Of a stretch of 64,000 nucleotides of DNA, positions 1 through 64,000 are shown piece by piece (position 1 is the first letter of the stretch; every line of letters begins with the position of its first letter). Under the pieces are notes generated by a model. That model saw only the letters and a program-made list of their open reading frames with translations, was not told the DNA's origin and ran no database searches. The position numbers and the translations under genes were made by a program. Where the stretch lies: positions 2,875,411-2,939,410 of the forward strand of contig NZ_DF967965.1 in the NCBI RefSeq assembly GCF_001050195.2, read 5' to 3'. Source of the stretch: Anaerolinea thermolimosa (GTDB taxonomy: Bacteria; Chloroflexota; Anaerolineae; Anaerolineales; Anaerolineaceae).

Positions 1-95
1 GAGGAGCCTCCTGCCGATAGGTTGTTGTGAACTATAAGTATCGGTTGTGAGGCTCTTTATACATTCATATGTCCTAACTCATGTCTCAATCTCAG
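1..95 (-). mobile_element. Edge of an IS4-family element, inverted copy (partial)
   Basis: Positions 1-85 are the exact reverse complement of 2129-2213, the leader of the complete IS at 2118-3361. The element's end (terminal inverted repeat) lies at about 71-95, with four differences from the other copy in the outer part of the repeat. The window begins just before the expected transposase start codon, so the transposase itself lies outside on the left, reading leftwards. Orientation is opposite to the complete copy, so the two bracket 96-2117. Confidence 0.85.
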
Positions 96-194
96 TCGGA
101 AGAACTTGCAGAGTTGGGCTGGTGTATGTTATTCTAATTCAACTGTGGGCAGGGCCAGCCGCCCTCCCTATTTTCGAGAGAGGGATAGCCAAAC

Positions 195-1778
195 TTGGTC
201 AAGAAAGATACGGCGCTGATTGGACTGTTTGTTTTGGTGATCCTTTTTGGGTTGATGGGTGATTTGGGGAAGATCATGACTTCCCTCAATCGCAACGAAC
301 ACATGTATATTACCGCCGGCGTGCTGGTGTCTCAAGACAAAGTACTGTACAGAGATTTTGCCTTTCTCCAGATGCCTTACTTGCCGCTGCTGTATGCCGG
401 GCTGTTTAAGGTTTTTGGATTGGAGTCGTATTATTTGTTGACGGGTAAAATCGTCAGCTTTCTGGCCCTGATTGCCGCTGGGGCGGCCGTATTTTTCCTT
501 TCCAAACGGGTTTTATCCAGCCGATTGCTGGCTTTCGGGTTGGCTGCCTTGTTTGTGATGAACTTGACGATTGTTATTCCTTCTCGGGAAGTCTCGAATT
601 ACATTACCCCGCTGGCGTTGTCTCTTTGGGCGGTTTATTTCTTTCATCTCTCGCTTACTTCTTCGAGGTACGCCCGTTTGCTGACCGGGTTCAGCGGATT
701 TTTGGTGGCCCTGGCAGTTGGCAGCCGGTTGACCTATCTACCCATCGTTTTGCCGTTTGCGATTGTGCTGGGGTTGTACTCCTTGGGTCAAAAAGACGGC
801 CGGCTATCTGTTTTGGTTGCAAGGTTGGCATCCTTCACAGCGGGTCTTCTGATCGGATGGTTGCCTGTGATTGGCTTCTTGTTTTCCGACCCGACTTCGT
901 TTATGTTCAACAATCTGGGGTATCACCGCCTCAATACCCAATGGCGGTTTCTGACCGGTTACACCGATGCCATGTCCCTATCGTCCAAGATCTTCTTTGG
1001 GGTTGAAATCTTCCTCAGACCAGAAAACTTAATGCTTCTTATTGCCATTGTGCTTGGTGGGGTTTTCACGATTCGTGAAGCATGGTTGAGCAAGCAAGTA
1101 CCGTATGGTCTTGTGTTGGGGTCTCTTTTGCTGATCACCAGCCTCGTAATGGCGGTATCCCCTACCCCTTCTTTCGTTCAATACTACGCCCAGCCGGTTG
1201 GTTTGTTATATCCTCTGTTGGTTTTTTCGTGGTCGGCGAGAGCAGATTATCTGAATTCGTTTCGTCGCATAACACTGTTTATAATGGTCATGATCGTTTT
1301 GATGCTTAATGGATCGTCTCAGCTAGAGTCGATCCTGCAATTGAGCCAGCGGGAACAGTGGAGTGGATTGTTGGTGCGTGATCTGTCTATCGAGATTCGC
1401 AATCATCTTTCAACCCACACGGGCTGCTCTGCTGGAAAAGTGGCTACTTTGTCTCCGTTGTTTGCTTTAGAAACCGGTCTTTCAATCTATGAAGAACTGG
1501 CTACTGGGCCGTTCCTCTATCGGGTCGGGGATTTACTCACCCCGGCCGAGCGGTCGTATTTTATCGGTACTTCACCAAAAACTCTTTCTGGTCTTTTTGA
1601 CAATGACCCTCCGCTTGCCATCCTGACCGGTTTTGAGGCAGAGCTGGAGGATCCCTTTGTCAGATATGCTGAAGAAAATGATTACAGGCGTGTTGAGCTG
1701 TCGAAAAATAGGGGGGCTTTGTTTATCTGTCCATCTTGTGCCTGCACGTCCTCATCAAAATCCATGCACCGGCCCTGA
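195..1778 (+). CDS. Multi-span membrane protein, GT-C (family 39-like) glycosyltransferase
   Basis: A 527-residue hydrophobic protein with about ten or more predicted membrane segments. The early extracytoplasmic loop after the first helix contains NEHMYITAG followed by a YRDF and P-rich stretch, the layout of GT-C glycosyltransferases (PMT/ArnT type) that use polyprenyl-phosphate sugars, where an acidic residue in the first loop is catalytic. The sugar and acceptor cannot be told. Start is a TTG preceded by a GAGAGGGA-type ribosome-binding site about nine bases upstream; no better ATG exists. The gene sits between two inverted IS copies and is visibly AT-richer than the sequence beyond 4 kb, so it looks acquired. 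The C-terminal tail contains a Cys cluster (CPSCAC). Family level is an inference from topology and motif placement, not a database match. Confidence 0.7.
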   Translation: MVKKDTALIGLFVLVILFGLMGDLGKIMTSLNRNEHMYITAGVLVSQDKVLYRDFAFLQMPYLPLLYAGLFKVFGLESYYLLTGKIVSFLALIAAGAAVFFLSKRVLSSRLLAFGLAALFVMNLTIVIPSREVSNYITPLALSLWAVYFFHLSLTSSRYARLLTGFSGFLVALAVGSRLTYLPIVLPFAIVLGLYSLGQKDGRLSVLVARLASFTAGLLIGWLPVIGFLFSDPTSFMFNNLGYHRLNTQWRFLTGYTDAMSLSSKIFFGVEIFLRPENLMLLIAIVLGGVFTIREAWLSKQVPYGLVLGSLLLITSLVMAVSPTPSFVQYYAQPVGLLYPLLVFSWSARADYLNSFRRITLFIMVMIVLMLNGSSQLESILQLSQREQWSGLLVRDLSIEIRNHLSTHTGCSAGKVATLSPLFALETGLSIYEELATGPFLYRVGDLLTPAERSYFIGTSPKTLSGLFDNDPPLAILTGFEAELEDPFVRYAEENDYRRVELSKNRGALFICPSCACTSSSKSMHRP

Positions 1779-2117
1779 CGGTCTGTTAGGGTATGGTTTT
1801 TATCCTCATAGTCCATCGCTTATCCGAAGATGGGTAAAGCAGTTTGTGGCGGGATTAGTATTGTTGTCTCTTCAGCCTAAACCGGTGGGGAAACATGCAG
1901 TTTGAGGGTGCTAAATGATCAAATGACAGTCCAGGAATTTTTGTACTTTGAATTTCTCTTCCTGTTATTGAATACAAAAACTAAACCAAAAAATCAGGAT
2001 TTGCTATCTTTTGGAGAGTGTTGATAAAGTCATATTTGGCATACTCCTATCTGAAAAAATAATTATTTGACACCATATCTGGGGGAGTAGTTTGGTTTTT
2101 CAATTATCTCCCCTTGA
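1779..2117. other. AT-rich intergenic stretch, no gene seen
   Basis: About 340 bases between the glycosyltransferase and the IS end. It is strongly AT-rich with several stops in all frames. I see no convincing ORF, RNA gene or hairpin terminator in it. It forms the right part of the cargo between the two inverted IS copies. Confidence 0.5.
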
Positions 2118-2143
2118 CCTGAAGTTCGGACATGAGTTAGGAC
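2118..2143 (+). repeat. IS left terminal inverted repeat
   Basis: Begins CCTGAAGTTCGGACATGAGT. It pairs with 3336-3361 in reverse complement with three mismatches, and with the element end at 71-95. Confidence 0.85.
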
Positions 2144-2213
2144 ATATGAATGTATAAAGAGCCTCACAACCGATACTTATAGTTCACAACAACCTATCGG
2201 CAGGAGGCTCCTC

Positions 2214-3353
2214 ATGGATAAGTATATCCCGATGCGGTCTTTCATGCAGCACTTTTTTGAGGATGAAACCACTGCTGCCAAAGCGGCAGAAATTGGGCAA
2301 GCCATGCTGGTGGCCCGCTCCTTGCGGCTGAGCGAGATTGCGGCCAAAATGCGCGGCGGCAGCGCCGCCAGTTACAAACGCATCCAGCGCTTTCTGCGAG
2401 AGGTTGACCCGCGCGCCATGCTATGGCGTCTGTTTTGTGAACAAGCCGAGTATGTGATTGGCGACCCGACCGAGATTGAGCGTCCGCAAGCGTGGAAGAC
2501 GGCGTATGTTGGCACGCTCAAAGACGGGAAGACCCGCGGCTTCTGGATGTTGCTGCTGGCTACACCGTATCGCGGCCGGGCCATCCCCTGCGGCTTGCTG
2601 ACTTACTCGTCCAGGACGATTGCAGCAGGTCTGTCGTCACGCAATACGAACCATGTCCGTGCCTTCGCTGAACTGAAAGACCTCTTGGGGGAGCGTCCGT
2701 TGGTGTTGGATCGCGAATTCAGTTACCTCGAGTTGTTGCTCAATCTGGTCGAAGAGGGAGTGAACTTTGTCATTCGGCTGAACCAGGGCAGCCACACGCC
2801 CAAGTTCTGGGATGCCGAGGGCAAGGAAGTGGTCTTATCGCTCTCCCCCGGCGAAAAGGTCATCCACCCCGCAGTCTGGTACAAGGGCAAGGTGTGCCTC
2901 AGCCTGATCGGCGTGTGGAAGAAAGGCTTGGCTGAACCGCTGTGGGTGATGACCAACCTCGAACCTGAGCGGGCGTGGCAAATGTATCTCTCGCGGATGA
3001 AAATTGAGGAAACCTTCCGCGATTTGAAGGGACTGCTGGGAATGACCCGGCTGATGAATAAGCGACAGGAAAACATGGAAAAGATGGTAGCGATGCTGCT
3101 GTTGATTTATGCCATCGCTCTCTTACTCGGGGAAAATCTGCGAGACCGCCTGTATGGGGAGATATTCCAGCCGCAGGAGAGCGTTGACGTCCTTCCGCAC
3201 AAGACGGGTAAGAAATGGCGGCGCTATTCGGGTCTGTTTATCTTACTCAAACAGAAATGGTGGCTTCCAGCCCGTCAGTGGCAGTCCATTGTCAAGGAGG
3301 CTTTGGCGTCGTTTGCTGCTATCGTTCGCCCCACTGTCCTAACTTATGTCTGA
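2214..3353 (+). CDS. IS4-family DDE transposase
   Basis: A 379-residue transposase. The RNase H-like DDE triad is readable: D84 in a DPTEI motif, D166 in VLDREF, and E265 in the IS4 family YREK signature (Y258, R261, E265, K272; YLSRMKIEETFRDLK). The N-terminal 80 residues (MRGGSAASYKRIQRF) look like the helical DNA-binding region that recognises the inverted repeats. Length agrees with the usual 370-450 residues. The start follows a strong GGCAGGAGG ribosome-binding site and the stop lies just inside the right inverted repeat. The gene is intact and could be active, and could mobilise the partner copy at the left edge and the cargo between them. Exact subgroup within IS4/IS701-like elements is uncertain. 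Confidence 0.92.
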   Translation: MDKYIPMRSFMQHFFEDETTAAKAAEIGQAMLVARSLRLSEIAAKMRGGSAASYKRIQRFLREVDPRAMLWRLFCEQAEYVIGDPTEIERPQAWKTAYVGTLKDGKTRGFWMLLLATPYRGRAIPCGLLTYSSRTIAAGLSSRNTNHVRAFAELKDLLGERPLVLDREFSYLELLLNLVEEGVNFVIRLNQGSHTPKFWDAEGKEVVLSLSPGEKVIHPAVWYKGKVCLSLIGVWKKGLAEPLWVMTNLEPERAWQMYLSRMKIEETFRDLKGLLGMTRLMNKRQENMEKMVAMLLLIYAIALLLGENLRDRLYGEIFQPQESVDVLPHKTGKKWRRYSGLFILLKQKWWLPARQWQSIVKEALASFAAIVRPTVLTYV

Positions 3354-3361
3354 ATTTCAGG
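3336..3361 (-). repeat. IS right terminal inverted repeat
   Basis: Reverse complement reads CCTGAAATTCAGACATAAGT and so on, matching the left repeat at 23 of 26 positions. It overlaps the last codons of the transposase. Confidence 0.85.
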
Positions 3362-3386
3362 TTTTACTGACGAATTCTGGGCTTTC

Positions 3387-3788
3387 TTAAAGTCGAGTAA
3401 TAAGGGCTAAGGCTTCAGCAGGATGAACAGCAAAGTAGCGCCTGGCGCGGGGAAGGGAACGAAACTTCAGTTTGCCCAGGAGAATGCCTGGCACCAGATT
3501 GTTGATACAAGCCATTGCCTGCCCCATTCTTCCTTTGGTCATCCGCGTACGGTCTTAACATCTCGAAGATAATGCGCGGCATGTTTCTCCTTTTCAATTT
3601 CAGCCATTCCACCAGCATCTCCGTGCGATGCTCGGCTCATTCGGCAATCCACCGGGATGATCTTCTCCGCAAATCTTCGCCAGTACGATCAGCAGCACCA
3701 GTGCCTGCGGATACTGTACCTCCTCGGGCTTCCTGGTGTCCTGCAGGCCTTGAAAATGCGCATACAACCTCCCTGCATCAAACACCAT
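3387..3788 (-). pseudogene. Decayed ISAs1-type transposase remnant
   Basis: Reading leftwards from 3788, one frame gives an N-terminal ISAs1-like segment (YAHFQGLQDTRKPEEVQYP, then LAKICGED) ending near 3600. A second frame then gives part of a WLKLKRRNMPR segment. A third gives the family's C-terminus (MGQAMACINNLVPGILL, RARRYFAVHPAEALAL) ending at a TAA at 3387. The middle of the protein, including the catalytic core, is gone and frames shift at least twice. So this is a dead relic with an internal deletion, next to the live IS4-type element. Together with the live IS it marks this as an insertion hot spot. Family assignment rests on recognisable N- and C-terminal motifs only. Confidence 0.65.
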
Positions 3789-4012
3789 CCCGGCTTCTGT
3801 GGTATGGTTTTTGTTTGATCAACTCAAAGCATAACCGAAGAAGGTCTCCTTTGTTACCTGTATGCCTGCTTTAAGAAAGCCCTGCTGACGAATTTGCAAG
3901 GATTTTTCAACCTCTTTACACCCGTTGGGCCTTTTCCTCCGGGAGCATGGCTTAAAAGTGACTTGCTTTTTTGGGGACAGGATGCCAAACTATACCTGGA
4001 GGTTGAAATTTT
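3789..4012. other. Intergenic leader of the glycoside hydrolase gene
   Basis: No gene seen. The last part carries the ribosome-binding site CTGGAGGT (3996-4003) for the gene at 4013. A T-rich run (ttgctttttt) near 3962 may belong to promoter sequence but no clean -35/-10 pair is evident. Confidence 0.4.
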
Positions 4013-6010
4013 ATGATGGAACATCCCTTCTTCCCTACCCGCTTTAGCGGCTCGCTGGTGCTCATGGAGCGCGAGCCGACCATTCCCCACGCCGTCTGGT
4101 TCGAAGCCCCTGAAGTCAACGATGGCCTGCTCTACACTTTCCCTACCGGAACACTGACCGGCTTCTCTTACCTGACCAGCGATCTCCTTCTGGACGGAGA
4201 TGAACTGGTGGTATTTATGCTCACTCTTCAGGAAGGCGAAAACGGCCCGGTGTTTCGCTTTTCCTTCGGCCTGCTCAACCAGTGCCAGGCACGGATGCGC
4301 CTCCCCCTGGAAGCCGTCCATCAGAATCGCTGGATGTACCCGCGCGAAGGCGCCTGGCTTAAACCGCTCTGCTGGGGCGATCGCGTGGATCTGGCGCGGG
4401 TGGATCGTATGGGCTTTCACGTGTACCGTAAAACGTCGCGTCCGGCTCGCTTCTGCCTCTCCCCGATCACTGCAGTTACCGAAGAACCTCCGCGCCTTGA
4501 ACAGCCCATCCTGCCGAAAGGCGCGCTCCTCGATGAACTCGGTCAGAATACTCTGCGCGAGTGGCCGACGAAGTCACGCAGCGCCGACGAAGTCACAGCG
4601 CGCTTGCTGGCTCAACTTGAAGTCGCTCCCCACCAGCACCTGCCAGACGGGTATTCACACTGGGGAGGATGGGAGGCCATTCGCTGGGAAGCCACTGGTT
4701 ACTTCAGGGTGCACCACGACGGTCAACGCTGGTGGCTGGTTGATCCGGATGGTCACCCCTTCTGGTCTGCCGGCATCGATTGTGTGCGCGTGGATACCGA
4801 AGCTAACATCAGCGGCCTTCAAAACGCACTCAGCTGGATGCCCGACCCTCAGGGAGAGTATGCTCCCATCTACTCCACCCACAATGGCGCCCTTCAGATT
4901 AACTATCTGGCGGCGAACTTCATCCGCGCCTTCGGGCCATCCTCATGGAAAGAAGCCTGGGCAAAAATCGCTCTGGCCGAATTACACCGCATCGGGTTCA
5001 ACACCGTTGGAAACTGGTCAGACTGGCCCATTGCCAGCCAGGGGCAAACCCCCTACGTGCGCCCGCTGGCTCCTCTTTACGAGACTCTGCCCTGCGTCTT
5101 CCGTGATTTTCCAGACGTTTTCCACCCCGACTTTGAAGCCGTCGCCGAGCGTTACGCCGCCCAACTCCACGAAACCAGAGACGACCCGGCCTTCATCGGA
5201 TATTTCATGATGAATGAACCCACATGGGGTTTTGCCAGTCAATCGCCTGCAGAGGGTATGCTTTTCAATACCCCGTCCTGCCATGCCCGCCGTGCCCTGG
5301 CCGACTTTCTACGTCAGCGCTACGGGAGTGATGCAGCCCTGGCATCTGCCTGGAAATTGCCTGTTTCTTTCACCGCCCTCGCCGAAGGAAGCTGGGAAAT
5401 GCCCCTCACTCCTGAAGCCCGCGAAGACCTCTCCAGTTTCAGCTCCCTGATGGTCGACCGATTCTTTGGTGGCCTCAGTGCCGCCTGCCGCCGCGTAGAC
5501 CCCAACCACCTCAACCTGGGAATACGCTATTACACCGTACCGCCCGCCTGGGCAGTGAAGGGAATGCGGCATTTCGATGTGTTCAGCATGAACTGCTATA
5601 AAGAGCGCCTGCCCGCGCAGGAAATGGAAGCCATCAGCAGGGCATTGAACCTGCCCATTCTCATCGGAGAATGGCATTTCGGCGCCCTGGATGCCGGCCT
5701 GCCCGCCAGTGGCATCGGGCATGTGCCCAATCAGGCGGCCCGCGGCCAGGCGTATCGGGTATACCTTGAAGACGCCGCCGCCAAACCCTGGTGCGTGGGG
5801 GTGCATTATTTTATCCTCTACGATCAATCAGCCCTCGGTCGCTTCGATGGAGAGAATTACAATATTGGCTTCCTGGATGTGTGTAACCGCCCCTACGAAC
5901 CTCTCTGCCAGGCGGCACGCACCAGTCACGAACGTCTCTACCCGGTCGCCATGGGTGAAATTCCTCCCTATGATGAGCCGCCCGAGTATCTGCCGCTTCT
6001 CTTCCTTTAA
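4013..6010 (+). CDS. Clan GH-A glycoside hydrolase, agarase/GH50-like
   Basis: A 665-residue protein without an obvious signal peptide. Residues 1-200 look like a beta-sandwich. From about 225 a TIM barrel begins with GYFRVHHDGQRWWLVDPDGH, the opening seen in beta-agarase-like (GH50 and relatives) enzymes. The clan GH-A pair is visible: acid/base E402 in MMNEPTWGF at the end of strand 4, and nucleophile E553 in ILIGEWHFG at strand 7. It should therefore be a retaining glycosidase; the substrate is unknown and agar activity should not be assumed. ATG is followed by a second ATG at 4016; the upstream CTGGAGGT serves the first. It stands alone, followed by an export operon after a 128-bp gap. 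A GH42 enzyme lies at 21015, suggesting galactoside or plant-polymer use. Confidence 0.75.
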   Translation: MMEHPFFPTRFSGSLVLMEREPTIPHAVWFEAPEVNDGLLYTFPTGTLTGFSYLTSDLLLDGDELVVFMLTLQEGENGPVFRFSFGLLNQCQARMRLPLEAVHQNRWMYPREGAWLKPLCWGDRVDLARVDRMGFHVYRKTSRPARFCLSPITAVTEEPPRLEQPILPKGALLDELGQNTLREWPTKSRSADEVTARLLAQLEVAPHQHLPDGYSHWGGWEAIRWEATGYFRVHHDGQRWWLVDPDGHPFWSAGIDCVRVDTEANISGLQNALSWMPDPQGEYAPIYSTHNGALQINYLAANFIRAFGPSSWKEAWAKIALAELHRIGFNTVGNWSDWPIASQGQTPYVRPLAPLYETLPCVFRDFPDVFHPDFEAVAERYAAQLHETRDDPAFIGYFMMNEPTWGFASQSPAEGMLFNTPSCHARRALADFLRQRYGSDAALASAWKLPVSFTALAEGSWEMPLTPEAREDLSSFSSLMVDRFFGGLSAACRRVDPNHLNLGIRYYTVPPAWAVKGMRHFDVFSMNCYKERLPAQEMEAISRALNLPILIGEWHFGALDAGLPASGIGHVPNQAARGQAYRVYLEDAAAKPWCVGVHYFILYDQSALGRFDGENYNIGFLDVCNRPYEPLCQAARTSHERLYPVAMGEIPPYDEPPEYLPLLFL

Positions 6011-6138
6011 GCGGACTTGACCGGTTTTTGTCCCCGTTGAGTCCGACGAGCGGCATTATAATTATTAACGTTCTGCCCCGCGCGATTTCGTTCCCGCTGG
6101 ATGAGATCGCGCCACTCGTATATCGTCCCGGAGATAAA

Positions 6139-7206
6139 ATGTTTGCTCGCATGGTTTCTGCACACCGATTCATCGTCGCCCGGCGGTTGATCTTCCTGCT
6201 GGTGCTGGCCGCTTTTGCTCTCAGCGCCTGCGCGGCCCAGCCCGCCCAGGAAGAACCAACCCCCACCCCTCTTCCCACGCCCGTCATCCCTACCAAGCCC
6301 ACCTATCAGGTACAGACCGGCGAAGTCGTCCGCAAACTTGAATTTACCGGCCGGATTGTGCCAGTCATTCAGCAGGAGCTTTACTTTAAAGCCAGCGGCC
6401 GTGTGGATAATGTTTATGTCAAGAAGGGTGACCGGGTAACCCAAGGCCAGCTGCTGGCCGACCTGGAAAGCGGCACCAGCGCCCTTGACCTGCGCCGTGC
6501 AGAAATCTACCTGGAAATGGCCAAGCTCAACCAGCAACTGGCCGAAATGCAAACCCCCCGCTACCTCAAAGAATACGATATTTTAATGGCCAAACAAAAG
6601 TACGAGGTCGAGCTGGCACAAATCGCCCTGGACGAAATTAAAGCCAGGGTTGAATCCACCCAGATCACAGCCCCCTTTGATGGCACCGTGCTTTCCGTAT
6701 TTCTGAGTGAAGACACCTCTGTCGAAGCCTACAAGCCGGTCATTGTCGTTGCCGATCTGGCTGAGCTGGAGATCAGTTCCGAATTAAGCGACAAAGACCT
6801 GCAGCTTCTCACCGAGGGAATGGCCGTCGAAACCTGGCCGGTCAATGCTCCAGGGCAGGTAATGAAAGGCACTATTCGCAAGCTCCCCTACCCCTACGGC
6901 AAAGCCACCGAAGCCAAAGCCACCGACAGGGAAGATAAAACCACACGTATCAGCATAGAGGGTAATCTTGAAGAGAAAGGGCTCTCACTGGGCGATTTAC
7001 TGCGTGTGGTAGTGGTGCTTGAGAAGAAAGAAAACGCCCTCTGGCTGCCGCCTCAGGCCATCCGAAACTTCGAAGGACGGCGCTTTGTGGTGGTCAAAGA
7101 TGGCGAAGGGCAGCGCCGGGTGGATGTGAAAGTTGGAATTCAGGGCGACGATCGCGTGGAGATCGTCGAAGGGTTGACTGAAGGTCAGGTTGTGGTTGCC
7201 CCGTAG
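6139..7206 (+). CDS. HlyD/MacA-type periplasmic adaptor lipoprotein
   Basis: A 355-residue membrane fusion protein. It has an N-terminal signal with lipobox (LSAC), a Pro/Thr-rich linker, then a biotinyl-lipoyl-like half motif (GRVDNVYVKKGDRVTQGQLL), an alpha-helical hairpin (about 110-165) and the second lipoyl half (ESTQITAPFDGTVLSV), followed by beta-barrel and membrane-proximal domains. I place the start at the ATG at 6139 with GGAG just upstream rather than at an earlier in-frame ATG (6028), because the lipobox then falls at a normal distance. It is the first gene of a four-gene operon with an FtsX-like permease and two ATPases. Together they resemble a MacAB or LolCDE-like mechanotransmission exporter. 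In an organism with a single membrane the adaptor would be anchored to the cytoplasmic membrane. Confidence 0.88.
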   Translation: MFARMVSAHRFIVARRLIFLLVLAAFALSACAAQPAQEEPTPTPLPTPVIPTKPTYQVQTGEVVRKLEFTGRIVPVIQQELYFKASGRVDNVYVKKGDRVTQGQLLADLESGTSALDLRRAEIYLEMAKLNQQLAEMQTPRYLKEYDILMAKQKYEVELAQIALDEIKARVESTQITAPFDGTVLSVFLSEDTSVEAYKPVIVVADLAELEISSELSDKDLQLLTEGMAVETWPVNAPGQVMKGTIRKLPYPYGKATEAKATDREDKTTRISIEGNLEEKGLSLGDLLRVVVVLEKKENALWLPPQAIRNFEGRRFVVVKDGEGQRRVDVKVGIQGDDRVEIVEGLTEGQVVVAP

Positions 7207-7215
7207 GCCAAACAC

Positions 7216-10116
7216 ATGAGCACCTTACTCCGCTTCTGGGCGATCTTTATCGTCACGATCAAGCGTATTTTCGCGCAACGCGGGCTGGCGCTTGCCACCT
7301 CTCTTGGAATTGTCGCGGCCGTTGCGCTGACGATGAGCGTTCCCATTTACTCCGATGCCGTCTACCAGGACATTCTCCAACAGCAGATCTCCGGAGAGAC
7401 TGCCCCCACCGGGGAAATGGGGCGCCCTCCCTTTGCTTTCATGTACCGTTATGTCGGCGCATGGAATGGGTCTGTGAACTGGGAACGCATGAAGCCGGTG
7501 AACGAATATCTCTCCGGCAGGGTGCGCCAGGATATTGGCCTGCCGGTTAAGTTTTTCGTACGTTACTTCAAAACCGATTCCCTCAAACTCTTTCCTGCCG
7601 AAAAGGGTACTTACGACACCACCCAGGAACCCCTGGCATGGGTGTATTTTTCCACCCTTACCGACCTGGAAAAGCACGCCACCCTACTGGAGGGAAGCTT
7701 TGCCCCTGAATCAACCGGCCTGGCCGACAGCCTGATCGACGTTATGATCAGCGAAGAACGGGCCACCCTGCTGGGTGCCCATGTAGGCGAAAAGTTCATT
7801 GCCTACACCACCATCAAAAACGAACAAACCACCACCACGGTGGAATTCCCGGTGCGCATTGCCGGAATCTGGAAGCCTACCGACCCGCAAGAAGATTACT
7901 GGTTCTACAGCAGTCAGGAGTTTCGAGATGCGCTCCTGGTACCCGAAGCGACGTTCTTTGATCGCGTCATCCCTTACCTGAAGAATGATGTCTATCTTGG
8001 GTTATGGTACTGGGTATTTGACGGGTCACACATTCACTCTGCCGACGTACCCGGCCTGTTGGGGCGCATTTTTTACACCCGCCAGACCTCCATCAACCTG
8101 CTGCCCAATATGCGGTTAGATATTTCTCCCGAAGACAATCTGACCAAATACCTGCGGCTTTCACGCTCCCTCACCGTCTTCCTCTATGCTTTCAGCGTTC
8201 CCCTGCTGATCATGATCCTCACCTTCATCGGGCTGGTGGTCGACATGGCAGTGGGGCAGCGCCGGAATGAGATTGCCGTCCTGCGCAGCCGGGGTTCGAC
8301 CACAGGTCAGCTGGTCGGCATGGCCATTCTGGAAAGCCTCATCCTCGGCGCCGTCGGGATGCTCCTGGGCGCTCCTCTGGCTCAACTGGTGGCTCAATTT
8401 TTCGGAAAAGCCCGCAGTTTCCTCGATTTTTCGGCAGTAACTGGATTAAAACCCGCCATCACCCCCGAGTCATTGCGCTTTGGCCTGGTGGCCGTCGCCG
8501 TGGCCATGCTGGCGATGGTTCTGCCCACGCTTGGTGCGGCCAAACACACAGTCATCACCTATAAACAGGATCGCGCCCGCCAGATTCAAAAACCCTTCTG
8601 GCAGCGCGCCTTTCTCGATTTCCTCCTGCTCATCCCTGCTGGCTACGGGATGTATCTCCTTCAACGCTCCGGGGATATTGGCGGGCTTTCGGCCGATCCG
8701 TTCCAGAATCCGCTTCTCCTGCTCGTTCCTGCTCTGGGAATCTTCGCGGTGGCCCTGCTGGTCATTCGGTTTTTACCGCTGGTAATGCGGGTCATCGCCT
8801 GGATAGCTTCTCAAACCAACAGTGTGGGGCTGCTCATGGCGGCGCGCTACCTCTCCCGCTCCACCTCCGGTTACACCGCTCCGCTCATCCTGCTGGTGAT
8901 GACGCTCAGCCTGTCAACCTTCACCGCCACCCTCGCTCAGACACTGGACCGCCACATGCACGATCAGACCTTCTATAAAGTGGGGGCCGACGTGCATGTG
9001 ATCGAAATGGGGCAGTTGCAGGGCGCATCGGGCGCTTCCGGCGCCCCGGGCGGTCAGCAGGCTCAAAGCCAGAGCCAGCAAGGCGCTTCCGCGGAAAATA
9101 GCGCCCCCATCTGGGTCTTTATGCCTGTCTCGGAACACCTCAAAGTGCCCGGGGTGCAGGCTGCGGCGCGAGTAGCGCGTATCAAGGCCCGCCTTTCAAC
9201 GGGCGAATCGGTCGGCGATATCAACTTCATCGGCATTGACCGCATTGATTTTCCCCAGGCGGCCTTCTGGCGGCGTGACTTCGCCCCCGTACCCCTCGGC
9301 GCCCTGATGAATGATCTGGCGCGCACCACCGAGGGTGTGCTCGTCTCGTTTGACATGCTCCAAAAATACAACCTCAAACTGGGCGATACCATCGGGGTGA
9401 GTGTGTATCAATTGAGCAACGCCCGCGATATTCAATATCGCATTGTTGGCACTTTCTATTACTTCCCTACCTGGTATCCTGAAGAGGGGCCGCTCGTGGT
9501 GGGCAACCTGGATTACCTCTTTGAGCAGGTCGGGGGTGAGTTCCCCTACGATGTGTGGCTGCGAACCGCACCCGGAACCAATTACCGCTCCCTCCTGGAG
9601 GGCATCGATGACCTTTACCGGCGGGTGATGTACCCGCGGGTGTCTTTGGAAATTTTAAACCAGGAACAACTTCGCCCCGAGCGGCAGGGGTTCTTTGGTC
9701 TGCTATCCGTAGGTTTCGTAGCACTGGCGTTCTTAACCGTCCTCGGTTTTCTGCTTTATGCCTTTTTCTCCTTCCGACGGCGTTTCATCGAGCTGGGCAT
9801 GCTGCGCGCCATCGGGCTTTCTGCCGGACAGATGCTCGTTTTCCTGGCTTCTGAACTGGCCTTCCTCTTCCTTGCGGGGCTGGCCGCCGGAACAGGCATG
9901 GGGGTATGGGTCAGCAACTTTTTCATCCCCCATCTTCAGGTTGGCAACGACATGGCGGCCCGCATTCCTCCTTTCCTGGTGCGCATTGACTGGCCCGCAG
10001 TGTTCCAGGTCTACATCCTCTTTGGTGTTTTATTTGTGATCGCCCTGGCCGTACTGGGCTGGCTGTTGATGCGGATGAAAGTGTTCCAGGCGATCAAACT
10101 GGGCGAGGCGGTATAA
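7216..10116 (+). CDS. ABC transporter permease, FtsX/MacB family, long form
   Basis: 966 residues, about twice a simple MacB permease, with duplicated architecture: TM helix near 20-45, a large extracytoplasmic domain (about 50-315), three TM helices with an FtsX core (about 320-450, including VGQRRNEIAVLRSRG), further TM helices, a second extracytoplasmic domain (about 600-800), and a C-terminal FtsX core (about 825-960, including RRRFIELGMLRAIGLS). The paired FtsX cores mean one polypeptide supplies both permease halves. The second external domain includes a Gly/Ala/Ser/Gln-rich linker (GASGASGAPGGQQAQSQSQQ). It begins nine bases after the adaptor's stop and ends three bases before the first ATPase, so it is co-translated. 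Substrate is not predictable from sequence. Confidence 0.88.
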   Translation: MSTLLRFWAIFIVTIKRIFAQRGLALATSLGIVAAVALTMSVPIYSDAVYQDILQQQISGETAPTGEMGRPPFAFMYRYVGAWNGSVNWERMKPVNEYLSGRVRQDIGLPVKFFVRYFKTDSLKLFPAEKGTYDTTQEPLAWVYFSTLTDLEKHATLLEGSFAPESTGLADSLIDVMISEERATLLGAHVGEKFIAYTTIKNEQTTTTVEFPVRIAGIWKPTDPQEDYWFYSSQEFRDALLVPEATFFDRVIPYLKNDVYLGLWYWVFDGSHIHSADVPGLLGRIFYTRQTSINLLPNMRLDISPEDNLTKYLRLSRSLTVFLYAFSVPLLIMILTFIGLVVDMAVGQRRNEIAVLRSRGSTTGQLVGMAILESLILGAVGMLLGAPLAQLVAQFFGKARSFLDFSAVTGLKPAITPESLRFGLVAVAVAMLAMVLPTLGAAKHTVITYKQDRARQIQKPFWQRAFLDFLLLIPAGYGMYLLQRSGDIGGLSADPFQNPLLLLVPALGIFAVALLVIRFLPLVMRVIAWIASQTNSVGLLMAARYLSRSTSGYTAPLILLVMTLSLSTFTATLAQTLDRHMHDQTFYKVGADVHVIEMGQLQGASGASGAPGGQQAQSQSQQGASAENSAPIWVFMPVSEHLKVPGVQAAARVARIKARLSTGESVGDINFIGIDRIDFPQAAFWRRDFAPVPLGALMNDLARTTEGVLVSFDMLQKYNLKLGDTIGVSVYQLSNARDIQYRIVGTFYYFPTWYPEEGPLVVGNLDYLFEQVGGEFPYDVWLRTAPGTNYRSLLEGIDDLYRRVMYPRVSLEILNQEQLRPERQGFFGLLSVGFVALAFLTVLGFLLYAFFSFRRRFIELGMLRAIGLSAGQMLVFLASELAFLFLAGLAAGTGMGVWVSNFFIPHLQVGNDMAARIPPFLVRIDWPAVFQVYILFGVLFVIALAVLGWLLMRMKVFQAIKLGEAV

Positions 10117-10119
10117 AAC

Positions 10120-11181
10120 ATGATCATTGAAGACGAACCTTTTATCCTTTGTGATGGTCTGGTCAAAATCTACAAGGTGGCCAACCTTGAGGTAGTGGCT
10201 CTTCAGGGGCTGGATTTACTCGTGCACCGCGGGGAACTCCTGGGCATTGTCGGAGCCAGTGGGAGCGGCAAATCAACCCTGATGAACATTCTCGGCGGGC
10301 TGGATCGCCCTTCGGCAGGACGAGTTTTCGTGGATGGGCGCGACCTGCTGAAAATGTCAGATGCCGAATTAAATGCCTATCGTAGCACACGGGTGGGCTT
10401 CGTCTGGCAGCAGGGTGCACGCAATCTGATACCGTACCTGTCTGCGCTGGAAAACGTAAAACTTCCCATCACCATTGCCGGAAAAATGACCAGAGAATCC
10501 AGCAAAAGGGCCGAAATGCTCCTCGATGCAGTGGGGCTGGGAGAGCGAAAATTGCACCGACTGGTGGAAATGTCTGGTGGTGAACAGCAGCGGGTGGCCA
10601 TCGCAGTAGCTCTGGCCAATAATCCCTCTCTCCTTTTAGCCGATGAACCCACCGGCGAAGTTGACACGAACACCGCCAACGAAATTTTCCAGATCTTCAA
10701 GGATCTCAACCATGAATTGGGGATAACCACGATCATCGTCAGCCACGATATGAACATCGCCCGCCATGTTGACCGGGTGGTGGCCATTCGCGACGGAAAA
10801 ACTTCTACCGAAACCGTGCGTCAGCCGGTCAACAACCTCCACCCCGCGGTTGCCGAAAGCGAACAACAAACCGGCGAGCCGAATGCCCCCACAAACCCTG
10901 ACCACCACGAGGAAGTAACCTTTGAAGAGGTTGTTTTGCTCGATTCCGCAGGGCGCTTACAGGTTCCGCGCGATTATCTGGAACAATTCAATATCCAACG
11001 GCGTGTCTTCGTCGAGGTAACCAAAGACGGCATTCTCATCCGCCCGGCGCCCCCCAGCGAACGAGAGAAAGCTCTGGTTCAGGCCACCAGTGGAAAACTG
11101 CCACTGGAAGAAAAGGAAACCGGCCTGCGTGCCCTGTTTAGCCGTCTGCGCATTCCTAACATCACCCGGAGGCAACCATGA
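10120..11181 (+). CDS. ABC transporter ATPase with C-terminal AbrB-like domain
   Basis: 353 residues. Residues 1-225 are a complete MacB/LolD-type nucleotide-binding domain: Walker A GASGSGKST, Q-loop in WQQGARN, signature MSGGEQQRVAI, Walker [14 protein letters not shown]-loop IIVSHD. A variable linker follows, then residues about 268-310 (VLLDSAGRLQVPRDYLEQ, then VEVTKDGILIRP) match the SpoVT/AbrB swapped-hairpin fold normally used for DNA binding by antitoxins and transition-state regulators. Such a domain on an ABC ATPase may serve dimerisation or regulation; DNA binding is only a possibility. It overlaps the next ATPase by four bases (ATGA), so the two NBDs are probably a heterodimer made in fixed ratio for the permease at 7216. 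Confidence 0.85.
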   Translation: MIIEDEPFILCDGLVKIYKVANLEVVALQGLDLLVHRGELLGIVGASGSGKSTLMNILGGLDRPSAGRVFVDGRDLLKMSDAELNAYRSTRVGFVWQQGARNLIPYLSALENVKLPITIAGKMTRESSKRAEMLLDAVGLGERKLHRLVEMSGGEQQRVAIAVALANNPSLLLADEPTGEVDTNTANEIFQIFKDLNHELGITTIIVSHDMNIARHVDRVVAIRDGKTSTETVRQPVNNLHPAVAESEQQTGEPNAPTNPDHHEEVTFEEVVLLDSAGRLQVPRDYLEQFNIQRRVFVEVTKDGILIRPAPPSEREKALVQATSGKLPLEEKETGLRALFSRLRIPNITRRQP

Positions 11182-11885
11182 TGACAGACGTTGAAGCTCC
11201 TGCCACCACCTGGGTCATCGAGGCCGAAGACCTCTGGCGCATTTACCGCACTGGCACACGCGAGGTATACGCCCTCCGGGGGGTCAACCTGCAAATTCCT
11301 CTGGGGCGGTTTATTGCTCTCAAAGGGCGCTCAGGAAGTGGGAAAACCACCCTGCTCAACTGCCTGGGCGGTCTCGATCGCCCCGATCGAGGCGTGGTGC
11401 GGATTTTCGGGCGCGACCTGTCGCAATTAAGTGAAAAAGAACTCACCCAGTGGCGGCGCAAAGAAGTGGGATTCATTTTCCAGTCCTTCGGGCTTCTGCC
11501 TACCCTCTCCGCTTACGAAAACATCGAGCTCATGCTGCGTATCGCCCAGGCTTCTCGAAAAGAGAAAAAACAGCGCACCATCGAACTGCTGGAGATGGTC
11601 GGGCTGGCCAAATGGATGCACCATCGGCCCTTCGAGCTTTCGGGGGGGCAACAGCAGCGGGTGGCCATTGCCCGCGCCCTGGCAAACCGACCCCGCCTCA
11701 TTCTGGCTGATGAACCCACCGGTGAACTCGACAGCACCACCGCCCGTGAAATCCTCTCCCTCTTCCGTCAGATCGTTGAGGAAGAAAAGATCACCGTGCT
11801 TATGTCTTCCCACGACCCTCTGGTTGATGGTTATGTGGATGAAATTCTCCCCATGAAAGATGGGCAAATCGTCCGAGAGAGATGA
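11178..11885 (+). CDS. ABC transporter ATPase, LolD/MacB type
   Basis: 235 residues, a single compact nucleotide-binding domain: Walker [10 protein letters not shown], signature [11 protein letters not shown], Walker [14 protein letters not shown]-loop MSSHDP. It has no extra domain, unlike its neighbour. The start overlaps the preceding stop by four bases (translational coupling). As the fourth gene of the adaptor-permease-ATPase operon it most likely pairs with the AbrB-tailed ATPase under the two FtsX cores of the permease. Confidence 0.9.
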
Positions 11886-11952
11886 TACAATCACCATCCT
11901 TTCAGCATTCCATTCAACCCACCTATTTTATTCAGGAAGGTGAAACGAACGC

Positions 11953-13602
11953 ATGGCACGCCCTCCCGTAGTAGTCAAGGACTTCCAGAAACCGAAAGTT
12001 GTTTTTCAGCCCGAAGTACGCCAGGGCATGCAACGCGGAATCAACCAGATCATCAACGCCATTCGCCCCACCCTGGGGCCCCTTCCGCGTACAGTGGCCA
12101 TCGAACGCATCGCACGCACTGACGAGTTACCCGAACTGCTCGATAGTGGTGGAACCATTGCCCGCCGCATCATTCAAATCGAGGGGCGCGACGAAGACGT
12201 CGGCGCCATGTTCATCCGCCACGTTCTGTGGGAGCTTCAAGAAAAGGCCGGTGATGGAACCGCAACCGCCGCGGTGATGTTCCAGTCCATTTTCAACCAG
12301 GGAGTGCAACACATCGTCAACAGCGGCGGTAACGCCATGCGCATGCGCACTTACTTTGAGCGATGTCTCCCTCCCATTTTCGAGGCCCTTGACCGTCAGA
12401 CCCGCCACCTGCAGGGGAAAAATCAACTGGCCCAACTGGCGGCGACCATCATCAACGACCCTCCCCTGGCCAAAATGCTCGGTGAAATCTTTGACGTCAT
12501 CGGCCCCTTTGGCCGCCTGGAGATTCGCCAGGGGCGTTCGCGCGAGTTGGAACGTGAATATGTGGAAGGAATATACTGGGATTCGGGTTGGTTCTCCCGC
12601 GAGATGATGAACAACCCGCAAGACCTGCGCGCCGAGCTGGAAGATGCCTGGCTGTTGATCTCAGATCTGGAGATCAACGAGCCTGCCGAGTTGATGCCTC
12701 TGCTGGAGATGGCCGTGGGCGCCGGGGTGCAACGCCTGGTGCTGATTGCCGCTACCCTGTCAGACCGCGCCATGTCACTTCTGACGGTAAACAAAGACAG
12801 GATCACCGTCCTGGGGGTAAAATCGCCAGAAATTGCGGCCTCCAAACGGCAGGCCGCCCTGCAAGACCTGGCGATCTTAACCGGCGGCACACCCTTCTTC
12901 AAAGCCGCAGGCGACACCCTGAACAACGTCCGCCCGGAACATCTCGGACGCGCCCGGCGGGTGTGGGCCAACCGCGATTTCTTTGGTGTCATCGGGGGGC
13001 GCGGTGATCCTCGCCGCCTGCGCCAGCACCTTAAAGAACTGCGCAAGACCTTCTCGGCCACCTCCGATAAAGAAGCCCGTGAAGCCCTTCTCGCCCGCAT
13101 CGGGCGGCTCATGGGCGGTTCGGCCACCCTCTGGGTAGGGGATATCACCCCCACAGCCATTGAACAGCGTAAAGAGCTGGCCATCCGTGCCGCCGAAGCC
13201 ATGCGCGGAGCCATGCGCGAGGGAGTTGTCCCGGGTGGGGGAGTTGCCCTGCTGGCCTGCCGTGAGGTGCTTCGCCCCTATCTGATGAAGGCCGAAGACC
13301 CTGACGAAAAAGCGGTTTACCGCATACTGATGCGCGCCCTTGAGGCCCCTGCCCGCACCCTCTGGCAGAACGCCGGTTTTAACGACATTGAAATCATGGC
13401 CGATCTGCGCTTCGCCCCCCCCAATTTTGGTTTAGATGTTGTCCACAAACGCATTATCTCCATGGCCGAAGCCGGTATCTGGGATGCCGCTACTGTGGTC
13501 AAAGCCGCAGTACACAGCGCGGTAGCCGGTGCCGCACTGGCCCTCACCACCGACGTCATCATTCATCGCAGACGCCCCCCTGAATCCATGGATACTGCCT
13601 GA
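11953..13602 (+). CDS. Divergent GroEL/Cpn60-family chaperonin paralogue
   Basis: 549 residues, full GroEL length, aligned from TLGPLPRTV (GroEL TLGPKGRNV) through AGDGTATAAV (AGDGTTTATV, keeping the D87 equivalent), IGPFGRLEI, VKSPEIAASKRQAALQDLAI (apical VKAPGFGDRRK block, degenerate) and EGVVPGGGVALL (EGVVAGGGVAL). By ungapped alignment to these anchors, GroEL D52 is replaced by Ser and D398 by Arg, the two aspartates needed for ATP hydrolysis. The Gly-Gly-Met tail is missing; the C-terminus is RRRPPESMDTA. It therefore probably does not cycle like GroEL and may be a scaffold or holdase. The start has AGGAAGGTG upstream. No groES is adjacent. It is followed 13 bases later by a BNR-type propeller gene, an unusual partner. 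Confidence 0.85.
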   Translation: MARPPVVVKDFQKPKVVFQPEVRQGMQRGINQIINAIRPTLGPLPRTVAIERIARTDELPELLDSGGTIARRIIQIEGRDEDVGAMFIRHVLWELQEKAGDGTATAAVMFQSIFNQGVQHIVNSGGNAMRMRTYFERCLPPIFEALDRQTRHLQGKNQLAQLAATIINDPPLAKMLGEIFDVIGPFGRLEIRQGRSRELEREYVEGIYWDSGWFSREMMNNPQDLRAELEDAWLLISDLEINEPAELMPLLEMAVGAGVQRLVLIAATLSDRAMSLLTVNKDRITVLGVKSPEIAASKRQAALQDLAILTGGTPFFKAAGDTLNNVRPEHLGRARRVWANRDFFGVIGGRGDPRRLRQHLKELRKTFSATSDKEAREALLARIGRLMGGSATLWVGDITPTAIEQRKELAIRAAEAMRGAMREGVVPGGGVALLACREVLRPYLMKAEDPDEKAVYRILMRALEAPARTLWQNAGFNDIEIMADLRFAPPNFGLDVVHKRIISMAEAGIWDAATVVKAAVHSAVAGAALALTTDVIIHRRRPPESMDTA

Positions 13603-13615
13603 GGAAGAGGAAAGC

Positions 13616-14563
13616 ATGGCCAAACTCAACGCAACATCGACCCCTGACGAATTCATCTACACCCTCGCCGCGTATGACAATGAGATGCTGGCGGCCAGCA
13701 CTTCGGGGCTATATCGCTCAACTGATGCTGGAGAAACCTGGCAACTGGCCACCGCCTCTCTCGGATTGAGCGAGGAAGTGCCTGCTACCGCGGTGGTCTT
13801 TTCACCCGATTATCCCGAAGATCACACGATCATCGCCGGAATGGCCGGTGGCATTCTCCGCTCAGGGGATGGAGCTGCCACATGGGTGCTGGGAATAACC
13901 CCTCCACCCCCGCCTACCGTCACTGCGCTGGTGCTTTCGCCTGCCTTCCGAGAAGACGGCATCTTACTCGCTGGTACTATGGACGATGGCGTTCTGCGCT
14001 CTGCCGACCGTGGTTATCGTTGGGCGTCCTGGAACTTTGGTCTGCTCGATCTTTCCATCTTTTCCCTGGCCATTTCACCCGACTTCGCCAGCGATGAAAC
14101 GGTCTTTGCGGGTACTGAATCGGGCATCTTCCGCAGTACCAACGGCGGGCGCGCCTGGCGCGAAGTAGACCTGCCCATTGGCTACGAGACGGTGCTCAGC
14201 CTGGGCATTTCTCCCAACTTTGGCAAAGATGGCACCCTCTTTGCCGGCACCGAAACCCAGGGTCTTCTCCGCTCTACCGATGGCGGCACCACCTGGCAGA
14301 AGCTCGGCGAAGGTGTTCTTGACGGGCCCATCAACAACGTCATCGTGTCCCCTGCTTATCCCCAGCAAAAGGACGTGGCCGTTCTTTGCAATGGCGAGGC
14401 CTGGCTCTCGCGCGATGGCGGCAACACCTGGCAAACCCTGTGGCCCGAACTTCTCGAAGAAGGTGAAATCACCGCGCTCCTTGCACCCCAGGGGTTTACC
14501 GCCAATGCAACCGTCTGGGTGGGAATCGTGGGGGGCGAGGTGAAACGCCTCACCCTCGCCTGA
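13616..14563 (+). CDS. BNR/Ycf48-like beta-propeller protein
   Basis: 315 residues made of about six to seven repeats with the Asp-box style S-T-D-G-G-x-T-W (STDAGETWQ, SGDGAATWV, STNGGRAWR, STDGGTTWQ, SRDGGNTWQ) and intervening SPDYPEDHT or SPNFGKDGT segments, typical of sortilin/Ycf48-like propellers. No signal peptide or membrane segment is visible, so it should be cytoplasmic. I use the ATG at 13616, preceded by GAGGAAGAGGAAAG, and not an upstream in-frame ATG inside the chaperonin gene. Thirteen bases separate it from the chaperonin stop, so the two are one transcription unit and may form a complex. It ends only six bases before a convergent gene, with no obvious terminator between. Confidence 0.8.
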   Translation: MAKLNATSTPDEFIYTLAAYDNEMLAASTSGLYRSTDAGETWQLATASLGLSEEVPATAVVFSPDYPEDHTIIAGMAGGILRSGDGAATWVLGITPPPPPTVTALVLSPAFREDGILLAGTMDDGVLRSADRGYRWASWNFGLLDLSIFSLAISPDFASDETVFAGTESGIFRSTNGGRAWREVDLPIGYETVLSLGISPNFGKDGTLFAGTETQGLLRSTDGGTTWQKLGEGVLDGPINNVIVSPAYPQQKDVAVLCNGEAWLSRDGGNTWQTLWPELLEEGEITALLAPQGFTANATVWVGIVGGEVKRLTLA

Positions 14564-14569
14564 GTTCCA

Positions 14570-15238
14570 TCAGGGCCAGGTTCGCCCCCGCGCCACCTCT
14601 ACAAGAAAAGCCGCTGCTCGACGGGTGATTTCTGGAAAATCGCCAGCGTCGAGCAGCTTTTGATTGACCAGTTCTCCTCCAACCCCCAGCGCAGCGGCGC
14701 CCGCGCGGATAAATTCAGCCGCGTTCTCCAGTGTCACCCCGCCCACCGGGGCAACTTCAAGCTGGGGGAGCGGCGCCAGAATCGCTCTGAGCATCGCCGG
14801 GCCGCCCACCGAAGCCGGGAAGAATTTAATCATATCTGCTCCCGCCTCCCAGGCTTCAAGCATTTCGGTAGGCGTATAACAGCCGGGCATCACCGGCACA
14901 CTGTAGCGGCGCGCCAGCCGAATGACCTTACGGTTGAGCGTGGGTGTGACCAGAAACGCCGCCCCGGCCAGAATAGCCGCTCGCGCCGTCTCCGCATCCA
15001 GAACCGTGCCTGCGCCAAATAGCACTTCGTCCCCAAAGCGTGCCACAGCCTCTGAAATCACCTGCAATGCCCCGGGCGTGGTCATGGTGACCTCAATGGC
15101 GCAGACCCCACCCGCTCGCACCGCCTCGGCGGCGGCAACCAGCTGGTCCGAACTGCTGGCACGCAGAATGGCAATCACTCCCGTCTGCCGAATCCGTTGC
15201 ATCTTTTCATAAGATTTCATCGGCTTTTCCCCACTCAT
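14570..15238 (-). CDS. eda: KDPG/KHG aldolase
   Basis: 222 residues, a class I aldolase of the Eda family, cleaving 2-keto-3-deoxy-6-phosphogluconate (or related keto acids) to pyruvate and an aldehyde. The Schiff-base lysine lies in MIKFFPAS, the catalytic glutamate in AIEVTMTT, and the phosphate-binding glycines in APVGGVTLEN and GVGGELV. The first ATG overlaps the preceding stop by four bases (ATGA); an internal ATG at 15220 with GGGGAAAAG upstream is an alternative. It is the last gene of a three-gene overlapping operon with a sugar isomerase-like and a UROD-like protein, so its natural substrate may be another 2-keto-3-deoxy sugar acid. Confidence 0.88.
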   Translation of the reverse strand: MSGEKPMKSYEKMQRIRQTGVIAILRASSSDQLVAAAEAVRAGGVCAIEVTMTTPGALQVISEAVARFGDEVLFGAGTVLDAETARAAILAGAAFLVTPTLNRKVIRLARRYSVPVMPGCYTPTEMLEAWEAGADMIKFFPASVGGPAMLRAILAPLPQLEVAPVGGVTLENAAEFIRAGAAALGVGGELVNQKLLDAGDFPEITRRAAAFLVEVARGRTWP

Positions 15239-16566
15239 TCAATTCGCTTCACCTGCAACCCGAACACCTCAGCAAGCAGGTCAATCGCCGCTGTAAAACG
15301 CCCGGAGGCCAGAATATAATGATGCGATGCCAGTTCGGTCATCAGGCGGTGCCCATCCGGAACCCGTAAAATCGCCCCGTTCAGACAATCGGAACCCGGG
15401 AACCCGGCATACCCCTCAAGATCACCTTCGACTACCGAGAGAGTATCAAAGGGCGGCTGGAGCTTAAGCAGGGTCATGGGGCCTTCTGGCAGGCGGGCAT
15501 CGATGGCAGTGGCATTCTCGTCTACAATTGCCAGTACCTTCCGCCGTAATGCCCACTGGCTGGCAAACGCCCTCGGTAACACCCCCAGGTAACCACAATG
15601 CGCCGTGAGCACCGTATTCTCTTCCTCGCGGCTCACTCTGGGGAAGTGCGGGATGCGCTCATGCTTCAAGGCCGCCTGCCCCATAAGGAACGGGTATAAA
15701 TTGGTCATCATGGCTGGCTTTGCCAGCCCGCGCGTGGCAAGCAGCAGGGTAAGCATGGAAACGGTATCTGCCTCACATCCCCAGGCCAGCCCGCGTTCAG
15801 AATAGAGGAAATCCCAGGCCAGGCACGGGGTGGTATCGGAGAAATGAGATTCGTTCAAACAGTTAATCCCCGCAGAAAGCACTCCCGGCGTACTCTCAAG
15901 GTCGCGCTTCACAGCCAGATAGAGCTTCACCGCACTCAACAGGGAGGATTCAGGGATGTGTCCCAGGGGCACCTGGTCTTTCCATACCTCCCACGCCTGT
16001 TTTGCCTCATCGTCCGGGATGCCTTTGGCCGCCTCTCCCAGCGCCCGAAAACTGCGCTTTTCGATGGTGATTCCAAAGCGTTCTTTTAACCGCGCTGTGC
16101 ACTCCTCTTCCCACCAGTAAAACCGCTTGAAGATACTCGCCTGGAATCCCTCACCGGGGTTATCCTGATAAACAAGGAAACGCGCCTGATGCAGTTCCCG
16201 TTTTAAGGCCAGTAAACGGCACACCAGGCGCGCCTGTTCCAGGTTATATGGCGCCAGCACCTGCACCCCTGATGAGCGCAGGTACTGGTTAATTTCCCAG
16301 TCCCACATGGAAACCGTGCCAAACTCTGAGGTGATCACCAGCACAGGTACCCCCAGCGCCCGGAACTGATCCAGCCTGCGGTAGGCCTCGCCGAGCATTT
16401 GCGGGAAGACCGCCGCATCGGTCATCTCAGGAAGGGGGTCTCCGAGAGCCTGAGGGGGAAGAATCTCAGCCTCCTCCGAAAGCAAGCCGTGCAAGGCTGT
16501 CCATTGCGCGGCAAAATCGGGGTCGTCGGGTGAAGTAAAATACAGCGGCACAATCCGTGCTTTCAT
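15235..16566 (-). CDS. L-fucose/L-arabinose isomerase-fold protein
   Basis: 443 residues with the overall pattern of the FucI/AraA-like isomerase superfamily: an N-terminal Rossmann-like half (MKARIVPLYFTSPDDPDF, VLVITSEFGTVSMWDWE) and a C-terminal barrel with acidic and His residues (CEADTVSMLTLLL, LTAHCGYLG, ASHHYILASGRF). The CEADTVS glutamate and the HH near the end are candidate Mn-binding and catalytic residues, by analogy. It overlaps the aldolase start and itself starts four bases inside the upstream UROD-like gene, so all three are translationally coupled. Likely role: ketose-aldose interconversion feeding the aldolase. The specific sugar is not determinable. Confidence 0.75.
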   Translation of the reverse strand: MKARIVPLYFTSPDDPDFAAQWTALHGLLSEEAEILPPQALGDPLPEMTDAAVFPQMLGEAYRRLDQFRALGVPVLVITSEFGTVSMWDWEINQYLRSSGVQVLAPYNLEQARLVCRLLALKRELHQARFLVYQDNPGEGFQASIFKRFYWWEEECTARLKERFGITIEKRSFRALGEAAKGIPDDEAKQAWEVWKDQVPLGHIPESSLLSAVKLYLAVKRDLESTPGVLSAGINCLNESHFSDTTPCLAWDFLYSERGLAWGCEADTVSMLTLLLATRGLAKPAMMTNLYPFLMGQAALKHERIPHFPRVSREEENTVLTAHCGYLGVLPRAFASQWALRRKVLAIVDENATAIDARLPEGPMTLLKLQPPFDTLSVVEGDLEGYAGFPGSDCLNGAILRVPDGHRLMTELASHHYILASGRFTAAIDLLAEVFGLQVKRIE

Positions 16567-17516
16567 GCATTCCTCCTGCGATATTGATGCGCCGCATCAA
16601 TTGCGACGCGAATGTTCTCCCAGTCGGTATCCGAGGGAAGGGTACAATCGGCCCCTAAAATAAATCGCTCAGGGGCTTCAGCACACACAGCCTCTACCGC
16701 CTGTCGGATTTCCTCAGGGGTTCCACGGGCAATGACTCCCTTTCGATCCATTCCTCCCATGAAGGGGCGGCCAAAGCGGGCCGCGACCTCACGGGGGGGA
16801 ATCCTGCCAGTCGTCAATTCCAGGCTGCAATTGACGACATGCCCGGGGTAATTCACAAAGGGGGTCAGATCGGCGTATGGAAGATGATAATCGCAAATGT
16901 GAAGGATGTTAAACGGACAGGCGCGATTAATTTCTTCCATCAAAGTCAGATCATAAGGGCGCACGCAGGTTTCAAAGAGGCGTGGATCGGTGAACCGCCC
17001 TGCTTCACCCCCCTGGGTGGAGGTGTAGAACCCATCCAGCCCGGCCTGGATACAGGCCCGGACAAACCCCCTCAGGCTCTCAGTGATGATCTCCAGGCCT
17101 TTTCGCACGGCGTCGGGGTCTTCTTGAAGGTGTTCTACCACTTTTTCCTGACTACCCGCGGCCTGGCCCGCTACCATAAAAGGCGAATACAGGGTTAACA
17201 GCACCGGTGCTTCGGCCTTGGCCGCCCTTACCAGTCCTTTGACCACATAAAGCGGTTCTTCATAAAAGGAAAGATCATAAAAGGGCATGCGCGCCCAGTC
17301 CTGTGGATGTTGAAGAAAAGAAAGCTGAGGAAAGGCGTGTTCATACTGGATTTTGACAAAATCCATGTCAGTGCGCCGGAAATACTCCAGGTGCCTGGCC
17401 ACGGCGGCATCTCCCCGATGGAAGGACGGGTCAAAATGCAGGAAAAAAGCCGCCGGAATGATTTCCGGGATGGAATCGCGTTCCAACAGGCTCATAATCC
17501 GATCACGCTTGTTCAT
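16563..17516 (-). CDS. Uroporphyrinogen decarboxylase-like (URO-D superfamily) protein
   Basis: 317 residues in a URO-D/MtaA-like TIM barrel (MNKRDRIMSLLERDSIPEI at the start, LLTLYSPFMVAG, GFYTSTQGGEAG, ILHICDYHLPYADL, FMGGMDRKGVIARGTPEE). The CDYHLPY region sits where related methyltransferases bind zinc, and the segment after it resembles the substrate pocket. No heme genes are near, so this is unlikely to be HemE; the coupled isomerase and aldolase point to a role in sugar or sugar-acid metabolism. A very strong ribosome-binding site (CAGGAGGTAG) precedes the ATG. It is the first gene of the three-gene operon; the peptidase gene just upstream (17547) may be part of the same transcript. 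Confidence 0.75.
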   Translation of the reverse strand: MNKRDRIMSLLERDSIPEIIPAAFFLHFDPSFHRGDAAVARHLEYFRRTDMDFVKIQYEHAFPQLSFLQHPQDWARMPFYDLSFYEEPLYVVKGLVRAAKAEAPVLLTLYSPFMVAGQAAGSQEKVVEHLQEDPDAVRKGLEIITESLRGFVRACIQAGLDGFYTSTQGGEAGRFTDPRLFETCVRPYDLTLMEEINRACPFNILHICDYHLPYADLTPFVNYPGHVVNCSLELTTGRIPPREVAARFGRPFMGGMDRKGVIARGTPEEIRQAVEAVCAEAPERFILGADCTLPSDTDWENIRVAIDAAHQYRRRNA

Positions 17517-17546
17517 GCTGACTACCTCCTGTAGCCTATTTTCTCA

Positions 17547-18716
17547 TTAATCGCCATCCACCTCTTGCAACACCTGCCAGGTAAATTGCTCCGTCTCAGC
17601 CAGCGCCTGCGGATCGATCACCTCAAAGCGATCAGACATCTGATGCCAGTGAGCCGAAGCGCCGGCGTCTCCCTCAGGCACCGTACACAGGGTGAGGGCC
17701 ACCCTTCCCCGAAGCGTAGCCGGGAGCGCGTCTGTGTAGGCAGTGCCGGGTATTTCTTTAACCTTCATTCCCCCAGACTGCCGGGCACGGCGCGCAAGCT
17801 CCAGAGCGCGGGGATGTGTAGGGTGCTTGAAAATCAACCCATCGTTGAGCAAATAACACAGTTGCCCCACCCCCACCTGATCGATGGCCACGTACAGGCA
17901 ATCTTCTCCCAGTTCCCGGGCATGCTGATTGAGAAATGCCCGCATCCCCCAGGCGCCCGTTTCCTCACAATCGGTAAACAAAAGATGCACCTCGGTATGC
18001 CGTAATGGCTGCTCTTTTAAACGCCCGGCCAACCCAAGGATTACTCCCACCCCCGAAGCGTTGTCATTCGCACCCGGAGAAAAAGGGGTGAAATCGGCCA
18101 TGGCTACCATGATCAACGCAAACCCCTGGAACGGCAACAGCCCTGCACCCACCCAGCCGAGTTGAACGCGGGCCAGAAGTGCTCCGGCGGCAAAGACCAG
18201 AGTTCCCGTCAGCATACTGATCAGGCAGGCCGCTACCAGCAGGCCAAAAAGGCGCTGCCAACCTGCCGAGGAGTAAAATACCGGGGTACGGTGTGTATCC
18301 AGATGGGCACAAATCACCACCCGCCGGGTGACCGTTCCGGCCGGGCGAATCACGCCGCACACATTCCGGGTAGGTCGGTGATGGATCAGCCAGCCGGCCC
18401 AGTGCGGAGCAAACTCGGCTTCTGCCAGCATGGCCCACGCCCCTAGCCCGTTGAGCACGGCTCCAAGCGCCAGATACAACCGGCCAACCCCGGTGAATGC
18501 CAGCAGGCTACCGGCAAACGCGGCCAGAAAGGCCAGCATAAACGGGCGGTAAGTGGAGGCCGCACCCGCGAACGGCTCGAAGCGCACCTCATGCGTTCCC
18601 AGGTCTCGAAGTACCCCGTGGACGTATTCCCCTGCCCGGCTCACTGCGGGGGTACAACTTCCCCGCCCCCCGATCGTTTCCGCAAGATAGCGAATCACAG
18701 TAAGAGGTAATGTCAT
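17547..18716 (-). CDS. Membrane-anchored M28-family zinc peptidase
   Basis: 389 residues. The M28 (aminopeptidase Y/QC-like) zinc ligands are readable: AHLDTHR, GANDNASGVG, the catalytic acid in DCEETGAWG, and HWHQMSDRFEVID at the C-terminus. Unusually, the peptidase domain is interrupted by hydrophobic stretches: two helices near 60-95, and two near 155-205 lying between the first zinc His and the bridging Asp. So the active site is probably tethered at the membrane. It starts at an ATG 16 bases from a divergent AT-rich promoter-like region. The function could be signal peptide or exported protein turnover; the substrate is unknown. Confidence 0.85.
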   Translation of the reverse strand: MTLPLTVIRYLAETIGGRGSCTPAVSRAGEYVHGVLRDLGTHEVRFEPFAGAASTYRPFMLAFLAAFAGSLLAFTGVGRLYLALGAVLNGLGAWAMLAEAEFAPHWAGWLIHHRPTRNVCGVIRPAGTVTRRVVICAHLDTHRTPVFYSSAGWQRLFGLLVAACLISMLTGTLVFAAGALLARVQLGWVGAGLLPFQGFALIMVAMADFTPFSPGANDNASGVGVILGLAGRLKEQPLRHTEVHLLFTDCEETGAWGMRAFLNQHARELGEDCLYVAIDQVGVGQLCYLLNDGLIFKHPTHPRALELARRARQSGGMKVKEIPGTAYTDALPATLRGRVALTLCTVPEGDAGASAHWHQMSDRFEVIDPQALAETEQFTWQVLQEVDGD

Positions 18717-18860
18717 GATTACAATTATAGGGGGTACCCGCCCTCACGACAACCCTGAAAATCCACCCAGTTTTTGAAAGCGTTTTCGCGCCTCCCTGTA
18801 CTATAATAGACCCAGTTGGACGGACTGGTGATAAAAAATTGAACCAGAAAGTTTTCTTCC

Positions 18861-19319
18861 TTGACCCGAACCCGGAGCTGGAGGTGCCCCATCGCTGAAA
18901 TATCCCTTCCGCCCGGGGCGCGTGCGGCTTTCTTCCAGGCCGTCTGGAGCATTGCCCGTCTCATTCCTCCGGGGCGGGTGAGCACCTACGGCCAGATCGC
19001 GCTTTACCTCCCCTGCCCCGAAAGCGTGAAAGAGATGGATTTTCTCGCCTTTCGAGCACGCTGGGTTGGCGAAGCCATGGCCGCCTGCCCTTCCGACGTG
19101 CCCTGGCAGCGCGTCATCAACAGCCAGGGTAAAATCAGCCAGCGCCCGGGGGCTGCTCAACAACGCACCCTCCTGGAAGCCGAAGGGATCGTTTTCAATG
19201 ACCGCGCTCAGGTTGACTTAAAACGCTTCGGCTGGAACGGCCCTTCTCCCGCATGGTTGAAAGCCAACGGGTTTGTTATTCCACCCGGGGAAGGCGCCAG
19301 CCAGCCCGGCTTATTTTAG
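18861..19319 (+). CDS. Alkyltransferase-like (ATL/MGMT-like) DNA-binding protein
   Basis: A short MGMT C-terminal domain: AVWSIARLIPPGRVSTYGQIA (helix-turn-helix with the arginine finger region) and the active-site block PWQRVINSQGKIS, where the alkyl-accepting Cys of PCHRV is replaced by Trp. This is the hallmark of ATL proteins, which bind O6-alkylguanine and hand it to nucleotide excision repair rather than repairing it. The C-terminal tail is somewhat long. The only usual start in frame is TTG at 18861 with no good ribosome-binding site. A GGAGGTG at 18880-18886 sits just before an ATC (18891) that would give MAEISLPPG, so a rare AUC start is possible. A TATAAT at 18802 may be the -10. 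It is followed 16 bases later by a dUTPase-like gene. Confidence 0.82.
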   Translation: MTRTRSWRCPIAEISLPPGARAAFFQAVWSIARLIPPGRVSTYGQIALYLPCPESVKEMDFLAFRARWVGEAMAACPSDVPWQRVINSQGKISQRPGAAQQRTLLEAEGIVFNDRAQVDLKRFGWNGPSPAWLKANGFVIPPGEGASQPGLF

Positions 19320-19335
19320 ATCAGGACTCTATTAT

Positions 19336-19773
19336 ATGGAACGCATCCGAATGGCCCGTGTGCGCCCAGGCGCATTGCTTCCCACCCGTAAACACCCGAC
19401 CGATGCCGGGCTTGATTTGTTTGCCGCCGCCACACTGAGCATTCCCCCTCACAGCACCAGCATCGTCCCCACCGGCGTTACCGTGGAAATCCCGCCAGGC
19501 TATGTAGGGCTGGTTAAACCCAAGGGACGCAATGATCACCTTCTGGGCGCCGGGGTGGTGGATGCAGGTTACCAGGGAGAAATCCTCGTTAAAGTGGTCA
19601 ACCCCTTTGCTAGCCCTCTGCAAATTACCGCCGGAGACGCCATCGGACAACTGATCATTCTGCCGGTGGTAACTCCGGTGGTGGATGAAGTCTCACCGGA
19701 AGAAATTCACACCCGCCCTTCCTCACGCGGTGCGACGGGTGGCATTGTCACTCAATGGGAAGGAACATCGTAA
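19336..19773 (+). CDS. dut: dUTPase-like nucleotidohydrolase
   Basis: 146 residues with trimeric dUTPase motifs: I (DAGLDLFAA), II in an unusual form (KPKGRNDHLLG instead of PRSGLA), III (GVVDAGYQGEILVKVVN, holding the catalytic Asp), IV (GDAIGQLIILPV) and V (SSRGATGGIVT, without the usual Phe lid). It should cut dUTP to dUMP and pyrophosphate, keeping uracil out of DNA. The altered motif II and V leave some doubt about specificity. I choose the ATG at 19336 with AGGA nine bases upstream. It forms a possible genome-maintenance pair with the ATL gene, and is followed immediately by an MFS gene. Confidence 0.85.
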   Translation: MERIRMARVRPGALLPTRKHPTDAGLDLFAAATLSIPPHSTSIVPTGVTVEIPPGYVGLVKPKGRNDHLLGAGVVDAGYQGEILVKVVNPFASPLQITAGDAIGQLIILPVVTPVVDEVSPEEIHTRPSSRGATGGIVTQWEGTS

Positions 19774-19774
19774 C

Positions 19775-20986
19775 ATGACTCTCAATCTTGCCCGGCGCTT
19801 TTCAGGCGCCTCACGGGAACTCAGGCTCTTTGCTGTCGCCTCACTGGTGGTAGGTATGGCGTACAGTATCGTGGACTCGACTTTTAACAATTTCCTTAAC
19901 GATCGGTTTGCTCTGACTGGCTTTCAGCGATCTTTTCTGGAGTTTCCCCGTGAACTGCCAGGGTTCCTGGTGGTTTTCGTCTCAGCGCTGCTGTGGTTTC
20001 TGTGCAGCCGCAGATTGGGGGGCGTTTCCATGCTCCTCGGCGCTGTGGGGGCTATTCTGATTGGTTTTGCTTCCCCTTCGTACGGCTGGATGGCCCTCTG
20101 GCTTTTTATTTACAGCATGGGGCAGCACCTTTTCATGCCCATTGCCTCAACCATCGGAATGGAACTGGCTCATGAAGGGAAAACCGGCCAGCGGCTGGGG
20201 CAACTCAACGCCATTCGCAACCTGGCGGCCATTCTGGGGAGTTTTCTGGTGGCGCTGGGATTTCGCTTTCTGCATTTTACCTACCAGCACACCTTCACTC
20301 TGGCCACCCTCGGATTCGTTATCACCGCAGCACTGCTTTTTTCCATGCAACGCCAGCGTGTCCGCGCTCCGACTGCTTTTCTAAAACTGCACAAAGAATA
20401 CCGCCTCTACTATGCCCTTGCCGTCCTTTACGGTTCGCGCAAACAGCTCTTCATCACTTTTGCCCCGTGGGTGCTGGTGACCATTTTCAAACAACCCACC
20501 CAGATTCTGGCCACTCTGATGACCATCGGCGGCGTTATTGGCATCCTCTTCCAACCCCTTCTTGGATGGCTGATCGATCATTTTGGTGAACGCCTGGTTC
20601 TGGCATCTGAAGCGGTTCTGCTCGTGTTCGTTTGCTTCGGCTACGGCTTTGCCCGTTCGCTTCTCCCCGAAGGTACAGCTTTTCTGGTGGTATGCGCCTG
20701 CTTTCTCCTCGATCAAATGCTCATGTCGGTCAGCATGGCGCGTTCCACGTACATGAAGAAAATCGCTCTCGACCCGGCCGATATTCAGCCCGCCCTGACC
20801 GCCGGTGTAACCATTGACCATGTTTTCTCAATCTCTATCGCGCTGCTGGGCGGGGTGATCTGGAATACTTATGGCTTTCAGTATGTTTTCCTTCTGGGAA
20901 CTTTGATCGCAACGATTAATTTCTTTGTGGCCATGCAGGTTCGATTGCCACAGCAGGCCGCTCCTGCTCCGGCAATCGCCGATTAA
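19775..20986 (+). CDS. Major facilitator superfamily transporter
   Basis: 403 residues with about twelve membrane helices and the two-bundle MFS layout; the loop after helix 2 carries LWFLCSRRLGG, a weak version of the conserved loop motif. Start ATG at 19775, two bases after the dUTPase stop, with GGAAGGA upstream, so it is co-transcribed. The family members closest in feel are DHA-like or sugar-type carriers, but substrate cannot be inferred; position before a GH42 beta-galactosidase hints at oligosaccharide or sugar uptake or efflux. Confidence 0.82.
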   Translation: MTLNLARRFSGASRELRLFAVASLVVGMAYSIVDSTFNNFLNDRFALTGFQRSFLEFPRELPGFLVVFVSALLWFLCSRRLGGVSMLLGAVGAILIGFASPSYGWMALWLFIYSMGQHLFMPIASTIGMELAHEGKTGQRLGQLNAIRNLAAILGSFLVALGFRFLHFTYQHTFTLATLGFVITAALLFSMQRQRVRAPTAFLKLHKEYRLYYALAVLYGSRKQLFITFAPWVLVTIFKQPTQILATLMTIGGVIGILFQPLLGWLIDHFGERLVLASEAVLLVFVCFGYGFARSLLPEGTAFLVVCACFLLDQMLMSVSMARSTYMKKIALDPADIQPALTAGVTIDHVFSISIALLGGVIWNTYGFQYVFLLGTLIATINFFVAMQVRLPQQAAPAPAIAD

Positions 20987-21014
20987 GATCCAATTCAATC
21001 TAAAAAGAGGCTCT

Positions 21015-23072
21015 ATGATTCAACGTTACCCCCCCATCAATCCCCGGTTTCCGCACTTCCTTCACGGTGGAGATTACAATCCCGATCAGTGGCCTGAAGA
21101 GGTGTGGGCAGAAGACATGCGCCTGATGAAACTGGCCAACTGCAACGCCATGAGCGTGGGCATTTTCGCCTGGGCACGCCTGGAACCCGAAGAAGGCCGT
21201 TATGATTTCTCATGGCTGGATCGGGTCATGGATTTACTCGCCGAAAACGGCGCGTATGCTGTTCTGGCCACCCCCAGCGGCGCCCGCCCGGCCTGGCTCT
21301 CGCAAAAATACCCTGAGGTATTACGCGTGCGGTCCGACCGCGGACGCAATCTGCATGGAATACGCCATAATCACTGTATGACTTCTCCCGTTTACCGTCA
21401 GAAGACCCAGGCAATCAACCGCGCGCTGGCTGAGCGTTACAAAGATCATCCAGCCCTGCTCGTCTGGCATATTTCTAACGAATACAACGGCGAGTGCCAC
21501 TGCGATCTGTGTCAGGCGGCCTTCCGCAACTGGTTGAAAAAGAAATACGATAACGATCTGGATAAGCTCAACAAAGCCTGGTGGACTTCTTTCTGGAGCC
21601 ACACCTATACCGACTGGGAGCAGATCGAATCCCCCAGCCCCATCGGAGAACCCATACTCCATGGTCTCAACCTCGACTGGAAGCGCTATTCCAACGATCA
21701 AACGATCGATTTCTTCCTGAACGAAATTCAACCCCTGCGTGAACTCACTCCCAACGTACCGGTAACCACCAACTTCATGGGGCTGTTCCCGGGTTTGAAT
21801 TACCCCAAATTTGCTCAGTACGTGGACGTGGTCAGCTGGGACAACTACCCCGTCTGGCACACCACCGGCTCCGACTGGCGGCTGGCGGCACAGGTAAGTT
21901 TCATCCATGATCAGAACCGCTCCATGAAGGGTGGCAAACCGTTCATGCTCATGGAATCGACTCCTTCCAATACCAACTGGCAACCCATTCCAAAACTCAA
22001 ACGGCCCGGAATGCACAAGTTAAGCAGCCTTCAGGCTGTGGCGCATGGCTCGGATACGGTGCAATATTTCCAGTGGCGCAAGAGCCGCGGCAGCGCCGAG
22101 AAATTCCACGGCGCGGTGGTTGATCACGTCGGGCATGAGCATACGCGTGTGTTCAAAGATGTGAGTGAGCTGGGAGCCATTCTCCGCCAGCTTGATCCGG
22201 TCATTGGCACTACGGTTCATCCCGATGTGGCCATTTACCTCGACTGGGAAAACCGCTGGGCCATTGAAGATATGCAGGCCCTGGGGCGTGACCGCCGGAA
22301 CTACACCGATACCGTGATCGCCCATTACCTGCCCTTCTGGAAGCGCGGCATTCCGGTGGACGTTATCGCAGAGGAAGCCGAGATCAGCCAGTACAAACTG
22401 GTCATTGTCCCCATGCTCTACATGCTCAAGCCGGGCGTGGCGGAGCGTATCCGCGCCTTTGTTAAAAATGGCGGTACGCTGGTGATGACTTACTGGAGCG
22501 GGATCGTTGACGAGAACGATCTGTGCTTCCTGGGCGGTTGGCCGGGGAATGGCCTGCGCGAGGTGCTGGGCATCTGGGATGAAGAGACCGATACCATCAC
22601 CCCTGAGGAACGCAACCGGGTGCTTCCTGTGCCCGGCAACGAACTGGGACTGAGCGGTGGCTTCGAAGCCCGCGATTACTTCGCCCTCATCCATGCTGAG
22701 GGTGCACGGGTGCTGGCCACGTTTGGCAATGACTTTTACGCCGGGCGCCCGGCGCTCACGGTGAACGACTTCGGCAAAGGCCAGGCCTACTATGTGGCTT
22801 CACGCAACGATGAGGCCTTTATGGATAGCTTCTTTGGAAAACTGGCCGAACGGCTCGATCTGCTTCGCGCGCTCCCGGCAGAACTCCCGGAGGGGGTGAC
22901 TGCTCAACTGCGCAGTGATGGTCAGAACCGGTTTATTTTTGTCATGAACTTCAACCCCGCTCCCGCCACAGTAGACCTGGGTGCGGCGTCATACCGCAGC
23001 CTTCTCAGCGGCCAGTCGGTGACCGGCCCGCTGGGGTTGCCCGCCTACGGTGTGGAGATCCTTCAGGCCTGA
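21015..23072 (+). CDS. GH42 beta-galactosidase
   Basis: 685 residues. It has the full GH42 plan: TIM barrel starting with FLHGGDYNPDQWPEEVW, acid/base E156 in ISNEYNGECHC, the adjacent zinc-site cysteines (CHCDLC), nucleophile E314 in FMLMESTPSN, then a trimerisation flavodoxin-like domain (about 400-600) and a small C-terminal beta domain. It hydrolyses beta-galactosides from the non-reducing end, cytoplasmic as no signal is seen. Start ATG at 21015 after AAAAGAGG; upstream in-frame codons fall inside the MFS gene. Probably one unit with the MFS carrier, and ends at a strong hairpin (23092-23127). Confidence 0.93.
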   Translation: MIQRYPPINPRFPHFLHGGDYNPDQWPEEVWAEDMRLMKLANCNAMSVGIFAWARLEPEEGRYDFSWLDRVMDLLAENGAYAVLATPSGARPAWLSQKYPEVLRVRSDRGRNLHGIRHNHCMTSPVYRQKTQAINRALAERYKDHPALLVWHISNEYNGECHCDLCQAAFRNWLKKKYDNDLDKLNKAWWTSFWSHTYTDWEQIESPSPIGEPILHGLNLDWKRYSNDQTIDFFLNEIQPLRELTPNVPVTTNFMGLFPGLNYPKFAQYVDVVSWDNYPVWHTTGSDWRLAAQVSFIHDQNRSMKGGKPFMLMESTPSNTNWQPIPKLKRPGMHKLSSLQAVAHGSDTVQYFQWRKSRGSAEKFHGAVVDHVGHEHTRVFKDVSELGAILRQLDPVIGTTVHPDVAIYLDWENRWAIEDMQALGRDRRNYTDTVIAHYLPFWKRGIPVDVIAEEAEISQYKLVIVPMLYMLKPGVAERIRAFVKNGGTLVMTYWSGIVDENDLCFLGGWPGNGLREVLGIWDEETDTITPEERNRVLPVPGNELGLSGGFEARDYFALIHAEGARVLATFGNDFYAGRPALTVNDFGKGQAYYVASRNDEAFMDSFFGKLAERLDLLRALPAELPEGVTAQLRSDGQNRFIFVMNFNPAPATVDLGAASYRSLLSGQSVTGPLGLPAYGVEILQA

Positions 23073-23091
23073 TCCCCTGCCGGGGTGAGTT

Positions 23092-23127
23092 AATCTCAAC
23101 GCCTCCCGCATGGGAGGCGTTGAGATT
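23092..23127. terminator. Strong 16-bp stem hairpin terminator, bidirectional
   Basis: A perfect 16-bp inverted repeat (AATCTCAACGCCTCCC / GGGAGGCGTTGAGATT) with a GCAT loop between the GH42 gene and a convergent small gene. It lacks a long T-tract, but the GC-rich stem and position make it a likely shared terminator. Confidence 0.75.
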
Positions 23128-23156
23128 GATCGGGTCATGGCGATGGAAAAGAACGC

Positions 23157-23348
23157 TCAATCGTGCTCGTGTGGTTCGAGACGCTCTGCACCGGGTAGCT
23201 TTCCCACCAGAAGTTGCGGCTGGTGAATAAGGATGGGAAAATGCTGGGGGCAAATCCAGTAACTCTGGTCACGGTATCGCAGTTCGATTAACGGTACCTC
23301 CGTACTGTCCAGTTCACAGACCAGGCAACGTGGAATAGAATGGCTCAT
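23157..23348 (-). CDS. Small putative zinc-binding protein
   Basis: 63 residues with CLVC near the N-terminus and CPQHF at about residue 34, a Cys2-Cys/His arrangement suggesting a zinc knuckle, then a His/Pro-rich end (HEHD). A good ribosome-binding site (TAAGGAGA) lies just upstream, which makes it likely to be a real gene. Standing alone between a terminator and a divergent SDR gene. Function not recognised. Confidence 0.6.
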   Translation of the reverse strand: MSHSIPRCLVCELDSTEVPLIELRYRDQSYWICPQHFPILIHQPQLLVGKLPGAERLEPHEHD

Positions 23349-23484
23349 CAGAATCTCCTTAAACCCTTAATAGTGAAACTCTTTTTCAGTATACTTCTTT
23401 TCCACCGCGCGTCTTTGCGCTCGCGCAATCTGCACGGCTGAAGACTCAACCCTGGAGAGACATCTTAACCGAAAAGGCCATTCC

Positions 23485-24264
23485 ATGAACCAGAGCCAAC
23501 CTCAAAATGCCCTGGTCACGGGCGTCAGCCGGAAAGCCGGAATCGGAGCGGCCATCGCCCGCGAGTTTGCCCGCCACGGCGTGAACGTGTTTATCACTTA
23601 CTTCCGCCCCTATGACCATGAAAGCGGCCTGGCAGGTGACCCTGCAGAGCCTGCACAACTCCTCGATACATTACGCGGGATGGGCGTGCAGGCTGATGGC
23701 CTGGAAGCAGACCTGGCCGACCCCCATACCCCGGCCCGGTTAATGGAAGCCGCCGAGTCTGCGCTGGGGCCGGTCAACATTCTGGTGAACAATGCGGCTT
23801 ACTCCATGCGAGATGGCATCGATGCACTCACCGCCGACCTGCTCGACCGCACCTACGCGGTCAACCTGCGAGGGATGGCCCTGTTATGTGCCGAGTTCGT
23901 CCGCCGCTTCAGGCGGCATCAACCCACCTCTGATTTCGGGCGCATCATCAACCTCACTTCGGGTCAGTCGCTAGGCCCTATGCCCGGTGAACTGGCCTAC
24001 GTGGCCACCAAAGGCGCAGTAGAGGCCTTTACCCTCAGCCTGAGCGCCGAACTCGCCCCACTGGGGATCACAGTAAATGCAGTTGATCCGGGCATCACCG
24101 ATACGGGCTGGATTAGCCCGCCGCTCCGTACCACCTGGGAAGCCAGCGCCCCTATGGGGCGCCTGGGTACGCCCGAAGATGCCGCCCGGCTGGTGCGGTT
24201 TCTGGCATCTCTGGAGGCCGGCTGGATCACCGGTCAGGTGATCCATTCTCGCGGGGGTTTATAG
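23485..24264 (+). CDS. SDR-family oxidoreductase (FabG-like)
   Basis: 259 residues. NAD(P)-binding Rossmann fold with a variant nucleotide motif TGVSRKAGIGAAIA, the NNAA motif (ILVNNAAYS), catalytic Ser in NLTSGQS, and YVATK (Tyr and Lys of the YxxxK). The C-terminus ends in the classical GQVIHSRGGL. Two extra residues in the glycine motif (GVSRKAG) are seen in a subgroup often annotated 3-oxoacyl-ACP reductase. The substrate is uncertain. The ATG follows a modest AAAAGG site. Confidence 0.88.
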   Translation: MNQSQPQNALVTGVSRKAGIGAAIAREFARHGVNVFITYFRPYDHESGLAGDPAEPAQLLDTLRGMGVQADGLEADLADPHTPARLMEAAESALGPVNILVNNAAYSMRDGIDALTADLLDRTYAVNLRGMALLCAEFVRRFRRHQPTSDFGRIINLTSGQSLGPMPGELAYVATKGAVEAFTLSLSAELAPLGITVNAVDPGITDTGWISPPLRTTWEASAPMGRLGTPEDAARLVRFLASLEAGWITGQVIHSRGGL

Positions 24265-24278
24265 CCCGGCTGCTCCAT

Positions 24279-24307
24279 AAAAAAAGCCGCCCGTTTTACC
24301 GGGCGGC
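24279..24307 (-). terminator. Rho-independent terminator for the exopolysaccharide cluster
   Basis: On the minus strand: stem GCCGCCCG / CGGGCGGC with a six-base loop, followed by seven T residues. It lies 28 bases past the end of the BY-kinase gene. Confidence 0.85.
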
Positions 24308-24334
24308 GTTCGGTGCTCCACAGGTGCGCTTCTT

Positions 24335-26119
24335 CTACAGGGGTTCTCTCGGAGCCGATTCCCCGGCGGGATGAGGAACGGGAGCGTGCTTTCCGTTGCT
24401 TCGCGAGCCGTTGCTGGAAGGTTTCCGTTTTTCTCCCTCGCCATAATAGGCGCTGTACTGGTAATAATAGTAGTTACGGTAATAGTAATGATAGCGGGCA
24501 TGGCGCGGGCTAACCCCATTGATCACCACCCCCACCAGGTTGGCATTGACCTGCCGCAAATGCTCAATGGCCTGAAGGAACTCGCCACGTTTGGTCTTTC
24601 CCAGCCGCACCACAATGAGGATGCCATCTACCGCCTTGGAAAGGGCTACTGTGTCGGTGACGGTGAGGACGGGCGGCGTATCGAGCAGCAGGGTATCGAA
24701 GGACTGGCTGAGCCGGTTGAGGATCTCTTTCATCTTTTGCGATCCCAGCAACTCTGCCGGGTTGGGAGGCGTTCCTCCGCTGGTGATCAGGTGTAGCCCC
24801 TCGGTACGCTGCGAGTGCACGATGACTTTTTCCAGTCCATCCATCGGCTGGACAAATAACGACGAAAGCCCGAGTTTGTTCTCACACTTGAACATTTTAT
24901 GCAGGCGGGGCCGCCGCAGGTCGGCATCGATCAGGAGGGTATTTATTCCCCCCTGCGCCAGCACCACAGCCAGGTTGGCCACGATGGTGGTTTTCCCGTC
25001 TTCAGGGGTGGGGCTGGTAACGATGATACGCCGCAATGGGCGGTCAACGCTGGAGTACTGCACATTGGTGCGCAGGGAACGGAAAGCCTCGGAAACGGGT
25101 GATCGCGGATAGGCCTGGGTGATCGGCCCGCCATCTTCCACCTCATGTTCGCTGATCGAGGCAAGGATGGGCAACCCGCTCAACGTGGTAATGGACTCCG
25201 GATCGTGAAGGGTATCATCCAGAAAGTCGATGACAAACACGCCCCCGATGGCAAGCATTAACCCCACCACAGCCGCCAGCGCAGTGTTCAACAGGGTGCG
25301 TGGGCGGATAGGCTTCTCTGGCGGGGTGGCCGGCTCTACTTGAATGAAGCTAGTGGTGGTCTGCGCCTCGGCCAGGCGGATCTGCTCATAGCTGGAGAGG
25401 ATCGAGGCATATAACTGCCGGTACTGCGAGATGCGCGTCTCCAGCCGGTCAATTTCTGCCGCATTGAGCATCCGAGCACGCTCTAACAGTGCCGCCGTCG
25501 GCTGGGCCTCAACATTTTCACCAGATGATTGCAGTTGTTTGAGGTTGTTCTGAATGATCGCGTCAAGAGCGTTCTGGTTCTCGACAATTTGCTGGTCGAG
25601 GTAATCGAGTTGCGCCTTAAGGTTCTCTTTGGAAGCGGCATACTTCGACTGCTGCAGGTTGCGGATATCTTCGGAGAAGACTGCCACCATCTCGTTGGCC
25701 ACGTTGGCCGCCAGGAAGGGGTCGGTGTGCTCCACGAGCAGCTGCACGAGCTGAGTATCGCGGATGAAATTGACCTTTACGTCGAATTCCACATTTTCGC
25801 TGAGGCCCAGGTTCTGCCGTACCTTATCGAGCAGGGGTTTTTTCGTGAGCATCTCGGCGTAGGTTTTGGTCAGCTGCTGGCTGGTGAGGTAGATGGCCGA
25901 ATAATTACTCGACTGGGTAGACGGCGCCTCATTCACCAGGATGGTGGTAGAAGCCTGATAGACGGGAGTTTGCAATTCACTGACAATAAAAGCCGCCCCC
26001 GCCGCCAGAAGAGTGGCCAGACCGATGAGCCACGCCCATTGCCAGAGTAACCAGAGGTACTTCCGCAGGTCGGTGTCTCCGGTGTTTAGCGTGCTTTCTT
26101 CTCCATCAAAATGCTCCAT
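24335..26119 (-). CDS. Polysaccharide co-polymerase/tyrosine autokinase (Wzc-type BY-kinase)
   Basis: 594 residues in one chain: Wzz domain with TM1 (about 27-47), an extracytoplasmic coiled-coil region (about 60-260), TM2 near 275-295 preceded by the Pro-rich PATPPEKPIRPRT, then a CpsD-like kinase: Walker A SPTPEDGKTTI, Walker A' LLIDADLRRPRLH, Walker B LLLDTPPVLT. The C-terminus has a tyrosine-rich tail (YHYYYRNYYYYQYSAYY) for autophosphorylation, which controls oligomerisation and chain length of exported polysaccharide. It is the last gene of the minus-strand cluster, with a rho-independent terminator beyond. A tyrosine phosphatase partner is not in the window. Confidence 0.93.
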   Translation of the reverse strand: MEHFDGEESTLNTGDTDLRKYLWLLWQWAWLIGLATLLAAGAAFIVSELQTPVYQASTTILVNEAPSTQSSNYSAIYLTSQQLTKTYAEMLTKKPLLDKVRQNLGLSENVEFDVKVNFIRDTQLVQLLVEHTDPFLAANVANEMVAVFSEDIRNLQQSKYAASKENLKAQLDYLDQQIVENQNALDAIIQNNLKQLQSSGENVEAQPTAALLERARMLNAAEIDRLETRISQYRQLYASILSSYEQIRLAEAQTTTSFIQVEPATPPEKPIRPRTLLNTALAAVVGLMLAIGGVFVIDFLDDTLHDPESITTLSGLPILASISEHEVEDGGPITQAYPRSPVSEAFRSLRTNVQYSSVDRPLRRIIVTSPTPEDGKTTIVANLAVVLAQGGINTLLIDADLRRPRLHKMFKCENKLGLSSLFVQPMDGLEKVIVHSQRTEGLHLITSGGTPPNPAELLGSQKMKEILNRLSQSFDTLLLDTPPVLTVTDTVALSKAVDGILIVVRLGKTKRGEFLQAIEHLRQVNANLVGVVINGVSPRHARYHYYYRNYYYYQYSAYYGEGEKRKPSSNGSRSNGKHAPVPHPAGESAPREPL

Positions 26120-26155
26120 GTCCTTACCCTTTTCTTTCCAGTGATGATCTTACTG

Positions 26156-27391
26156 TTATGAATCATAATCCTGCTTCAACCGATCAGGAAGAATCTGTCT
26201 CGCCCCGCAGCACACTCCCCAGATGAGCCACGGAACAAAGGCCATACGTGTGCCCCAGGTTACCGCATCCCAGATTCCATGCACATTCATGGCCAGCAGG
26301 GAGGCCAGCAGCCCCGCCCCCAGCCCCTGCCATGGAGCCGATGAGCGATAAAGCAGGCATCCCTCTACCACAAGCGCCAACATCACCCCTCCCCAGAGGA
26401 TCACCCCGGGCCAGCCCAGCTCAGCGCCCACCTGCAGAAAGAGATTGTGCGCGTGAGGGGTGGCTTTCACCCCACCGGGAACAGGGGCAAGCACGTCAGA
26501 GGCGGGGCCAAAACACCCCAGCCCCACCCCTGTGAGCGGAAAATGCCGAAGCAAAAAGGCCGCCTGCCGCCAGATATCCTCGCGCCCCTGAAGAGCAGTT
26601 TGCAAGGAAGAGCCGAACAGCATCTCGCGCGGCAGAGGTGAGGATGGAGAGAAGAAGAGCACCCCCGCCAGCAGGCCCGCCCCCAGCACCAGCGCTGATC
26701 CCGCACGCTTCCAGCGCAGCATGGGGAGCAGAGCCACTCCCCCGGCCAGCCCCAGGTAACCGGCGCGCGATTTGGTGAGCACCACCACGCCGCCCATGAT
26801 GAGCAAAACCCCTCCCAGACCCAAGGCTCCGGCCCACCCCAGCCGCCGCAAATTGAACAGCCACCACGCTCCCAGAAAAGGCACCAGCACCACCAGGGCA
26901 CCGGCCATCACATTGGGATGCACGCGCTCACCCAGCCGCGGCAGGCGCATGAGGAAATCGATGGGAATGAAAGACAGTTTCCGATCCGTCCAGTTGACGG
27001 TGAAGAGCGCCGCTCCCGCCAGCGCCAGCCCAAGCAGGGCCAGCCCCGCCACCGCCAGGTTCACCCGCCGACGGGTTCGCACCCAGAGGCCCAGCGCCAG
27101 GAACACCCCCACCCACGCCAGCAGGCGCAAGCCCTCCAGCAGGCTACGCTCTGGCAGGGGAGAGACCCCCGCCTGGAGCGCCGCCAGCCCGGCCAGCCCG
27201 GCCACCGGCCAGACCGCCCCCAGGGATACACGCCGCACCCCTGCCAGAAGGCCCATCAGCCAGAAGAGCGCCGCCGCGCCCACTGCGGCCAGCAGGAAGC
27301 GCTCCTCAACGATCCCCGCCAGCGCCAGAGCCCCCACCACCCAGGGTTCGGCTTCCAATACGGCGCGGGCGGCGCGGCGCAGAGCTCTCAT
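26156..27391 (-). CDS. O-antigen ligase/polymerase-family membrane protein (Wzy/WaaL)
   Basis: 411 residues, very hydrophobic, about 11-12 membrane helices. The large periplasmic-type loop after mid-protein contains LQGREDIWRQAAFLLRHFPL and GVGLGCFG, then HAHNLFLQVGAELGWPG, the H-N-x-x-L pattern typical of the Wzy_C domain. It either polymerises repeat units or ligates chains. Its stop overlaps the start of the next downstream gene context by four bases with the priming transferase (27388), so they are coupled. A second, unrelated-looking family member lies at 30762. Confidence 0.85.
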   Translation of the reverse strand: MRALRRAARAVLEAEPWVVGALALAGIVEERFLLAAVGAAALFWLMGLLAGVRRVSLGAVWPVAGLAGLAALQAGVSPLPERSLLEGLRLLAWVGVFLALGLWVRTRRRVNLAVAGLALLGLALAGAALFTVNWTDRKLSFIPIDFLMRLPRLGERVHPNVMAGALVVLVPFLGAWWLFNLRRLGWAGALGLGGVLLIMGGVVVLTKSRAGYLGLAGGVALLPMLRWKRAGSALVLGAGLLAGVLFFSPSSPLPREMLFGSSLQTALQGREDIWRQAAFLLRHFPLTGVGLGCFGPASDVLAPVPGGVKATPHAHNLFLQVGAELGWPGVILWGGVMLALVVEGCLLYRSSAPWQGLGAGLLASLLAMNVHGIWDAVTWGTRMAFVPWLIWGVCCGARQILPDRLKQDYDS

Positions 27392-28851
27392 CCGGCCCCC
27401 TCACAGCGCAGCACCACCCATACGGTGCGCAACAGAATATAGAAGTCTAACCAAATCGACCAGTTTTTCACGTAGTGCACGTCGAGCTCCACCCTTCGGC
27501 TGAAGGGCAGGCGGTTGCGCCCCGAAATCTGCCACAACCCGGTCATCCCCGGCGTCACCCGTATGTAGTCGCGGAAGGCCTCTCCATAGAGCGGCTTCTG
27601 CCCCGGCATAATGGGCCGCGGCCCCACCAGGCTCATTTCTCCGGCAAAGACATTCCACAATTGCGGCAGTTCATCGATGCTGAAGCGCCGCAGGATGCGC
27701 CCCACGCGGGTGATGCGCGGGTCGGGCTGGAGCTTCTGATACTCCTGCCACTGCCGGCGCGCATCTTCGTTCTCCTGCAGGTAGCGCTCCAGCAGTTCAT
27801 CGGCGTGAACATGCATGGTGCGGAATTTGAGCATGTGGATGATCTTCCCCCCGCGCCCCAGGCGTTTTTGCAGGTAAAAAACCGGCCCGGGAGAGTCGAG
27901 CCGGATGAGCACCGCCAGCAGGGCAAAGAGGGGTGAGAGCAAAATCAGCCCCAGCCCGGAGAGGAGCAGGTCAACCAGGCGCTTCTGCACCTGAGCAGAA
28001 CGGTCGAGGAGGGTTTCACACACCTGCAGGCCCTGCAGATGGCCAAATTCCACCACTTCTACGCCGTGCAGGGGGAGGGGGCCATCTCCGGTTTTGAGAA
28101 GGGTGAGGCGCTCAAAGATTTCTCCATAGCGCCGACGCACGGCGGGCAGTTCATCCAGCCGGTTCACCAGTACCAGCGCCGCCGAGAGGTTGCACTCTGC
28201 GCGCACTGACCCCAGCTGTGCCTCAGGCAAAACCTTCACCCCCGCCGGCAGGGGGTGCCCGTCTACCGGTTCATCGCTCACCAGCACCAGCGGGCGCAGG
28301 CCCAGTTTGGGGTCGCGTTGAAGGTTCCCGGCTAGCCGCGCCGCCTCGCTCAGCGGGCCGATCACCGCCACCGGCTCGCCCCACACCCCCGCGTGCACCG
28401 CCAGGTGACGCATCAGCACGCGCCCCAGCGGCACCAGTCCCAGCGCGAAAAGGTAGGTCAGGCCCATCACCAGCCGTGAGTATTGCTCTGCCCCGCGCAC
28501 GAGGTAGGTGATGGTAATGATCAACAGGAACATCACCGATGTGGAGAGGGTGAGCCGCCGGAACTCTTCCACCACCCCCAGCCCCACGCCCGGATAAAGC
28601 CCGCGCAGGGCATACATGCCCAGAATGGCCAGCAGGATGGGCGAAAGCTTCAGGTAGGTGCTCCCGCCGATGCTCCCCAGCAGCGCCAGGCGCACCCCGA
28701 ACCCCAGCGCCCCGGCGGTGAAGAGCATCAACCCGTCCGAAAGCAGCAAGAGCCCGATCATCCACAACCGCGCATGGCGCACCTGCCATCGCTCCTGCGG
28801 CCGGAGCAGGGTCTTTTCCAGTATGGTGTTTGCTTCGATCAGGTTGTTCAT
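27388..28851 (-). CDS. Exopolysaccharide polyprenyl glycosylphosphotransferase (WbaP/WcaJ-type)
   Basis: 487 residues: four N-terminal TM helices (about 30-135), a CoA-binding/Rossmann-like middle (about 150-260), and a C-terminal phosphoglycosyltransferase domain from about 285 with a re-entrant hydrophobic segment, then [22 protein letters not shown] and the [20 protein letters not shown] block with the catalytic Asp-Glu neighbourhood. It transfers sugar-1-phosphate to undecaprenyl phosphate, the first step of repeat-unit assembly. The gene overlaps the Wzy-like gene downstream by four bases. Confidence 0.93.
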
Positions 28852-28890
28852 TGGTTTCCCCCAAAAATTACGAGAATCTTGCGTTGTTTT

Positions 28891-29655
28891 TCAGTGCGCG
28901 CACAGCCGCTCGAGGGCCGCCAGCACGACAAACTCAGCCCCATACACCAGGTAACGCCTCCACAACCGGCGCGGCTCCTGCATCAGGCGGTAGAACCACT
29001 CCAGCCCGGCGCGACACATCCAATCGGGAGCACGTTTCTTAACCCCCGCCAGCAGATCAATGGCCTGCCCTACCCCCAGCATGGCCGTCACCTGCACCCG
29101 CGAAGCATGTTCAGCCATCCAGATTTCCTGCTTCGGGCAGCCCAGCCCCACCCAGAGCACATCGGCACCCGAAGCGTTGATCTCCTGTACTGCGGCTTCG
29201 TCTTCTTCGGGTGTCAGCGGACGAAAGGGCGGCGCCTGCATCCCGGCAATGACTGTACCGGGCCAGCGGCGGGTGAGGTTTTCACGCAGTTTTTCAAGCA
29301 CCTGCGGAGTGCCACCGTAAAAATAATGCCGCATGCTCCCATCCTGCCAGCGCGCCATCGCCGCCTGCGTAAGCCCGGGCCCATCGGCCCGGCCGGCCAG
29401 CCGGTGACCGTAACTGCGCCCCACGAGTACAAGCGGGAAGCCATCAGGAAGCACCAGATGCGCTCCCCGCAGGGCCGAGGCCATACGCGGGTTATGCCGC
29501 CCCTCGATGAGCCCATGGGTGTTGGTCACAATCACCACCCGCCCGCGCGCTCCTGCGGCTTTCCAGGCTTCGATCTGCCCCAGCACATCGGCATACTGCA
29601 CCGCATGTACCCCAAACCCCAGCACCGGGAAAGTGGCAAAGTCAATCTCTGGCAT
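28891..29655 (-). CDS. WecG/TagA/CpsF-family glycosyltransferase (GT26)
   Basis: About 254 residues. Typical GT26 signatures: NTHGLIEGRHNPRMASAL, LPDGFPLVLVGR, the Y-G-G-T-P turn, ADVLWVGLGCPKQEIWM and GVGQAIDLLAG, RAPDWMCRAGLEWFYRL. It transfers a second sugar (often ManNAc or glucose type) onto the lipid-linked primer. I place the start at the ATG at 29655 because GGGGGAGGA lies six bases upstream; an in-frame ATG at 29679 is the longer alternative. It overlaps the upstream GT4 gene by 14 bases. Confidence 0.9.
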   Translation of the reverse strand: MPEIDFATFPVLGFGVHAVQYADVLGQIEAWKAAGARGRVVIVTNTHGLIEGRHNPRMASALRGAHLVLPDGFPLVLVGRSYGHRLAGRADGPGLTQAAMARWQDGSMRHYFYGGTPQVLEKLRENLTRRWPGTVIAGMQAPPFRPLTPEEDEAAVQEINASGADVLWVGLGCPKQEIWMAEHASRVQVTAMLGVGQAIDLLAGVKKRAPDWMCRAGLEWFYRLMQEPRRLWRRYLVYGAEFVVLAALERLCAH

Positions 29656-30823
29656 GAGAGTCCTCCCCCGCATCGGCAAGCGCTTCCCGGTAAATCTGCA
29701 TCAACAGCGGATAGCTGACCTCCGGGGTGTAGCGGGCCAGGTATTCAGCCCGAGCCGCCCGTCGCATTTGCCGCATCTCCTGCGGGTGTGAAAGGGCATA
29801 CTCCATGGCTTCAGCCAGCGCTTCAGGGCTGTGTGGAGCAAAAGCCAGACCGGTACGCCCCGCTTCCACCAGATCCTCCAGCGCCCCCAGGCGCGGCGCC
29901 AGCACCGGCGTACCTGCCGCAAACGCCTCAACCACAGCCAGCCCAAAAGTTTCTAAACATGTAGAAGGCACCACCAGGCAGAGGGCCTCTCTCATCTGTT
30001 CGGCCACCCCGGCCAGCGCCAAACGCCCCACCCAGGTAATACGCCCGTCTGCCCGGGCGGCGGCCTCCACCCGAGGGGCCTCGGGGCCATCGCCTGCAAT
30101 CACCAACCGTCCTCCCTTCACTTTCTTCCAGGCCTCTAACAGCAGGCCAATGCCCTTCTCCGGCGAGAGCCGCCCAACGAAGAGCATATAGCCCCCTTCA
30201 CCGTTGCCCGGCTGTGGCTCACCGGCCACAAAGTTTGGCTTCACTGCAATCTTCTCACGCGGCAGGCCCCCGCGCACAAAAAGACTGCGCGCAAAGGGCG
30301 TGAGCGCAATGTAGCGGTTTACCTGACGGCGGTAGGTACCCAGTGCACGATGCAGGGCGAGCATCAACACCACCACGGCGCTCGCCGCCCGGCTGCCCCG
30401 ATAGCACCCGTGAACCATACCCGGCCAGGCCACTGCCCGTCCAAGACAATCGGTGCATATCCGGCCACCGCGGGTAAACAAGGCGTTGGGGCAGAGCAGG
30501 CGGTAATTGTGCAGGGTCTGCACCACCGCCGCACCGGCGTGCCGCGCCGCATAATACACCGCCGGAGAAAGCAATGGAAACGGGTTGTGTACGTGCACCA
30601 CCCCACCCGCCGGGGCCAGCCCACGCACCGCCCGGTAAGCCGCCGGGTTCCACAGGCTGAAGGCGGCCTGCCGGACAGATCCCAGCTCCTTCAGCGCGGT
30701 ATTGTTGAGCGTATAAACGCTCACCCTGTGGCCGTGCTCCTCCAGCAGGCGCCGCTCGGCCTCAAAAACCTGCTCTTCGCCTCCGCGGTGAAGGTAATAG
30801 TTGTGCAACAGGAGAATATCCAT
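29642..30823 (-). CDS. GT4-family glycosyltransferase
   Basis: 393 residues. Begins MDILLLHNYYLHRGGEEQVF (GT-B N-domain with the glycine loop) and has a C-domain LFVGRLSPEKGIGLLLEAW and the donor-site E-x7-E region (STCLETFGLAVVEAFAAGTP). It also has a Cys pair (ICTDCLGRAVAWPG) seen in a subgroup of EPS transferases. GC-rich throughout, in sharp contrast to the AT-rich wzy-like gene that runs into its first 62 bases. No clear ribosome-binding site precedes the ATG; the junction at about 30824 looks like a recombination border. Confidence 0.9.
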   Translation of the reverse strand: MDILLLHNYYLHRGGEEQVFEAERRLLEEHGHRVSVYTLNNTALKELGSVRQAAFSLWNPAAYRAVRGLAPAGGVVHVHNPFPLLSPAVYYAARHAGAAVVQTLHNYRLLCPNALFTRGGRICTDCLGRAVAWPGMVHGCYRGSRAASAVVVLMLALHRALGTYRRQVNRYIALTPFARSLFVRGGLPREKIAVKPNFVAGEPQPGNGEGGYMLFVGRLSPEKGIGLLLEAWKKVKGGRLVIAGDGPEAPRVEAAARADGRITWVGRLALAGVAEQMREALCLVVPSTCLETFGLAVVEAFAAGTPVLAPRLGALEDLVEAGRTGLAFAPHSPEALAEAMEYALSHPQEMRQMRRAARAEYLARYTPEVSYPLLMQIYREALADAGEDSHARD

Positions 30824-32066
30824 TATTAGATTGGGGAGAGAAAATAACCTTCTCTATACCGAAACTTATCCACATCATGATGAGAAAATCGGTGCTTAAA
30901 TCGAGCGATGCTTCAGTCCAAGAACGAATCAGCAGAAACGTAAAACACCCAATCCAGAAAGCAGTTAATCGATTTCTGTTATATTTGACGACCATTTTAA
31001 TGACCAGAACCAATACCCGAAGAACCAGGATACAAAAAAAGAAAAGCCCCAAATAACCAGAATTAAAAAGCACATCAATGTACGCATTATGAGCATGAAC
31101 AACCGTTGGTAGATTAAAACCAATAACCCTCATGTAATCCAACATTAGATCCTTCATCGTGGTAAACCCATAACCTAACCAGGGCCTTCGGTTAATTAGA
31201 GAAAAAAGGACCTCCCACAGTCGGGTCCTTCCTGAAAGTGTCTCGATCAATTCTGGTGAAGACATATAGTTCTCCCAGGCAAACCTTAAAGAATCGCCCA
31301 GGAATCCATAGGCAACCGTACCGGCCAGGATAATTAATGCAACCAACCAGCCTTTACCCGATGTGTTGCTCAATGCCAGAGAAATAAAGCTCCCCACCAA
31401 GACCCCTAAAATTGCCGTTTTGCTGATGGTTAAAATCAAAACAAAGAATAACAAAATAGTGATCAAGACCGAGATCACCCTGTTTCTGAAAATTTTGAGG
31501 TAAAAAGTCATAAAAAATCCAAGCCCGGCCAGCGCGCCAACCGCATTAGGATGCAACAACTCGGGGTCACCAAAACGAAGCTCTTCAACAGTTAAGGTAT
31601 AACGAAACCCACGAGTGATTAGCAACACCACCAGAGCACAGATAACCCCAAAAACAAACGACCTTCCGGCCGACAGGAAATAAAATGACAAAGAGAAACG
31701 AACTTGAGCAACACTCCAAATACTTAGCACAATCACTACATTAGCCAGAAATGTCCCCCATGCTCGGAGAAAATTCTGCTCTGTAATAAATGGCGAAAAG
31801 ACCATCGAAAGCATGACTGAAAAACAAAAAAAGAACAGCCAAATGATCCCTTTAAGTTCGATTTTTCTACCCTGCATCCATCCCAGAAGGAACAAAGTTA
31901 AACCCAAAACCAGTGTAATGATACTGTTTATGGCACTGAGCAACTTCAAATTGCTTGAAAAGAGCAAAGAAGTGGCATATTTGGCGCTGATCCAGAACCA
32001 CAAAACAGACCACAAGGTTTGTATTAACCTAAACCTGAGTGGAAGTTGAGGATGAGAGTAACCCAT
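30762..32066 (-). CDS. O-antigen polymerase/ligase-like membrane protein, AT-rich block
   Basis: 434 residues, about ten or more membrane helices, with LRFGDPELLHPNAVGALAGL and SGRTRLWEVLFSLINRRPWLGYGF, then VVHAHNAYIDVLFNSGYLG: the Wzy/RfaL H-N pattern. AT-rich compared with flanking genes. The last 20 residues (SPVAQLLPSPRRRRAGF) are read from the first 62 bases of the downstream GT4 gene in another frame. So the native C-terminus was probably cut off at a recombination border near 30824. Likely the repeat-unit polymerase, while 26156 may be the ligase, but the roles are not separable from sequence. Confidence 0.82.
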   Translation of the reverse strand: MGYSHPQLPLRFRLIQTLWSVLWFWISAKYATSLLFSSNLKLLSAINSIITLVLGLTLFLLGWMQGRKIELKGIIWLFFFCFSVMLSMVFSPFITEQNFLRAWGTFLANVVIVLSIWSVAQVRFSLSFYFLSAGRSFVFGVICALVVLLITRGFRYTLTVEELRFGDPELLHPNAVGALAGLGFFMTFYLKIFRNRVISVLITILLFFVLILTISKTAILGVLVGSFISLALSNTSGKGWLVALIILAGTVAYGFLGDSLRFAWENYMSSPELIETLSGRTRLWEVLFSLINRRPWLGYGFTTMKDLMLDYMRVIGFNLPTVVHAHNAYIDVLFNSGYLGLFFFCILVLRVLVLVIKMVVKYNRNRLTAFWIGCFTFLLIRSWTEASLDLSTDFLIMMWISFGIEKVIFSPQSNNGYSPVAQLLPSPRRRRAGF

Positions 32067-32087
32067 AAAGAATTCCTTATAAAACCA

Positions 32088-33323
32088 TCAAATGCAAATA
32101 GGATCTATCTTTGATAATTGTTCATAAAACGCGCCAATTTTTTTTCCCTTCCTCTCCCAACAGAACTCATCCCGCACATGCGCCCGGCTGGCTTCTCCCA
32201 TACTGGAGAGGAGCCCGGGGGTTTGGGCCAACCGCACCATGCCCTCGGCCAGGTCCGCCATTGCCTGCTGTGGGCTCAGCCCCGGCACCCGGATGCCCGT
32301 CTCTTCGCTCACCTGCAGGGCCGGGCCGCCCAGGTCGAGGCACAACACCGGCCTCCCCGCAGCCATGGCCTCCAAGCACACCCAGCCGCCGGAATCGTGC
32401 AGGCTGGGGTGCACCAGCGCGTGGCACTGCGCCAGCGCCTGCAGGGCTTGCGCGCGCGCCAGCCAGCCCCAGAAGCGCACCCGGCCGGCTACCCCCAGCC
32501 GTTCGGCCTGCCGCTCCAGCCGCTCACGCTCGGGGCCATCGCCTACAATCCAGTACTCGGCCTCCGTCAGCCCGCTGTGGGCAAACGCCTCCAGCCCAAG
32601 GTGAAAACCCTTCCAGGCCAGCAAGCGCCCCAGGCTGAGGAAGCGCAACGGCCTTTCCGGTAGTTGCGGTAAACTTCCCAGCGCGTTAATTTCATCTCTG
32701 AGTAGCCCCACCTGCGAGAAGACCCTCACCTCCCGTGCGCCCAGCCGGCGCAGGCGCGCGGCCGTCTCGGGGGTGGTGGCCAGCGCCAGCCCGGCATGGC
32801 GTGCGGCGGCGCGCACCTGCGGGTTGCACTCGGCAAGCCAGCGGTTCAGCTCGCGCACCGCCTCAAAAGCCGCCCCCCGCGCCCCCAGCCCCGGCCAGAA
32901 GTTCCGCGGGGCGCTTTCTCCGCCGCCCACCGGCCCCCACAAAAAGGGCACCCCCAACCCGTCCACCGCGGTGGGCCAGTAATAATTGACAAAGGTCACG
33001 TGGTGCGCCACATCGAAGCCCACCCGCGCATGTAATTCCCGCGCCACTGCCGCCGCCCCCACCTGCCAGAGCAGGTAATAAAGGTGTACCCCGCGCTGGC
33101 CGTGCTTCCACCCGCGCAGGCGGGGGGGCAGGTCATAATAAGCAAAATGCAACCCGGGCTGAGGGTTCCGGGCCAGCGCCGCCTCAATGGCCGGGCGGTT
33201 GTTGGCGCGGGTGAGCACCCACACCTCGTGTTCTGCCGCCACCGCCCGTGCCACATTCCAGCCCACCCCCGGCTCCGAGCCTTTCCCCGGTTCACAGGCA
33301 TACGCAGAGAGGAGAATCTTCAT
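32088..33323 (-). CDS. GT4-family glycosyltransferase
   Basis: 411 residues from the ATG at 33323 (MKILLSAYACEPGKGSEPGV, with GGAGAATC-type start context). The long open frame upstream of it overlaps another gene and is not protein-like. C-domain motifs RFLSLGRLLAWKGFHLGLEAF, IVGDGPERERLE, HDSGGWVCLEAMAAGRPVL (E-x7-E) mark a retaining GT-B enzyme. The body is very GC-rich, but the last 23 codons (below about 32157, coding ERKGKKIGAFYEQL and so on) become abruptly AT-rich, so the 3' end seems to have been replaced in frame by a recombination event. Confidence 0.88.
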   Translation of the reverse strand: MKILLSAYACEPGKGSEPGVGWNVARAVAAEHEVWVLTRANNRPAIEAALARNPQPGLHFAYYDLPPRLRGWKHGQRGVHLYYLLWQVGAAAVARELHARVGFDVAHHVTFVNYYWPTAVDGLGVPFLWGPVGGGESAPRNFWPGLGARGAAFEAVRELNRWLAECNPQVRAAARHAGLALATTPETAARLRRLGAREVRVFSQVGLLRDEINALGSLPQLPERPLRFLSLGRLLAWKGFHLGLEAFAHSGLTEAEYWIVGDGPERERLERQAERLGVAGRVRFWGWLARAQALQALAQCHALVHPSLHDSGGWVCLEAMAAGRPVLCLDLGGPALQVSEETGIRVPGLSPQQAMADLAEGMVRLAQTPGLLSSMGEASRAHVRDEFCWERKGKKIGAFYEQLSKIDPICI

Positions 33324-33327
33324 AACT

Positions 33328-34095
33328 TTAGAAGCTCCCGGTACACAGTTTCCAGCCGATGCGTAATAACTTGGCTGCAACGCGTTTAATACATCTCGCC
33401 GTCGGAGGATTTCTCCGCACATATCGCTGACGAATAATGCGGTCTTCTTCATTGCTCTTTTCGCGTAAACGCTGGTTTTTTTGCTCCGGATAAAAACGCA
33501 TCCGTGACCAGATTCGCCGTACATGCTTCGGGAAACATACCTCAGCAAATCGTGCCCATAAATCTGCATCCATCGCCAGATCAAAGGATCGATCAAGCCC
33601 CCCGACTCGCTCATAAAGTCCACGTCTCCAGAATGCAGAAGGCTGAGGGATGTAGTTGTAATCATACAGCCAGATAAACCAGTTGAAAGGAATTTCTTTT
33701 TTAGGTTTGATGGGCCTCCCTTGAATATCAATCCATAAAGCATCCCCATAAATAAACTCATCCTCCGGGTGATTCCGAAACCAATCTGCCACTTCCCAGA
33801 GAGTATGTGGTTCATAAAGATCATCAGAATTTAACCACGCCAGGATTTCGCCTGATGCCTTCGAAAACCCCTTAATTAATGCATCCGTTTGTCCTCCGTC
33901 TGGCTCGCTTACCCAGTAAGCCAGTCGGCTGGCGTATTTTTGGATGATTTCAACACTTTCATCGTTTGAGCCACCATCGATGATGATATGTTCCAGACCA
34001 GGGTAATTTTGCCGATGAATGCTCAAAATGGTTTCTTCAAGAAAACGCTCCTGATTAAAAGACGGGGTAACAATTGAAATCTTTGGCCAGGTCAT
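33328..34095 (-). CDS. GT2-family glycosyltransferase
   Basis: 255 residues. GT-A fold beginning ISIVTPSFNQERFLEETILS, with IIIDGGSNDES (nucleotide-sugar Asp), AWLNSDDL (DxD-like motif), and QPSAFWRRGLYE plus the acceptor-side base region FDLAMDADLWARF. Inverting cytoplasmic transferase. The gene overlaps the preceding kinase-like gene by four bases and ends four bases before the next start. It lies in the AT-richer block. Confidence 0.9.
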   Translation of the reverse strand: MTWPKISIVTPSFNQERFLEETILSIHRQNYPGLEHIIIDGGSNDESVEIIQKYASRLAYWVSEPDGGQTDALIKGFSKASGEILAWLNSDDLYEPHTLWEVADWFRNHPEDEFIYGDALWIDIQGRPIKPKKEIPFNWFIWLYDYNYIPQPSAFWRRGLYERVGGLDRSFDLAMDADLWARFAEVCFPKHVRRIWSRMRFYPEQKNQRLREKSNEEDRIIRQRYVRRNPPTARCIKRVAAKLLRIGWKLCTGSF

Positions 34096-35195
34096 TCTGA
34101 TGAGCTCCCAATTCTTAGTATCTGGTTACCCAACCAATCCAAAAAAATTTCATTGCCCGCTTCGGGCGCATGGACCCGCGCCTCCATATAAAACACAGCC
34201 TGATCGAGCAGATAGAGCAGGTAAAGTTCTCTGGTAAATTCCGTCCATTCAGGAGCCAGGCTCTCCAGCCAGGGAAGAAGTTTTTTCTCTGACTCGCGGG
34301 CAAACGCAATTCCCAACCCCGCCTGGATGGAAACAAAATGGAAAAGATCATACCCCGGAGGATAATCTGGTCGGGCCATTTCCCAATCGAATACCAGCAA
34401 TTGATCTCCATCCATACGCGTATTCCAGGGAGTGAAATCTCGATGAGCCCATCCAAAGGGAAATACCCTCCCATGCAAAAATTGGTCGGCCTTTTTAAAA
34501 ACATGAGCCAGAGGGACAGCCAAGCGATGGTACCTCTGAAGGATGGAATATTTTGTATGTAAATTCAGGCGAAAGGGTGACTGCTCCCAGGTAAACTTCT
34601 TCTGATCCGCCAGAAAAAGCCTCCGGCACCACGCGAAATGCTCTGCAGATAAGATCCTCTTTCCTCGGGCGCCGCCAAAGGGGGAAATGCCTATAAAAGG
34701 CCTTCCATACCAGACCCCTTCCGTAAGGATTTTTGGAATCGATCCTTGCATAGAGCCTTCTAACCGATGTAAAGAAACCGTTTCATCTTCAATTGTTTGA
34801 TCCGCCAGCGCAGACAGAGACAATTTAACGATCCGACAATTATCCTGTCGATTCCAGAGTCCAATCACTGCCTTCCGGTATGCACCGGGTGTCCCAACGT
34901 AAACCACACTATATACCGGGCAACTCATTCCTGCCTGTTCAGCCAGATCGTCAAAAAGAGCCTTCTGAATTTGAACGGATTCGCCAGGGCGCCCTCCCAG
35001 GCGCCAGAAAAACCACCTCCATTGCATTTGCTTTCCGGAAGGCAGAAAAACCCGGCTGACTTCAGAGACATAAGAACGGTCTCTGGGGAGAAGCCAGAAA
35101 GAGCCCGACGGGTTCCAGGCTACCCAGTAAGAGGTATCCCCATGTTCGAAAAGATGTTGCAATGGACCTATGGACTCTTTCTCAATCAAAGGCAT
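34092..35195 (-). CDS. APH-like phosphotransferase in polysaccharide cluster
   Basis: 367 residues. The second half carries the aminoglycoside/choline kinase-like catalytic motif (AHRDFTPWN, Brenner-type HxDxxxxN) and the metal-binding FDWEMARPDYPPGYDLFHF. The N-terminal third shows no clear kinase N-lobe glycine loop (it contains YWVAWNPSGSFWLLPRD and VYVGTPGAYRKAVI). It probably phosphorylates a small metabolite, sugar or lipid intermediate, and has nothing to do with drug resistance as far as can be seen. It lies next to a gene for a nucleotidyltransferase-kinase fusion, overlapping the GT2 gene by four bases, in the AT-rich block. Confidence 0.72.
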   Translation of the reverse strand: MPLIEKESIGPLQHLFEHGDTSYWVAWNPSGSFWLLPRDRSYVSEVSRVFLPSGKQMQWRWFFWRLGGRPGESVQIQKALFDDLAEQAGMSCPVYSVVYVGTPGAYRKAVIGLWNRQDNCRIVKLSLSALADQTIEDETVSLHRLEGSMQGSIPKILTEGVWYGRPFIGISPFGGARGKRILSAEHFAWCRRLFLADQKKFTWEQSPFRLNLHTKYSILQRYHRLAVPLAHVFKKADQFLHGRVFPFGWAHRDFTPWNTRMDGDQLLVFDWEMARPDYPPGYDLFHFVSIQAGLGIAFARESEKKLLPWLESLAPEWTEFTRELYLLYLLDQAVFYMEARVHAPEAGNEIFLDWLGNQILRIGSSSE

Positions 35196-35200
35196 ATTGG

Positions 35201-36490
35201 TTAATCCATTCCCAATCTTTTTCGAGTCCGGCTTCGCAGATAAGTAAGAATCACCTTTTCTGCCGCATCGGCCACTTCGGCAGGGGGGAGAGAGGCATCC
35301 AGCACATGCGCATTGGGCAGAGCCCGGGCCAGCTCCAGGTAGCGCTGACGCAGGGCACGGGCCTCATCAAGGGGAATTTCAGGCTTGCGTGCGTGCGCCA
35401 CTTCTGCGGGCAGATCAAGAAAGAGGAAAAGATCGGGTCTGGGGATGAACCCTGCCAGCCAGCGCGCCAGCCCCATCGGCCCGCCGTAACGGTAACGTTT
35501 GGGGTCAACGAGAAGATCGTGATAATAGCGGTCAAAAATAACCAATATACCCTTTGCACGGAGATGGACTATTCTGTAGAAATAGCCAATCCACCAATCC
35601 CCCACCAGGCAGGCTAATTTCAACAACGAAAAAATTAAACTTCGAGGCGACTTTCCATGAGGATCGGTCACTGGTGCTGCTCCTTTTTTGGGAAACAGCA
35701 CCGCCGGGCTCCAGTGGTAAATTCTAATTCCAGCAAAAACCCTTCCGTTCTTTACAATCTCTTCAATACCATTGATGAGGCTCGTCTTCCCACTGCCATC
35801 CAGACCCAGAACAGCTGCCCACACCACAGGCGGGTCCAGGCGGAGCCTGAATTCATACCAAAGAAACAGAAGCCATTTTCTCAATGTACCCCAAGGGCTT
35901 TTCCAGAAAGCCCGCCACCAGACCTGGAAGCGCAAAACCTTAACCCAGTTCTTTGAAACTTCTGGTTCACCATTTCTGGCGGTCAGGAAGAGCTTGTGCG
36001 CCCAATGCTGGCCCACCGCCTGCTGGAGGGCTTCCAAGAATTCCTCCGGATATTCCTTAGCCGCACTTATGATCACATTTTTATAACGATCTTTGAAAAA
36101 ACCACCCCAGAGCAGACTTGAAAACCAACAAATTAAGGCTTCGTGGGCTGGATGTGCCGCCTGGATACCATTATCACGAATGGCCTTATTAAATAAAACT
36201 TGTTTTGGAAGATATTCCGCCCCGTGCCATTCAATATCAGGGAATAGATCAATATAGCCCCACACCCAGTAATACCCTGAAACATAAGAACGATAGGCGA
36301 CCTTAACGGGAGCACCTAGTTCTCTGACAAGAGCCTCTCTTGCCTCACGGATATTTTTGACACATATATCAACGTCCCCTCCACGTTTCAGGTTCTCGAT
36401 ATAATCGAAATTCCGCAGAAGTACACCATTCAGAGATTGGAAAAGAACTTTTAGTTTCTCTTCAGGGATATTTTCGTTCTCAATGGACAT
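35201..36490 (-). CDS. Nucleotidyltransferase-like plus thymidylate-kinase-like fusion
   Basis: 429 residues in two parts. The N-terminal part (about 1-200) has a GGDVDICV motif resembling the minimal nucleotidyltransferase GG-x-DxD arrangement. The C-terminal part (from about 225) is a P-loop kinase of thymidylate-kinase type: LGLDGSGKTSLI (Walker A), FDRYYHDLLVDPKRYRYGG (a DRY motif) and FLFLDLPAEVAHARKPE (Walker B plus LID-like R). Such NTase-kinase proteins occur in capsule clusters with unknown substrates; dTMP is unlikely given the context. Six bases separate it from the APH-like gene downstream. It overlaps the end of the upstream GT4 gene by 11 bases. Confidence 0.75.
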   Translation of the reverse strand: MSIENENIPEEKLKVLFQSLNGVLLRNFDYIENLKRGGDVDICVKNIREAREALVRELGAPVKVAYRSYVSGYYWVWGYIDLFPDIEWHGAEYLPKQVLFNKAIRDNGIQAAHPAHEALICWFSSLLWGGFFKDRYKNVIISAAKEYPEEFLEALQQAVGQHWAHKLFLTARNGEPEVSKNWVKVLRFQVWWRAFWKSPWGTLRKWLLFLWYEFRLRLDPPVVWAAVLGLDGSGKTSLINGIEEIVKNGRVFAGIRIYHWSPAVLFPKKGAAPVTDPHGKSPRSLIFSLLKLACLVGDWWIGYFYRIVHLRAKGILVIFDRYYHDLLVDPKRYRYGGPMGLARWLAGFIPRPDLFLFLDLPAEVAHARKPEIPLDEARALRQRYLELARALPNAHVLDASLPPAEVADAAEKVILTYLRSRTRKRLGMD

Positions 36491-37613
36491 AGGCTCTCAA
36501 CATATCTCCGGCAAGAATTTTCCATTCGTAATTTCTGGCTAATTGGCGCGCATTTTCTCCCATCGACCCTAACTCCAACCGTGACACTTTGGAAAACCGC
36601 GAAATAACACCCGCAATGGAACCAACTTCTGGAACCACCGTTTCTCCAGCCATGAATCGGTTAATCATCTCATCCGGATCTGCCTGCCTAGAGGCAATAA
36701 CAGGTTTTCCTGCCGCGAGCGCTTCCAGGATACTCAGAGAGAGACCCTCCCATCGGGATAGCTGGATATAGATATCAATTTCGTTGAAAAGAGCCCATTT
36801 TTCCTCCCCAAACACTGGCCCCGTAAAAACCACTCGTTCGGTAATCCCAAGCTTCGCTATAAGAATTTTCAATTTTTTAATACTCCCGTGCCAGTCAGGG
36901 CCAGCCAAAACCAGAGCAGCATTCTCCGGATTAGCTAAGGCAAATGCTTCCAATAAGATGTCCAATCCTTTTTGGGATGGATCCAATCGACCAAGGAACA
37001 GGAAGAGACGGCGGCCAGCTAACTCTGGAAAATGAACGGCTAAATACTGACAACTTGTTATTGAAGGAACATTTTCCAGATCAATTCCATTGGGTATTTT
37101 CACAAATCGAGGATTGATACCCAGGGTTTTGAGCCCAAGAATATCATTCTGGCTTACAGCGTGGACAAAAAATGCATTTTCCAGATAACTTTTCTCAATC
37201 CACCGTGTATAGAACTTCACACGAACGTCAGATTGGGACATCTTCTCCAACGCATAACCACCGTTAGGAGTTACAATGTATGGTATTTTTTTTTGGCGTA
37301 GGCTCTGCGCAACGGCAATAAAAGGCCCAATATGCACTGAATGAAAATGAACAATATCCGGTTTCCATTCCAGCAGCTTTTCTTCCAGCCCGCAGAATGA
37401 GAAGGGCAAATGAATCAGCAATCCTTTTCGAACAGATGGGATGGGTATCACTTCAACCCCTGGAATAGGTAATGGCTCTTTATCTGTAATCGAGAACACA
37501 GCTACCTTTTCACCTGCTTTAGCCTGGTGAAGTGCCAAATAATAAACTGTTTTATCCACTCCATTAGCACTTTCGGAGTTACACCTGCCAAGAATACAGT
37601 GAGCAATTCTCAT
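36480..37613 (-). CDS. GT4-family glycosyltransferase, full-length copy
   Basis: 377 residues from the ATG at 37613 (MRIAHCILGRCNSESANGVD). The N-domain has CNSESANGVDKTVYYLA as the glycine loop region; the C-domain has LFLFLGRLDPSQKGLDILLEA and SRWEGLSLSILEALAAGKPV (E-x7-E). The first 280 bases of the gene are also present in the duplicated copy at 37989-38268, but only this copy runs to the end. The open frame extends upstream to 37910, but that part is antisense noise from the flippase fragment. The stop overlaps the next gene's start by 11 bases. Confidence 0.88.
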   Translation of the reverse strand: MRIAHCILGRCNSESANGVDKTVYYLALHQAKAGEKVAVFSITDKEPLPIPGVEVIPIPSVRKGLLIHLPFSFCGLEEKLLEWKPDIVHFHSVHIGPFIAVAQSLRQKKIPYIVTPNGGYALEKMSQSDVRVKFYTRWIEKSYLENAFFVHAVSQNDILGLKTLGINPRFVKIPNGIDLENVPSITSCQYLAVHFPELAGRRLFLFLGRLDPSQKGLDILLEAFALANPENAALVLAGPDWHGSIKKLKILIAKLGITERVVFTGPVFGEEKWALFNEIDIYIQLSRWEGLSLSILEALAAGKPVIASRQADPDEMINRFMAGETVVPEVGSIAGVISRFSKVSRLELGSMGENARQLARNYEWKILAGDMLRAYVH

Positions 37614-37988
37614 CCGGCTTTCTCCTGCATCTCTTTGAATCCACTTATGGTAAATAGCAATGCTGAAATAAGATTTACAATCACCACCGTTGAACCTGCT
37701 CCAATGATTCCCCCAAAAAGAGGTATCATCAAGAAACTCAAGGATGAGGAAATAATGGCGTTGATCGAATAAATACCCGCAATTTTCTGAGGTCTTTCCA
37801 TTGCTCGTAGTATTCCCCCAAATGTCCCTGTAAATACTGAAGAAACAGGTAATAGGCCCATCCAACTCAATAGTTTGGACGACTCTAAATAACGACCACC
37901 ATATACCCAAAACATAAGTTGGTTTCCTTCAAAAATTAATAAAACCCAAAAAATACATGCCGGAATTAATAAAATTATGAGAACCCGG
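37610..37988 (-). pseudogene. Flippase 3' fragment created by the duplication
   Basis: The C-terminal part of the flippase (RVLIILLIPACIFWVLLIF to the stop) repeated next to the intact GT4 start. It lacks the N-terminal two thirds and its own start, so it is a by-product of the 655-bp duplication. It ends at 37610, four bases overlapping the functional GT4 start. Confidence 0.85.
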
Positions 37989-38268
37989 GCACTGAATGAA
38001 AATGAACAATATCCGGTTTCCATTCCAGCAGCTTTTCTTCCAGCCCGCAGAATGAGAAGGGCAAATGAATCAGCAATCCTTTTCGAACAGATGGGATGGG
38101 TATCACTTCAACCCCTGGAATAGGTAATGGCTCTTTATCTGTAATCGAGAACACAGCTACCTTTTCACCTGCTTTAGCCTGGTGAAGTGCCAAATAATAA
38201 ACTGTTTTATCCACTCCATTAGCACTTTCGGAGTTACACCTGCCAAGAATACAGTGAGCAATTCTCAT
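37975..38268 (-). pseudogene. GT4 5' fragment created by the duplication
   Basis: The first 95 or so codons of the glycosyltransferase at 37613, identical up to DIVHFHSV and then running out of frame (PGFS and stop at 37975) when the second flippase fragment begins. It retains its start context and could be translated into a useless truncated N-domain. Confidence 0.85.
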
Positions 38269-39578
38269 CCGGCTTTCTCCTGCATCTCTTTGAATCCACT
38301 TATGGTAAATAGCAATGCTGAAATAAGATTTACAATCACCACCGTTGAACCTGCTCCAATGATTCCCCCAAAAAGAGGTATCATCAAGAAACTCAAGGAT
38401 GAGGAAATAATGGCGTTGATCGAATAAATACCCGCAATTTTCTGAGGTCTTTCCATTGCTCGTAGTATTCCCCCAAATGTCCCTGTAAATACTGAAGAAA
38501 CAGGTAATAGGCCCATCCAACTCAATAGTTTGGACGACTCTAAATAACGACCACCATATACCCAAAACATAAGTTGGTTTCCTTCAAAAATTAATAAAAC
38601 CCAAAAAATACATGCCGGAATTAATAAAATTATGAGAACCCGGGCACATACACGCCGCAAACTTTTACTCTCTTTTGCATGTGTAAACAATGGAATAAAA
38701 AGACTGCTTATTGCCCCATTAAAATGCAGAACAGGCATTAGCAGGTTATAAAGAGCCTTCAATGTCGCTGAAGCTTCTAAGCTCGAGAACAAGGGAAGCA
38801 AAACATAATAAATATTCCCCGGCACCCAGGAGAGCGCCCCCGCCAGCAGGGCCCAGCGGCCATATTCCCAGTGCAAGCGCCGCACCTGTCCGGGCGAGGG
38901 CTCAGCCGTGTCAGGGCCGGGCAAGCGCTTTTGCACCCGGCTGAAGATGAACCCTCCCGCTACCAGCGCCGTGCCCCCCATAGCTAAAAAGGCAGTCGCC
39001 TCATTCAACCAGCCAAGCCTGAAGAGCCCCCCTGCGCATCCCAGGTAAAGCACCATATAAAGGGCCCCGCCACCCGCTGCCAGGCGCGGCTCGATCAGCA
39101 CATAGGCCGAGCGCCTCACCAGCCACAGGTAAAGGATCAACGGCGTAGCTACCCCCAGCCCCAGGAAGCTCAGGCCCAGTTCAGAAGCGCCCCGCAGGAG
39201 GAAAAATCCCCCCACCCCGGTAAAAGCCAGCGTGCTTAAAAAGAGCAAACGCCAGTGGTCGGCAATGAGCGCCCGCTGGTATCCCCTGAATGACTCGCGG
39301 AAGCGCCCCGAGCCATACACCAGCATGGGTTCGGTCCACAAGCCAGTGTGTAATGTACCCACCAGCATGAACACCGAATAAGCCGTTGAAAATGCACCAT
39401 AGGCCGCGGGTTCAAGCCAGCGCGCCAGCAGCACTCCCACGAGGAAATTACTCCCGGCAAAGAGCGCCTGGTCGAGCACGGCCCAGAACCCTCTCCCCAC
39501 CCAGCGGCGCAGGGCCGGCAGGGCCGGGATGAGCTTATTCTGAACGAAACGGACGGCAGAGGAAGCGGTCAAAAGCAT
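38265..39578 (-). CDS. Polysaccharide flippase (Wzx-like, MATE/MVF-type)
   Basis: 437 residues with about 12-14 membrane helices; N-terminal ALFAGSNFLVGVLLARWLEPAAYG is the common opening of polysaccharide-transporting flippases that move lipid-linked repeat units across the membrane. The first 255 codons are GC-rich like the host, while everything below about 38812 (from about residue 256) is AT-rich. The change is abrupt, so the gene is a chimera with a recombination border in the middle. The full gene uses the second copy of the 655-bp duplication for its 3' end, so it remains intact. Confidence 0.85.
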   Translation of the reverse strand: MLLTASSAVRFVQNKLIPALPALRRWVGRGFWAVLDQALFAGSNFLVGVLLARWLEPAAYGAFSTAYSVFMLVGTLHTGLWTEPMLVYGSGRFRESFRGYQRALIADHWRLLFLSTLAFTGVGGFFLLRGASELGLSFLGLGVATPLILYLWLVRRSAYVLIEPRLAAGGGALYMVLYLGCAGGLFRLGWLNEATAFLAMGGTALVAGGFIFSRVQKRLPGPDTAEPSPGQVRRLHWEYGRWALLAGALSWVPGNIYYVLLPLFSSLEASATLKALYNLLMPVLHFNGAISSLFIPLFTHAKESKSLRRVCARVLIILLIPACIFWVLLIFEGNQLMFWVYGGRYLESSKLLSWMGLLPVSSVFTGTFGGILRAMERPQKIAGIYSINAIISSSLSFLMIPLFGGIIGAGSTVVIVNLISALLFTISGFKEMQEKAG

Positions 39579-39608
39579 CTCCAGTGATTGTGAGTGACGA
39601 TTCTCCCC

Positions 39609-39637
39609 TTGACGAAACCGGGGAAACCGGGTATAAA
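39609..39637 (+). promoter_or_regulatory. Promoter of tRNA-Gly
   Basis: TTGACG (39609-39614), 17-base spacer, TATAAA (39632-39637), ending 11 bases before the mature tRNA 5' end. Near-consensus sigma-70-type promoter. Confidence 0.82.
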
Positions 39638-39648
39638 TTTGAGCGCAA

Positions 39649-39721
39649 GCGGGCGTGGTTCAGTTGGTAGAATGTCTCCTTGCCAAGGAGAAGGTCGTGG
39701 GTTCGAGTCCCATCGCCCGCT
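39649..39721 (+). tRNA. tRNA-Gly (GCC)
   Basis: Folds as a complete cloverleaf: acceptor GCGGGCG/CGCCCGC, D arm GTTC/GAAT, anticodon stem TCTCC/GGAGA with loop TTGCCAA (anticodon GCC at 34-36), T arm GTGGG/CCCAT with loop TTCGAGT. Discriminator base T. The CCA end is not encoded, so it needs the CCA-adding enzyme. Confidence 0.95.
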
Positions 39722-39724
39722 CAG

Positions 39725-39751
39725 AGCCGCCGAAAGAAGGCGGCTTTTTTT
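39725..39751 (+). terminator. Rho-independent terminator of tRNA-Gly
   Basis: Stem AGCCGCC / GGCGGCT with a GAAAGAA loop, followed by T-rich TTTTTTTATTTTA starting 4 bases after the tRNA end. Confidence 0.92.
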
Positions 39752-39754
39752 ATT

Positions 39755-40660
39755 TTATGGCTTCGTCAGGCGCTCCACCAGCTGGAGCATCGAAGCGTCT
39801 TCCGGGGCCTGCGCCAGCACCTGGCGGGCAAAGTTCAGCGCGGCCTCTGCCTGGCCGGCCCACTCATAAACCTGGGCCGCGCGCCGCAGCACCCAGGCAG
39901 GGGTGGGCTTACCGGCCTTCTCCAGCGCCTGGTTGATCATCTCGAGCGCCTCGGCGGGGCGCCCCATCTCGCGGTAGCACTGAGCCAGCTCGGCGTAGCT
40001 TTCGGGGCGGTCGGGGTTCAGCGCCAGTGAGCGGTGGTAGGCCTCCAGCGCCCCGTCGTACTTCTTCTGTGCCCGCAGAGCATTGCCCAGCAGCATCCAC
40101 CACTCAGCGCGCGCGGGCGCCTGCGGGTAAGCCTCCAGCGCCCGGGCGAGCACCTGCTCCATGCGCGCATAATCGCGCAGAGGGTACCACAGAAAGCGCG
40201 CCAGCGCCGCCGTCGAACCGAGCGGGTCAATCTGCGCCGCCAGCTGATAATTAATCAGCGCGTCCTCGGGCATATCGGCCTCCGCAAAAGCCGCCGCCAG
40301 CCCGCGGTAATACTCCCCCTTCAACCCATCCAGCATCGTAGCACACCGGAATGCCCCGATGGCCTTATCAGATTGTTTGGCCTTTCTCATCTCATTCCCC
40401 CGTAAAAATGCAATGTAAGCTGCGTTGACCTTCTCTTCCGCGCTCAGCCCTGCCGGAGAAGGGCACCCCCCCGAGCCAATCGCCTCCAGCGCCTGCCAGT
40501 AAGGGCCCTCCAGCGACGCCGCGCGCCCGCCTGCCAGGCGCCACAGTGCCCCCAGCGCCTGGCGGTTCGCCTGCAGGCCGCCGGTAAAGACAGCCCACAG
40601 CCCCACCACCAGCAGGGCCGGCGCCCACCACCAGCGAAGAAAACCGCAAATCCACTTCAT
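39755..40660 (-). CDS. Membrane-anchored TPR-repeat protein
   Basis: 301 residues: an N-terminal TM helix (WWWAPALLVVGLWAVFTGGL), then about five to six tetratricopeptide repeats from residue 80 (AYIAFLRGNEMRKAKQSDKA, EYYRGLAAAFAEADMPEDAL, EWWMLLGNALRAQKKYDGAL, ESYAELAQCYREMGRPAEAL, VYEWAGQAEAALNFA). It should act as a protein-interaction scaffold at the membrane. Placed just beyond the exopolysaccharide cluster and the tRNA, convergent to the tRNA terminator. No specific partner is evident. Confidence 0.82.
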   Translation of the reverse strand: MKWICGFLRWWWAPALLVVGLWAVFTGGLQANRQALGALWRLAGGRAASLEGPYWQALEAIGSGGCPSPAGLSAEEKVNAAYIAFLRGNEMRKAKQSDKAIGAFRCATMLDGLKGEYYRGLAAAFAEADMPEDALINYQLAAQIDPLGSTAALARFLWYPLRDYARMEQVLARALEAYPQAPARAEWWMLLGNALRAQKKYDGALEAYHRSLALNPDRPESYAELAQCYREMGRPAEALEMINQALEKAGKPTPAWVLRRAAQVYEWAGQAEAALNFARQVLAQAPEDASMLQLVERLTKP

Positions 40661-40779
40661 TCAGAGCACCGAACCGTCCGGCAGCGCCTTCCCGCGCTCC
40701 GCCCTCCCGACATCACCCGTCGAGCCGGTAAACTACCCGTAGATGAACTTCACCGCTAATCTACAAAGAACAACGACCG

Positions 40780-40992
40780 CTAAAACCGTGAACGCCTGGG
40801 GTTCCCCTTCCAGCGCAGGGCATCGAAGCTTTGCTCCACACAGATGAAGCGCAGGCGGCCCTTCTCAACCTTGAGGCGCACCTCACCGAACTCACCCACG
40901 CGGGCCAGCGCCTCTTCGATCATCGCCACCTGCTCGTCCGTCAGGCGCTGCACCTTACCCAAAGGCTGGAAATCATCTGGAGAGCTTTCCAT
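40780..40992 (-). CDS. Small YezD/DUF2292-like protein
   Basis: 70 residues from the ATG at 40992, which has AGGGAG about eight bases upstream; the frame is open to 41061 but without a better start. The core (LTDEQVAMIEEALARVGEFG, then EVRLKVEKGRLRFICVEQS) resembles the DUF2292/YezD fold of small bacterial proteins of unknown function, sometimes linked to sulfur metabolism; no sulfur genes are near here. A possible real gene, though small. Confidence 0.5.
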   Translation of the reverse strand: MESSPDDFQPLGKVQRLTDEQVAMIEEALARVGEFGEVRLKVEKGRLRFICVEQSFDALRWKGNPRRSRF

Positions 40993-41340
40993 CCCCACAC
41001 TCCCTGCAACAGAAAACGGCCCCGCGGGTTTCATCACCTCATCGAGAGCCGCCCCGGCCACTTCAAAACCTCACTGGCCCGAACCTGGCCCCCGCCCTGC
41101 GGCGTGTCTCCCCGGTAACATTAGCCCGGGTGCCGCCACATCGGCATGGTAGAAAACCGGTAAACAGGTATACCTCACCCCTCCCCTGCTCGATTCATCC
41201 ATTGTGCGTTCAAGAGATCGGAAGGCCTGGATCCCCCCAGACCTTACCAGTAAGATCAGCAACCCCAATTATAAAATAAAACCTTTAATCACCCCCGCTA
41301 AAAACCATACAAAAACGTTGCAAAAACCGGCGGCCCGGCG
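40993..41340. other. Intergenic region, nothing recognised
   Basis: About 350 bases before the PIG-L gene end. I see no convincing ORF, RNA or terminator. An A-rich segment (41265-41330) may contain promoter sequence for the small gene at 40992. Confidence 0.4.
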
Positions 41341-42078
41341 CTAGCGGAACTTAAAACGGCGGAACTTCTCCTCGTAGCGGGGAGCCTCCGGGGTGGAATC
41401 CGGGGTGCGGCGGGCGCGCAGGCGCTCATCGAGCGCGGCCATGTCGGCGATCTGCGTGGCATGGCAGTGCAGCGCGGCGATCTTCCGCTCCCATTGTTCC
41501 GTCACATCAACAGACACATTGGGGTGCCCCGTCACCGTCAGCCAGAGCTCGTGCACACTGTGCGGCTGAAGCCCCTCTTCATGCAGCAATTCCGGGAAGT
41601 AAAGCGGGTTGCCCGCCGCCGGGAAGAGCGCATCCACCACCACCTGCCCCACCGTGCGATGATCGGGGTGGTTAATAGAGTTATCCCCGAAGATCTGGGT
41701 AGGGTCGCAGGTGACGAGAATATCCGGCCGCACGCGCCTGATCACCCGTGCCACCGCGCGGCGCGTCTCAAGGTCAGCCACCAGGTAGCCATCCTCGTAA
41801 TCCAGATAGAACACGTCCTTCACCCCCAGCGTATCGGCAGCACAGCGTTGCTCGTGCTCGCGGGTGGCTGCCAGCTCCTCCGGGGAAACAACCTGGTCAC
41901 GTACGCCCTTATCGCCGCGGGTGAGCAGGCAATAATGCACGGTATGCCCCAGCGCACACCAGCGGGCAATCGTTGCCCCGCAGAAAAATTCAGGATCGTC
42001 GGGGTGAGCCAGGATGAGCAAAATCGTCTGGGGAGCTTCCCAGCCTTCGGGTTCGTGAGGAAAAGGTGATGCATGCAT
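41341..42078 (-). CDS. PIG-L/LmbE-family deacetylase
   Basis: 245 residues. Metal-binding motif AHPDDPEFF near the N-terminus (first His and Asp ligands) and the third His in INHPDHRTVGQVVVDALF; the fold is the LmbE-like N-acetylglucosaminyl deacetylase family that removes acetyl groups from GlcNAc-linked thiols, lipids or mycothiol-type precursors. No partner for bacillithiol/mycothiol synthesis is nearby, so the substrate is unknown. Gene stands alone, transcribed away from the lytic transglycosylase. A TATAAT on the minus strand at 42117-42122 could be its -10. Confidence 0.88.
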   Translation of the reverse strand: MHASPFPHEPEGWEAPQTILLILAHPDDPEFFCGATIARWCALGHTVHYCLLTRGDKGVRDQVVSPEELAATREHEQRCAADTLGVKDVFYLDYEDGYLVADLETRRAVARVIRRVRPDILVTCDPTQIFGDNSINHPDHRTVGQVVVDALFPAAGNPLYFPELLHEEGLQPHSVHELWLTVTGHPNVSVDVTEQWERKIAALHCHATQIADMAALDERLRARRTPDSTPEAPRYEEKFRRFKFR

Positions 42079-42292
42079 AGGGTCAGTCCTGCGAGGAAAA
42101 ATGAACGCAAGTCCCGATTATATTCCTGTTTCTCTCTCCCGGTGTGAAATTGAGGGGCTGGCATCCGAAAAATCTCATGCTTAATCCTGGTTCAGTCAAG
42201 CCTCAATACCCTTCTCCTACCGGCGGGATCGGCTCATGCCGCTACAGCCTTTGAAAAAGCCGCTTTAACCCTCTACACATCCATCCAAACAG

Positions 42293-42321
42293 TGGATAAA
42301 ATATAGAACATGTGTGCTATA
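42293..42321 (+). promoter_or_regulatory. Promoter of lytic transglycosylase gene
   Basis: TGGATA (42293-42298), 17-base spacer, TATAAT (42316-42321). The transcript would begin near 42328, after the in-frame GTG at 42312, which supports ATG 42357 as the true start. Confidence 0.7.
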
Positions 42322-42356
42322 ATATAGCCAGCCTGAGTGTGAAAGGGTGCGATCTT

Positions 42357-42992
42357 ATGTACAGTGTTCAAAAAGCTATTTTTCCCGGCATTCTTCTGGG
42401 GATGATCGTCTTGATCGGCCTGACGAGAATGATCGGCTCGGCCCAGATCGTGCTGGCTTCAACCGAAGAAGCGCCCGTGCTCCAGGCTGAAGCCATCCCC
42501 TTATCCATTGACGACCCCGCCCCGCCCGAAACCCCGGTAGATGCAAAGCCATCCTCCTCAGAATCGGCGGATGGAGAATGCGCAGTCAGCTCAACCTACC
42601 CGCAGGCGGTGCTGCGCTGGTGCTCTCTGATCACCCGTTATGCCGTTGAAGCCAACCTCGACCCGAATCTTGTAGCGGCGGTCATCCTGCAGGAAAGTGG
42701 CGGTAACCCTGAAGCTTATTCACGCAGTGGCGCAGTCGGATTAATGCAGGTGATGCCGCGCGATGGAATCGCCGCGGGGTTTCAGTGCATCAATGGGCCC
42801 TGCTTTGCTTCTCGCCCGGGCATGGCAGAATTGCTCGACCCCGAATTCAACATCGCCTACGGCACAAGAATGCTCGCAGGATTAATCCAGAAACGCGGTT
42901 CGGTGCGCGATGGCCTTTTTGCCTACGGCCCCATGAACGTGGGATACTCATACGCCGATAAAATCCTGGCCATTTATGAATCACACCGATAA
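42357..42992 (+). CDS. Lytic transglycosylase (SLT domain)
   Basis: 211 residues: N-terminal TM/signal (AIFPGILLGMIVLIGLTRMI), a Pro/Glu-rich linker, and a C-terminal SLT/goose-lysozyme-like domain with catalytic Glu in ILQESGGNPEAYSRSGAVGLMQVMP, then NIAYGTRML and YAYGPMNVGYSYADKIL-type motif. It cleaves peptidoglycan glycan strands to 1,6-anhydro ends, outside the membrane. The promoter at 42293-42321 favours ATG 42357 over an earlier GTG. It is convergent with the PP2C gene. Confidence 0.88.
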   Translation: MYSVQKAIFPGILLGMIVLIGLTRMIGSAQIVLASTEEAPVLQAEAIPLSIDDPAPPETPVDAKPSSSESADGECAVSSTYPQAVLRWCSLITRYAVEANLDPNLVAAVILQESGGNPEAYSRSGAVGLMQVMPRDGIAAGFQCINGPCFASRPGMAELLDPEFNIAYGTRMLAGLIQKRGSVRDGLFAYGPMNVGYSYADKILAIYESHR

Positions 42993-43005
42993 CCCGCAAG
43001 ACCGA

Positions 43006-44163
43006 TCAGGGAGAAGCCGGGCGGGTGTTGGTCGGCCAGGGAGTGATCGTCGCCCCATTTTCTTCAAAACCTGGCAGGGTCGATGAGGTGGCCAGCAGAG
43101 GCTGGGTGGGGGTCATCCCCCGGGCTGGCACCGGGGTTTCCATCGCCGCCGGTGAGGGGGGGAGCGTCGTTTGCACCAGAAGCGAGTGCGTGGGGGTCGG
43201 GGAAAGCCGGAAAGCTTCTGACTCTCTCCTCAGCCACAGCCACCCTCCAAGGATCGCCCCCGCGAGAGCTGCCACCAGCAATACCCCGGCACATCCGGCT
43301 GCCACCCAGCGCCATGCCGGGTTGCGCCGTTGCCGTGGGCGCGCAAGACGTACCTCCGCCGGAGCTTTAAAGGCCACCAGGGTGATGTTATCGTGACCGC
43401 CCCGTTCCAGCGCCAGGTCTACCAGGGTATGGCAGGCAGTTTCAGCGTCTCCCTGCTGAAATGCGGCCAGAATTTCAGCATCACTTACCAGGTCAGTCAA
43501 TCCATCACTGGTAAGGGCTACCGTATCCCCGGGCGCGAGTAAAAATCCCTGGTTAGCCTCCGCCTGGGCATCACTCTCCAGGTCGGAAATGCGAAGCCGC
43601 AAATCGACCTCTGGAGGGGTTGGAGAACCCAGGTATCGCCGGATGACATGCGCATTCGGATGCGTATTGGCCTCTTCAGGGCGCAACATACCGTTTTCGA
43701 TGGCTTCCTGAATCCAGGTGTGATCGGTGCTCAGACGGCGAATCTGGCCACCGCGAATAAGATAAACCCGCGAGTCGCCCACAGTAGCCGTATAAAGCCG
43801 GTTACCGATCATCCAGGCGCAGGCACAGGTCGCACCCATCCCCGCCTGTTCCGGGTTGTGTAAAGCCTGAATACGAATGGCCTCAGAAGCAGTTTGAATC
43901 GCCTCGATCAGGGTGGCAGGGGGATGATCGGCATGACTGCGCTCCACTACCTGGCTGATGATATTCACCGCCATCTCAGCCGCAATTTCACCTGCACGGT
44001 GCCCTCCAATGCCATCCGAGAGCACTGCCAGCAGAATGGGGCTGGGCCCCTCCGGGCCCGCACTGAAGGCAGCCACCCCGTACCGATCTTCGTTTTCTTT
44101 GCGCTTTCGTCCGGGGTGGCTGATAGCCGCGACCGGCACCTGGGTGTACTTCAGGCGAATCAT
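43006..44163 (-). CDS. PP2C-type Ser/Thr phosphatase, membrane-anchored
   Basis: 385 residues: PPM-family domain (about 10-250) with metal-binding motifs HPGRKRKENEDRYGV, AVLSDGIGGHRAGEIAAEMA, TVGDSRVYLIRGG, LTSDGLTDLVSD and GGHDNITLV; then a TM helix (about 285-310, LLVAALAGAILGGWLWL) and a Pro/Thr-rich tail (PTPTHSLLVQTTLPPSPA). It overlaps the FHA gene by four bases (ATGA). With that partner it probably reverses protein kinase signalling; no Hanks-type kinase is in the window. Confidence 0.92.
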   Translation of the reverse strand: MIRLKYTQVPVAAISHPGRKRKENEDRYGVAAFSAGPEGPSPILLAVLSDGIGGHRAGEIAAEMAVNIISQVVERSHADHPPATLIEAIQTASEAIRIQALHNPEQAGMGATCACAWMIGNRLYTATVGDSRVYLIRGGQIRRLSTDHTWIQEAIENGMLRPEEANTHPNAHVIRRYLGSPTPPEVDLRLRISDLESDAQAEANQGFLLAPGDTVALTSDGLTDLVSDAEILAAFQQGDAETACHTLVDLALERGGHDNITLVAFKAPAEVRLARPRQRRNPAWRWVAAGCAGVLLVAALAGAILGGWLWLRRESEAFRLSPTPTHSLLVQTTLPPSPAAMETPVPARGMTPTQPLLATSSTLPGFEENGATITPWPTNTRPASP

Positions 44164-46145
44164 AAGCTCTCGTCTACTTTCTCCACCACTGGCAGACGAA
44201 GCGGAGGAGCTTTGGTTAACTCAAACCGAAAAGCCACTCGCCCGATATGGATCAAATCTTCATGCTCCAGGCATCTCCCCGCGGCACCGACCGGCGCGTA
44301 ATTCACCCAGGTACCCGCCACAGAACCCTCATCGAAAATAGTGTAAGTATCCCCATCTCGAACCAGGCGGGCGTGGCGCTTACTCACCGAGGCATCGGAC
44401 AGCAACACCACCGACTGGCGGGCATCACTGCCAAAGGTCACCTCACTCCGGTTGAGCGGGATCAGACTCCCGGGGATGGGCTGTTCTTCCTCAGTCACCC
44501 GAATGAGGCGGGCTGTCGTTCCGGGTGCCGCTGAAGCCTTCGGCCAGCTTGCAGACTCAACTGCCGCCCGCCGCGTGCGTGGTTTCTCCTGAACGATGGG
44601 CACGGGCTGGGTAAGCGGGTCGGCCTGGCGGCGGCGCTCCGCCTGCCTGCGTCGGCTGCGGAGCCGGTTTTCGCCCAGTAGAACCAGCCCCAGCACCATC
44701 CCGGCTACCAGCACTGCCCCCACTGCCACCAGCCCCCGTCCCGAAATCCTCTCCAGCAGGTTCGTCGCCGGACGCGGGGCCACCACCACCTCTACAGGTA
44801 CGGCAATACTTGAGCCAGTCAGGCCCAGTACGTCCACCGCCTCAACGCGCAGGGTATGCATTCCCGACTCATTCAAAGTCGAAACATCCCAGACAAACCG
44901 GTCAAAGGGCGGAGCAGAGTTTTCCACCAGCAGGGTATCATCCAGGAACAGACGGGTGTTCTTTAAATCCCGCGGGTGACTGTCCGGGAACTCCACGAGA
45001 ATCTGCACCGGTTGCGCCACCGGCTGGAGAACCCATTCCTCACTTCCCTCAGGGCGGCTCCAGGTACGTTCCAGCCGTGATGGTGGAGCGAAAAAGATCG
45101 GGTTGGGTGGCTTAATCTCCAGGGTGTATTCCAGAGTCTGGGTTACCCCGCTCCACCCGGTACGCTTCAAGCCCACCGTCAACCGATGCACACCACTTTG
45201 ACGGGCGGTGGAGATAAAACGCACCGTGATCGCCCTGCGGAGGGGAGCCAGCCAGCTCTCCACATCGGGCATGGTATCGGGGCCAGCCACCAGGGTAAAC
45301 CGCCCTCCCGTGGCATCGGTGAGGTTCTGAAATGCGGCTGTATCGGGAGCAGCCGCATCCAGACTGCTGACGGGCATCCAGATAAAGACATGCACACCAG
45401 ACTGCTGGGCACGGCTCAACGCCTCTGCCAGCCCCGCTGTCAGAGAAGAACCGAGCGGAGGGGTCACCCAGAGGATGACCCGTTTCATCTGCGGATCAAT
45501 TTTCTGGTCTGCCGCCAGATCGAGTGCGGTCATCAGGCTGAAGAGGTTGGCCTCAGAACGGGTCAGGTCAGGCTGATAATCATTCAGCGCTTCAACCAGT
45601 TTGAGCGGATCGTGTGACCGGATCAATTGAAGCCCGGTGCTGGTTGAGAAGCTGAAATCATCCTGCCCGTCTGCGGGCAAGCGTTGAGCCCAGGCCTGCA
45701 GAGACGCCTTCAGCCACTCCAGCTGCGTCTTTTCACCAAAGCGGGTGTTCCATGCCGCGGCCGGGGTGATCGCCAGGCTAAACTGCAGGCCCGGCTGAAC
45801 AGCCTGCAGGCCCACTTCCTGCACGGGCCGCCCATCTTCCTCCAGAGTCAGGTCTCCGGGGGTCAGGTCAGCCAGAAAGTTGCCTTCCCGGTCGTACACA
45901 TCGAGGGCGAATTGAATGGTCGGGAAGTCCTCGGTTCTAAGGTTAGAAACCCGTAATCGCCCCACATCCCCGGCCTGGGAAAAAGCCGGTCGCGCCAGCC
46001 CGAGAACCAGGCACAGCACCAGCAACCCTTCCCCGAGGTAAAAAAACCACCTGGAGAAGAATCGCCATCCACTCCATTGGTGATGCCCACCCATTTGAAT
46101 CCTCATTCGCTTTCGTTGACCGGGCTCCTCACCCGGCTCTTTCAT
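44160..46145 (-). CDS. VWA-like/FHA-domain membrane protein
   Basis: 661 residues: N-terminal TM/signal (about 25-50), an extracytoplasmic part (about 55-490) with a VWFA-related opening (ALDVYDREGNFLADLTPGDL), but no canonical DxSxS metal site, a second TM helix (about 480-505, LVAVGAVLVAGMVLGLVLL), a basic linker, and a C-terminal cytoplasmic FHA domain (about 560-650) with FGSDARQSVVLLSDASVSKR and HARLVRDGDTYTIFDEGS, GTWVNY. FHA domains bind phosphothreonine. It couples an outside sensor-like part to an inside phospho-reader, and shares an operon with the PP2C phosphatase. Function inferred from domains. Confidence 0.85.
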   Translation of the reverse strand: MKEPGEEPGQRKRMRIQMGGHHQWSGWRFFSRWFFYLGEGLLVLCLVLGLARPAFSQAGDVGRLRVSNLRTEDFPTIQFALDVYDREGNFLADLTPGDLTLEEDGRPVQEVGLQAVQPGLQFSLAITPAAAWNTRFGEKTQLEWLKASLQAWAQRLPADGQDDFSFSTSTGLQLIRSHDPLKLVEALNDYQPDLTRSEANLFSLMTALDLAADQKIDPQMKRVILWVTPPLGSSLTAGLAEALSRAQQSGVHVFIWMPVSSLDAAAPDTAAFQNLTDATGGRFTLVAGPDTMPDVESWLAPLRRAITVRFISTARQSGVHRLTVGLKRTGWSGVTQTLEYTLEIKPPNPIFFAPPSRLERTWSRPEGSEEWVLQPVAQPVQILVEFPDSHPRDLKNTRLFLDDTLLVENSAPPFDRFVWDVSTLNESGMHTLRVEAVDVLGLTGSSIAVPVEVVVAPRPATNLLERISGRGLVAVGAVLVAGMVLGLVLLGENRLRSRRRQAERRRQADPLTQPVPIVQEKPRTRRAAVESASWPKASAAPGTTARLIRVTEEEQPIPGSLIPLNRSEVTFGSDARQSVVLLSDASVSKRHARLVRDGDTYTIFDEGSVAGTWVNYAPVGAAGRCLEHEDLIHIGRVAFRFELTKAPPLRLPVVEKVDESL

Positions 46146-46243
46146 TCCATTCGGCGCACCGATGGCGTGTCGGTGCCCATGGGGGGCGGCTTCTCCATCC
46201 TCTTCTCTTTACCATCGCAGGGATGCATCCCTGGAGACCGGTG

Positions 46244-47254
46244 TTACTCGTAATGAAGAACCCGGTCACGAATCTCGGCCCATTTCAGAGCATCTGCAAT
46301 AGCCTGCTCAATCGAGAGCTTTGCCTTCCAGCCCAGCAAACGCAGCGCGGTATCGGCATTGGCATAAGCACCGGCTACATCACCAGGGCGTGGAGGCTTT
46401 TCCACTTTATTAATGGGCTTCCCGTATACCCTTTCGAAAGCCTCCACCAGCTCTCGCACGGTCACACCACGCCCTGTACCCAGGTTAATCACCACATAAG
46501 ACTGCCCACCACCCAGCCGTTCGAAAACCTGATCAAACTGTTCCACGGCCATCACATGCGCCTCGGCCAGATCCCACACATGAATGTAATCACGAATACC
46601 CGTGCCATCCCGGGTGGGCCAAGTAGTGCCGGTGATCTCAAAAGCCGGCTGCAGGCCACGCGCTGTGTTGACCAGTTTACCCAGCACCAGAGATGGGTTG
46701 CGCACCTGAAGCCCTGAGCGCATCTTCGGATCAGCCCCGATGGGATTGAAGTAGCGCAGCGCGATCCCTTTCATACCGTAAGCATGACAAAAATCCTGCA
46801 GGATCATCTCCATCATGTATTTGGTACGTGCGTATGGACTGCCCGGACGAAGCGGAGAATCTTCTCTTACCATGAAACCCGGCACCGTATCATACACCGA
46901 GGCAGAAGAGCTGAAAACCACTCGATTGCATCCCAGCCGGTTGAGCGTGCGGAAGAGCACCAGCGATTTAGCCACATTCTCAGTGTAATATTCGTAAGGT
47001 TTCTCCACCGATTCGGGCACAATGATCAATGCCGCGCAGTGAATGGCGGCGACAATATCAGGGTGTTCCTGGAAAATCCGCTCCAGCCCGGCCACGTTGG
47101 CAATATCATCCTGATAGAAGATACGCCCGCGGGTAAATTCCACCCGCCCGGTGACCAGGTTATCGAGGATGATCGGCGTGTGGCCACTGTCTTCCAGCGC
47201 TGAACAGATGGTACTTCCAATGTAACCGGCTCCGCCGGTGACTAAAACTTTCAT
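46244..47254 (-). CDS. galE: UDP-glucose 4-epimerase
   Basis: 336 residues. Extended SDR with NAD motif TGGAGYIGS at the N-terminus, catalytic Ser region FSSSASVYD and YARTK (Tyr and Lys), and the substrate-binding YFNPIGAD and PTRDGTGIRDYIHVWDLAEAH blocks that mark GalE. It interconverts UDP-glucose and UDP-galactose, supplying sugar donors for the nearby transferases or for galactose use via the GH42 enzyme. Stop precedes a 98-bp gap before the FHA gene; its start overlaps the downstream end of the GT-C-like gene by four bases (ATGA). Confidence 0.95.
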   Translation of the reverse strand: MKVLVTGGAGYIGSTICSALEDSGHTPIILDNLVTGRVEFTRGRIFYQDDIANVAGLERIFQEHPDIVAAIHCAALIIVPESVEKPYEYYTENVAKSLVLFRTLNRLGCNRVVFSSSASVYDTVPGFMVREDSPLRPGSPYARTKYMMEMILQDFCHAYGMKGIALRYFNPIGADPKMRSGLQVRNPSLVLGKLVNTARGLQPAFEITGTTWPTRDGTGIRDYIHVWDLAEAHVMAVEQFDQVFERLGGGQSYVVINLGTGRGVTVRELVEAFERVYGKPINKVEKPPRPGDVAGAYANADTALRLLGWKAKLSIEQAIADALKWAEIRDRVLHYE

Positions 47255-49314
47255 GGGGTTTCCTCCTCGGTAGATTCTTGAACAGGTTCCTGCCTGGGCT
47301 CATCACAGCGCAAGGCCTGCTTAACCGATTGTACCGCAGCATCGCGTTCCGGGCTGAACGGAACTTCAGCCGCAATACGCTCCCAGAGGCGGCAGGTCAA
47401 CACCTCATACACCGGGGCAATCCCGGCGGCCAGACGGGTTTGCTCCAGCGCTCGTTCCCAGTCACCGGTATGGGCATAAGCCTCGATGAAAGGAAAGCGC
47501 TCCAGCGGATCATTGGGATAATCACCAAGCGCAAAACCTGCCTCTCCCAGTGCCACAACCTGCGCCCAGTCACCCATCTGACGTGCCAGGTCGGCCTTTT
47601 CAAAATAATAACACCAGTTCTGGTTACTCTGGGTGCCAAAAAGGGCCGGCGGCAGGTAAGGTTCACCTTCAGCCAGAATGGCCTCAGTGCCCGCCAGGGG
47701 CAAAGCCTTTCGAAGATATTTTGGCAGGGTGTAGTTGCCTTCTTCTACAAACGGGTCGATAACCCGTAAACAGGCCGGGGGATTGTAATAAAAGGCTACT
47801 GCCAGCGAGGTGTTTCCCTGATAGGTAGCCGCCAGATAATCCAGTTCAAGAGGCAGGTTTTTTTCCAGTGCGGGAAGATTAATCCCCAGACGGATGGAAG
47901 GATAGTACAGCACATACCTCATCTGCCGGGTGCGGTTATCGGGCGCATAGACCCAGTTGAGCGCTGCGGTAAGCGAATTATCGGAATAATGACGCACCGG
48001 CAATTCATTGGAGAGCAGCACCGCACCCGGTTTCAGGCCGGGCATCCGCCACGACATCTGCCAGAACATCCGCTGCATCACGTTCCAGTCGCGGATATAC
48101 ACAATGGCCTGCTGGTATTGATACCCCACACAAAAGCCCAGAGGCACCGCCAGCAGAATCACCCGAACCCAGCGTGGAAGGGGCGGCAAATAGAGCAGAC
48201 CCAGGGTAACCAGCGCCGCACCCAGCATAAAGGACAGGTTAAGCCGGTCAAAATGGAAAGTGAGCCGCAGGGGTAAATCAGCCATCCAGGCGGGCACGCC
48301 CCCCACCAGCAAACAAAACAGACCGATCCACAGTGGTTGCGGGAACCACGAACGTTGATCTTCATCCATTCCTTGCCGGCGAGTAAGCCAGGCAACCCCC
48401 AGCACACTCACCGCTCCGGCTGCAACCACCCCCCAGAAGACGCGCATCAGGTTGGGGGTTAACTCTTCGTGGGTTGGAATGTGAAAAGCATTCTGCCACA
48501 CCTGCACGGTGGTGAACCAGGCGTCATGAACCACCCTTCCGGCCAGATGAGTCAACGCTCGGAGTGGGTCAGCCTGGATCATATCCAGCAGAACCGTGTC
48601 ATAAACGGCGGAGTGGAAGAAAAACAAGCGCCAGAGGCTTACCCCCAGGAAGTTGACCATCCCGGGCAACCAGGCAAGGAAAGTCTGCTTGAAGCGAGAG
48701 GAAGATGATCCAAACGGAAGCCTGCCGCCGTCGCCCAGAACCACCCAGATCAGCAAGGGGCGCACCAGTTCCAGGAAGAACCAGTATTCCATGCACAGCA
48801 AATTCATCAGCCCGAGGGCCCAGGCCAGCCCCGAAGAAAGCCAGAAACGCCGCGGATGCCGCAGGGCATCTACCGTGAGCGCGAGTGAGGCCAAGAATGC
48901 CGAGAGGACGATCATGAAATGGCTGTACACCAGCGAGATGAACTGCTGGCTGAACCCCGGATAGACCAGCACAAACGCTGCCGTCCAGAGGGCAAAATCG
49001 CGGCGGCGCGGCCAGACAAGCCGTAAAAGCCACCAGAGCGCCAGCCCACTCACCCAGCGCCAGAAGATGGCAAACGCCTGCCAGGCCACCACATGCGTGC
49101 CCAGAAGCGGGGTGGTTATGCGGTAAAGCAAGCCCCAGATTGGCCGGTTGGTCGAAAAGTATCGCGCCAGCCCCTCACTGCCGTATGTGCGGGCAATCCA
49201 GCCGATGGGAAAGTCATCCCAGTACCAGCCCATACGCCAGGCCCACAGAGCATAAGCCAGCACGCACAACCCGAGTAGAAATGCGGGGGGCAGCAGGGAG
49301 CGCAGGCGTTTCAT
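47251..49314 (-). CDS. Large multi-span membrane protein, GT-C-like
   Basis: 687 residues: about 11 membrane helices in the first 420 residues, then a soluble C-terminal part (about 430-687) with TPR-like helices (YYFEKADLARQMGDWAQVVALGE, YAHTGDWERALEQTRLAAGI). The first loop reads RMGWYWDDFPIGWIARTYG; an acidic DD after the first helix is typical of GT-C transferases. It is sandwiched between galE and a polyprenyl-phosphate sugar transferase, each overlapping by four bases, which suggests it puts the sugar from a polyprenyl-phosphate donor on an external acceptor. Family not firmly recognised. Confidence 0.68.
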   Translation of the reverse strand: MKRLRSLLPPAFLLGLCVLAYALWAWRMGWYWDDFPIGWIARTYGSEGLARYFSTNRPIWGLLYRITTPLLGTHVVAWQAFAIFWRWVSGLALWWLLRLVWPRRRDFALWTAAFVLVYPGFSQQFISLVYSHFMIVLSAFLASLALTVDALRHPRRFWLSSGLAWALGLMNLLCMEYWFFLELVRPLLIWVVLGDGGRLPFGSSSSRFKQTFLAWLPGMVNFLGVSLWRLFFFHSAVYDTVLLDMIQADPLRALTHLAGRVVHDAWFTTVQVWQNAFHIPTHEELTPNLMRVFWGVVAAGAVSVLGVAWLTRRQGMDEDQRSWFPQPLWIGLFCLLVGGVPAWMADLPLRLTFHFDRLNLSFMLGAALVTLGLLYLPPLPRWVRVILLAVPLGFCVGYQYQQAIVYIRDWNVMQRMFWQMSWRMPGLKPGAVLLSNELPVRHYSDNSLTAALNWVYAPDNRTRQMRYVLYYPSIRLGINLPALEKNLPLELDYLAATYQGNTSLAVAFYYNPPACLRVIDPFVEEGNYTLPKYLRKALPLAGTEAILAEGEPYLPPALFGTQSNQNWCYYFEKADLARQMGDWAQVVALGEAGFALGDYPNDPLERFPFIEAYAHTGDWERALEQTRLAAGIAPVYEVLTCRLWERIAAEVPFSPERDAAVQSVKQALRCDEPRQEPVQESTEEETP

Positions 49315-50303
49315 GCTTCGGCGGTGTCCTCCCGGGCAGGAACAGCTTTACGAATAATATACACGGGCCGCCGCTTGACTTCCTGGAAGATATACCCAAT
49401 ATAAATACCGATAAAACCGAGCAGGATCATCAGAATGCCGCTGACCACCAGAATCACAAACATAAGCGAGCTCCATCCAGGCTCCAGCTGGGCGCGCTGC
49501 CCACTGAGCCAGAGACTGAGCACATACACCATCTCCACCAGCGCCAGAAAGAGCATCAGCCCTCCCATGGAAAGGCCAATGTACAGCGGCACCAGCGAAA
49601 AAGAGAAGATGGCATCCCGCGCCAGGCGAAGCATTTTCTTCAGTGTGTACTTCGATTTCCCCGCAATCCGCTGCGGAGGCTGGTAAGGGAGGATCACCGT
49701 GCGAAAACCGATCCACGAAACCATTCCCCGTAGAAAACGGTGATATTCACGCATCCCCCGCAGAGCATCCAGGGCAGGGCGCGCCAGCAGGCGGAAGTCA
49801 GCCCCTCCGGGAAGAACCCGGGTCTCTCCGATGCGGTTGATCAGCCGGTAAAACTGGGCCGAAGTCCAGCGTTTAAATCCCGATTCATCCTCCGTATCCG
49901 CGCGCTGGGTAAGCACCACCTCATACCCGGCTTCTGCCAGCCGGAGCATTTCGGGGATCAGGGCGGGCGGGTGCTGGCCATCTCCATCCAGGCTGATAAC
50001 ATAATCCCCCTCAGCGGCATCCAGCCCGGCGCTCAGAGCAGCCTGGTGACCAAAATTGCGGCTCAACTCCAGCGTGCACACCCGCCGGTCGGCCTGCTGA
50101 ATTTCTTTCAGGCGCTCAGCGGTGCCATCGGTGGAGCCATCGTTGACGTAATAGATCCGAAAACGATAAGGCAACCTGTCGATCTGCTCGCAGAGAAGGC
50201 GGTGAAACGCAGGCAATGCCTCTTCTTCGTTATATACGGGTACAACAATACCCACAAGAGGAACTTCGTGAAGATGCGTTGATTCGGACAAGGGTAAACT
50301 CAC
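49311..50303 (-). CDS. Polyprenyl-phosphate glycosyltransferase, DPM1/GtrB-type (GT2)
   Basis: About 330 residues. GT-A domain with VGIVVPVYNEEEALPAF, YYVNDGSTDGT, SRNFGHQAALSAGLDAAEGD, SLDGDGQHPP (DxD-type) and QRADTEDESGFKRW, then two C-terminal TM helices (IGLSMGGLMLFLALVEMVYV, LMFVILVVSGILMILLGFI). It charges polyprenyl phosphate with a sugar for GT-C enzymes such as its neighbour at 47251. I place the start at the GTG at 50303, since family members begin close to the VPVYNEE motif and it has GGAAG upstream; ATGs at 50342 and 50357 are alternatives, and anything further upstream overlaps the divergent peroxiredoxin gene. Confidence 0.85.
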   Translation of the reverse strand: MSLPLSESTHLHEVPLVGIVVPVYNEEEALPAFHRLLCEQIDRLPYRFRIYYVNDGSTDGTAERLKEIQQADRRVCTLELSRNFGHQAALSAGLDAAEGDYVISLDGDGQHPPALIPEMLRLAEAGYEVVLTQRADTEDESGFKRWTSAQFYRLINRIGETRVLPGGADFRLLARPALDALRGMREYHRFLRGMVSWIGFRTVILPYQPPQRIAGKSKYTLKKMLRLARDAIFSFSLVPLYIGLSMGGLMLFLALVEMVYVLSLWLSGQRAQLEPGWSSLMFVILVVSGILMILLGFIGIYIGYIFQEVKRRPVYIIRKAVPAREDTAEA

Positions 50304-50446
50304 AAGGGCTTCCGATTTTCTCCAAGTATAACGCAAAATCATCGTTGAACGGGTCATCGCCCTGGCCTCTGAGAGAGTCCCTCGCTTTCCTTCTGAGCAT
50401 TGACCAGTTAAGGTAGAATAAAACCGGTTACTGGAGGTGCCATAAC

Positions 50447-51199
50447 ATGTCGCTTCAAATCGGCCAGATGGCCCCTGATTTCTCCCTTCCTTCCCACCTG
50501 GGTAAAAATATTCGTCTGCAAGACTTACGCGGCCGCAATGTGGTGCTGGCGTTCTTTCCACTCGCCTGGACACCGATATGAACCAGCCAGATCCCATCGT
50601 ATGAAGCCGAAATGGCCTCATTCGTGGGATTGAATACCCAGGTTCTGGGTATCAGTGTAGACCATGTGCCCTGCCTGAAGGCCTGGGCCGATCACCTTGG
50701 CGGAATCAGCTACCCTCTGTGTTCTGACTTCTGGCCCCATGGCGAGGTGGCCCGCTGTTACGGCGTATTACGCCCCGATGGATGTTCCGAACGCGCCCTG
50801 TTTGTCATCGACCGTGAGGGTATCCTCCGTTATATCGACATCCATGATTTCAACCAGCAGCCCGATAACGATGAACTGCGAGCTGTGCTCCGACAGATTG
50901 ACCCCGAAGCCGCGCTCCGGTACGATTCCCGGCCCGCGCAAGAAGAGCCCCCTCTTCCCCGTGAAGGTGTCGTCATGTATTGCACCCCGTGGTGCGATGA
51001 CTGTAAACGGGCGCGTTCCTGGCTCCGGCAGCTGGGAATTTCATACACAGAAGTAGACATCAGCCGCAGTCAGCGCGGCGCCGCACAGGTGCGTAGCTGG
51101 GCTAACGGTAACCTCACCACCCCGACCTTTGAGATTCACGGAAGGGTGATCGTCGATTTCGACATCGACCAGTTGAAACAGGCCCTCAACCTGGCCTGA
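50447..51199 (+). CDS. Selenocysteine peroxiredoxin fused to glutaredoxin (TGA = Sec45)
   Basis: 250 residues if the in-frame TGA at 50579-50581 is read as selenocysteine. ATG 50447 has CTGGAGGTG upstream. Residues 1-160 are an AhpC/TSA-type peroxiredoxin: [12 protein letters not shown], then [19 protein letters not shown], giving the catalytic motif P38xxxT42xxU45 with TGA exactly where the peroxidatic Cys codon (TGC/TGT) belongs; the active-site Arg is R116 (SERALFVID). Residues about 172-250 are a glutaredoxin with C183-x-x-C186 ([10 protein letters not shown]). A hairpin at 50598-50624 meets the bacterial SECIS pattern. It should reduce peroxides with its own attached electron donor. A conventional call would start at ATG 50612 and lose the active site. 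A nonsense mutation is the alternative, but unlikely at this exact codon with the rest of the frame intact. Confidence 0.88.
50598..50624 (+). promoter_or_regulatory. Bacterial SECIS-like hairpin in peroxiredoxin mRNA
   Basis: CGTATGAAGCC / GGCCTCATTCG pair (nine Watson-Crick pairs, T-T and A-C mismatches) around a GAAAT loop at 50609-50613. The loop begins 28 bases after the TGA. It has a G as its first base. These match the usual bSECIS rules (apical loop 3-14 nt with an early G, 16-37 nt from the UGA). It would bind SelB. Confidence 0.72.
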
Positions 51200-51210
51200 A
51201 TTTCCCGAAT

Positions 51211-51243
51211 CAAAAACCGGTGGTTGTTTACCACCGGTTTTTG
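51211..51243. terminator. Bidirectional terminator after peroxiredoxin
   Basis: Perfect 14-bp stem CAAAAACCGGTGGT / ACCACCGGTTTTTG with a TGTTT loop; A- and T-rich arms supply T-tracts in both directions, serving the peroxiredoxin gene and the convergent aldo/keto reductase gene. Confidence 0.88.
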
Positions 51244-51250
51244 AATGATC

Positions 51251-52210
51251 TTACTCGCGCCAGTCGCTCGCCGCGTCGATGGCTTTCACATCCTCTTCGC
51301 TCAACTTCACCTCCAGGCTGCCCAGAATATCCTTCAGCTGTGCAACGTTGTTGGCGCCGATGATCGGCGAGGTAATGGCCGGACGCTGGAGCATCCAGGC
51401 CAGCGCCACCTGAGTCACTGTGGCTCCGTGTCGCTTGCCGATCTGGTCGAGCAGTTCAATCAGATCAAAATTTTTCTCGGTAAAGTAACGCTTCAGACCC
51501 TCAGCACGGGCGCTTTCGGCAATTTGCCCGCGGCGGTACTTCCCGGTGAGGAAGCCACCCTGCAACGGGCTGTACGGAATCACCCCGATACCCTGATCGA
51601 GGCAGACGGCTTCCAGTTCACGCTCAAAATCTGCCCGCCGCACCAGGCTGTAGGGTGGTTGCAGGCTGATAAATCGGTTGAGATTATATTTATCGCTGAT
51701 CCACATCGCCTTAACCAGCCGCCAGGCCGGTTCATTGGAACAACCAATGTAACGCACTTTACCCGCCTTCACCAGATCATCCAGAGCACGCAGTGTCTCT
51801 TCCTGAGGGGTGTCGTAATGGGGCCAGTGCGTCTGGTAGAGGTCGATGTAGTCGGTCTGCAAACGGCGCAGGCTGTCGTCGATGGCTTTCATCACGTGCC
51901 CCCGGCTGAGCCCATCACCGTTGGGGCCGGGCCACATGCGCCCATTGAACTTGGTAGCCACCACCATCAAATGCCGGTTGCCGCGGGCTTTCAACCAGCG
52001 CCCGATGATCTCTTCACTCACCCCGCCAGGGTTGCCCTCCACCCAGGCCGAGTAGACATCTGCGGTATCGATGAAATTCCCACCGGCCTCCACATAGGCA
52101 TCCATCACCTCAAACGCGGCCTTTTCATCCGCCGTCCAGCCAAACTGCATTGTGCCCAGGCAAATCCGGGCCACCTTCAGACCTGAGTTGCCCAGTCTTC
52201 GATATTCCAT
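51251..52210 (-). CDS. Aldo/keto reductase
   Basis: 319 residues. Begins [20 protein letters not shown], with the AKR tetrad visible: D and Y in [12 protein letters not shown] in VATKFNG, H in [11 protein letters not shown]-terminal [12 protein letters not shown] binds NADPH. Reading as an oxidoreductase of carbonyl compounds; substrate unknown. The ATG at 52210 is chosen because AAAGGAGGAAG sits just upstream; an earlier in-frame ATG (52243) lacks one. A second AKR lies at 53324. Confidence 0.92.
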
Positions 52211-52311
52211 GACTTCCTCCTTTGTGATTGGGTTGCGCCACAATATTACCCTAATTCAATCCGATTTGGCAAGTTAGCTCTGCCAGGACGGCCCCCTGAT
52301 GCAGATAAAGA

Positions 52312-53235
52312 TCACCCGCCCGGAGCAACCGCCCCCACCGCCATAAAAAAGAAAATCATCACATCCTGTAAAAAATGAATAAACCACGCCCAGAAAAACC
52401 CCCGCGTTTCAAGCATGGCCTTGCCAAGTATCCAGCCCAGAAAGCTGGCCATCACCACGCCAATCATGCCGTACGGCACCCCAAAATAATGCCCGAGGCC
52501 AAAGAAAATGGCGGTGATCCACAACGCCTGGTGCGATCCCACTGCCTGCTCTAACCCCGCCAGAAGGGAAGCCCGATACGTCATTTCTTCACTAAAAGCA
52601 TTCATGGCCGCGAGTAGAAGCACCACCGGCAACCAGGGTAACGCCTGAATCAGTGCCAATACCTGCGGGCGCCCTGCCAGATAGAGAAAGAGAAGGGTTC
52701 CCAGGCTGATGTACACTGCAAACTGTCCGCCAAAGCGAGTCCATGGCTCTGGTTTAGCAAAACCCAGCCAGCGCACCGGTTGAATGGGCGCGCTCAGATC
52801 ACCCTTCACCAGGAAAAACGCCTCCCGCCGGTAGTGCAAAACCCGCAACACCCCGATCATGCCAAACGATACCAGCAACCGGCCCAGCTGAATCCCCAGC
52901 ATGGACACCACGAAGGGAGCATCTGCCCCCCCAAACCATCTCTGCCATGTCGTGGAACCGGTTACAAGAGACACACCCGCTTCAATCAGGTAGATACTTG
53001 CCAGGATCAGGAAAAAAGGCCGCAGGGAGGTGAGCCATGGCCAGAACCACGAAGCCAGCCCCAGAAGAAGTAAAAAAGCCACCTTTGCCCAGAACAACCA
53101 GGAGGGTGAACGATGAACCACTTCATGGAATAAAATATTGGGGAGCATGCTGACGAGCAGCATCACTGCCCAGGCTACCGCCTGAGGCATGCGCCCGTTC
53201 ATTGGCTTTGCAAAGGCCACCGCTTTCTTTTCCAT
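52312..53235 (-). CDS. CPBP-family intramembrane metalloprotease
   Basis: 307 residues with about eight membrane helices. The conserved triad motifs are present in order: EExxxR as SEEMTYRASLL, FxxxH as IFFGLGHYFG, and the third as WFIHFLQDV. CAAX-like (Abi/CPBP) proteases act on prenylated or membrane proteins; in bacteria often on bacteriocin or immunity functions, but here there is no such context. Divergent from the second AKR gene with 88 bases between. Confidence 0.87.
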   Translation of the reverse strand: MEKKAVAFAKPMNGRMPQAVAWAVMLLVSMLPNILFHEVVHRSPSWLFWAKVAFLLLLGLASWFWPWLTSLRPFFLILASIYLIEAGVSLVTGSTTWQRWFGGADAPFVVSMLGIQLGRLLVSFGMIGVLRVLHYRREAFFLVKGDLSAPIQPVRWLGFAKPEPWTRFGGQFAVYISLGTLLFLYLAGRPQVLALIQALPWLPVVLLLAAMNAFSEEMTYRASLLAGLEQAVGSHQALWITAIFFGLGHYFGVPYGMIGVVMASFLGWILGKAMLETRGFFWAWFIHFLQDVMIFFFMAVGAVAPGG

Positions 53236-53323
53236 TCTCCCTCTTGATAATACCCCTCTGGAGACCAGGGAAAAACATCCGTCAGCCGGGGAACATCCCT
53301 TTTATAATTATAGTGAGGAAACT

Positions 53324-54316
53324 ATGCTTTACACCACCCTGCCGGGAACCGACTTACACGTATCCTCTCTCTGCCTGGGTACAGCGGACTTCGGATCAAC
53401 CATTGATGAATCCACCGCTTTCCGCATGCTCGATTCTTTCCTGGATTCTGGCGGAAACTTTATCGATACGGCAAAAATTTATGCGGACTGGCTACCGGGA
53501 GAACGAAGCATAAGCGAGAAAACCATCGGCCGATGGCTGCGGCAGAGCAGCAAACGCCACCGCATTATCCTGGCAACCAAAGGTGCCCACCCCCACCTTG
53601 AAACCATGCTCACCCCGCGCCTCTCTCGCGCCGAAATTCTCTCCGACCTCGACGCCAGCCTGCGACACCTGGGAGTGGAAGTGATCGACCTGTACTGGCT
53701 CCATCGCGATGATCCCAACCGCCCCGTAGCCGAAATTCTGGAAACCCTGAACGAGGCCGTCCGGCAGGGCAAGATCCGGGCTTTTGGTTGTTCCAACTGG
53801 CGTGTAGAACGCATCCGCGCCGCCCTTGAAACCGCCCTGGCTCACAGGCTCGTGCCTTTTATCGCCGATCAAATGTTCTGGAATCTGGCCCTGGTCGATC
53901 CCCGTACCATGGGCGATTCCACGCTGGTAGCCATGGATGAACCCCTCCGTCGTTACCACAACGAGACAGGCCTGGCCGCCATCCCGTATTCATCACAGGC
54001 TAACGGGTTCTTCAACAAAATGGCACGAGGCCAGGTAGACGCTCTCAACCCACTCCACCGGCAAATGTATCTTCACGCCGAAAACCTGGCGCGTTTCCAG
54101 CGCGCTGATCAGCTTTGCCGCGAAACCGGCCTGTCGATCACGCAGGTGGTACTCGGATATCTTCTCTCTCAACCGTTTCCCACTGTACCCATTATCGGCC
54201 CGCGCACACTGGAGCAACTGGCCGACAGTCTCAGCGCGGCGGAGATCCGCCTGACCCCCGAACAAATTCGCACCCTTGAACAGGGCGCTTCCCGGGAGTT
54301 GCCCCTTGAGCTTTAA
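53324..54316 (+). CDS. Aldo/keto reductase
   Basis: 330 residues: FIDTAKIYADW (D, Y), LATKGAHP (K), LYWLHRDDP (H), VPIIGPRTLEQL near the end. Start at ATG 53324 with GTGAGGA upstream; a TATAAT at 53303 is a possible -10. It shares the general plan but not strong sequence with the AKR at 51251, so the two are distinct subfamilies. Its end overlaps the GNAT gene by 11 bases, suggesting an operon. Confidence 0.9.
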   Translation: MLYTTLPGTDLHVSSLCLGTADFGSTIDESTAFRMLDSFLDSGGNFIDTAKIYADWLPGERSISEKTIGRWLRQSSKRHRIILATKGAHPHLETMLTPRLSRAEILSDLDASLRHLGVEVIDLYWLHRDDPNRPVAEILETLNEAVRQGKIRAFGCSNWRVERIRAALETALAHRLVPFIADQMFWNLALVDPRTMGDSTLVAMDEPLRRYHNETGLAAIPYSSQANGFFNKMARGQVDALNPLHRQMYLHAENLARFQRADQLCRETGLSITQVVLGYLLSQPFPTVPIIGPRTLEQLADSLSAAEIRLTPEQIRTLEQGASRELPLEL

Positions 54317-54986
54317 GATCGAACCCGCCGATACCCCCTCGCGCCCCGAAGTCCATCCGCTCCCTCCGCACCTCCTTCATCAGGCCGCGCAGGTGCTGGC
54401 AGATGCCTTCTTTGACGACCCTCTCATGGTTCATTACCTGCCCGACCCCCAAAAGCGGCGTGCCCTCCTCCCGGGCGTGCTCGGAGTATATACCCGGATC
54501 GCCATCCGACAAGGCCTGGCACTGACCACCCCCGGCCTGGAAGGAGTCGCGCTCTGGATGCCCCCCGGAAAGACGGATTCTTCGCTCTGGGATTATTTCC
54601 TCGCCAGCCTGGGAATGCTCGACCTGCGCTTTGTCTTCATGGCCTGGCGGCGCCTGCGCGAAATTGAACCTTTCGTCGAACGCCTGCACCATGAATGCCT
54701 CCCCCAGCCGCACTGGTATCTCGCCGTGCTGGGGGTGCGACCCGGCGCACAAAAACAGGGCACAGGCACCCGCCTGATCGCCGCCGGGCTGGAAAGGGCC
54801 GACCGTGACGCCCTTCCCAGCTACCTGGAAACGATGAGCGAAGAAAACGTGGCCTTTTATCAGAAACGCGGCTTCCAGGTGGTGCGCAGGGTGACTCTGC
54901 CCGGTACCATGCTTCCCCTCTGGGCCATGGTTCGCCCGGCTCACCCTCCCTCGCCTACGGAGCGGGAGCCAGATCACGCCGGATAA
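54306..54986 (+). CDS. GNAT-family N-acetyltransferase
   Basis: 226 residues. The acetyl-CoA motif A is readable: YLAVLGVRPGAQKQGTGTRL (Q/RxxGxG/A as KQGTGT), with the C-terminal beta-strand and helix (YQKRGFQVVRRVTLPG). Start is a TTG (54306) with GGAG upstream, overlapping the AKR stop by 11 bases. The substrate is unknown; the family covers amines, antibiotics and protein N-termini. Confidence 0.82.
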   Translation: MSFKIEPADTPSRPEVHPLPPHLLHQAAQVLADAFFDDPLMVHYLPDPQKRRALLPGVLGVYTRIAIRQGLALTTPGLEGVALWMPPGKTDSSLWDYFLASLGMLDLRFVFMAWRRLREIEPFVERLHHECLPQPHWYLAVLGVRPGAQKQGTGTRLIAAGLERADRDALPSYLETMSEENVAFYQKRGFQVVRRVTLPGTMLPLWAMVRPAHPPSPTEREPDHAG

Positions 54987-56703
54987 ACACCAGCCCTTCC
55001 GGGTCCTGGTAAATCAATTTCCAGCGTGCGCGCCACTCAGCACTGGGATCGAATGGATCGCCGTGAGGGATGATCACCTGATACTCCGGCTCAGGGTGGA
55101 CCACGCGATCAGCCCGGCCCAGCGGATACTGGAGCTTGGTAGGGGTGTTGGTAAAGCCTGGCCCATACATGTAATAGAACACCCCGCCGGTAATTTCAAT
55201 CACGCTGTTCCGGATGTTGCGCTGAACATAATCATAGGCGCTGTGGTAACCATCCACCCCCACCGGATGGCGAAACTCATCTCGCAGGACAATCTCGTTG
55301 AACGGATTGAGCGCCAGCCGCCCTCTTGCATTCCAGACCAACCCCAGCGCCAGCACGATGGCCACCCCTGCCAGTCCGGCGCGGCCTAACCACTGCCGGT
55401 CAGCCCACTTTAAGATCCGGTTCACCGCTCCGGAAAGCAGAGTCAGAATCACCACCACCTCATACCCCACCACGGCAATCCCCAGCCTCCAGGCTGTGCG
55501 GGTGGGTTCCTGGGTTGTCTTTTGAAAGCCCGATTCGGGAGTAAAGAAGAAGGCAACCACCAGTATCGAAAACGCCAGGCTGATCCGCCAGCCGGGAACA
55601 CCCTTCCACAGGGTGAAGAGCCAGGTCACCCCAAGCATTCCCATCAGAAAGATCAGGTTGCGAGGCAAATGCTGATAAAAGAAGGGGTTGGTCAGGTTGT
55701 TGGCCATACTCCATTCATTCATCACCCACACCCCTTCGGGGAAGATCGTGCCGATCACGATTAAATTGCGCACCACCCACAATCCACCCGGGATGATCAA
55801 CACCGCCGCCAGAGCTACCTCCTGCCACGGCAGACGCCGGAGCTCTCTCCACGACTTTACCCACCCCCAGATCACCGGAAACCAGAGCGGCGTCACCACA
55901 AACATGCCGGCCGGTTTGGTAGCCAGCACCAGCAGGGTGGCAAAGACCAGCCCCGGGAAATGAAGGCGACTGGAAGAAGCCTCACGCCCAAGAGGGGCAT
56001 GAATCAGCGCCGCCAGCACCCCCATGGCCAGGAAGAGGTCGTTCTTCCCGATCATATCCGCCTGATCGAGAAAAATATAGAACGGGTTGCCTTTGACAAC
56101 AAGACTCTCGCTTAAGAAAATACCGGCCACGACGAAGAGGAGCAGGCCGCCGGGAAGACGCGTATAGCGCCGTCCAAGGAGCCACAGCGTCAGAAAGACC
56201 AGGAGCGCAATCAGCGCATGAAGCGCCCCAAAAAAGGTCTCTTTTCCGGTAAGAAGCAGGGCAAATGCCAGCATCGCTTCATACCCAAAGGGGAATTCGC
56301 CATAAGGAATGGAGAGATCCCAAACGTGGCCATGTTTATACAGCTCAACTGCTTTAGGGAAGTGATAGGCCCCGGCATCCCAGTGCAGGGTTTCACTGAC
56401 GGTAGAATAAGGCCAGGCCGCGACCGGGTAGGCCACCAGAAGCAGAAAAAGTCCCAGCCCCAGCCCGTACAAAAGCAGGTTTAGCCAGCGGGGAAAATCC
56501 ATTTCCTGCGGGAAGCTCTCGAAGAACCTCCCTCCATCATGGCGAAAATAAAGCCAGAGTGCCAGGCCAGTCAGTGCCAGGGTAAGCGGGAAAACACCCC
56601 AGGCACGGTAAATTCCCGCCAGCCCTAACACCTGCGCCGTGTAAACCCCGGCGAAAAAAAAGCACAGAAGAAACCCTGACAGGCGGTATAAAAATCTAGG
56701 CAT
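54955..56703 (-). CDS. Multi-span membrane protein, GT-C/PMT-like
   Basis: 582 residues with about 11 membrane helices, and a soluble C-terminal region (about 470-582). The first large loop includes SETLHWDAGAYHFPKAVELY; a D in such a loop is the catalytic acid of GT-C transferases. Glycosyltransferase for a lipid-linked donor is likely, acceptor unknown. Overlaps the convergent GNAT gene by 32 bases at its 3' end and lies 15 bases downstream of the L,D-transpeptidase gene in the same direction. Confidence 0.68.
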   Translation of the reverse strand: MPRFLYRLSGFLLCFFFAGVYTAQVLGLAGIYRAWGVFPLTLALTGLALWLYFRHDGGRFFESFPQEMDFPRWLNLLLYGLGLGLFLLLVAYPVAAWPYSTVSETLHWDAGAYHFPKAVELYKHGHVWDLSIPYGEFPFGYEAMLAFALLLTGKETFFGALHALIALLVFLTLWLLGRRYTRLPGGLLLFVVAGIFLSESLVVKGNPFYIFLDQADMIGKNDLFLAMGVLAALIHAPLGREASSSRLHFPGLVFATLLVLATKPAGMFVVTPLWFPVIWGWVKSWRELRRLPWQEVALAAVLIIPGGLWVVRNLIVIGTIFPEGVWVMNEWSMANNLTNPFFYQHLPRNLIFLMGMLGVTWLFTLWKGVPGWRISLAFSILVVAFFFTPESGFQKTTQEPTRTAWRLGIAVVGYEVVVILTLLSGAVNRILKWADRQWLGRAGLAGVAIVLALGLVWNARGRLALNPFNEIVLRDEFRHPVGVDGYHSAYDYVQRNIRNSVIEITGGVFYYMYGPGFTNTPTKLQYPLGRADRVVHPEPEYQVIIPHGDPFDPSAEWRARWKLIYQDPEGLVFIRRDLAPAP

Positions 56704-56718
56704 CGCTCCGGTTGCCCA

Positions 56719-57885
56719 TTACGCCCCCCCTGCGGTATACAGCGCGGGGTCGGTCGGGGTCTGCCCGGAAGGATCCCACACGTAAACCCAGTCGCCCTCG
56801 CGCGCCCATTGATAAAGCCACGCAGCATCACCGATGGAAAGGTTGACGCATCCGTGGGTACCGGCGAACCCGTACCACGCCCGCCAGTAAGCCCCGTGCA
56901 GGGCTCGCGCCTGGTCAAAATACATCGTCCAGGGCACATCCTCCAGATAGTAGAAGTCTGAACGGTCCGCCTCAAAGGCGCCCTGCATGGTTTCGAGGGG
57001 TTTCTTCTGGTAAATTTTGAACAACCCCGGCCGGGTGTAGAAAGGCTCTCCGCCAGTAGCCACCATGGTAGCAAAAAGGAGTTGACCGTTCTCGTATACG
57101 GCAAGAGTCTGCTCGTAAAGGTTCACCTCAATCCAGCGATTGTTATCCACCCCTTCAGGCGGAGTGGGGTTAACCGTCACCTGCCGAATATACCGCCGCT
57201 CAATCCACTGGTCAAAACCAATCTGAAACCACTCCACACCGTCTTTCACCACCTTCTGGTAAATGGGCACCGGGGTTTCGCGGTAAAGCAGGTCGCCTAC
57301 CTCCGGGCTGGCATAACCCGGCGCACTGCGCGCCCGGGTGTGATCGACCAGCCAGCCAAAAGAGGTTGCCGGATTGCGGCTGAAAAGCAACCCCTGGAAG
57401 GAAGAATAGGCCGCCGGTGAGGCGCGCATCCACTCGCCGGTCTTCAACTGCACGTAAGGTTTATCATTCACCCGCTCAACATTGATATAAGAGACATACC
57501 GCAGTCCCTTTCCCGGCGCGATGAAACGCACCGGGTTATTCCCGCTGACGGCATCCTCCAGGGTGGCATAGAGCGGCGCAGGTTGATCGGCAGGGAGGTT
57601 GATTTTAGCAATGAACACCGGGCTGTGCGTCAGTTCTGCAGACGGGTGCACGGCAGGCAAAGGGCGCGGTGGGTAGGTAAGCCCGACTTTCGCCCATTCA
57701 TTCAACTGTGCCGCAGGCCCATAGGGAAGGCATCCGTTCACCTGCAACGGATAAGCCTCGGGCAAACACAGCGGCGCCCCGGTGTACGGCTCAGCGCTCT
57801 GTGCGTGAACAGGCACTACCGCGGTAAACCACCCCATGACCGCTAAAGCCACAGGTAAAAACCATCGCCAGAATATACGATCCAT
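56719..57885 (-). CDS. L,D-transpeptidase (YkuD), exported
   Basis: 388 residues: signal peptide (FLPVALAVMGWFTAVVPVHA), a bacterial SH3-like/unknown middle (about 60-250), and a YkuD catalytic domain at the end: LHGAYWRAWYGFAGTHGCVNL, with the classical HGC-N motif whose Cys attacks the stem peptide. It cross-links peptidoglycan 3-3 or attaches proteins. The first six codons are included in the 548-bp duplication described at 57870. Confidence 0.9.
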   Translation of the reverse strand: MDRIFWRWFLPVALAVMGWFTAVVPVHAQSAEPYTGAPLCLPEAYPLQVNGCLPYGPAAQLNEWAKVGLTYPPRPLPAVHPSAELTHSPVFIAKINLPADQPAPLYATLEDAVSGNNPVRFIAPGKGLRYVSYINVERVNDKPYVQLKTGEWMRASPAAYSSFQGLLFSRNPATSFGWLVDHTRARSAPGYASPEVGDLLYRETPVPIYQKVVKDGVEWFQIGFDQWIERRYIRQVTVNPTPPEGVDNNRWIEVNLYEQTLAVYENGQLLFATMVATGGEPFYTRPGLFKIYQKKPLETMQGAFEADRSDFYYLEDVPWTMYFDQARALHGAYWRAWYGFAGTHGCVNLSIGDAAWLYQWAREGDWVYVWDPSGQTPTDPALYTAGGA

Positions 57886-58967
57886 AGCCTGTATTCTACC
57901 AAACTCCGGGGGGAATTTCCGCAGGTTTCTTGAGCGGGTTCCATGGACCTTTCACGGCCTTTTTATGCCTTTTTAACTCTCTTTTTATCGGAGCTTCATG
58001 GAACGCCTTCGTCCTCTGCCGGATAATGATACCGGAGATTATCTGTGTATCCTTTCTCCGAGAGAATTTCAGCATTTTATGAAAAAGAAAAGGGGAGCCA
58101 GGGAATGAAATGGATCGATAACCTGAAAACAGGCGCTAAATTGCTGGGGGGCTTTGGTGCGCTCATCCTCATGATGGTGGTTATTGCCGGCCTCAGCCTG
58201 GTGGGGATGAATAAAATCAACCAGAATGTGCACAACCTCTATTACAACCGCACCCTGCCCATCGCCTACGTGGGAAAAGCCAGCACCGCACTCTACACCC
58301 TGCGGGGAGACCTCTTTAAATACATTCTCCTGCCTGAGGAACGAGCGAAAACCAAAGAAGCCATCCAGGCCAGCCAGCAGACCATCCGCGGGCAGATCGA
58401 CCATTACCGGGCGACGGAGAATATACGATCCATAGCCTGTATTCTACCAAACTCCGGGGGGAATTTCCGCAGGTTTCTTGAGCGGGTTCCATGGACCTTT
58501 CACGGCCTTTTTATGCCTTTTTAACTCTCTTTTTATCGGAGCTTCATGGAACGCCTTCGTCCTCTGCCGGATAATGATACCGGAGATTATCTGTGTATCC
58601 TTTCTCCGAGAGAATTTCAGCATTTTATGAAAAAGAAAAGGGGAGCCAGGGAATGAAATGGATCGATAACCTGAAAACAGGCGCTAAATTGCTGGGGGGC
58701 TTTGGTGCGCTCATCCTCATGATGGTGGTTATTGCCGGCCTCAGCCTGGTGGGGATGAATAAAATCAACCAGAATGTGCACAACCTCTATTACAACCGCA
58801 CCCTGCCCATCGCCTACGTGGGAAAAGCCAGCACCGCACTCTACACCCTGCGGGGAGACCTCTTTAAATACATTCTCCTGCCTGAGGAACGAGCGAAAAC
58901 CAAAGAAGCCATCCAGGCCAGCCAGCAGACCATCCGCGGGCAGATCGACCATTACCGGGCGACGGAG
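57870..58967. repeat. 548-bp tandem direct duplication (two copies)
   Basis: Bases 57870-58417 recur at 58418-58965 with no difference seen; AG occurs at 57870, 58418 and 58966, so the junction has 2-bp microhomology. Contents: the first six codons of the transpeptidase gene, the divergent promoter region, and the start and first 104 codons of the chemoreceptor. Confidence 0.95.
58105..58524 (+). pseudogene. Truncated chemoreceptor 5' copy
   Basis: The first 104 codons of the chemoreceptor at 58653 ([18 protein letters not shown] onwards), identical through HYRATE and then running into the duplicated intergenic sequence until a stop at 58524. It contains the first TM helix and part of the sensor, but no HAMP or signalling domain. 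Created by the 548-bp duplication. Confidence 0.9.
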
Positions 58968-60791
58968 TTGACCGGAGAAGAAACCGCCGTACTGGAGGAA
59001 TTCGACCAGACCTACGCCGCCTACCTGAAAGCGGTAGACGCCGCCCTCGCCAGCGTCGATGCGGGCAACACCTCGCTCGCCATCCTCAGCATCACCGATG
59101 GGGGCGAGGTGGCCAATGCCCGCAAAGCCATAGACTCCGCGATGCAAAAGCTGGTTGACCTCAACGAGAACCTCGCCGAACAGGACCGTCTCCAAAGCGC
59201 TCAGGTGTTCACGGCCACCCGCAACTTGCTCATCGGCGTGGCCCTGCTTGCTTTAATTGCGGCGGTGGTCTTCACCCTGTTGATCACCCGCAGCATCACC
59301 CTCCCGCTGGGGCTGACCGTTGCAGAACTGCGCCTCATCGCCAACGGCGACCTCTTACGCACCTTCAGCGAAGCCGATAAAGACAAAGTGCGCAAGCGCG
59401 CAGATGAATTCGGTTCCCTGGGCAAAGCCATGGACGGCCTGGTCGAATACCTGCAGGAAACCAGTGAAGTGGCCAGCGCCATCGCCAGCAATGACCTCAC
59501 CGTGAAGGTACAGCCGCGAAGCGAGAAAGATGAACTGCGCCTCGCTTTTGCACGCATGGTCGAGTCCTTACGTCAGTCGCTGATCGAGGTGGCTGAGAAC
59601 GCCAATGGTCTGGGAGCGGCATCCACCCAGCTCGCCACCGCCGCCAACCAGGCCGGTCAGGCCACCGGACAAATCGCCGCCACCATTCAACAGGTATCCA
59701 AAGGCATCACCCAGCAAAGTGAATCTGCAAGTCGAACCTCTGCCTCCATTGAACAAATGTCACGCGCCATCGATGGGGTAGCCCGCGGCGCTCAGGAACA
59801 GGCGCGCGCCGTGCAGAAAGCCTCGGCCATCACCACCCAGATGCACACCGCCATTCAGCAGGTGGCCCAGAACGCCCAGTCGGTGACCCGGGAAGCCGGT
59901 AAAGCCGTAAACGCCGCCCAGAATGGCGCCGGGAAGGTGCGGCTCACGCTGAAGGGCATGGAAGAGATTCGCTCCCGCGTGGGCCTCTCTGCCGAAAAGG
60001 TCGCCGAGATGGGCCGGCACTCTGAAAAGATCACCCTGATCGTCGAGACCATCGAAGACATCGCTTCCCAGACCAACCTTCTGGCGCTCAACGCCGCTAT
60101 CGAGGCCGCCCGTGCCGGTGAGCACGGCAAAGGCTTCGCCGTGGTGGCCGACGAAGTGCGCAAGCTGGCCGAGCGCTCGGGCGCCTCGACCCGTGAGATC
60201 GCTGAGCTGGTCAAGGGCATCCAGAAAACTGTCCAGGAGGCCGTGCAGGCCATGCAGGAAGGTACACATGAGGTGGAAAATGGCGTCATTCAGGCCAGTG
60301 AAGCCGGTTCAGCCCTGGAGATGATCATTCAATCCATCGAGCAGGTCACCCGCCAGGCTGAGGAGGCCGCCGCTGCTGCCGAACAGATGAACGCCTCGGC
60401 CAGTGAACTGGTCGCCGCCATGGATTCCGTCTCGGCCATCGTGGAAGAAAACACCGCCGCTACCGAAGAAATGGCCGCCGGTTCGAGCGAGGTGACCCAG
60501 GCCGTCGAGAACATCGCCAGCGTCAGCGAAGAGAACAGCGCGGCTGTGGAGGAAGTCTCGGCCTCGACCGAAGAGATGAGCGCCCAGGTGGAAGAAGTTT
60601 CGGCCTCAGCCAGGGCCCTGGAAGAGATGGCGCAGTCTCTGAAGGAGCTGGTGGCGCGCTTCCGGCTCACCGCGGAGAGTGTTGCCCCTTCCATCGCTCA
60701 GCCTGGCGTGAGTTTCGGAAGCAACCCAGAGAAATCCAACGGCTCTTCTCGCGCGGGGGTAAAGCGCCTGGCACAGGTATCTCTCGAATAA
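58653..60791 (+). CDS. Methyl-accepting chemotaxis protein
   Basis: 712 residues: TM1 (about 12-35), four-helix-bundle type sensor (40-190), TM2 (about 198-220), HAMP (about 222-275 and an extra HAMP-like part), and a long coiled-coil MA signalling domain with hairpin tip [21 protein letters not shown] and [18 protein letters not shown]. Gln/Glu-rich methylation helices flank it (e.g. [12 protein letters not shown] region). No C-terminal CheR-binding pentapeptide is seen. I use the ATG at 58653 with AGGGGAG upstream, rather than the in-frame 58593. Chemotaxis partner genes are not in the window. Confidence 0.92.
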
Positions 60792-60831
60792 ATCAGCCAA
60801 GCCATTTTTCGCCCACGGCCCGCCTGAAAAG

Positions 60832-60861
60832 AGGCCGGAGAGAGGGTTCTCTCTCCGGCCT
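60832..60861. terminator. Hairpin terminator between chemoreceptor and HD-GYP gene
   Basis: Perfect 13-bp stem AGGCCGGAGAGAG / CTCTCTCCGGCCT with a GGTT loop, followed by TCTGAATTTT. Lies between convergent genes. Confidence 0.8.
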
Positions 60862-60904
60862 TCTGAATTTTCACCCTGGCTATTCTTTTCTGCGCCTTGC
60901 ACGA

Positions 60905-63313
60905 TTATTCCAGTTCGCCCGTCTGCAGAAGAGAGAAGAACACCTCAACCAGCCGCGGATCAAAGTGTTTTCCGGCCTGCTCGCGGAGGTAATTCAACGC
61001 CCGTGGCCGGCTCCAGGCCTTGCGGTAAGGGCGGTCTGAGGTGAGGGCATCGTAAACGTCGGCCAGGGTAAACATACGCGCCGCCAGCGGGATTTCCTCG
61101 CCTTTCAATCCGCTCGGGTAACCGCTACCGTCCCATTTTTCATGATGACAGTAGGGGATATCCAGCGCAGGGCGCAGGTATTCAATGGGGTAAAGCATCT
61201 CATAAGCCATTTGGGGATGACGCCGCATAACTTCCCATTCTTCTGCGGTCAGCGCATCCACCTTGGAGAGGATAGCATCTGGCACGCCGAGTTTGCCTAT
61301 GTCATGGAGCAGCGCTCCGCGGCGCACATGCTGAATTTGCTCTTCACTCATCCCCAGCTCCCGCGCCAGGCGTACCGTCAGCTCCGTCACCCGGCGGGTG
61401 TGGTTCTCGGTTTCTTTATCGCGCAGATCCATGGCCTGCGACCAGCCGGCGATGGTGTCATCATAGGCTTTCAGCAGATCAGCATTGAGGCGTTGGAGGT
61501 CCTGGAAGATCTGAAGGTGCTCCACCACCAGCGCGGCCTGGCCGGCCAGTGTTTCCAGCATACGCAACCAGTCAGCATCGGCATGAAAGCTCTCGCGGTG
61601 ATACAACTCACACACCCCGATCAACCGTGCACCCGAGACCAGGGGTACTGCCAAGTAATTATTGAACCCCTCGCCAGCCCATACACCCTGCTTGAAGAAA
61701 TCCGTTCCCCCGCGCAATTCCCGCCCGTGCAAAATTCTTCTCCTCAGCACGGTCTGCATGACCTGCTCACTCTGGAGCGGCAGACACGTGGTTTCGATGA
61801 CGGGGGTGCGGAACCCGCGCCCGTGGGCGTACTCCAACGCCTGGCTTACCGGGTTGTAACGCAAAATCGCCGCCGCATCGACCCGTAAGGTGCCCACCAC
61901 CTGATCCAGCAAAATTTCCAGCGTCTGTTGCGGAGAAAGGTGCGCCACCACCGCCGAGTCGATTTTTTGCAGGGCCATTAATTCCGAAACTCGCTGCTGT
62001 TCCCGGGCGAAGAGGATGGCGTTTTGAATGCTCAACCCCACCTGATTAACCGCTACACTCAACCATTCCAGGTCTTCAGGCTGATACTCTTCCTCTTTCG
62101 GGCTTTGCAACTCCACCAGCCCGATCACCCGATCTTCAGCCATCATGGGCAGGCAGCAAGCCGAGCGCATTTCCTCACCCTGGCTGTTGAGCAGGCCCAC
62201 CAACCCGTTCTGAATCGAAAGCGGATCGGTAAAAATGAGCGGCTTCCGCGCCTCGATCACCTGCGCACAGATCGACCCCGGCCGATTTTGATCCAGCTCC
62301 AGCAGGGGGTAAAGCCGCACATCCAGTTCCACACCCTCCAGCGCGGCGTAAAGGATCTGCAAAGCCCGTGGCTCGTGGTTGATCAGCGCCACGGCGAAGT
62401 ACGCACAGCCAATCATCGGCTCCAGCGCCCTCAGAGCAGTTCGGGCAATCAGCGCCGGATCGCGCAGAGCCGCCAGCTCTCGTCCCAGCATGGCAAGAGC
62501 CTCCTGGCGGCGCAGGTGCCGTTTTCGTTCACTGATGTCTCGCGCCACCCAGATGACGCTCTCGGGGGTCATCGGTGAAACCGATGTTTCAAACCAGATG
62601 GAACGCCCCCCGATCTCCAATTCGTATTCGATGATCTCCGTCCTCCGGGTTTCCAGCACCCTCCGAATGGTCTGCAAAAAAGCCCCGGCCTGTTCCGGCG
62701 GGAAGAGTTCATCCAGCCGTTTTCCAAGCAGTTCATCCGCAGGCCGGTAAAGCAATTCGGGGTTGGTAGGGGCAATTTTCAGGTATACCCCTTCACGGTC
62801 GATCACCAGCACCACATCGCGCATGGAGGCAAAAAGTGCACGCAGCTCAGCTTCTGAAGCCTCCAGCGCCTTCGAAGCTTTCCGGTACTCTTCACGGGTG
62901 CGCTTCTGCTCCAGGGCGTTTTTCACCGCCTGCCCAAGGCGATCCAGCCGGTCTTTCAACAGATAATCATAGGCGCCCAGGCGCATGGCCGCCACCGCCG
63001 CTTCCTCGCCAATACTGCCCGAAACAAGGATGAACGGACGATCCATTCCACGCTCGCGCATGATCTGTAATGCTTTCAACCCGCTGAATTGTGGCAGAGA
63101 CCAGTCCGAAAGGATGAGGTCATAGGGCTGTTCAAGCTCTCTGAGATATTCCAGCTCGGTCTCCACCCTCTGCCAGATCAGCCGAAAGCCTTCCTGCTTC
63201 AGGCGCAAAGCCATCAGCTCGGCATCGGCGGGGGTGTCTTCAACAATCAATACCCGCAAAAGAGAGTCACCGGCAGGTGAGGGCGATGGAGGAGGGGACA
63301 ATGGAGAATTCAT
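60905..63313 (-). CDS. Response regulator with PAS, GAF and HD-GYP domains
   Basis: 802 residues: receiver domain (about 18-140, LIVEDTPADAELM, LSDWSLPQFSG with phospho-Asp, YDYLLKD with Lys), coiled coil, PAS (about 150-270), GAF (about 285-425), GAF (about 430-580), then HD-GYP (about 600-800) with HD in LLHDIGKLGVPD and HHEKWDGSGYPSGLKG. HD-GYP enzymes hydrolyse cyclic di-GMP. The next gene upstream (63325) is another response regulator, followed by a histidine kinase fragment, so the three probably form one phosphorelay module. Output regulates c-di-GMP-linked behaviour such as polysaccharide or motility; this link is inference. Confidence 0.92.
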   Translation of the reverse strand: MNSPLSPPPSPSPAGDSLLRVLIVEDTPADAELMALRLKQEGFRLIWQRVETELEYLRELEQPYDLILSDWSLPQFSGLKALQIMRERGMDRPFILVSGSIGEEAAVAAMRLGAYDYLLKDRLDRLGQAVKNALEQKRTREEYRKASKALEASEAELRALFASMRDVVLVIDREGVYLKIAPTNPELLYRPADELLGKRLDELFPPEQAGAFLQTIRRVLETRRTEIIEYELEIGGRSIWFETSVSPMTPESVIWVARDISERKRHLRRQEALAMLGRELAALRDPALIARTALRALEPMIGCAYFAVALINHEPRALQILYAALEGVELDVRLYPLLELDQNRPGSICAQVIEARKPLIFTDPLSIQNGLVGLLNSQGEEMRSACCLPMMAEDRVIGLVELQSPKEEEYQPEDLEWLSVAVNQVGLSIQNAILFAREQQRVSELMALQKIDSAVVAHLSPQQTLEILLDQVVGTLRVDAAAILRYNPVSQALEYAHGRGFRTPVIETTCLPLQSEQVMQTVLRRRILHGRELRGGTDFFKQGVWAGEGFNNYLAVPLVSGARLIGVCELYHRESFHADADWLRMLETLAGQAALVVEHLQIFQDLQRLNADLLKAYDDTIAGWSQAMDLRDKETENHTRRVTELTVRLARELGMSEEQIQHVRRGALLHDIGKLGVPDAILSKVDALTAEEWEVMRRHPQMAYEMLYPIEYLRPALDIPYCHHEKWDGSGYPSGLKGEEIPLAARMFTLADVYDALTSDRPYRKAWSRPRALNYLREQAGKHFDPRLVEVFFSLLQTGELE

Positions 63314-63324
63314 ACCTCATCTTA

Positions 63325-63759
63325 TCACAAAGCAGACCGATTGATCTTCAACCAGTAATGACCTAACTGACGCACTGCATCCGCAAAGCGCTGAAATTCC
63401 ACCGGCTTGTGGACAAAACTGTTGGCCCCCAGCCGGTAACTGGAAAGAATATCGCTCTCTTCGGTGGAAGAGGTTAAAACGACCACCGGAAGGTAACGCG
63501 TGCGCGGATCAGACCGGATGCGCGCAAGCACCTCCAGCCCGCTCAACCCGGGCAGTTTGAGGTCGAGCAGCACCACCCTGGGTAACTCACGCTGAACCAG
63601 GCCGGGGCGGGTATCGGTGCCGAAGAGCACCTCCAGCGCCTCCATGCCGTCATGCGCCACCAGTACCTCATCGGCCACCTGGTGCTGCCGCATCACCCTC
63701 AACGCCAGCTCTTCATCATCGGGGTTGTCTTCGACCAGAAGGACTTGATAACTGCTCAT
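63325..63759 (-). CDS. Single-domain response regulator
   Basis: 144 residues, a lone receiver domain: [20 protein letters not shown], phospho-Asp in [13 protein letters not shown], Thr/Ser in [11 protein letters not shown], Lys in [10 protein letters not shown]. Of the Rcp1-like type often paired with phytochrome or hybrid kinases. It overlaps the kinase gene by four bases and precedes the HD-GYP gene by 11 bases. Confidence 0.92.
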
Positions 63760-64000
63760 TCCGACGCTCCCAGCGTAAAATAAAAAGTTGCCCCCACTCC
63801 AGGCTCGGCTTCCGGCCAGATACGCCCACCATGACGCTGAATGATACGCTGTACGGTAGCCAGCCCCACCCCCGTACCGGGGAAATCTTGCAGGCTGTGC
63901 AAACGTTGAAACGGGGTAAACAACTTACTGGCATAGGCCATGTCAAAACCAATGCCATTGTCCCGAATATAATAAATTTTTTCTCCGCCTTTTTCAACTA
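63756..64000 (-). CDS. Sensor histidine kinase, C-terminal part (runs off window)
   Basis: The window edge cuts this gene; only the last 81 codons are visible, reading leftward. They contain the end of an HATPase_c domain: IRDNGIGFD (G1-like box), the F-box FTPFQRLH, and the G2 box [18 protein letters not shown], then [12 protein letters not shown]. It looks like the phytochrome-type kinases that usually partner a lone receiver such as 63325. Sensor domains are outside the window. Confidence 0.9.

Follow-up and report, generated by a model that had tools for sequence, protein, structure and literature searches.

The window, i.e., the whole stretch of 64,000 nucleotides of Anaerolinea thermolimosa DNA that was analysed, carries a gene that very probably encodes a selenoprotein, in which UGA codon 45 is read as selenocysteine (Sec) by way of a SECIS element and SelB, and in which an AhpE-like peroxidase would be recycled by its own glutaredoxin (Grx) domain. 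At the level of sequence it is well supported that the in-frame UGA is coding, that a SECIS-like hairpin follows it, that the genome holds the Sec machinery, and that the protein combines both domains with conserved redox residues. From these we infer the insertion of selenium, the peroxidase activity, the order of electron transfer and the final reductant.

A peroxiredoxin joined to a glutaredoxin

The gene starts at the ATG at 50447-50449, and a PxxxTxx(C/U) motif, made up of P38, T42 and the TGA codon at residue 45, can be read directly in its product. The features on which the argument rests are as follows.

50433-50439, plus strand: Shine-Dalgarno-like GGAGGTG, read from the sequence; comparable purine runs precede the starts of most of 30 homologues
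50447-51199, plus strand: Sec-peroxiredoxin/glutaredoxin fusion gene, 250 codons and a TGA stop (51197-51199), read through TGA codon 45
50459-50836, plus strand: AhpC/TSA (peroxiredoxin) domain, residues 5-130 (Pfam PF00578, E 5.7e-36)
50579-50581, plus strand: in-frame TGA as codon 45, where the peroxidatic residue is predicted to be selenocysteine, from the sequence and homologue codons
50590-50631, plus strand: bacterial SECIS hairpin (predicted), with GAAAU as its apical loop (50609-50613), 27 nt past the UGA
50672-50674, plus strand: codon for Cys76, candidate resolving Cys, invariant in 90 distinct fusion proteins
50969-51151, plus strand: glutaredoxin domain, residues 175-235, with C179, W182 and C183xxC186 (Pfam PF00462, E 1e-11)
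51210-51244, no strand assigned: perfect 15-bp inverted repeat with a 5-nt loop and A5...T5 ends, read from the sequence

An earlier note on this DNA had described a strong ribosome-binding site with an ATG at 50447, a TGA at 50579-50581 falling on the peroxidatic residue and a frame staying open to 51199, all of which direct reading confirms. It had expected routine gene calling to yield only a 195-residue protein from 50612, and under the standard code this is the sole open reading frame of at least 80 amino acids listed in frame within the gene. Its complete peroxiredoxin followed by a C183xxC186 glutaredoxin is borne out by the CxxC as read and by two Pfam domains above cut-off: PF00578, at 123.6 bits (cut-off 26), which together with the motif and the Arg identifies a peroxiredoxin (AhpC/TSA), and PF00462, at 45.3 bits (cut-off 22.9), which with the CxxC identifies a glutaredoxin. 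A glutaredoxin match at E <= 0.001 was found in 30/30 members of the set labelled A1. The predicted fold of the fusion protein has a mean pLDDT of 90.6 and a pTM of 0.79. Among the NCBIfam matches listed, none reaches its cut-off on the fusion protein, and automated pipelines that depend on such models would therefore probably miss it.

The long open reading frames adjoining the fusion gene lie on the opposite strand, and the inverted repeat at 51210-51244 is probably a bidirectional intrinsic terminator between the fusion gene and the convergent gene, which we take from its sequence to be an aldo/keto reductase. This repeat is absent from the output of a consensus promoter and terminator scan, which returned a single promoter-like site and a single terminator-like site, both away from the ends of the fusion gene. 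No operon or conserved neighbourhood was seen when the window was compared with 80 other loci; the commonest neighbour cluster occurs in seven loci, the window's excluded, and the window shares one distant neighbour cluster with three loci.

Relatives were drawn from two sets. Within the class, 396 genomes were searched, 89 gave matches at E <= 1e-20, and the 30 best loci, including the window's own, were fetched; two further full-length rows, G013 and G049 (in which TGA-45 is the only stop), bring the class genomes with a full-length gene to 32. A scan of named genomes found 257 relatives and contributed the 80 that lie closest to the window's protein. The two sets overlap, so that 110 loci reduce to 90 distinct proteins (20 protein duplicates dropped), of which 83 are Sec and seven Cys forms, 53-74% identical to the window's protein. 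In all 90, which were chosen as full-length fusions, P38, T42, Sec/Cys45, C76, R116, C179, W182, C183, C186 and P226 are invariant. R116 is presumably the active-site Arg, and the structure of an AhpE R116A mutant is present, by its title, among the PDB fold matches.

The nearest solved relative of the peroxiredoxin domain, among the matches listed, is AhpE of M. tuberculosis (Rv2238c; PDB 1XVW, 4X0X, 5ID2; E 3.2e-27), which is also nearest by profile among the matches listed (E 4.2e-38) and in a comparison of predicted fold (rmsd 1.4 A, TM 0.93 for the target, 36% identity); the 60 solved matches listed of 151 and 166 include none named as a Prx5. AhpE differs in having a peroxidatic Cys where the fusion has Sec, in being a stand-alone chain, titled 1-Cys peroxiredoxin, where the fusion carries an extra domain, and in having, in the alignment, a Thr at the place of the invariant C76. 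For the Grx domain, the nearest solved chains are mycoredoxin-1 (Mrx1; PDB 2LQO), 3ZIT and 3ZIJ (deposited as thioredoxin), with E values of 2.3e-7, 2.2e-7 and 3e-7, respectively. A W-C-x-x-C motif is common to 2LQO and the fused domain, whereas all three are separate proteins. Taken alone, the Grx part stays under the NCBIfam cut-offs for mycoredoxin (TIGR02200, 57.5 vs 89.5 bits) and YruB (TIGR02196, 60.0 vs 88.55 bits). Mycothiol was considered as the reductant and set aside: no match to the mycothiol ligase MshC lies above cut-off in the genome, and the one match below it may be CysS.

According to the accessible text of PMC4360819, AhpE and Mrx1 occur as separate proteins and react with one another, the sulfenic acid of AhpE being reduced by Mrx1 directly or through mycothiol. 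Since the peroxiredoxin lies near AhpE and the glutaredoxin near Mrx1, the gene unites in a single chain the relatives of two proteins known to be partners, with Sec replacing the peroxidatic Cys. One chain of peroxiredoxin and glutaredoxin is likewise known from Haemophilus influenzae, where the hybrid (PGdx, hybrid Prx5) is described as a glutathione-dependent peroxidase (PMC1361801, portions available) and its structure was taken to show interaction of the two domains (PMC2757866, portions available). Compared by these partial descriptions, PGdx is called Prx 5 type, 2-Cys and glutathione-dependent, whereas the fusion here is AhpE-like and Sec-based.

Sec peroxiredoxins are also known. A 2026 review (PMC13188914), in the portions consulted, lists Sec peroxiredoxins with TxxU and also Sec glutaredoxins; PrxU of Eubacterium acidaminophilum and other Sec peroxiredoxins carry Sec at the TxxU peroxidatic position, as here, and are listed there under PF00578 without a glutaredoxin part, unlike the fusion. 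The earlier note had cited PrxU as an example of Sec at this position. Its Sec reading stands, but the closest comparison is AhpE and not PrxU, whose NCBIfam model (NF040737) gives 62.3 bits where 270 would be needed. Fusions of Sec peroxiredoxins to other domains have been reported from marine metagenomes (GOS; PMC2398784, text portions compared): Prx/PP2C, and Prx-like 3/Unknown_3 with a CxxC, join a Sec peroxiredoxin or peroxiredoxin-like protein to a further, partly CxxC-bearing, domain, as here. The partners named in these text portions are other or unknown domains, and Prx/Grx is not among them. In the literature searched, seen in part, there was no Sec-peroxiredoxin/glutaredoxin fusion, and none in Anaerolineae, although descriptions in subscription journals or supplementary files could escape such a search. 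Sec peroxiredoxins and peroxiredoxin-glutaredoxin hybrids are thus each known already, and it is the combined fusion that appears to be new.

In the proposed mechanism, SelB carrying Sec-tRNA(Sec) would bind the hairpin just past UGA-45, and selenocysteine would be inserted at the peroxidatic position of the AhpE-like peroxiredoxin. Sec45 would reduce hydroperoxides and become a selenenic acid, to be resolved by the mycoredoxin-like Grx domain, either via Cys76 or directly by Cys183; C183 and C186 would then form a disulfide, which cellular thioredoxin or a (small) thiol system would re-reduce. The Grx domain would thereby serve as an in-cis reductant. The strongest rival to this cycle, unlikely in our view if far from negligible, keeps the Sec peroxidase and assigns the Grx domain to other substrates (mixed disulfides), Sec45 being reduced by an outside thioredoxin via Cys76. 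The invariance of C76, which sits 31 residues from Sec45, makes a self-contained 2-Cys-like cycle conceivable, and related unfused Sec and Cys peroxiredoxins do exist in the class, one of them (in genome G245) at 64% identity. Set against this are the invariance of C183xxC186 in the 90 fusion proteins (chosen, as noted, for being full-length), the fact that AhpE and Mrx1, which react together, are among the closest relatives of the two domains, and the glutathione-dependent activity and domain interaction of the H. influenzae hybrid, all three literature points resting on the portions cited above. We retain recycling by the protein's own glutaredoxin as the preferred reading.

The SECIS-like hairpin and the selenocysteine machinery

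A bacterial SECIS, as defined in the accessible text of PMC1088965, has a small apical loop with a G after the UGA; such a loop was found here, and the window's own starts with G. The 54 nt from the TGA rank with the most stable stretches of the Sec genes (mean -18.9 kcal/mol, compared with -14.0 kcal/mol over sampled stretches), whereas in Cys genes the same 54 nt are ordinary (-10.7 vs -12.4 kcal/mol). Relative to synonymous-codon resamples, the native sequence is more stable in 83/83 Sec genes (mean z -2.61, 79 of them below -1), as against 3/7 Cys genes (mean z -0.13). In 80/83 Sec genes the distance from the UGA to the apical loop is 25-30 nt, and a G occupies one of the first two bases of the loop in 60/83, compared with 325/747 control folds elsewhere in genes; when a fold contained more than one hairpin, the choice fell on that closest to position 30, for controls likewise. 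RNAalifold on 16 hand-picked Sec sequences gave 13 consensus pairs, four with compensatory changes, with a small covariation term (-0.52 of -12.44 kcal/mol). It found no consensus in all 83 ungapped Sec sequences, nor in 40 of them, probably owing to differing stem registers. Rfam has no match within 50560-50680.

A second rival is a selenium switch, in which translation without selenium would restart at the internal ATG 50612 and produce a Grx-containing fragment. That ATG is in frame, 30 nt past the TGA and in the loop region of the hairpin, but the fragment would begin inside the peroxiredoxin fold, and we regard the switch as quite improbable.

The genome (4.17 Mb in six contigs, 99.99% complete, 4.69% contaminated) encodes the whole Sec machinery. 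A tRNA-Sec (75.4 bits, over cut-off; anticodon TCA by ARAGORN) lies on a separate contig of 118,868 bp, while SelA (551 bits), SelB (319 bits, some 18 kb ahead of where the window starts) and SelD (350 bits), each over cut-off, lie on the window's contig. The earlier note had named the absence of selB or selC as a reason to give up the Sec reading, and the search for selA, selB, selC and selD found all four. Contamination of the assembly was considered as an explanation and rejected, the fusion gene, SelA, SelB and SelD being on the same 3.44-Mb contig. The selD gene (G000:C1:2315532-2316464, L044) itself contains one in-frame TGA, in an N-terminal CAGUASKL segment; it is predicted from this to encode a selenoprotein, and at least one further selenoprotein is therefore expected in the genome.

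Across the class, the co-occurrence of tRNA-Sec with the TGA gene is uninformative, as tRNA-Sec is found in 27 of the 32 genomes with a full-length gene and in 310 of all 396 class genomes, i.e., there is no enrichment; one of the 27 positives, G332, passes narrowly with 50 bits (cut-off 47). The remaining five genomes all have SelB and are assemblies of 220-750 contigs, but two of them are 95% and 98% complete. Two genomes with short matches, G245 and G292, are also without tRNA-Sec, and G245 has SelB.

A third rival, that UGA-45 is translated as another amino acid (Cys, Trp or a near-cognate readthrough product), can draw on the Cys found at this site in 7/80 named-genome loci and on the fact that the Sec reading comes from sequence comparison. 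It is even less probable than a selenium switch, given the complete selA/B/C/D set, the hairpin downstream of the UGA, and the loss of that hairpin in a Cys clade whose four genomes are without tRNA-Sec and SelB. The decoding of the TGA as Sec, which the earlier note had proposed, is thus supported by the hairpin and the machinery as well as by the conserved TGA and Cys homologues described below.

Codon 45 among the relatives and the Sec/Cys exchange

The aligned codon 45 is TGA in 30/30 class loci, all of them full-length fusions with no other internal stop. In the best 80 of 257 named-genome relatives it is TGA in 73, TGC in four and TGT in three, so that the alignment of homologues suggested earlier returned only TGA or a Cys codon (the latter in 7/80). 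One of the two scan patterns contained Cys itself and favoured Cys forms, and the excess of TGA among the 80 was therefore not made by the scan patterns. Substitutions relative to four relatives fall mostly at third codon positions, before as well as after the TGA, which indicates that the part beyond it is under protein-level selection. We thus find coding selection on either side of the in-frame UGA, and Cys homologues that align at it. The reading as a pseudogene, nonsense mutation or sequencing error, with only the 195-residue remnant from 50612 being made, has in its favour that standard-code ORF finding yields that frame only, and is rejected, with virtually no credence left to it, on the conservation of TGA (in 83 of the 90 distinct proteins, the remaining seven having Cys) and the third-position bias on both sides, the Sec machinery of the genome and the lack of other stops in all 90 also speaking against it; the random stops and frameshifts in relatives that the earlier note had taken as the mark of a pseudogene were looked for, and no random stops occur in these 90 full-length proteins.

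Incomplete forms are few. G292 is a short, close class row that runs off its contig, and the class relative G367 matches only to position 70. Locus L147 (G245:C541), at 64% identity, has TGA-45 but then a TAG at position 165, beyond which no Grx match follows; it appears by sequence to be the same Sec peroxiredoxin in unfused or shortened form. G245 and G367, both weaker class hits, look shortened or broken, and this is not what a family in decay would show.

The nearest named-genome relatives are metagenome-assembled genomes titled Anaerolinea, at 73% identity. By record title, the best 80 of 257 loci are all Chloroflexota, mostly Anaerolineae, Anaerolineales, Anaerolineaceae or plain Chloroflexi, with single titles of Chloroflexus (L099) and Candidatus Aquidulcis (L124), and Ardenticatenia for L056 and L064. 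Levilinea saccharolytica KIBI-1 (L049), a cultured carrier, and Leptolinea sp. HRD-7 (L069) each have the Sec form. When 400 genomes were drawn from the phylum (E <= 1e-50), full-length matches occurred only in four of the window's own order, itself included, with one peroxiredoxin-only match outside the order. Confinement of the family to Anaerolineae would be no more than a guess.

Unfused relatives were seen as well. Nine loci in other genomes of the class (L126, L127, L129, L132, L134, L135, L136, L137 and L144) encode unfused peroxiredoxins whose peroxidatic codon is TGA; they fall into at least two types (PLAWT.VU and.FAFTA.U), and C76 is missing from 9/9 of them. It is present in the unfused Cys peroxiredoxins L128, L130, L131 and L133 among the loci examined, so its occurrence does not depend on the fusion. 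A separate glutaredoxin that closely resembles the fused one (CTEWCPGC; L143:1221-1541, minus strand), with no peroxiredoxin in the match, occurs in a genome of the same order that has SelB and no tRNA-Sec match; it would be a remnant of the fusion or its unfused ancestor. On plasmids of Phenylobacterium zucineum and Sphingomonas koreensis (L009, L010), a related Cys peroxiredoxin and a glutaredoxin are adjoining separate genes; in the S. koreensis plasmid the peroxiredoxin frame contains a TAA, and the gene table has no gene there.

On a tree built by a quick method with SH-aLRT support and a midpoint root, the Cys forms need three Sec/Cys changes, and each Cys group is nested among Sec rows, from which the direction of exchange was inferred. 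The four-member Cys clade L063, L066, L067 and L072 has a support of 100, its genes are without the hairpin, and tRNA-Sec and SelB are both missing from its genomes (4/4); in the smallest supported set that holds it, 5/6 Sec rows come from genomes with tRNA-Sec. Of the other Cys forms, L057, whose place on the tree is not starred, comes from a genome with tRNA-Sec and no SelB match, and L075 and L079, which belong to one assembly, from a genome with both. In these three Cys-type fusion genes the sequence after codon 45 still folds stably, possibly as a relic SECIS of a recent Sec-to-Cys exchange; retained folds would fit either a recent exchange or an error of assembly. Among genomes chosen from the named set, tRNA-Sec was found in 18/20 with Sec vs 2/6 with Cys (Fisher p 0.013, for cases that are not independent, four of the six Cys genomes being one clade), and one of the two Sec genomes without it has SelB.

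Taken further, a slightly favoured interpretation is that these proteins form an unnamed Anaerolineae selenoprotein family in which Sec45, Cys76 and C183xxC186 would make up a complete in-cis relay, i.e., a self-recycling hydroperoxide reductase, and that the SECIS hairpin, tRNA-Sec and SelB were lost along with at least one exchange of Sec for Cys. The selenoproteome would gain a domain architecture, a Sec peroxiredoxin with its own glutaredoxin, and a class known mostly from metagenome assemblies would have a Sec-dependent defence against peroxide whose genes are cut short by standard gene calling. If true, the family offers a natural comparison of Sec and Cys in otherwise very similar proteins, and its close Sec/Cys pairs would be material for asking why a peroxidase keeps Sec.
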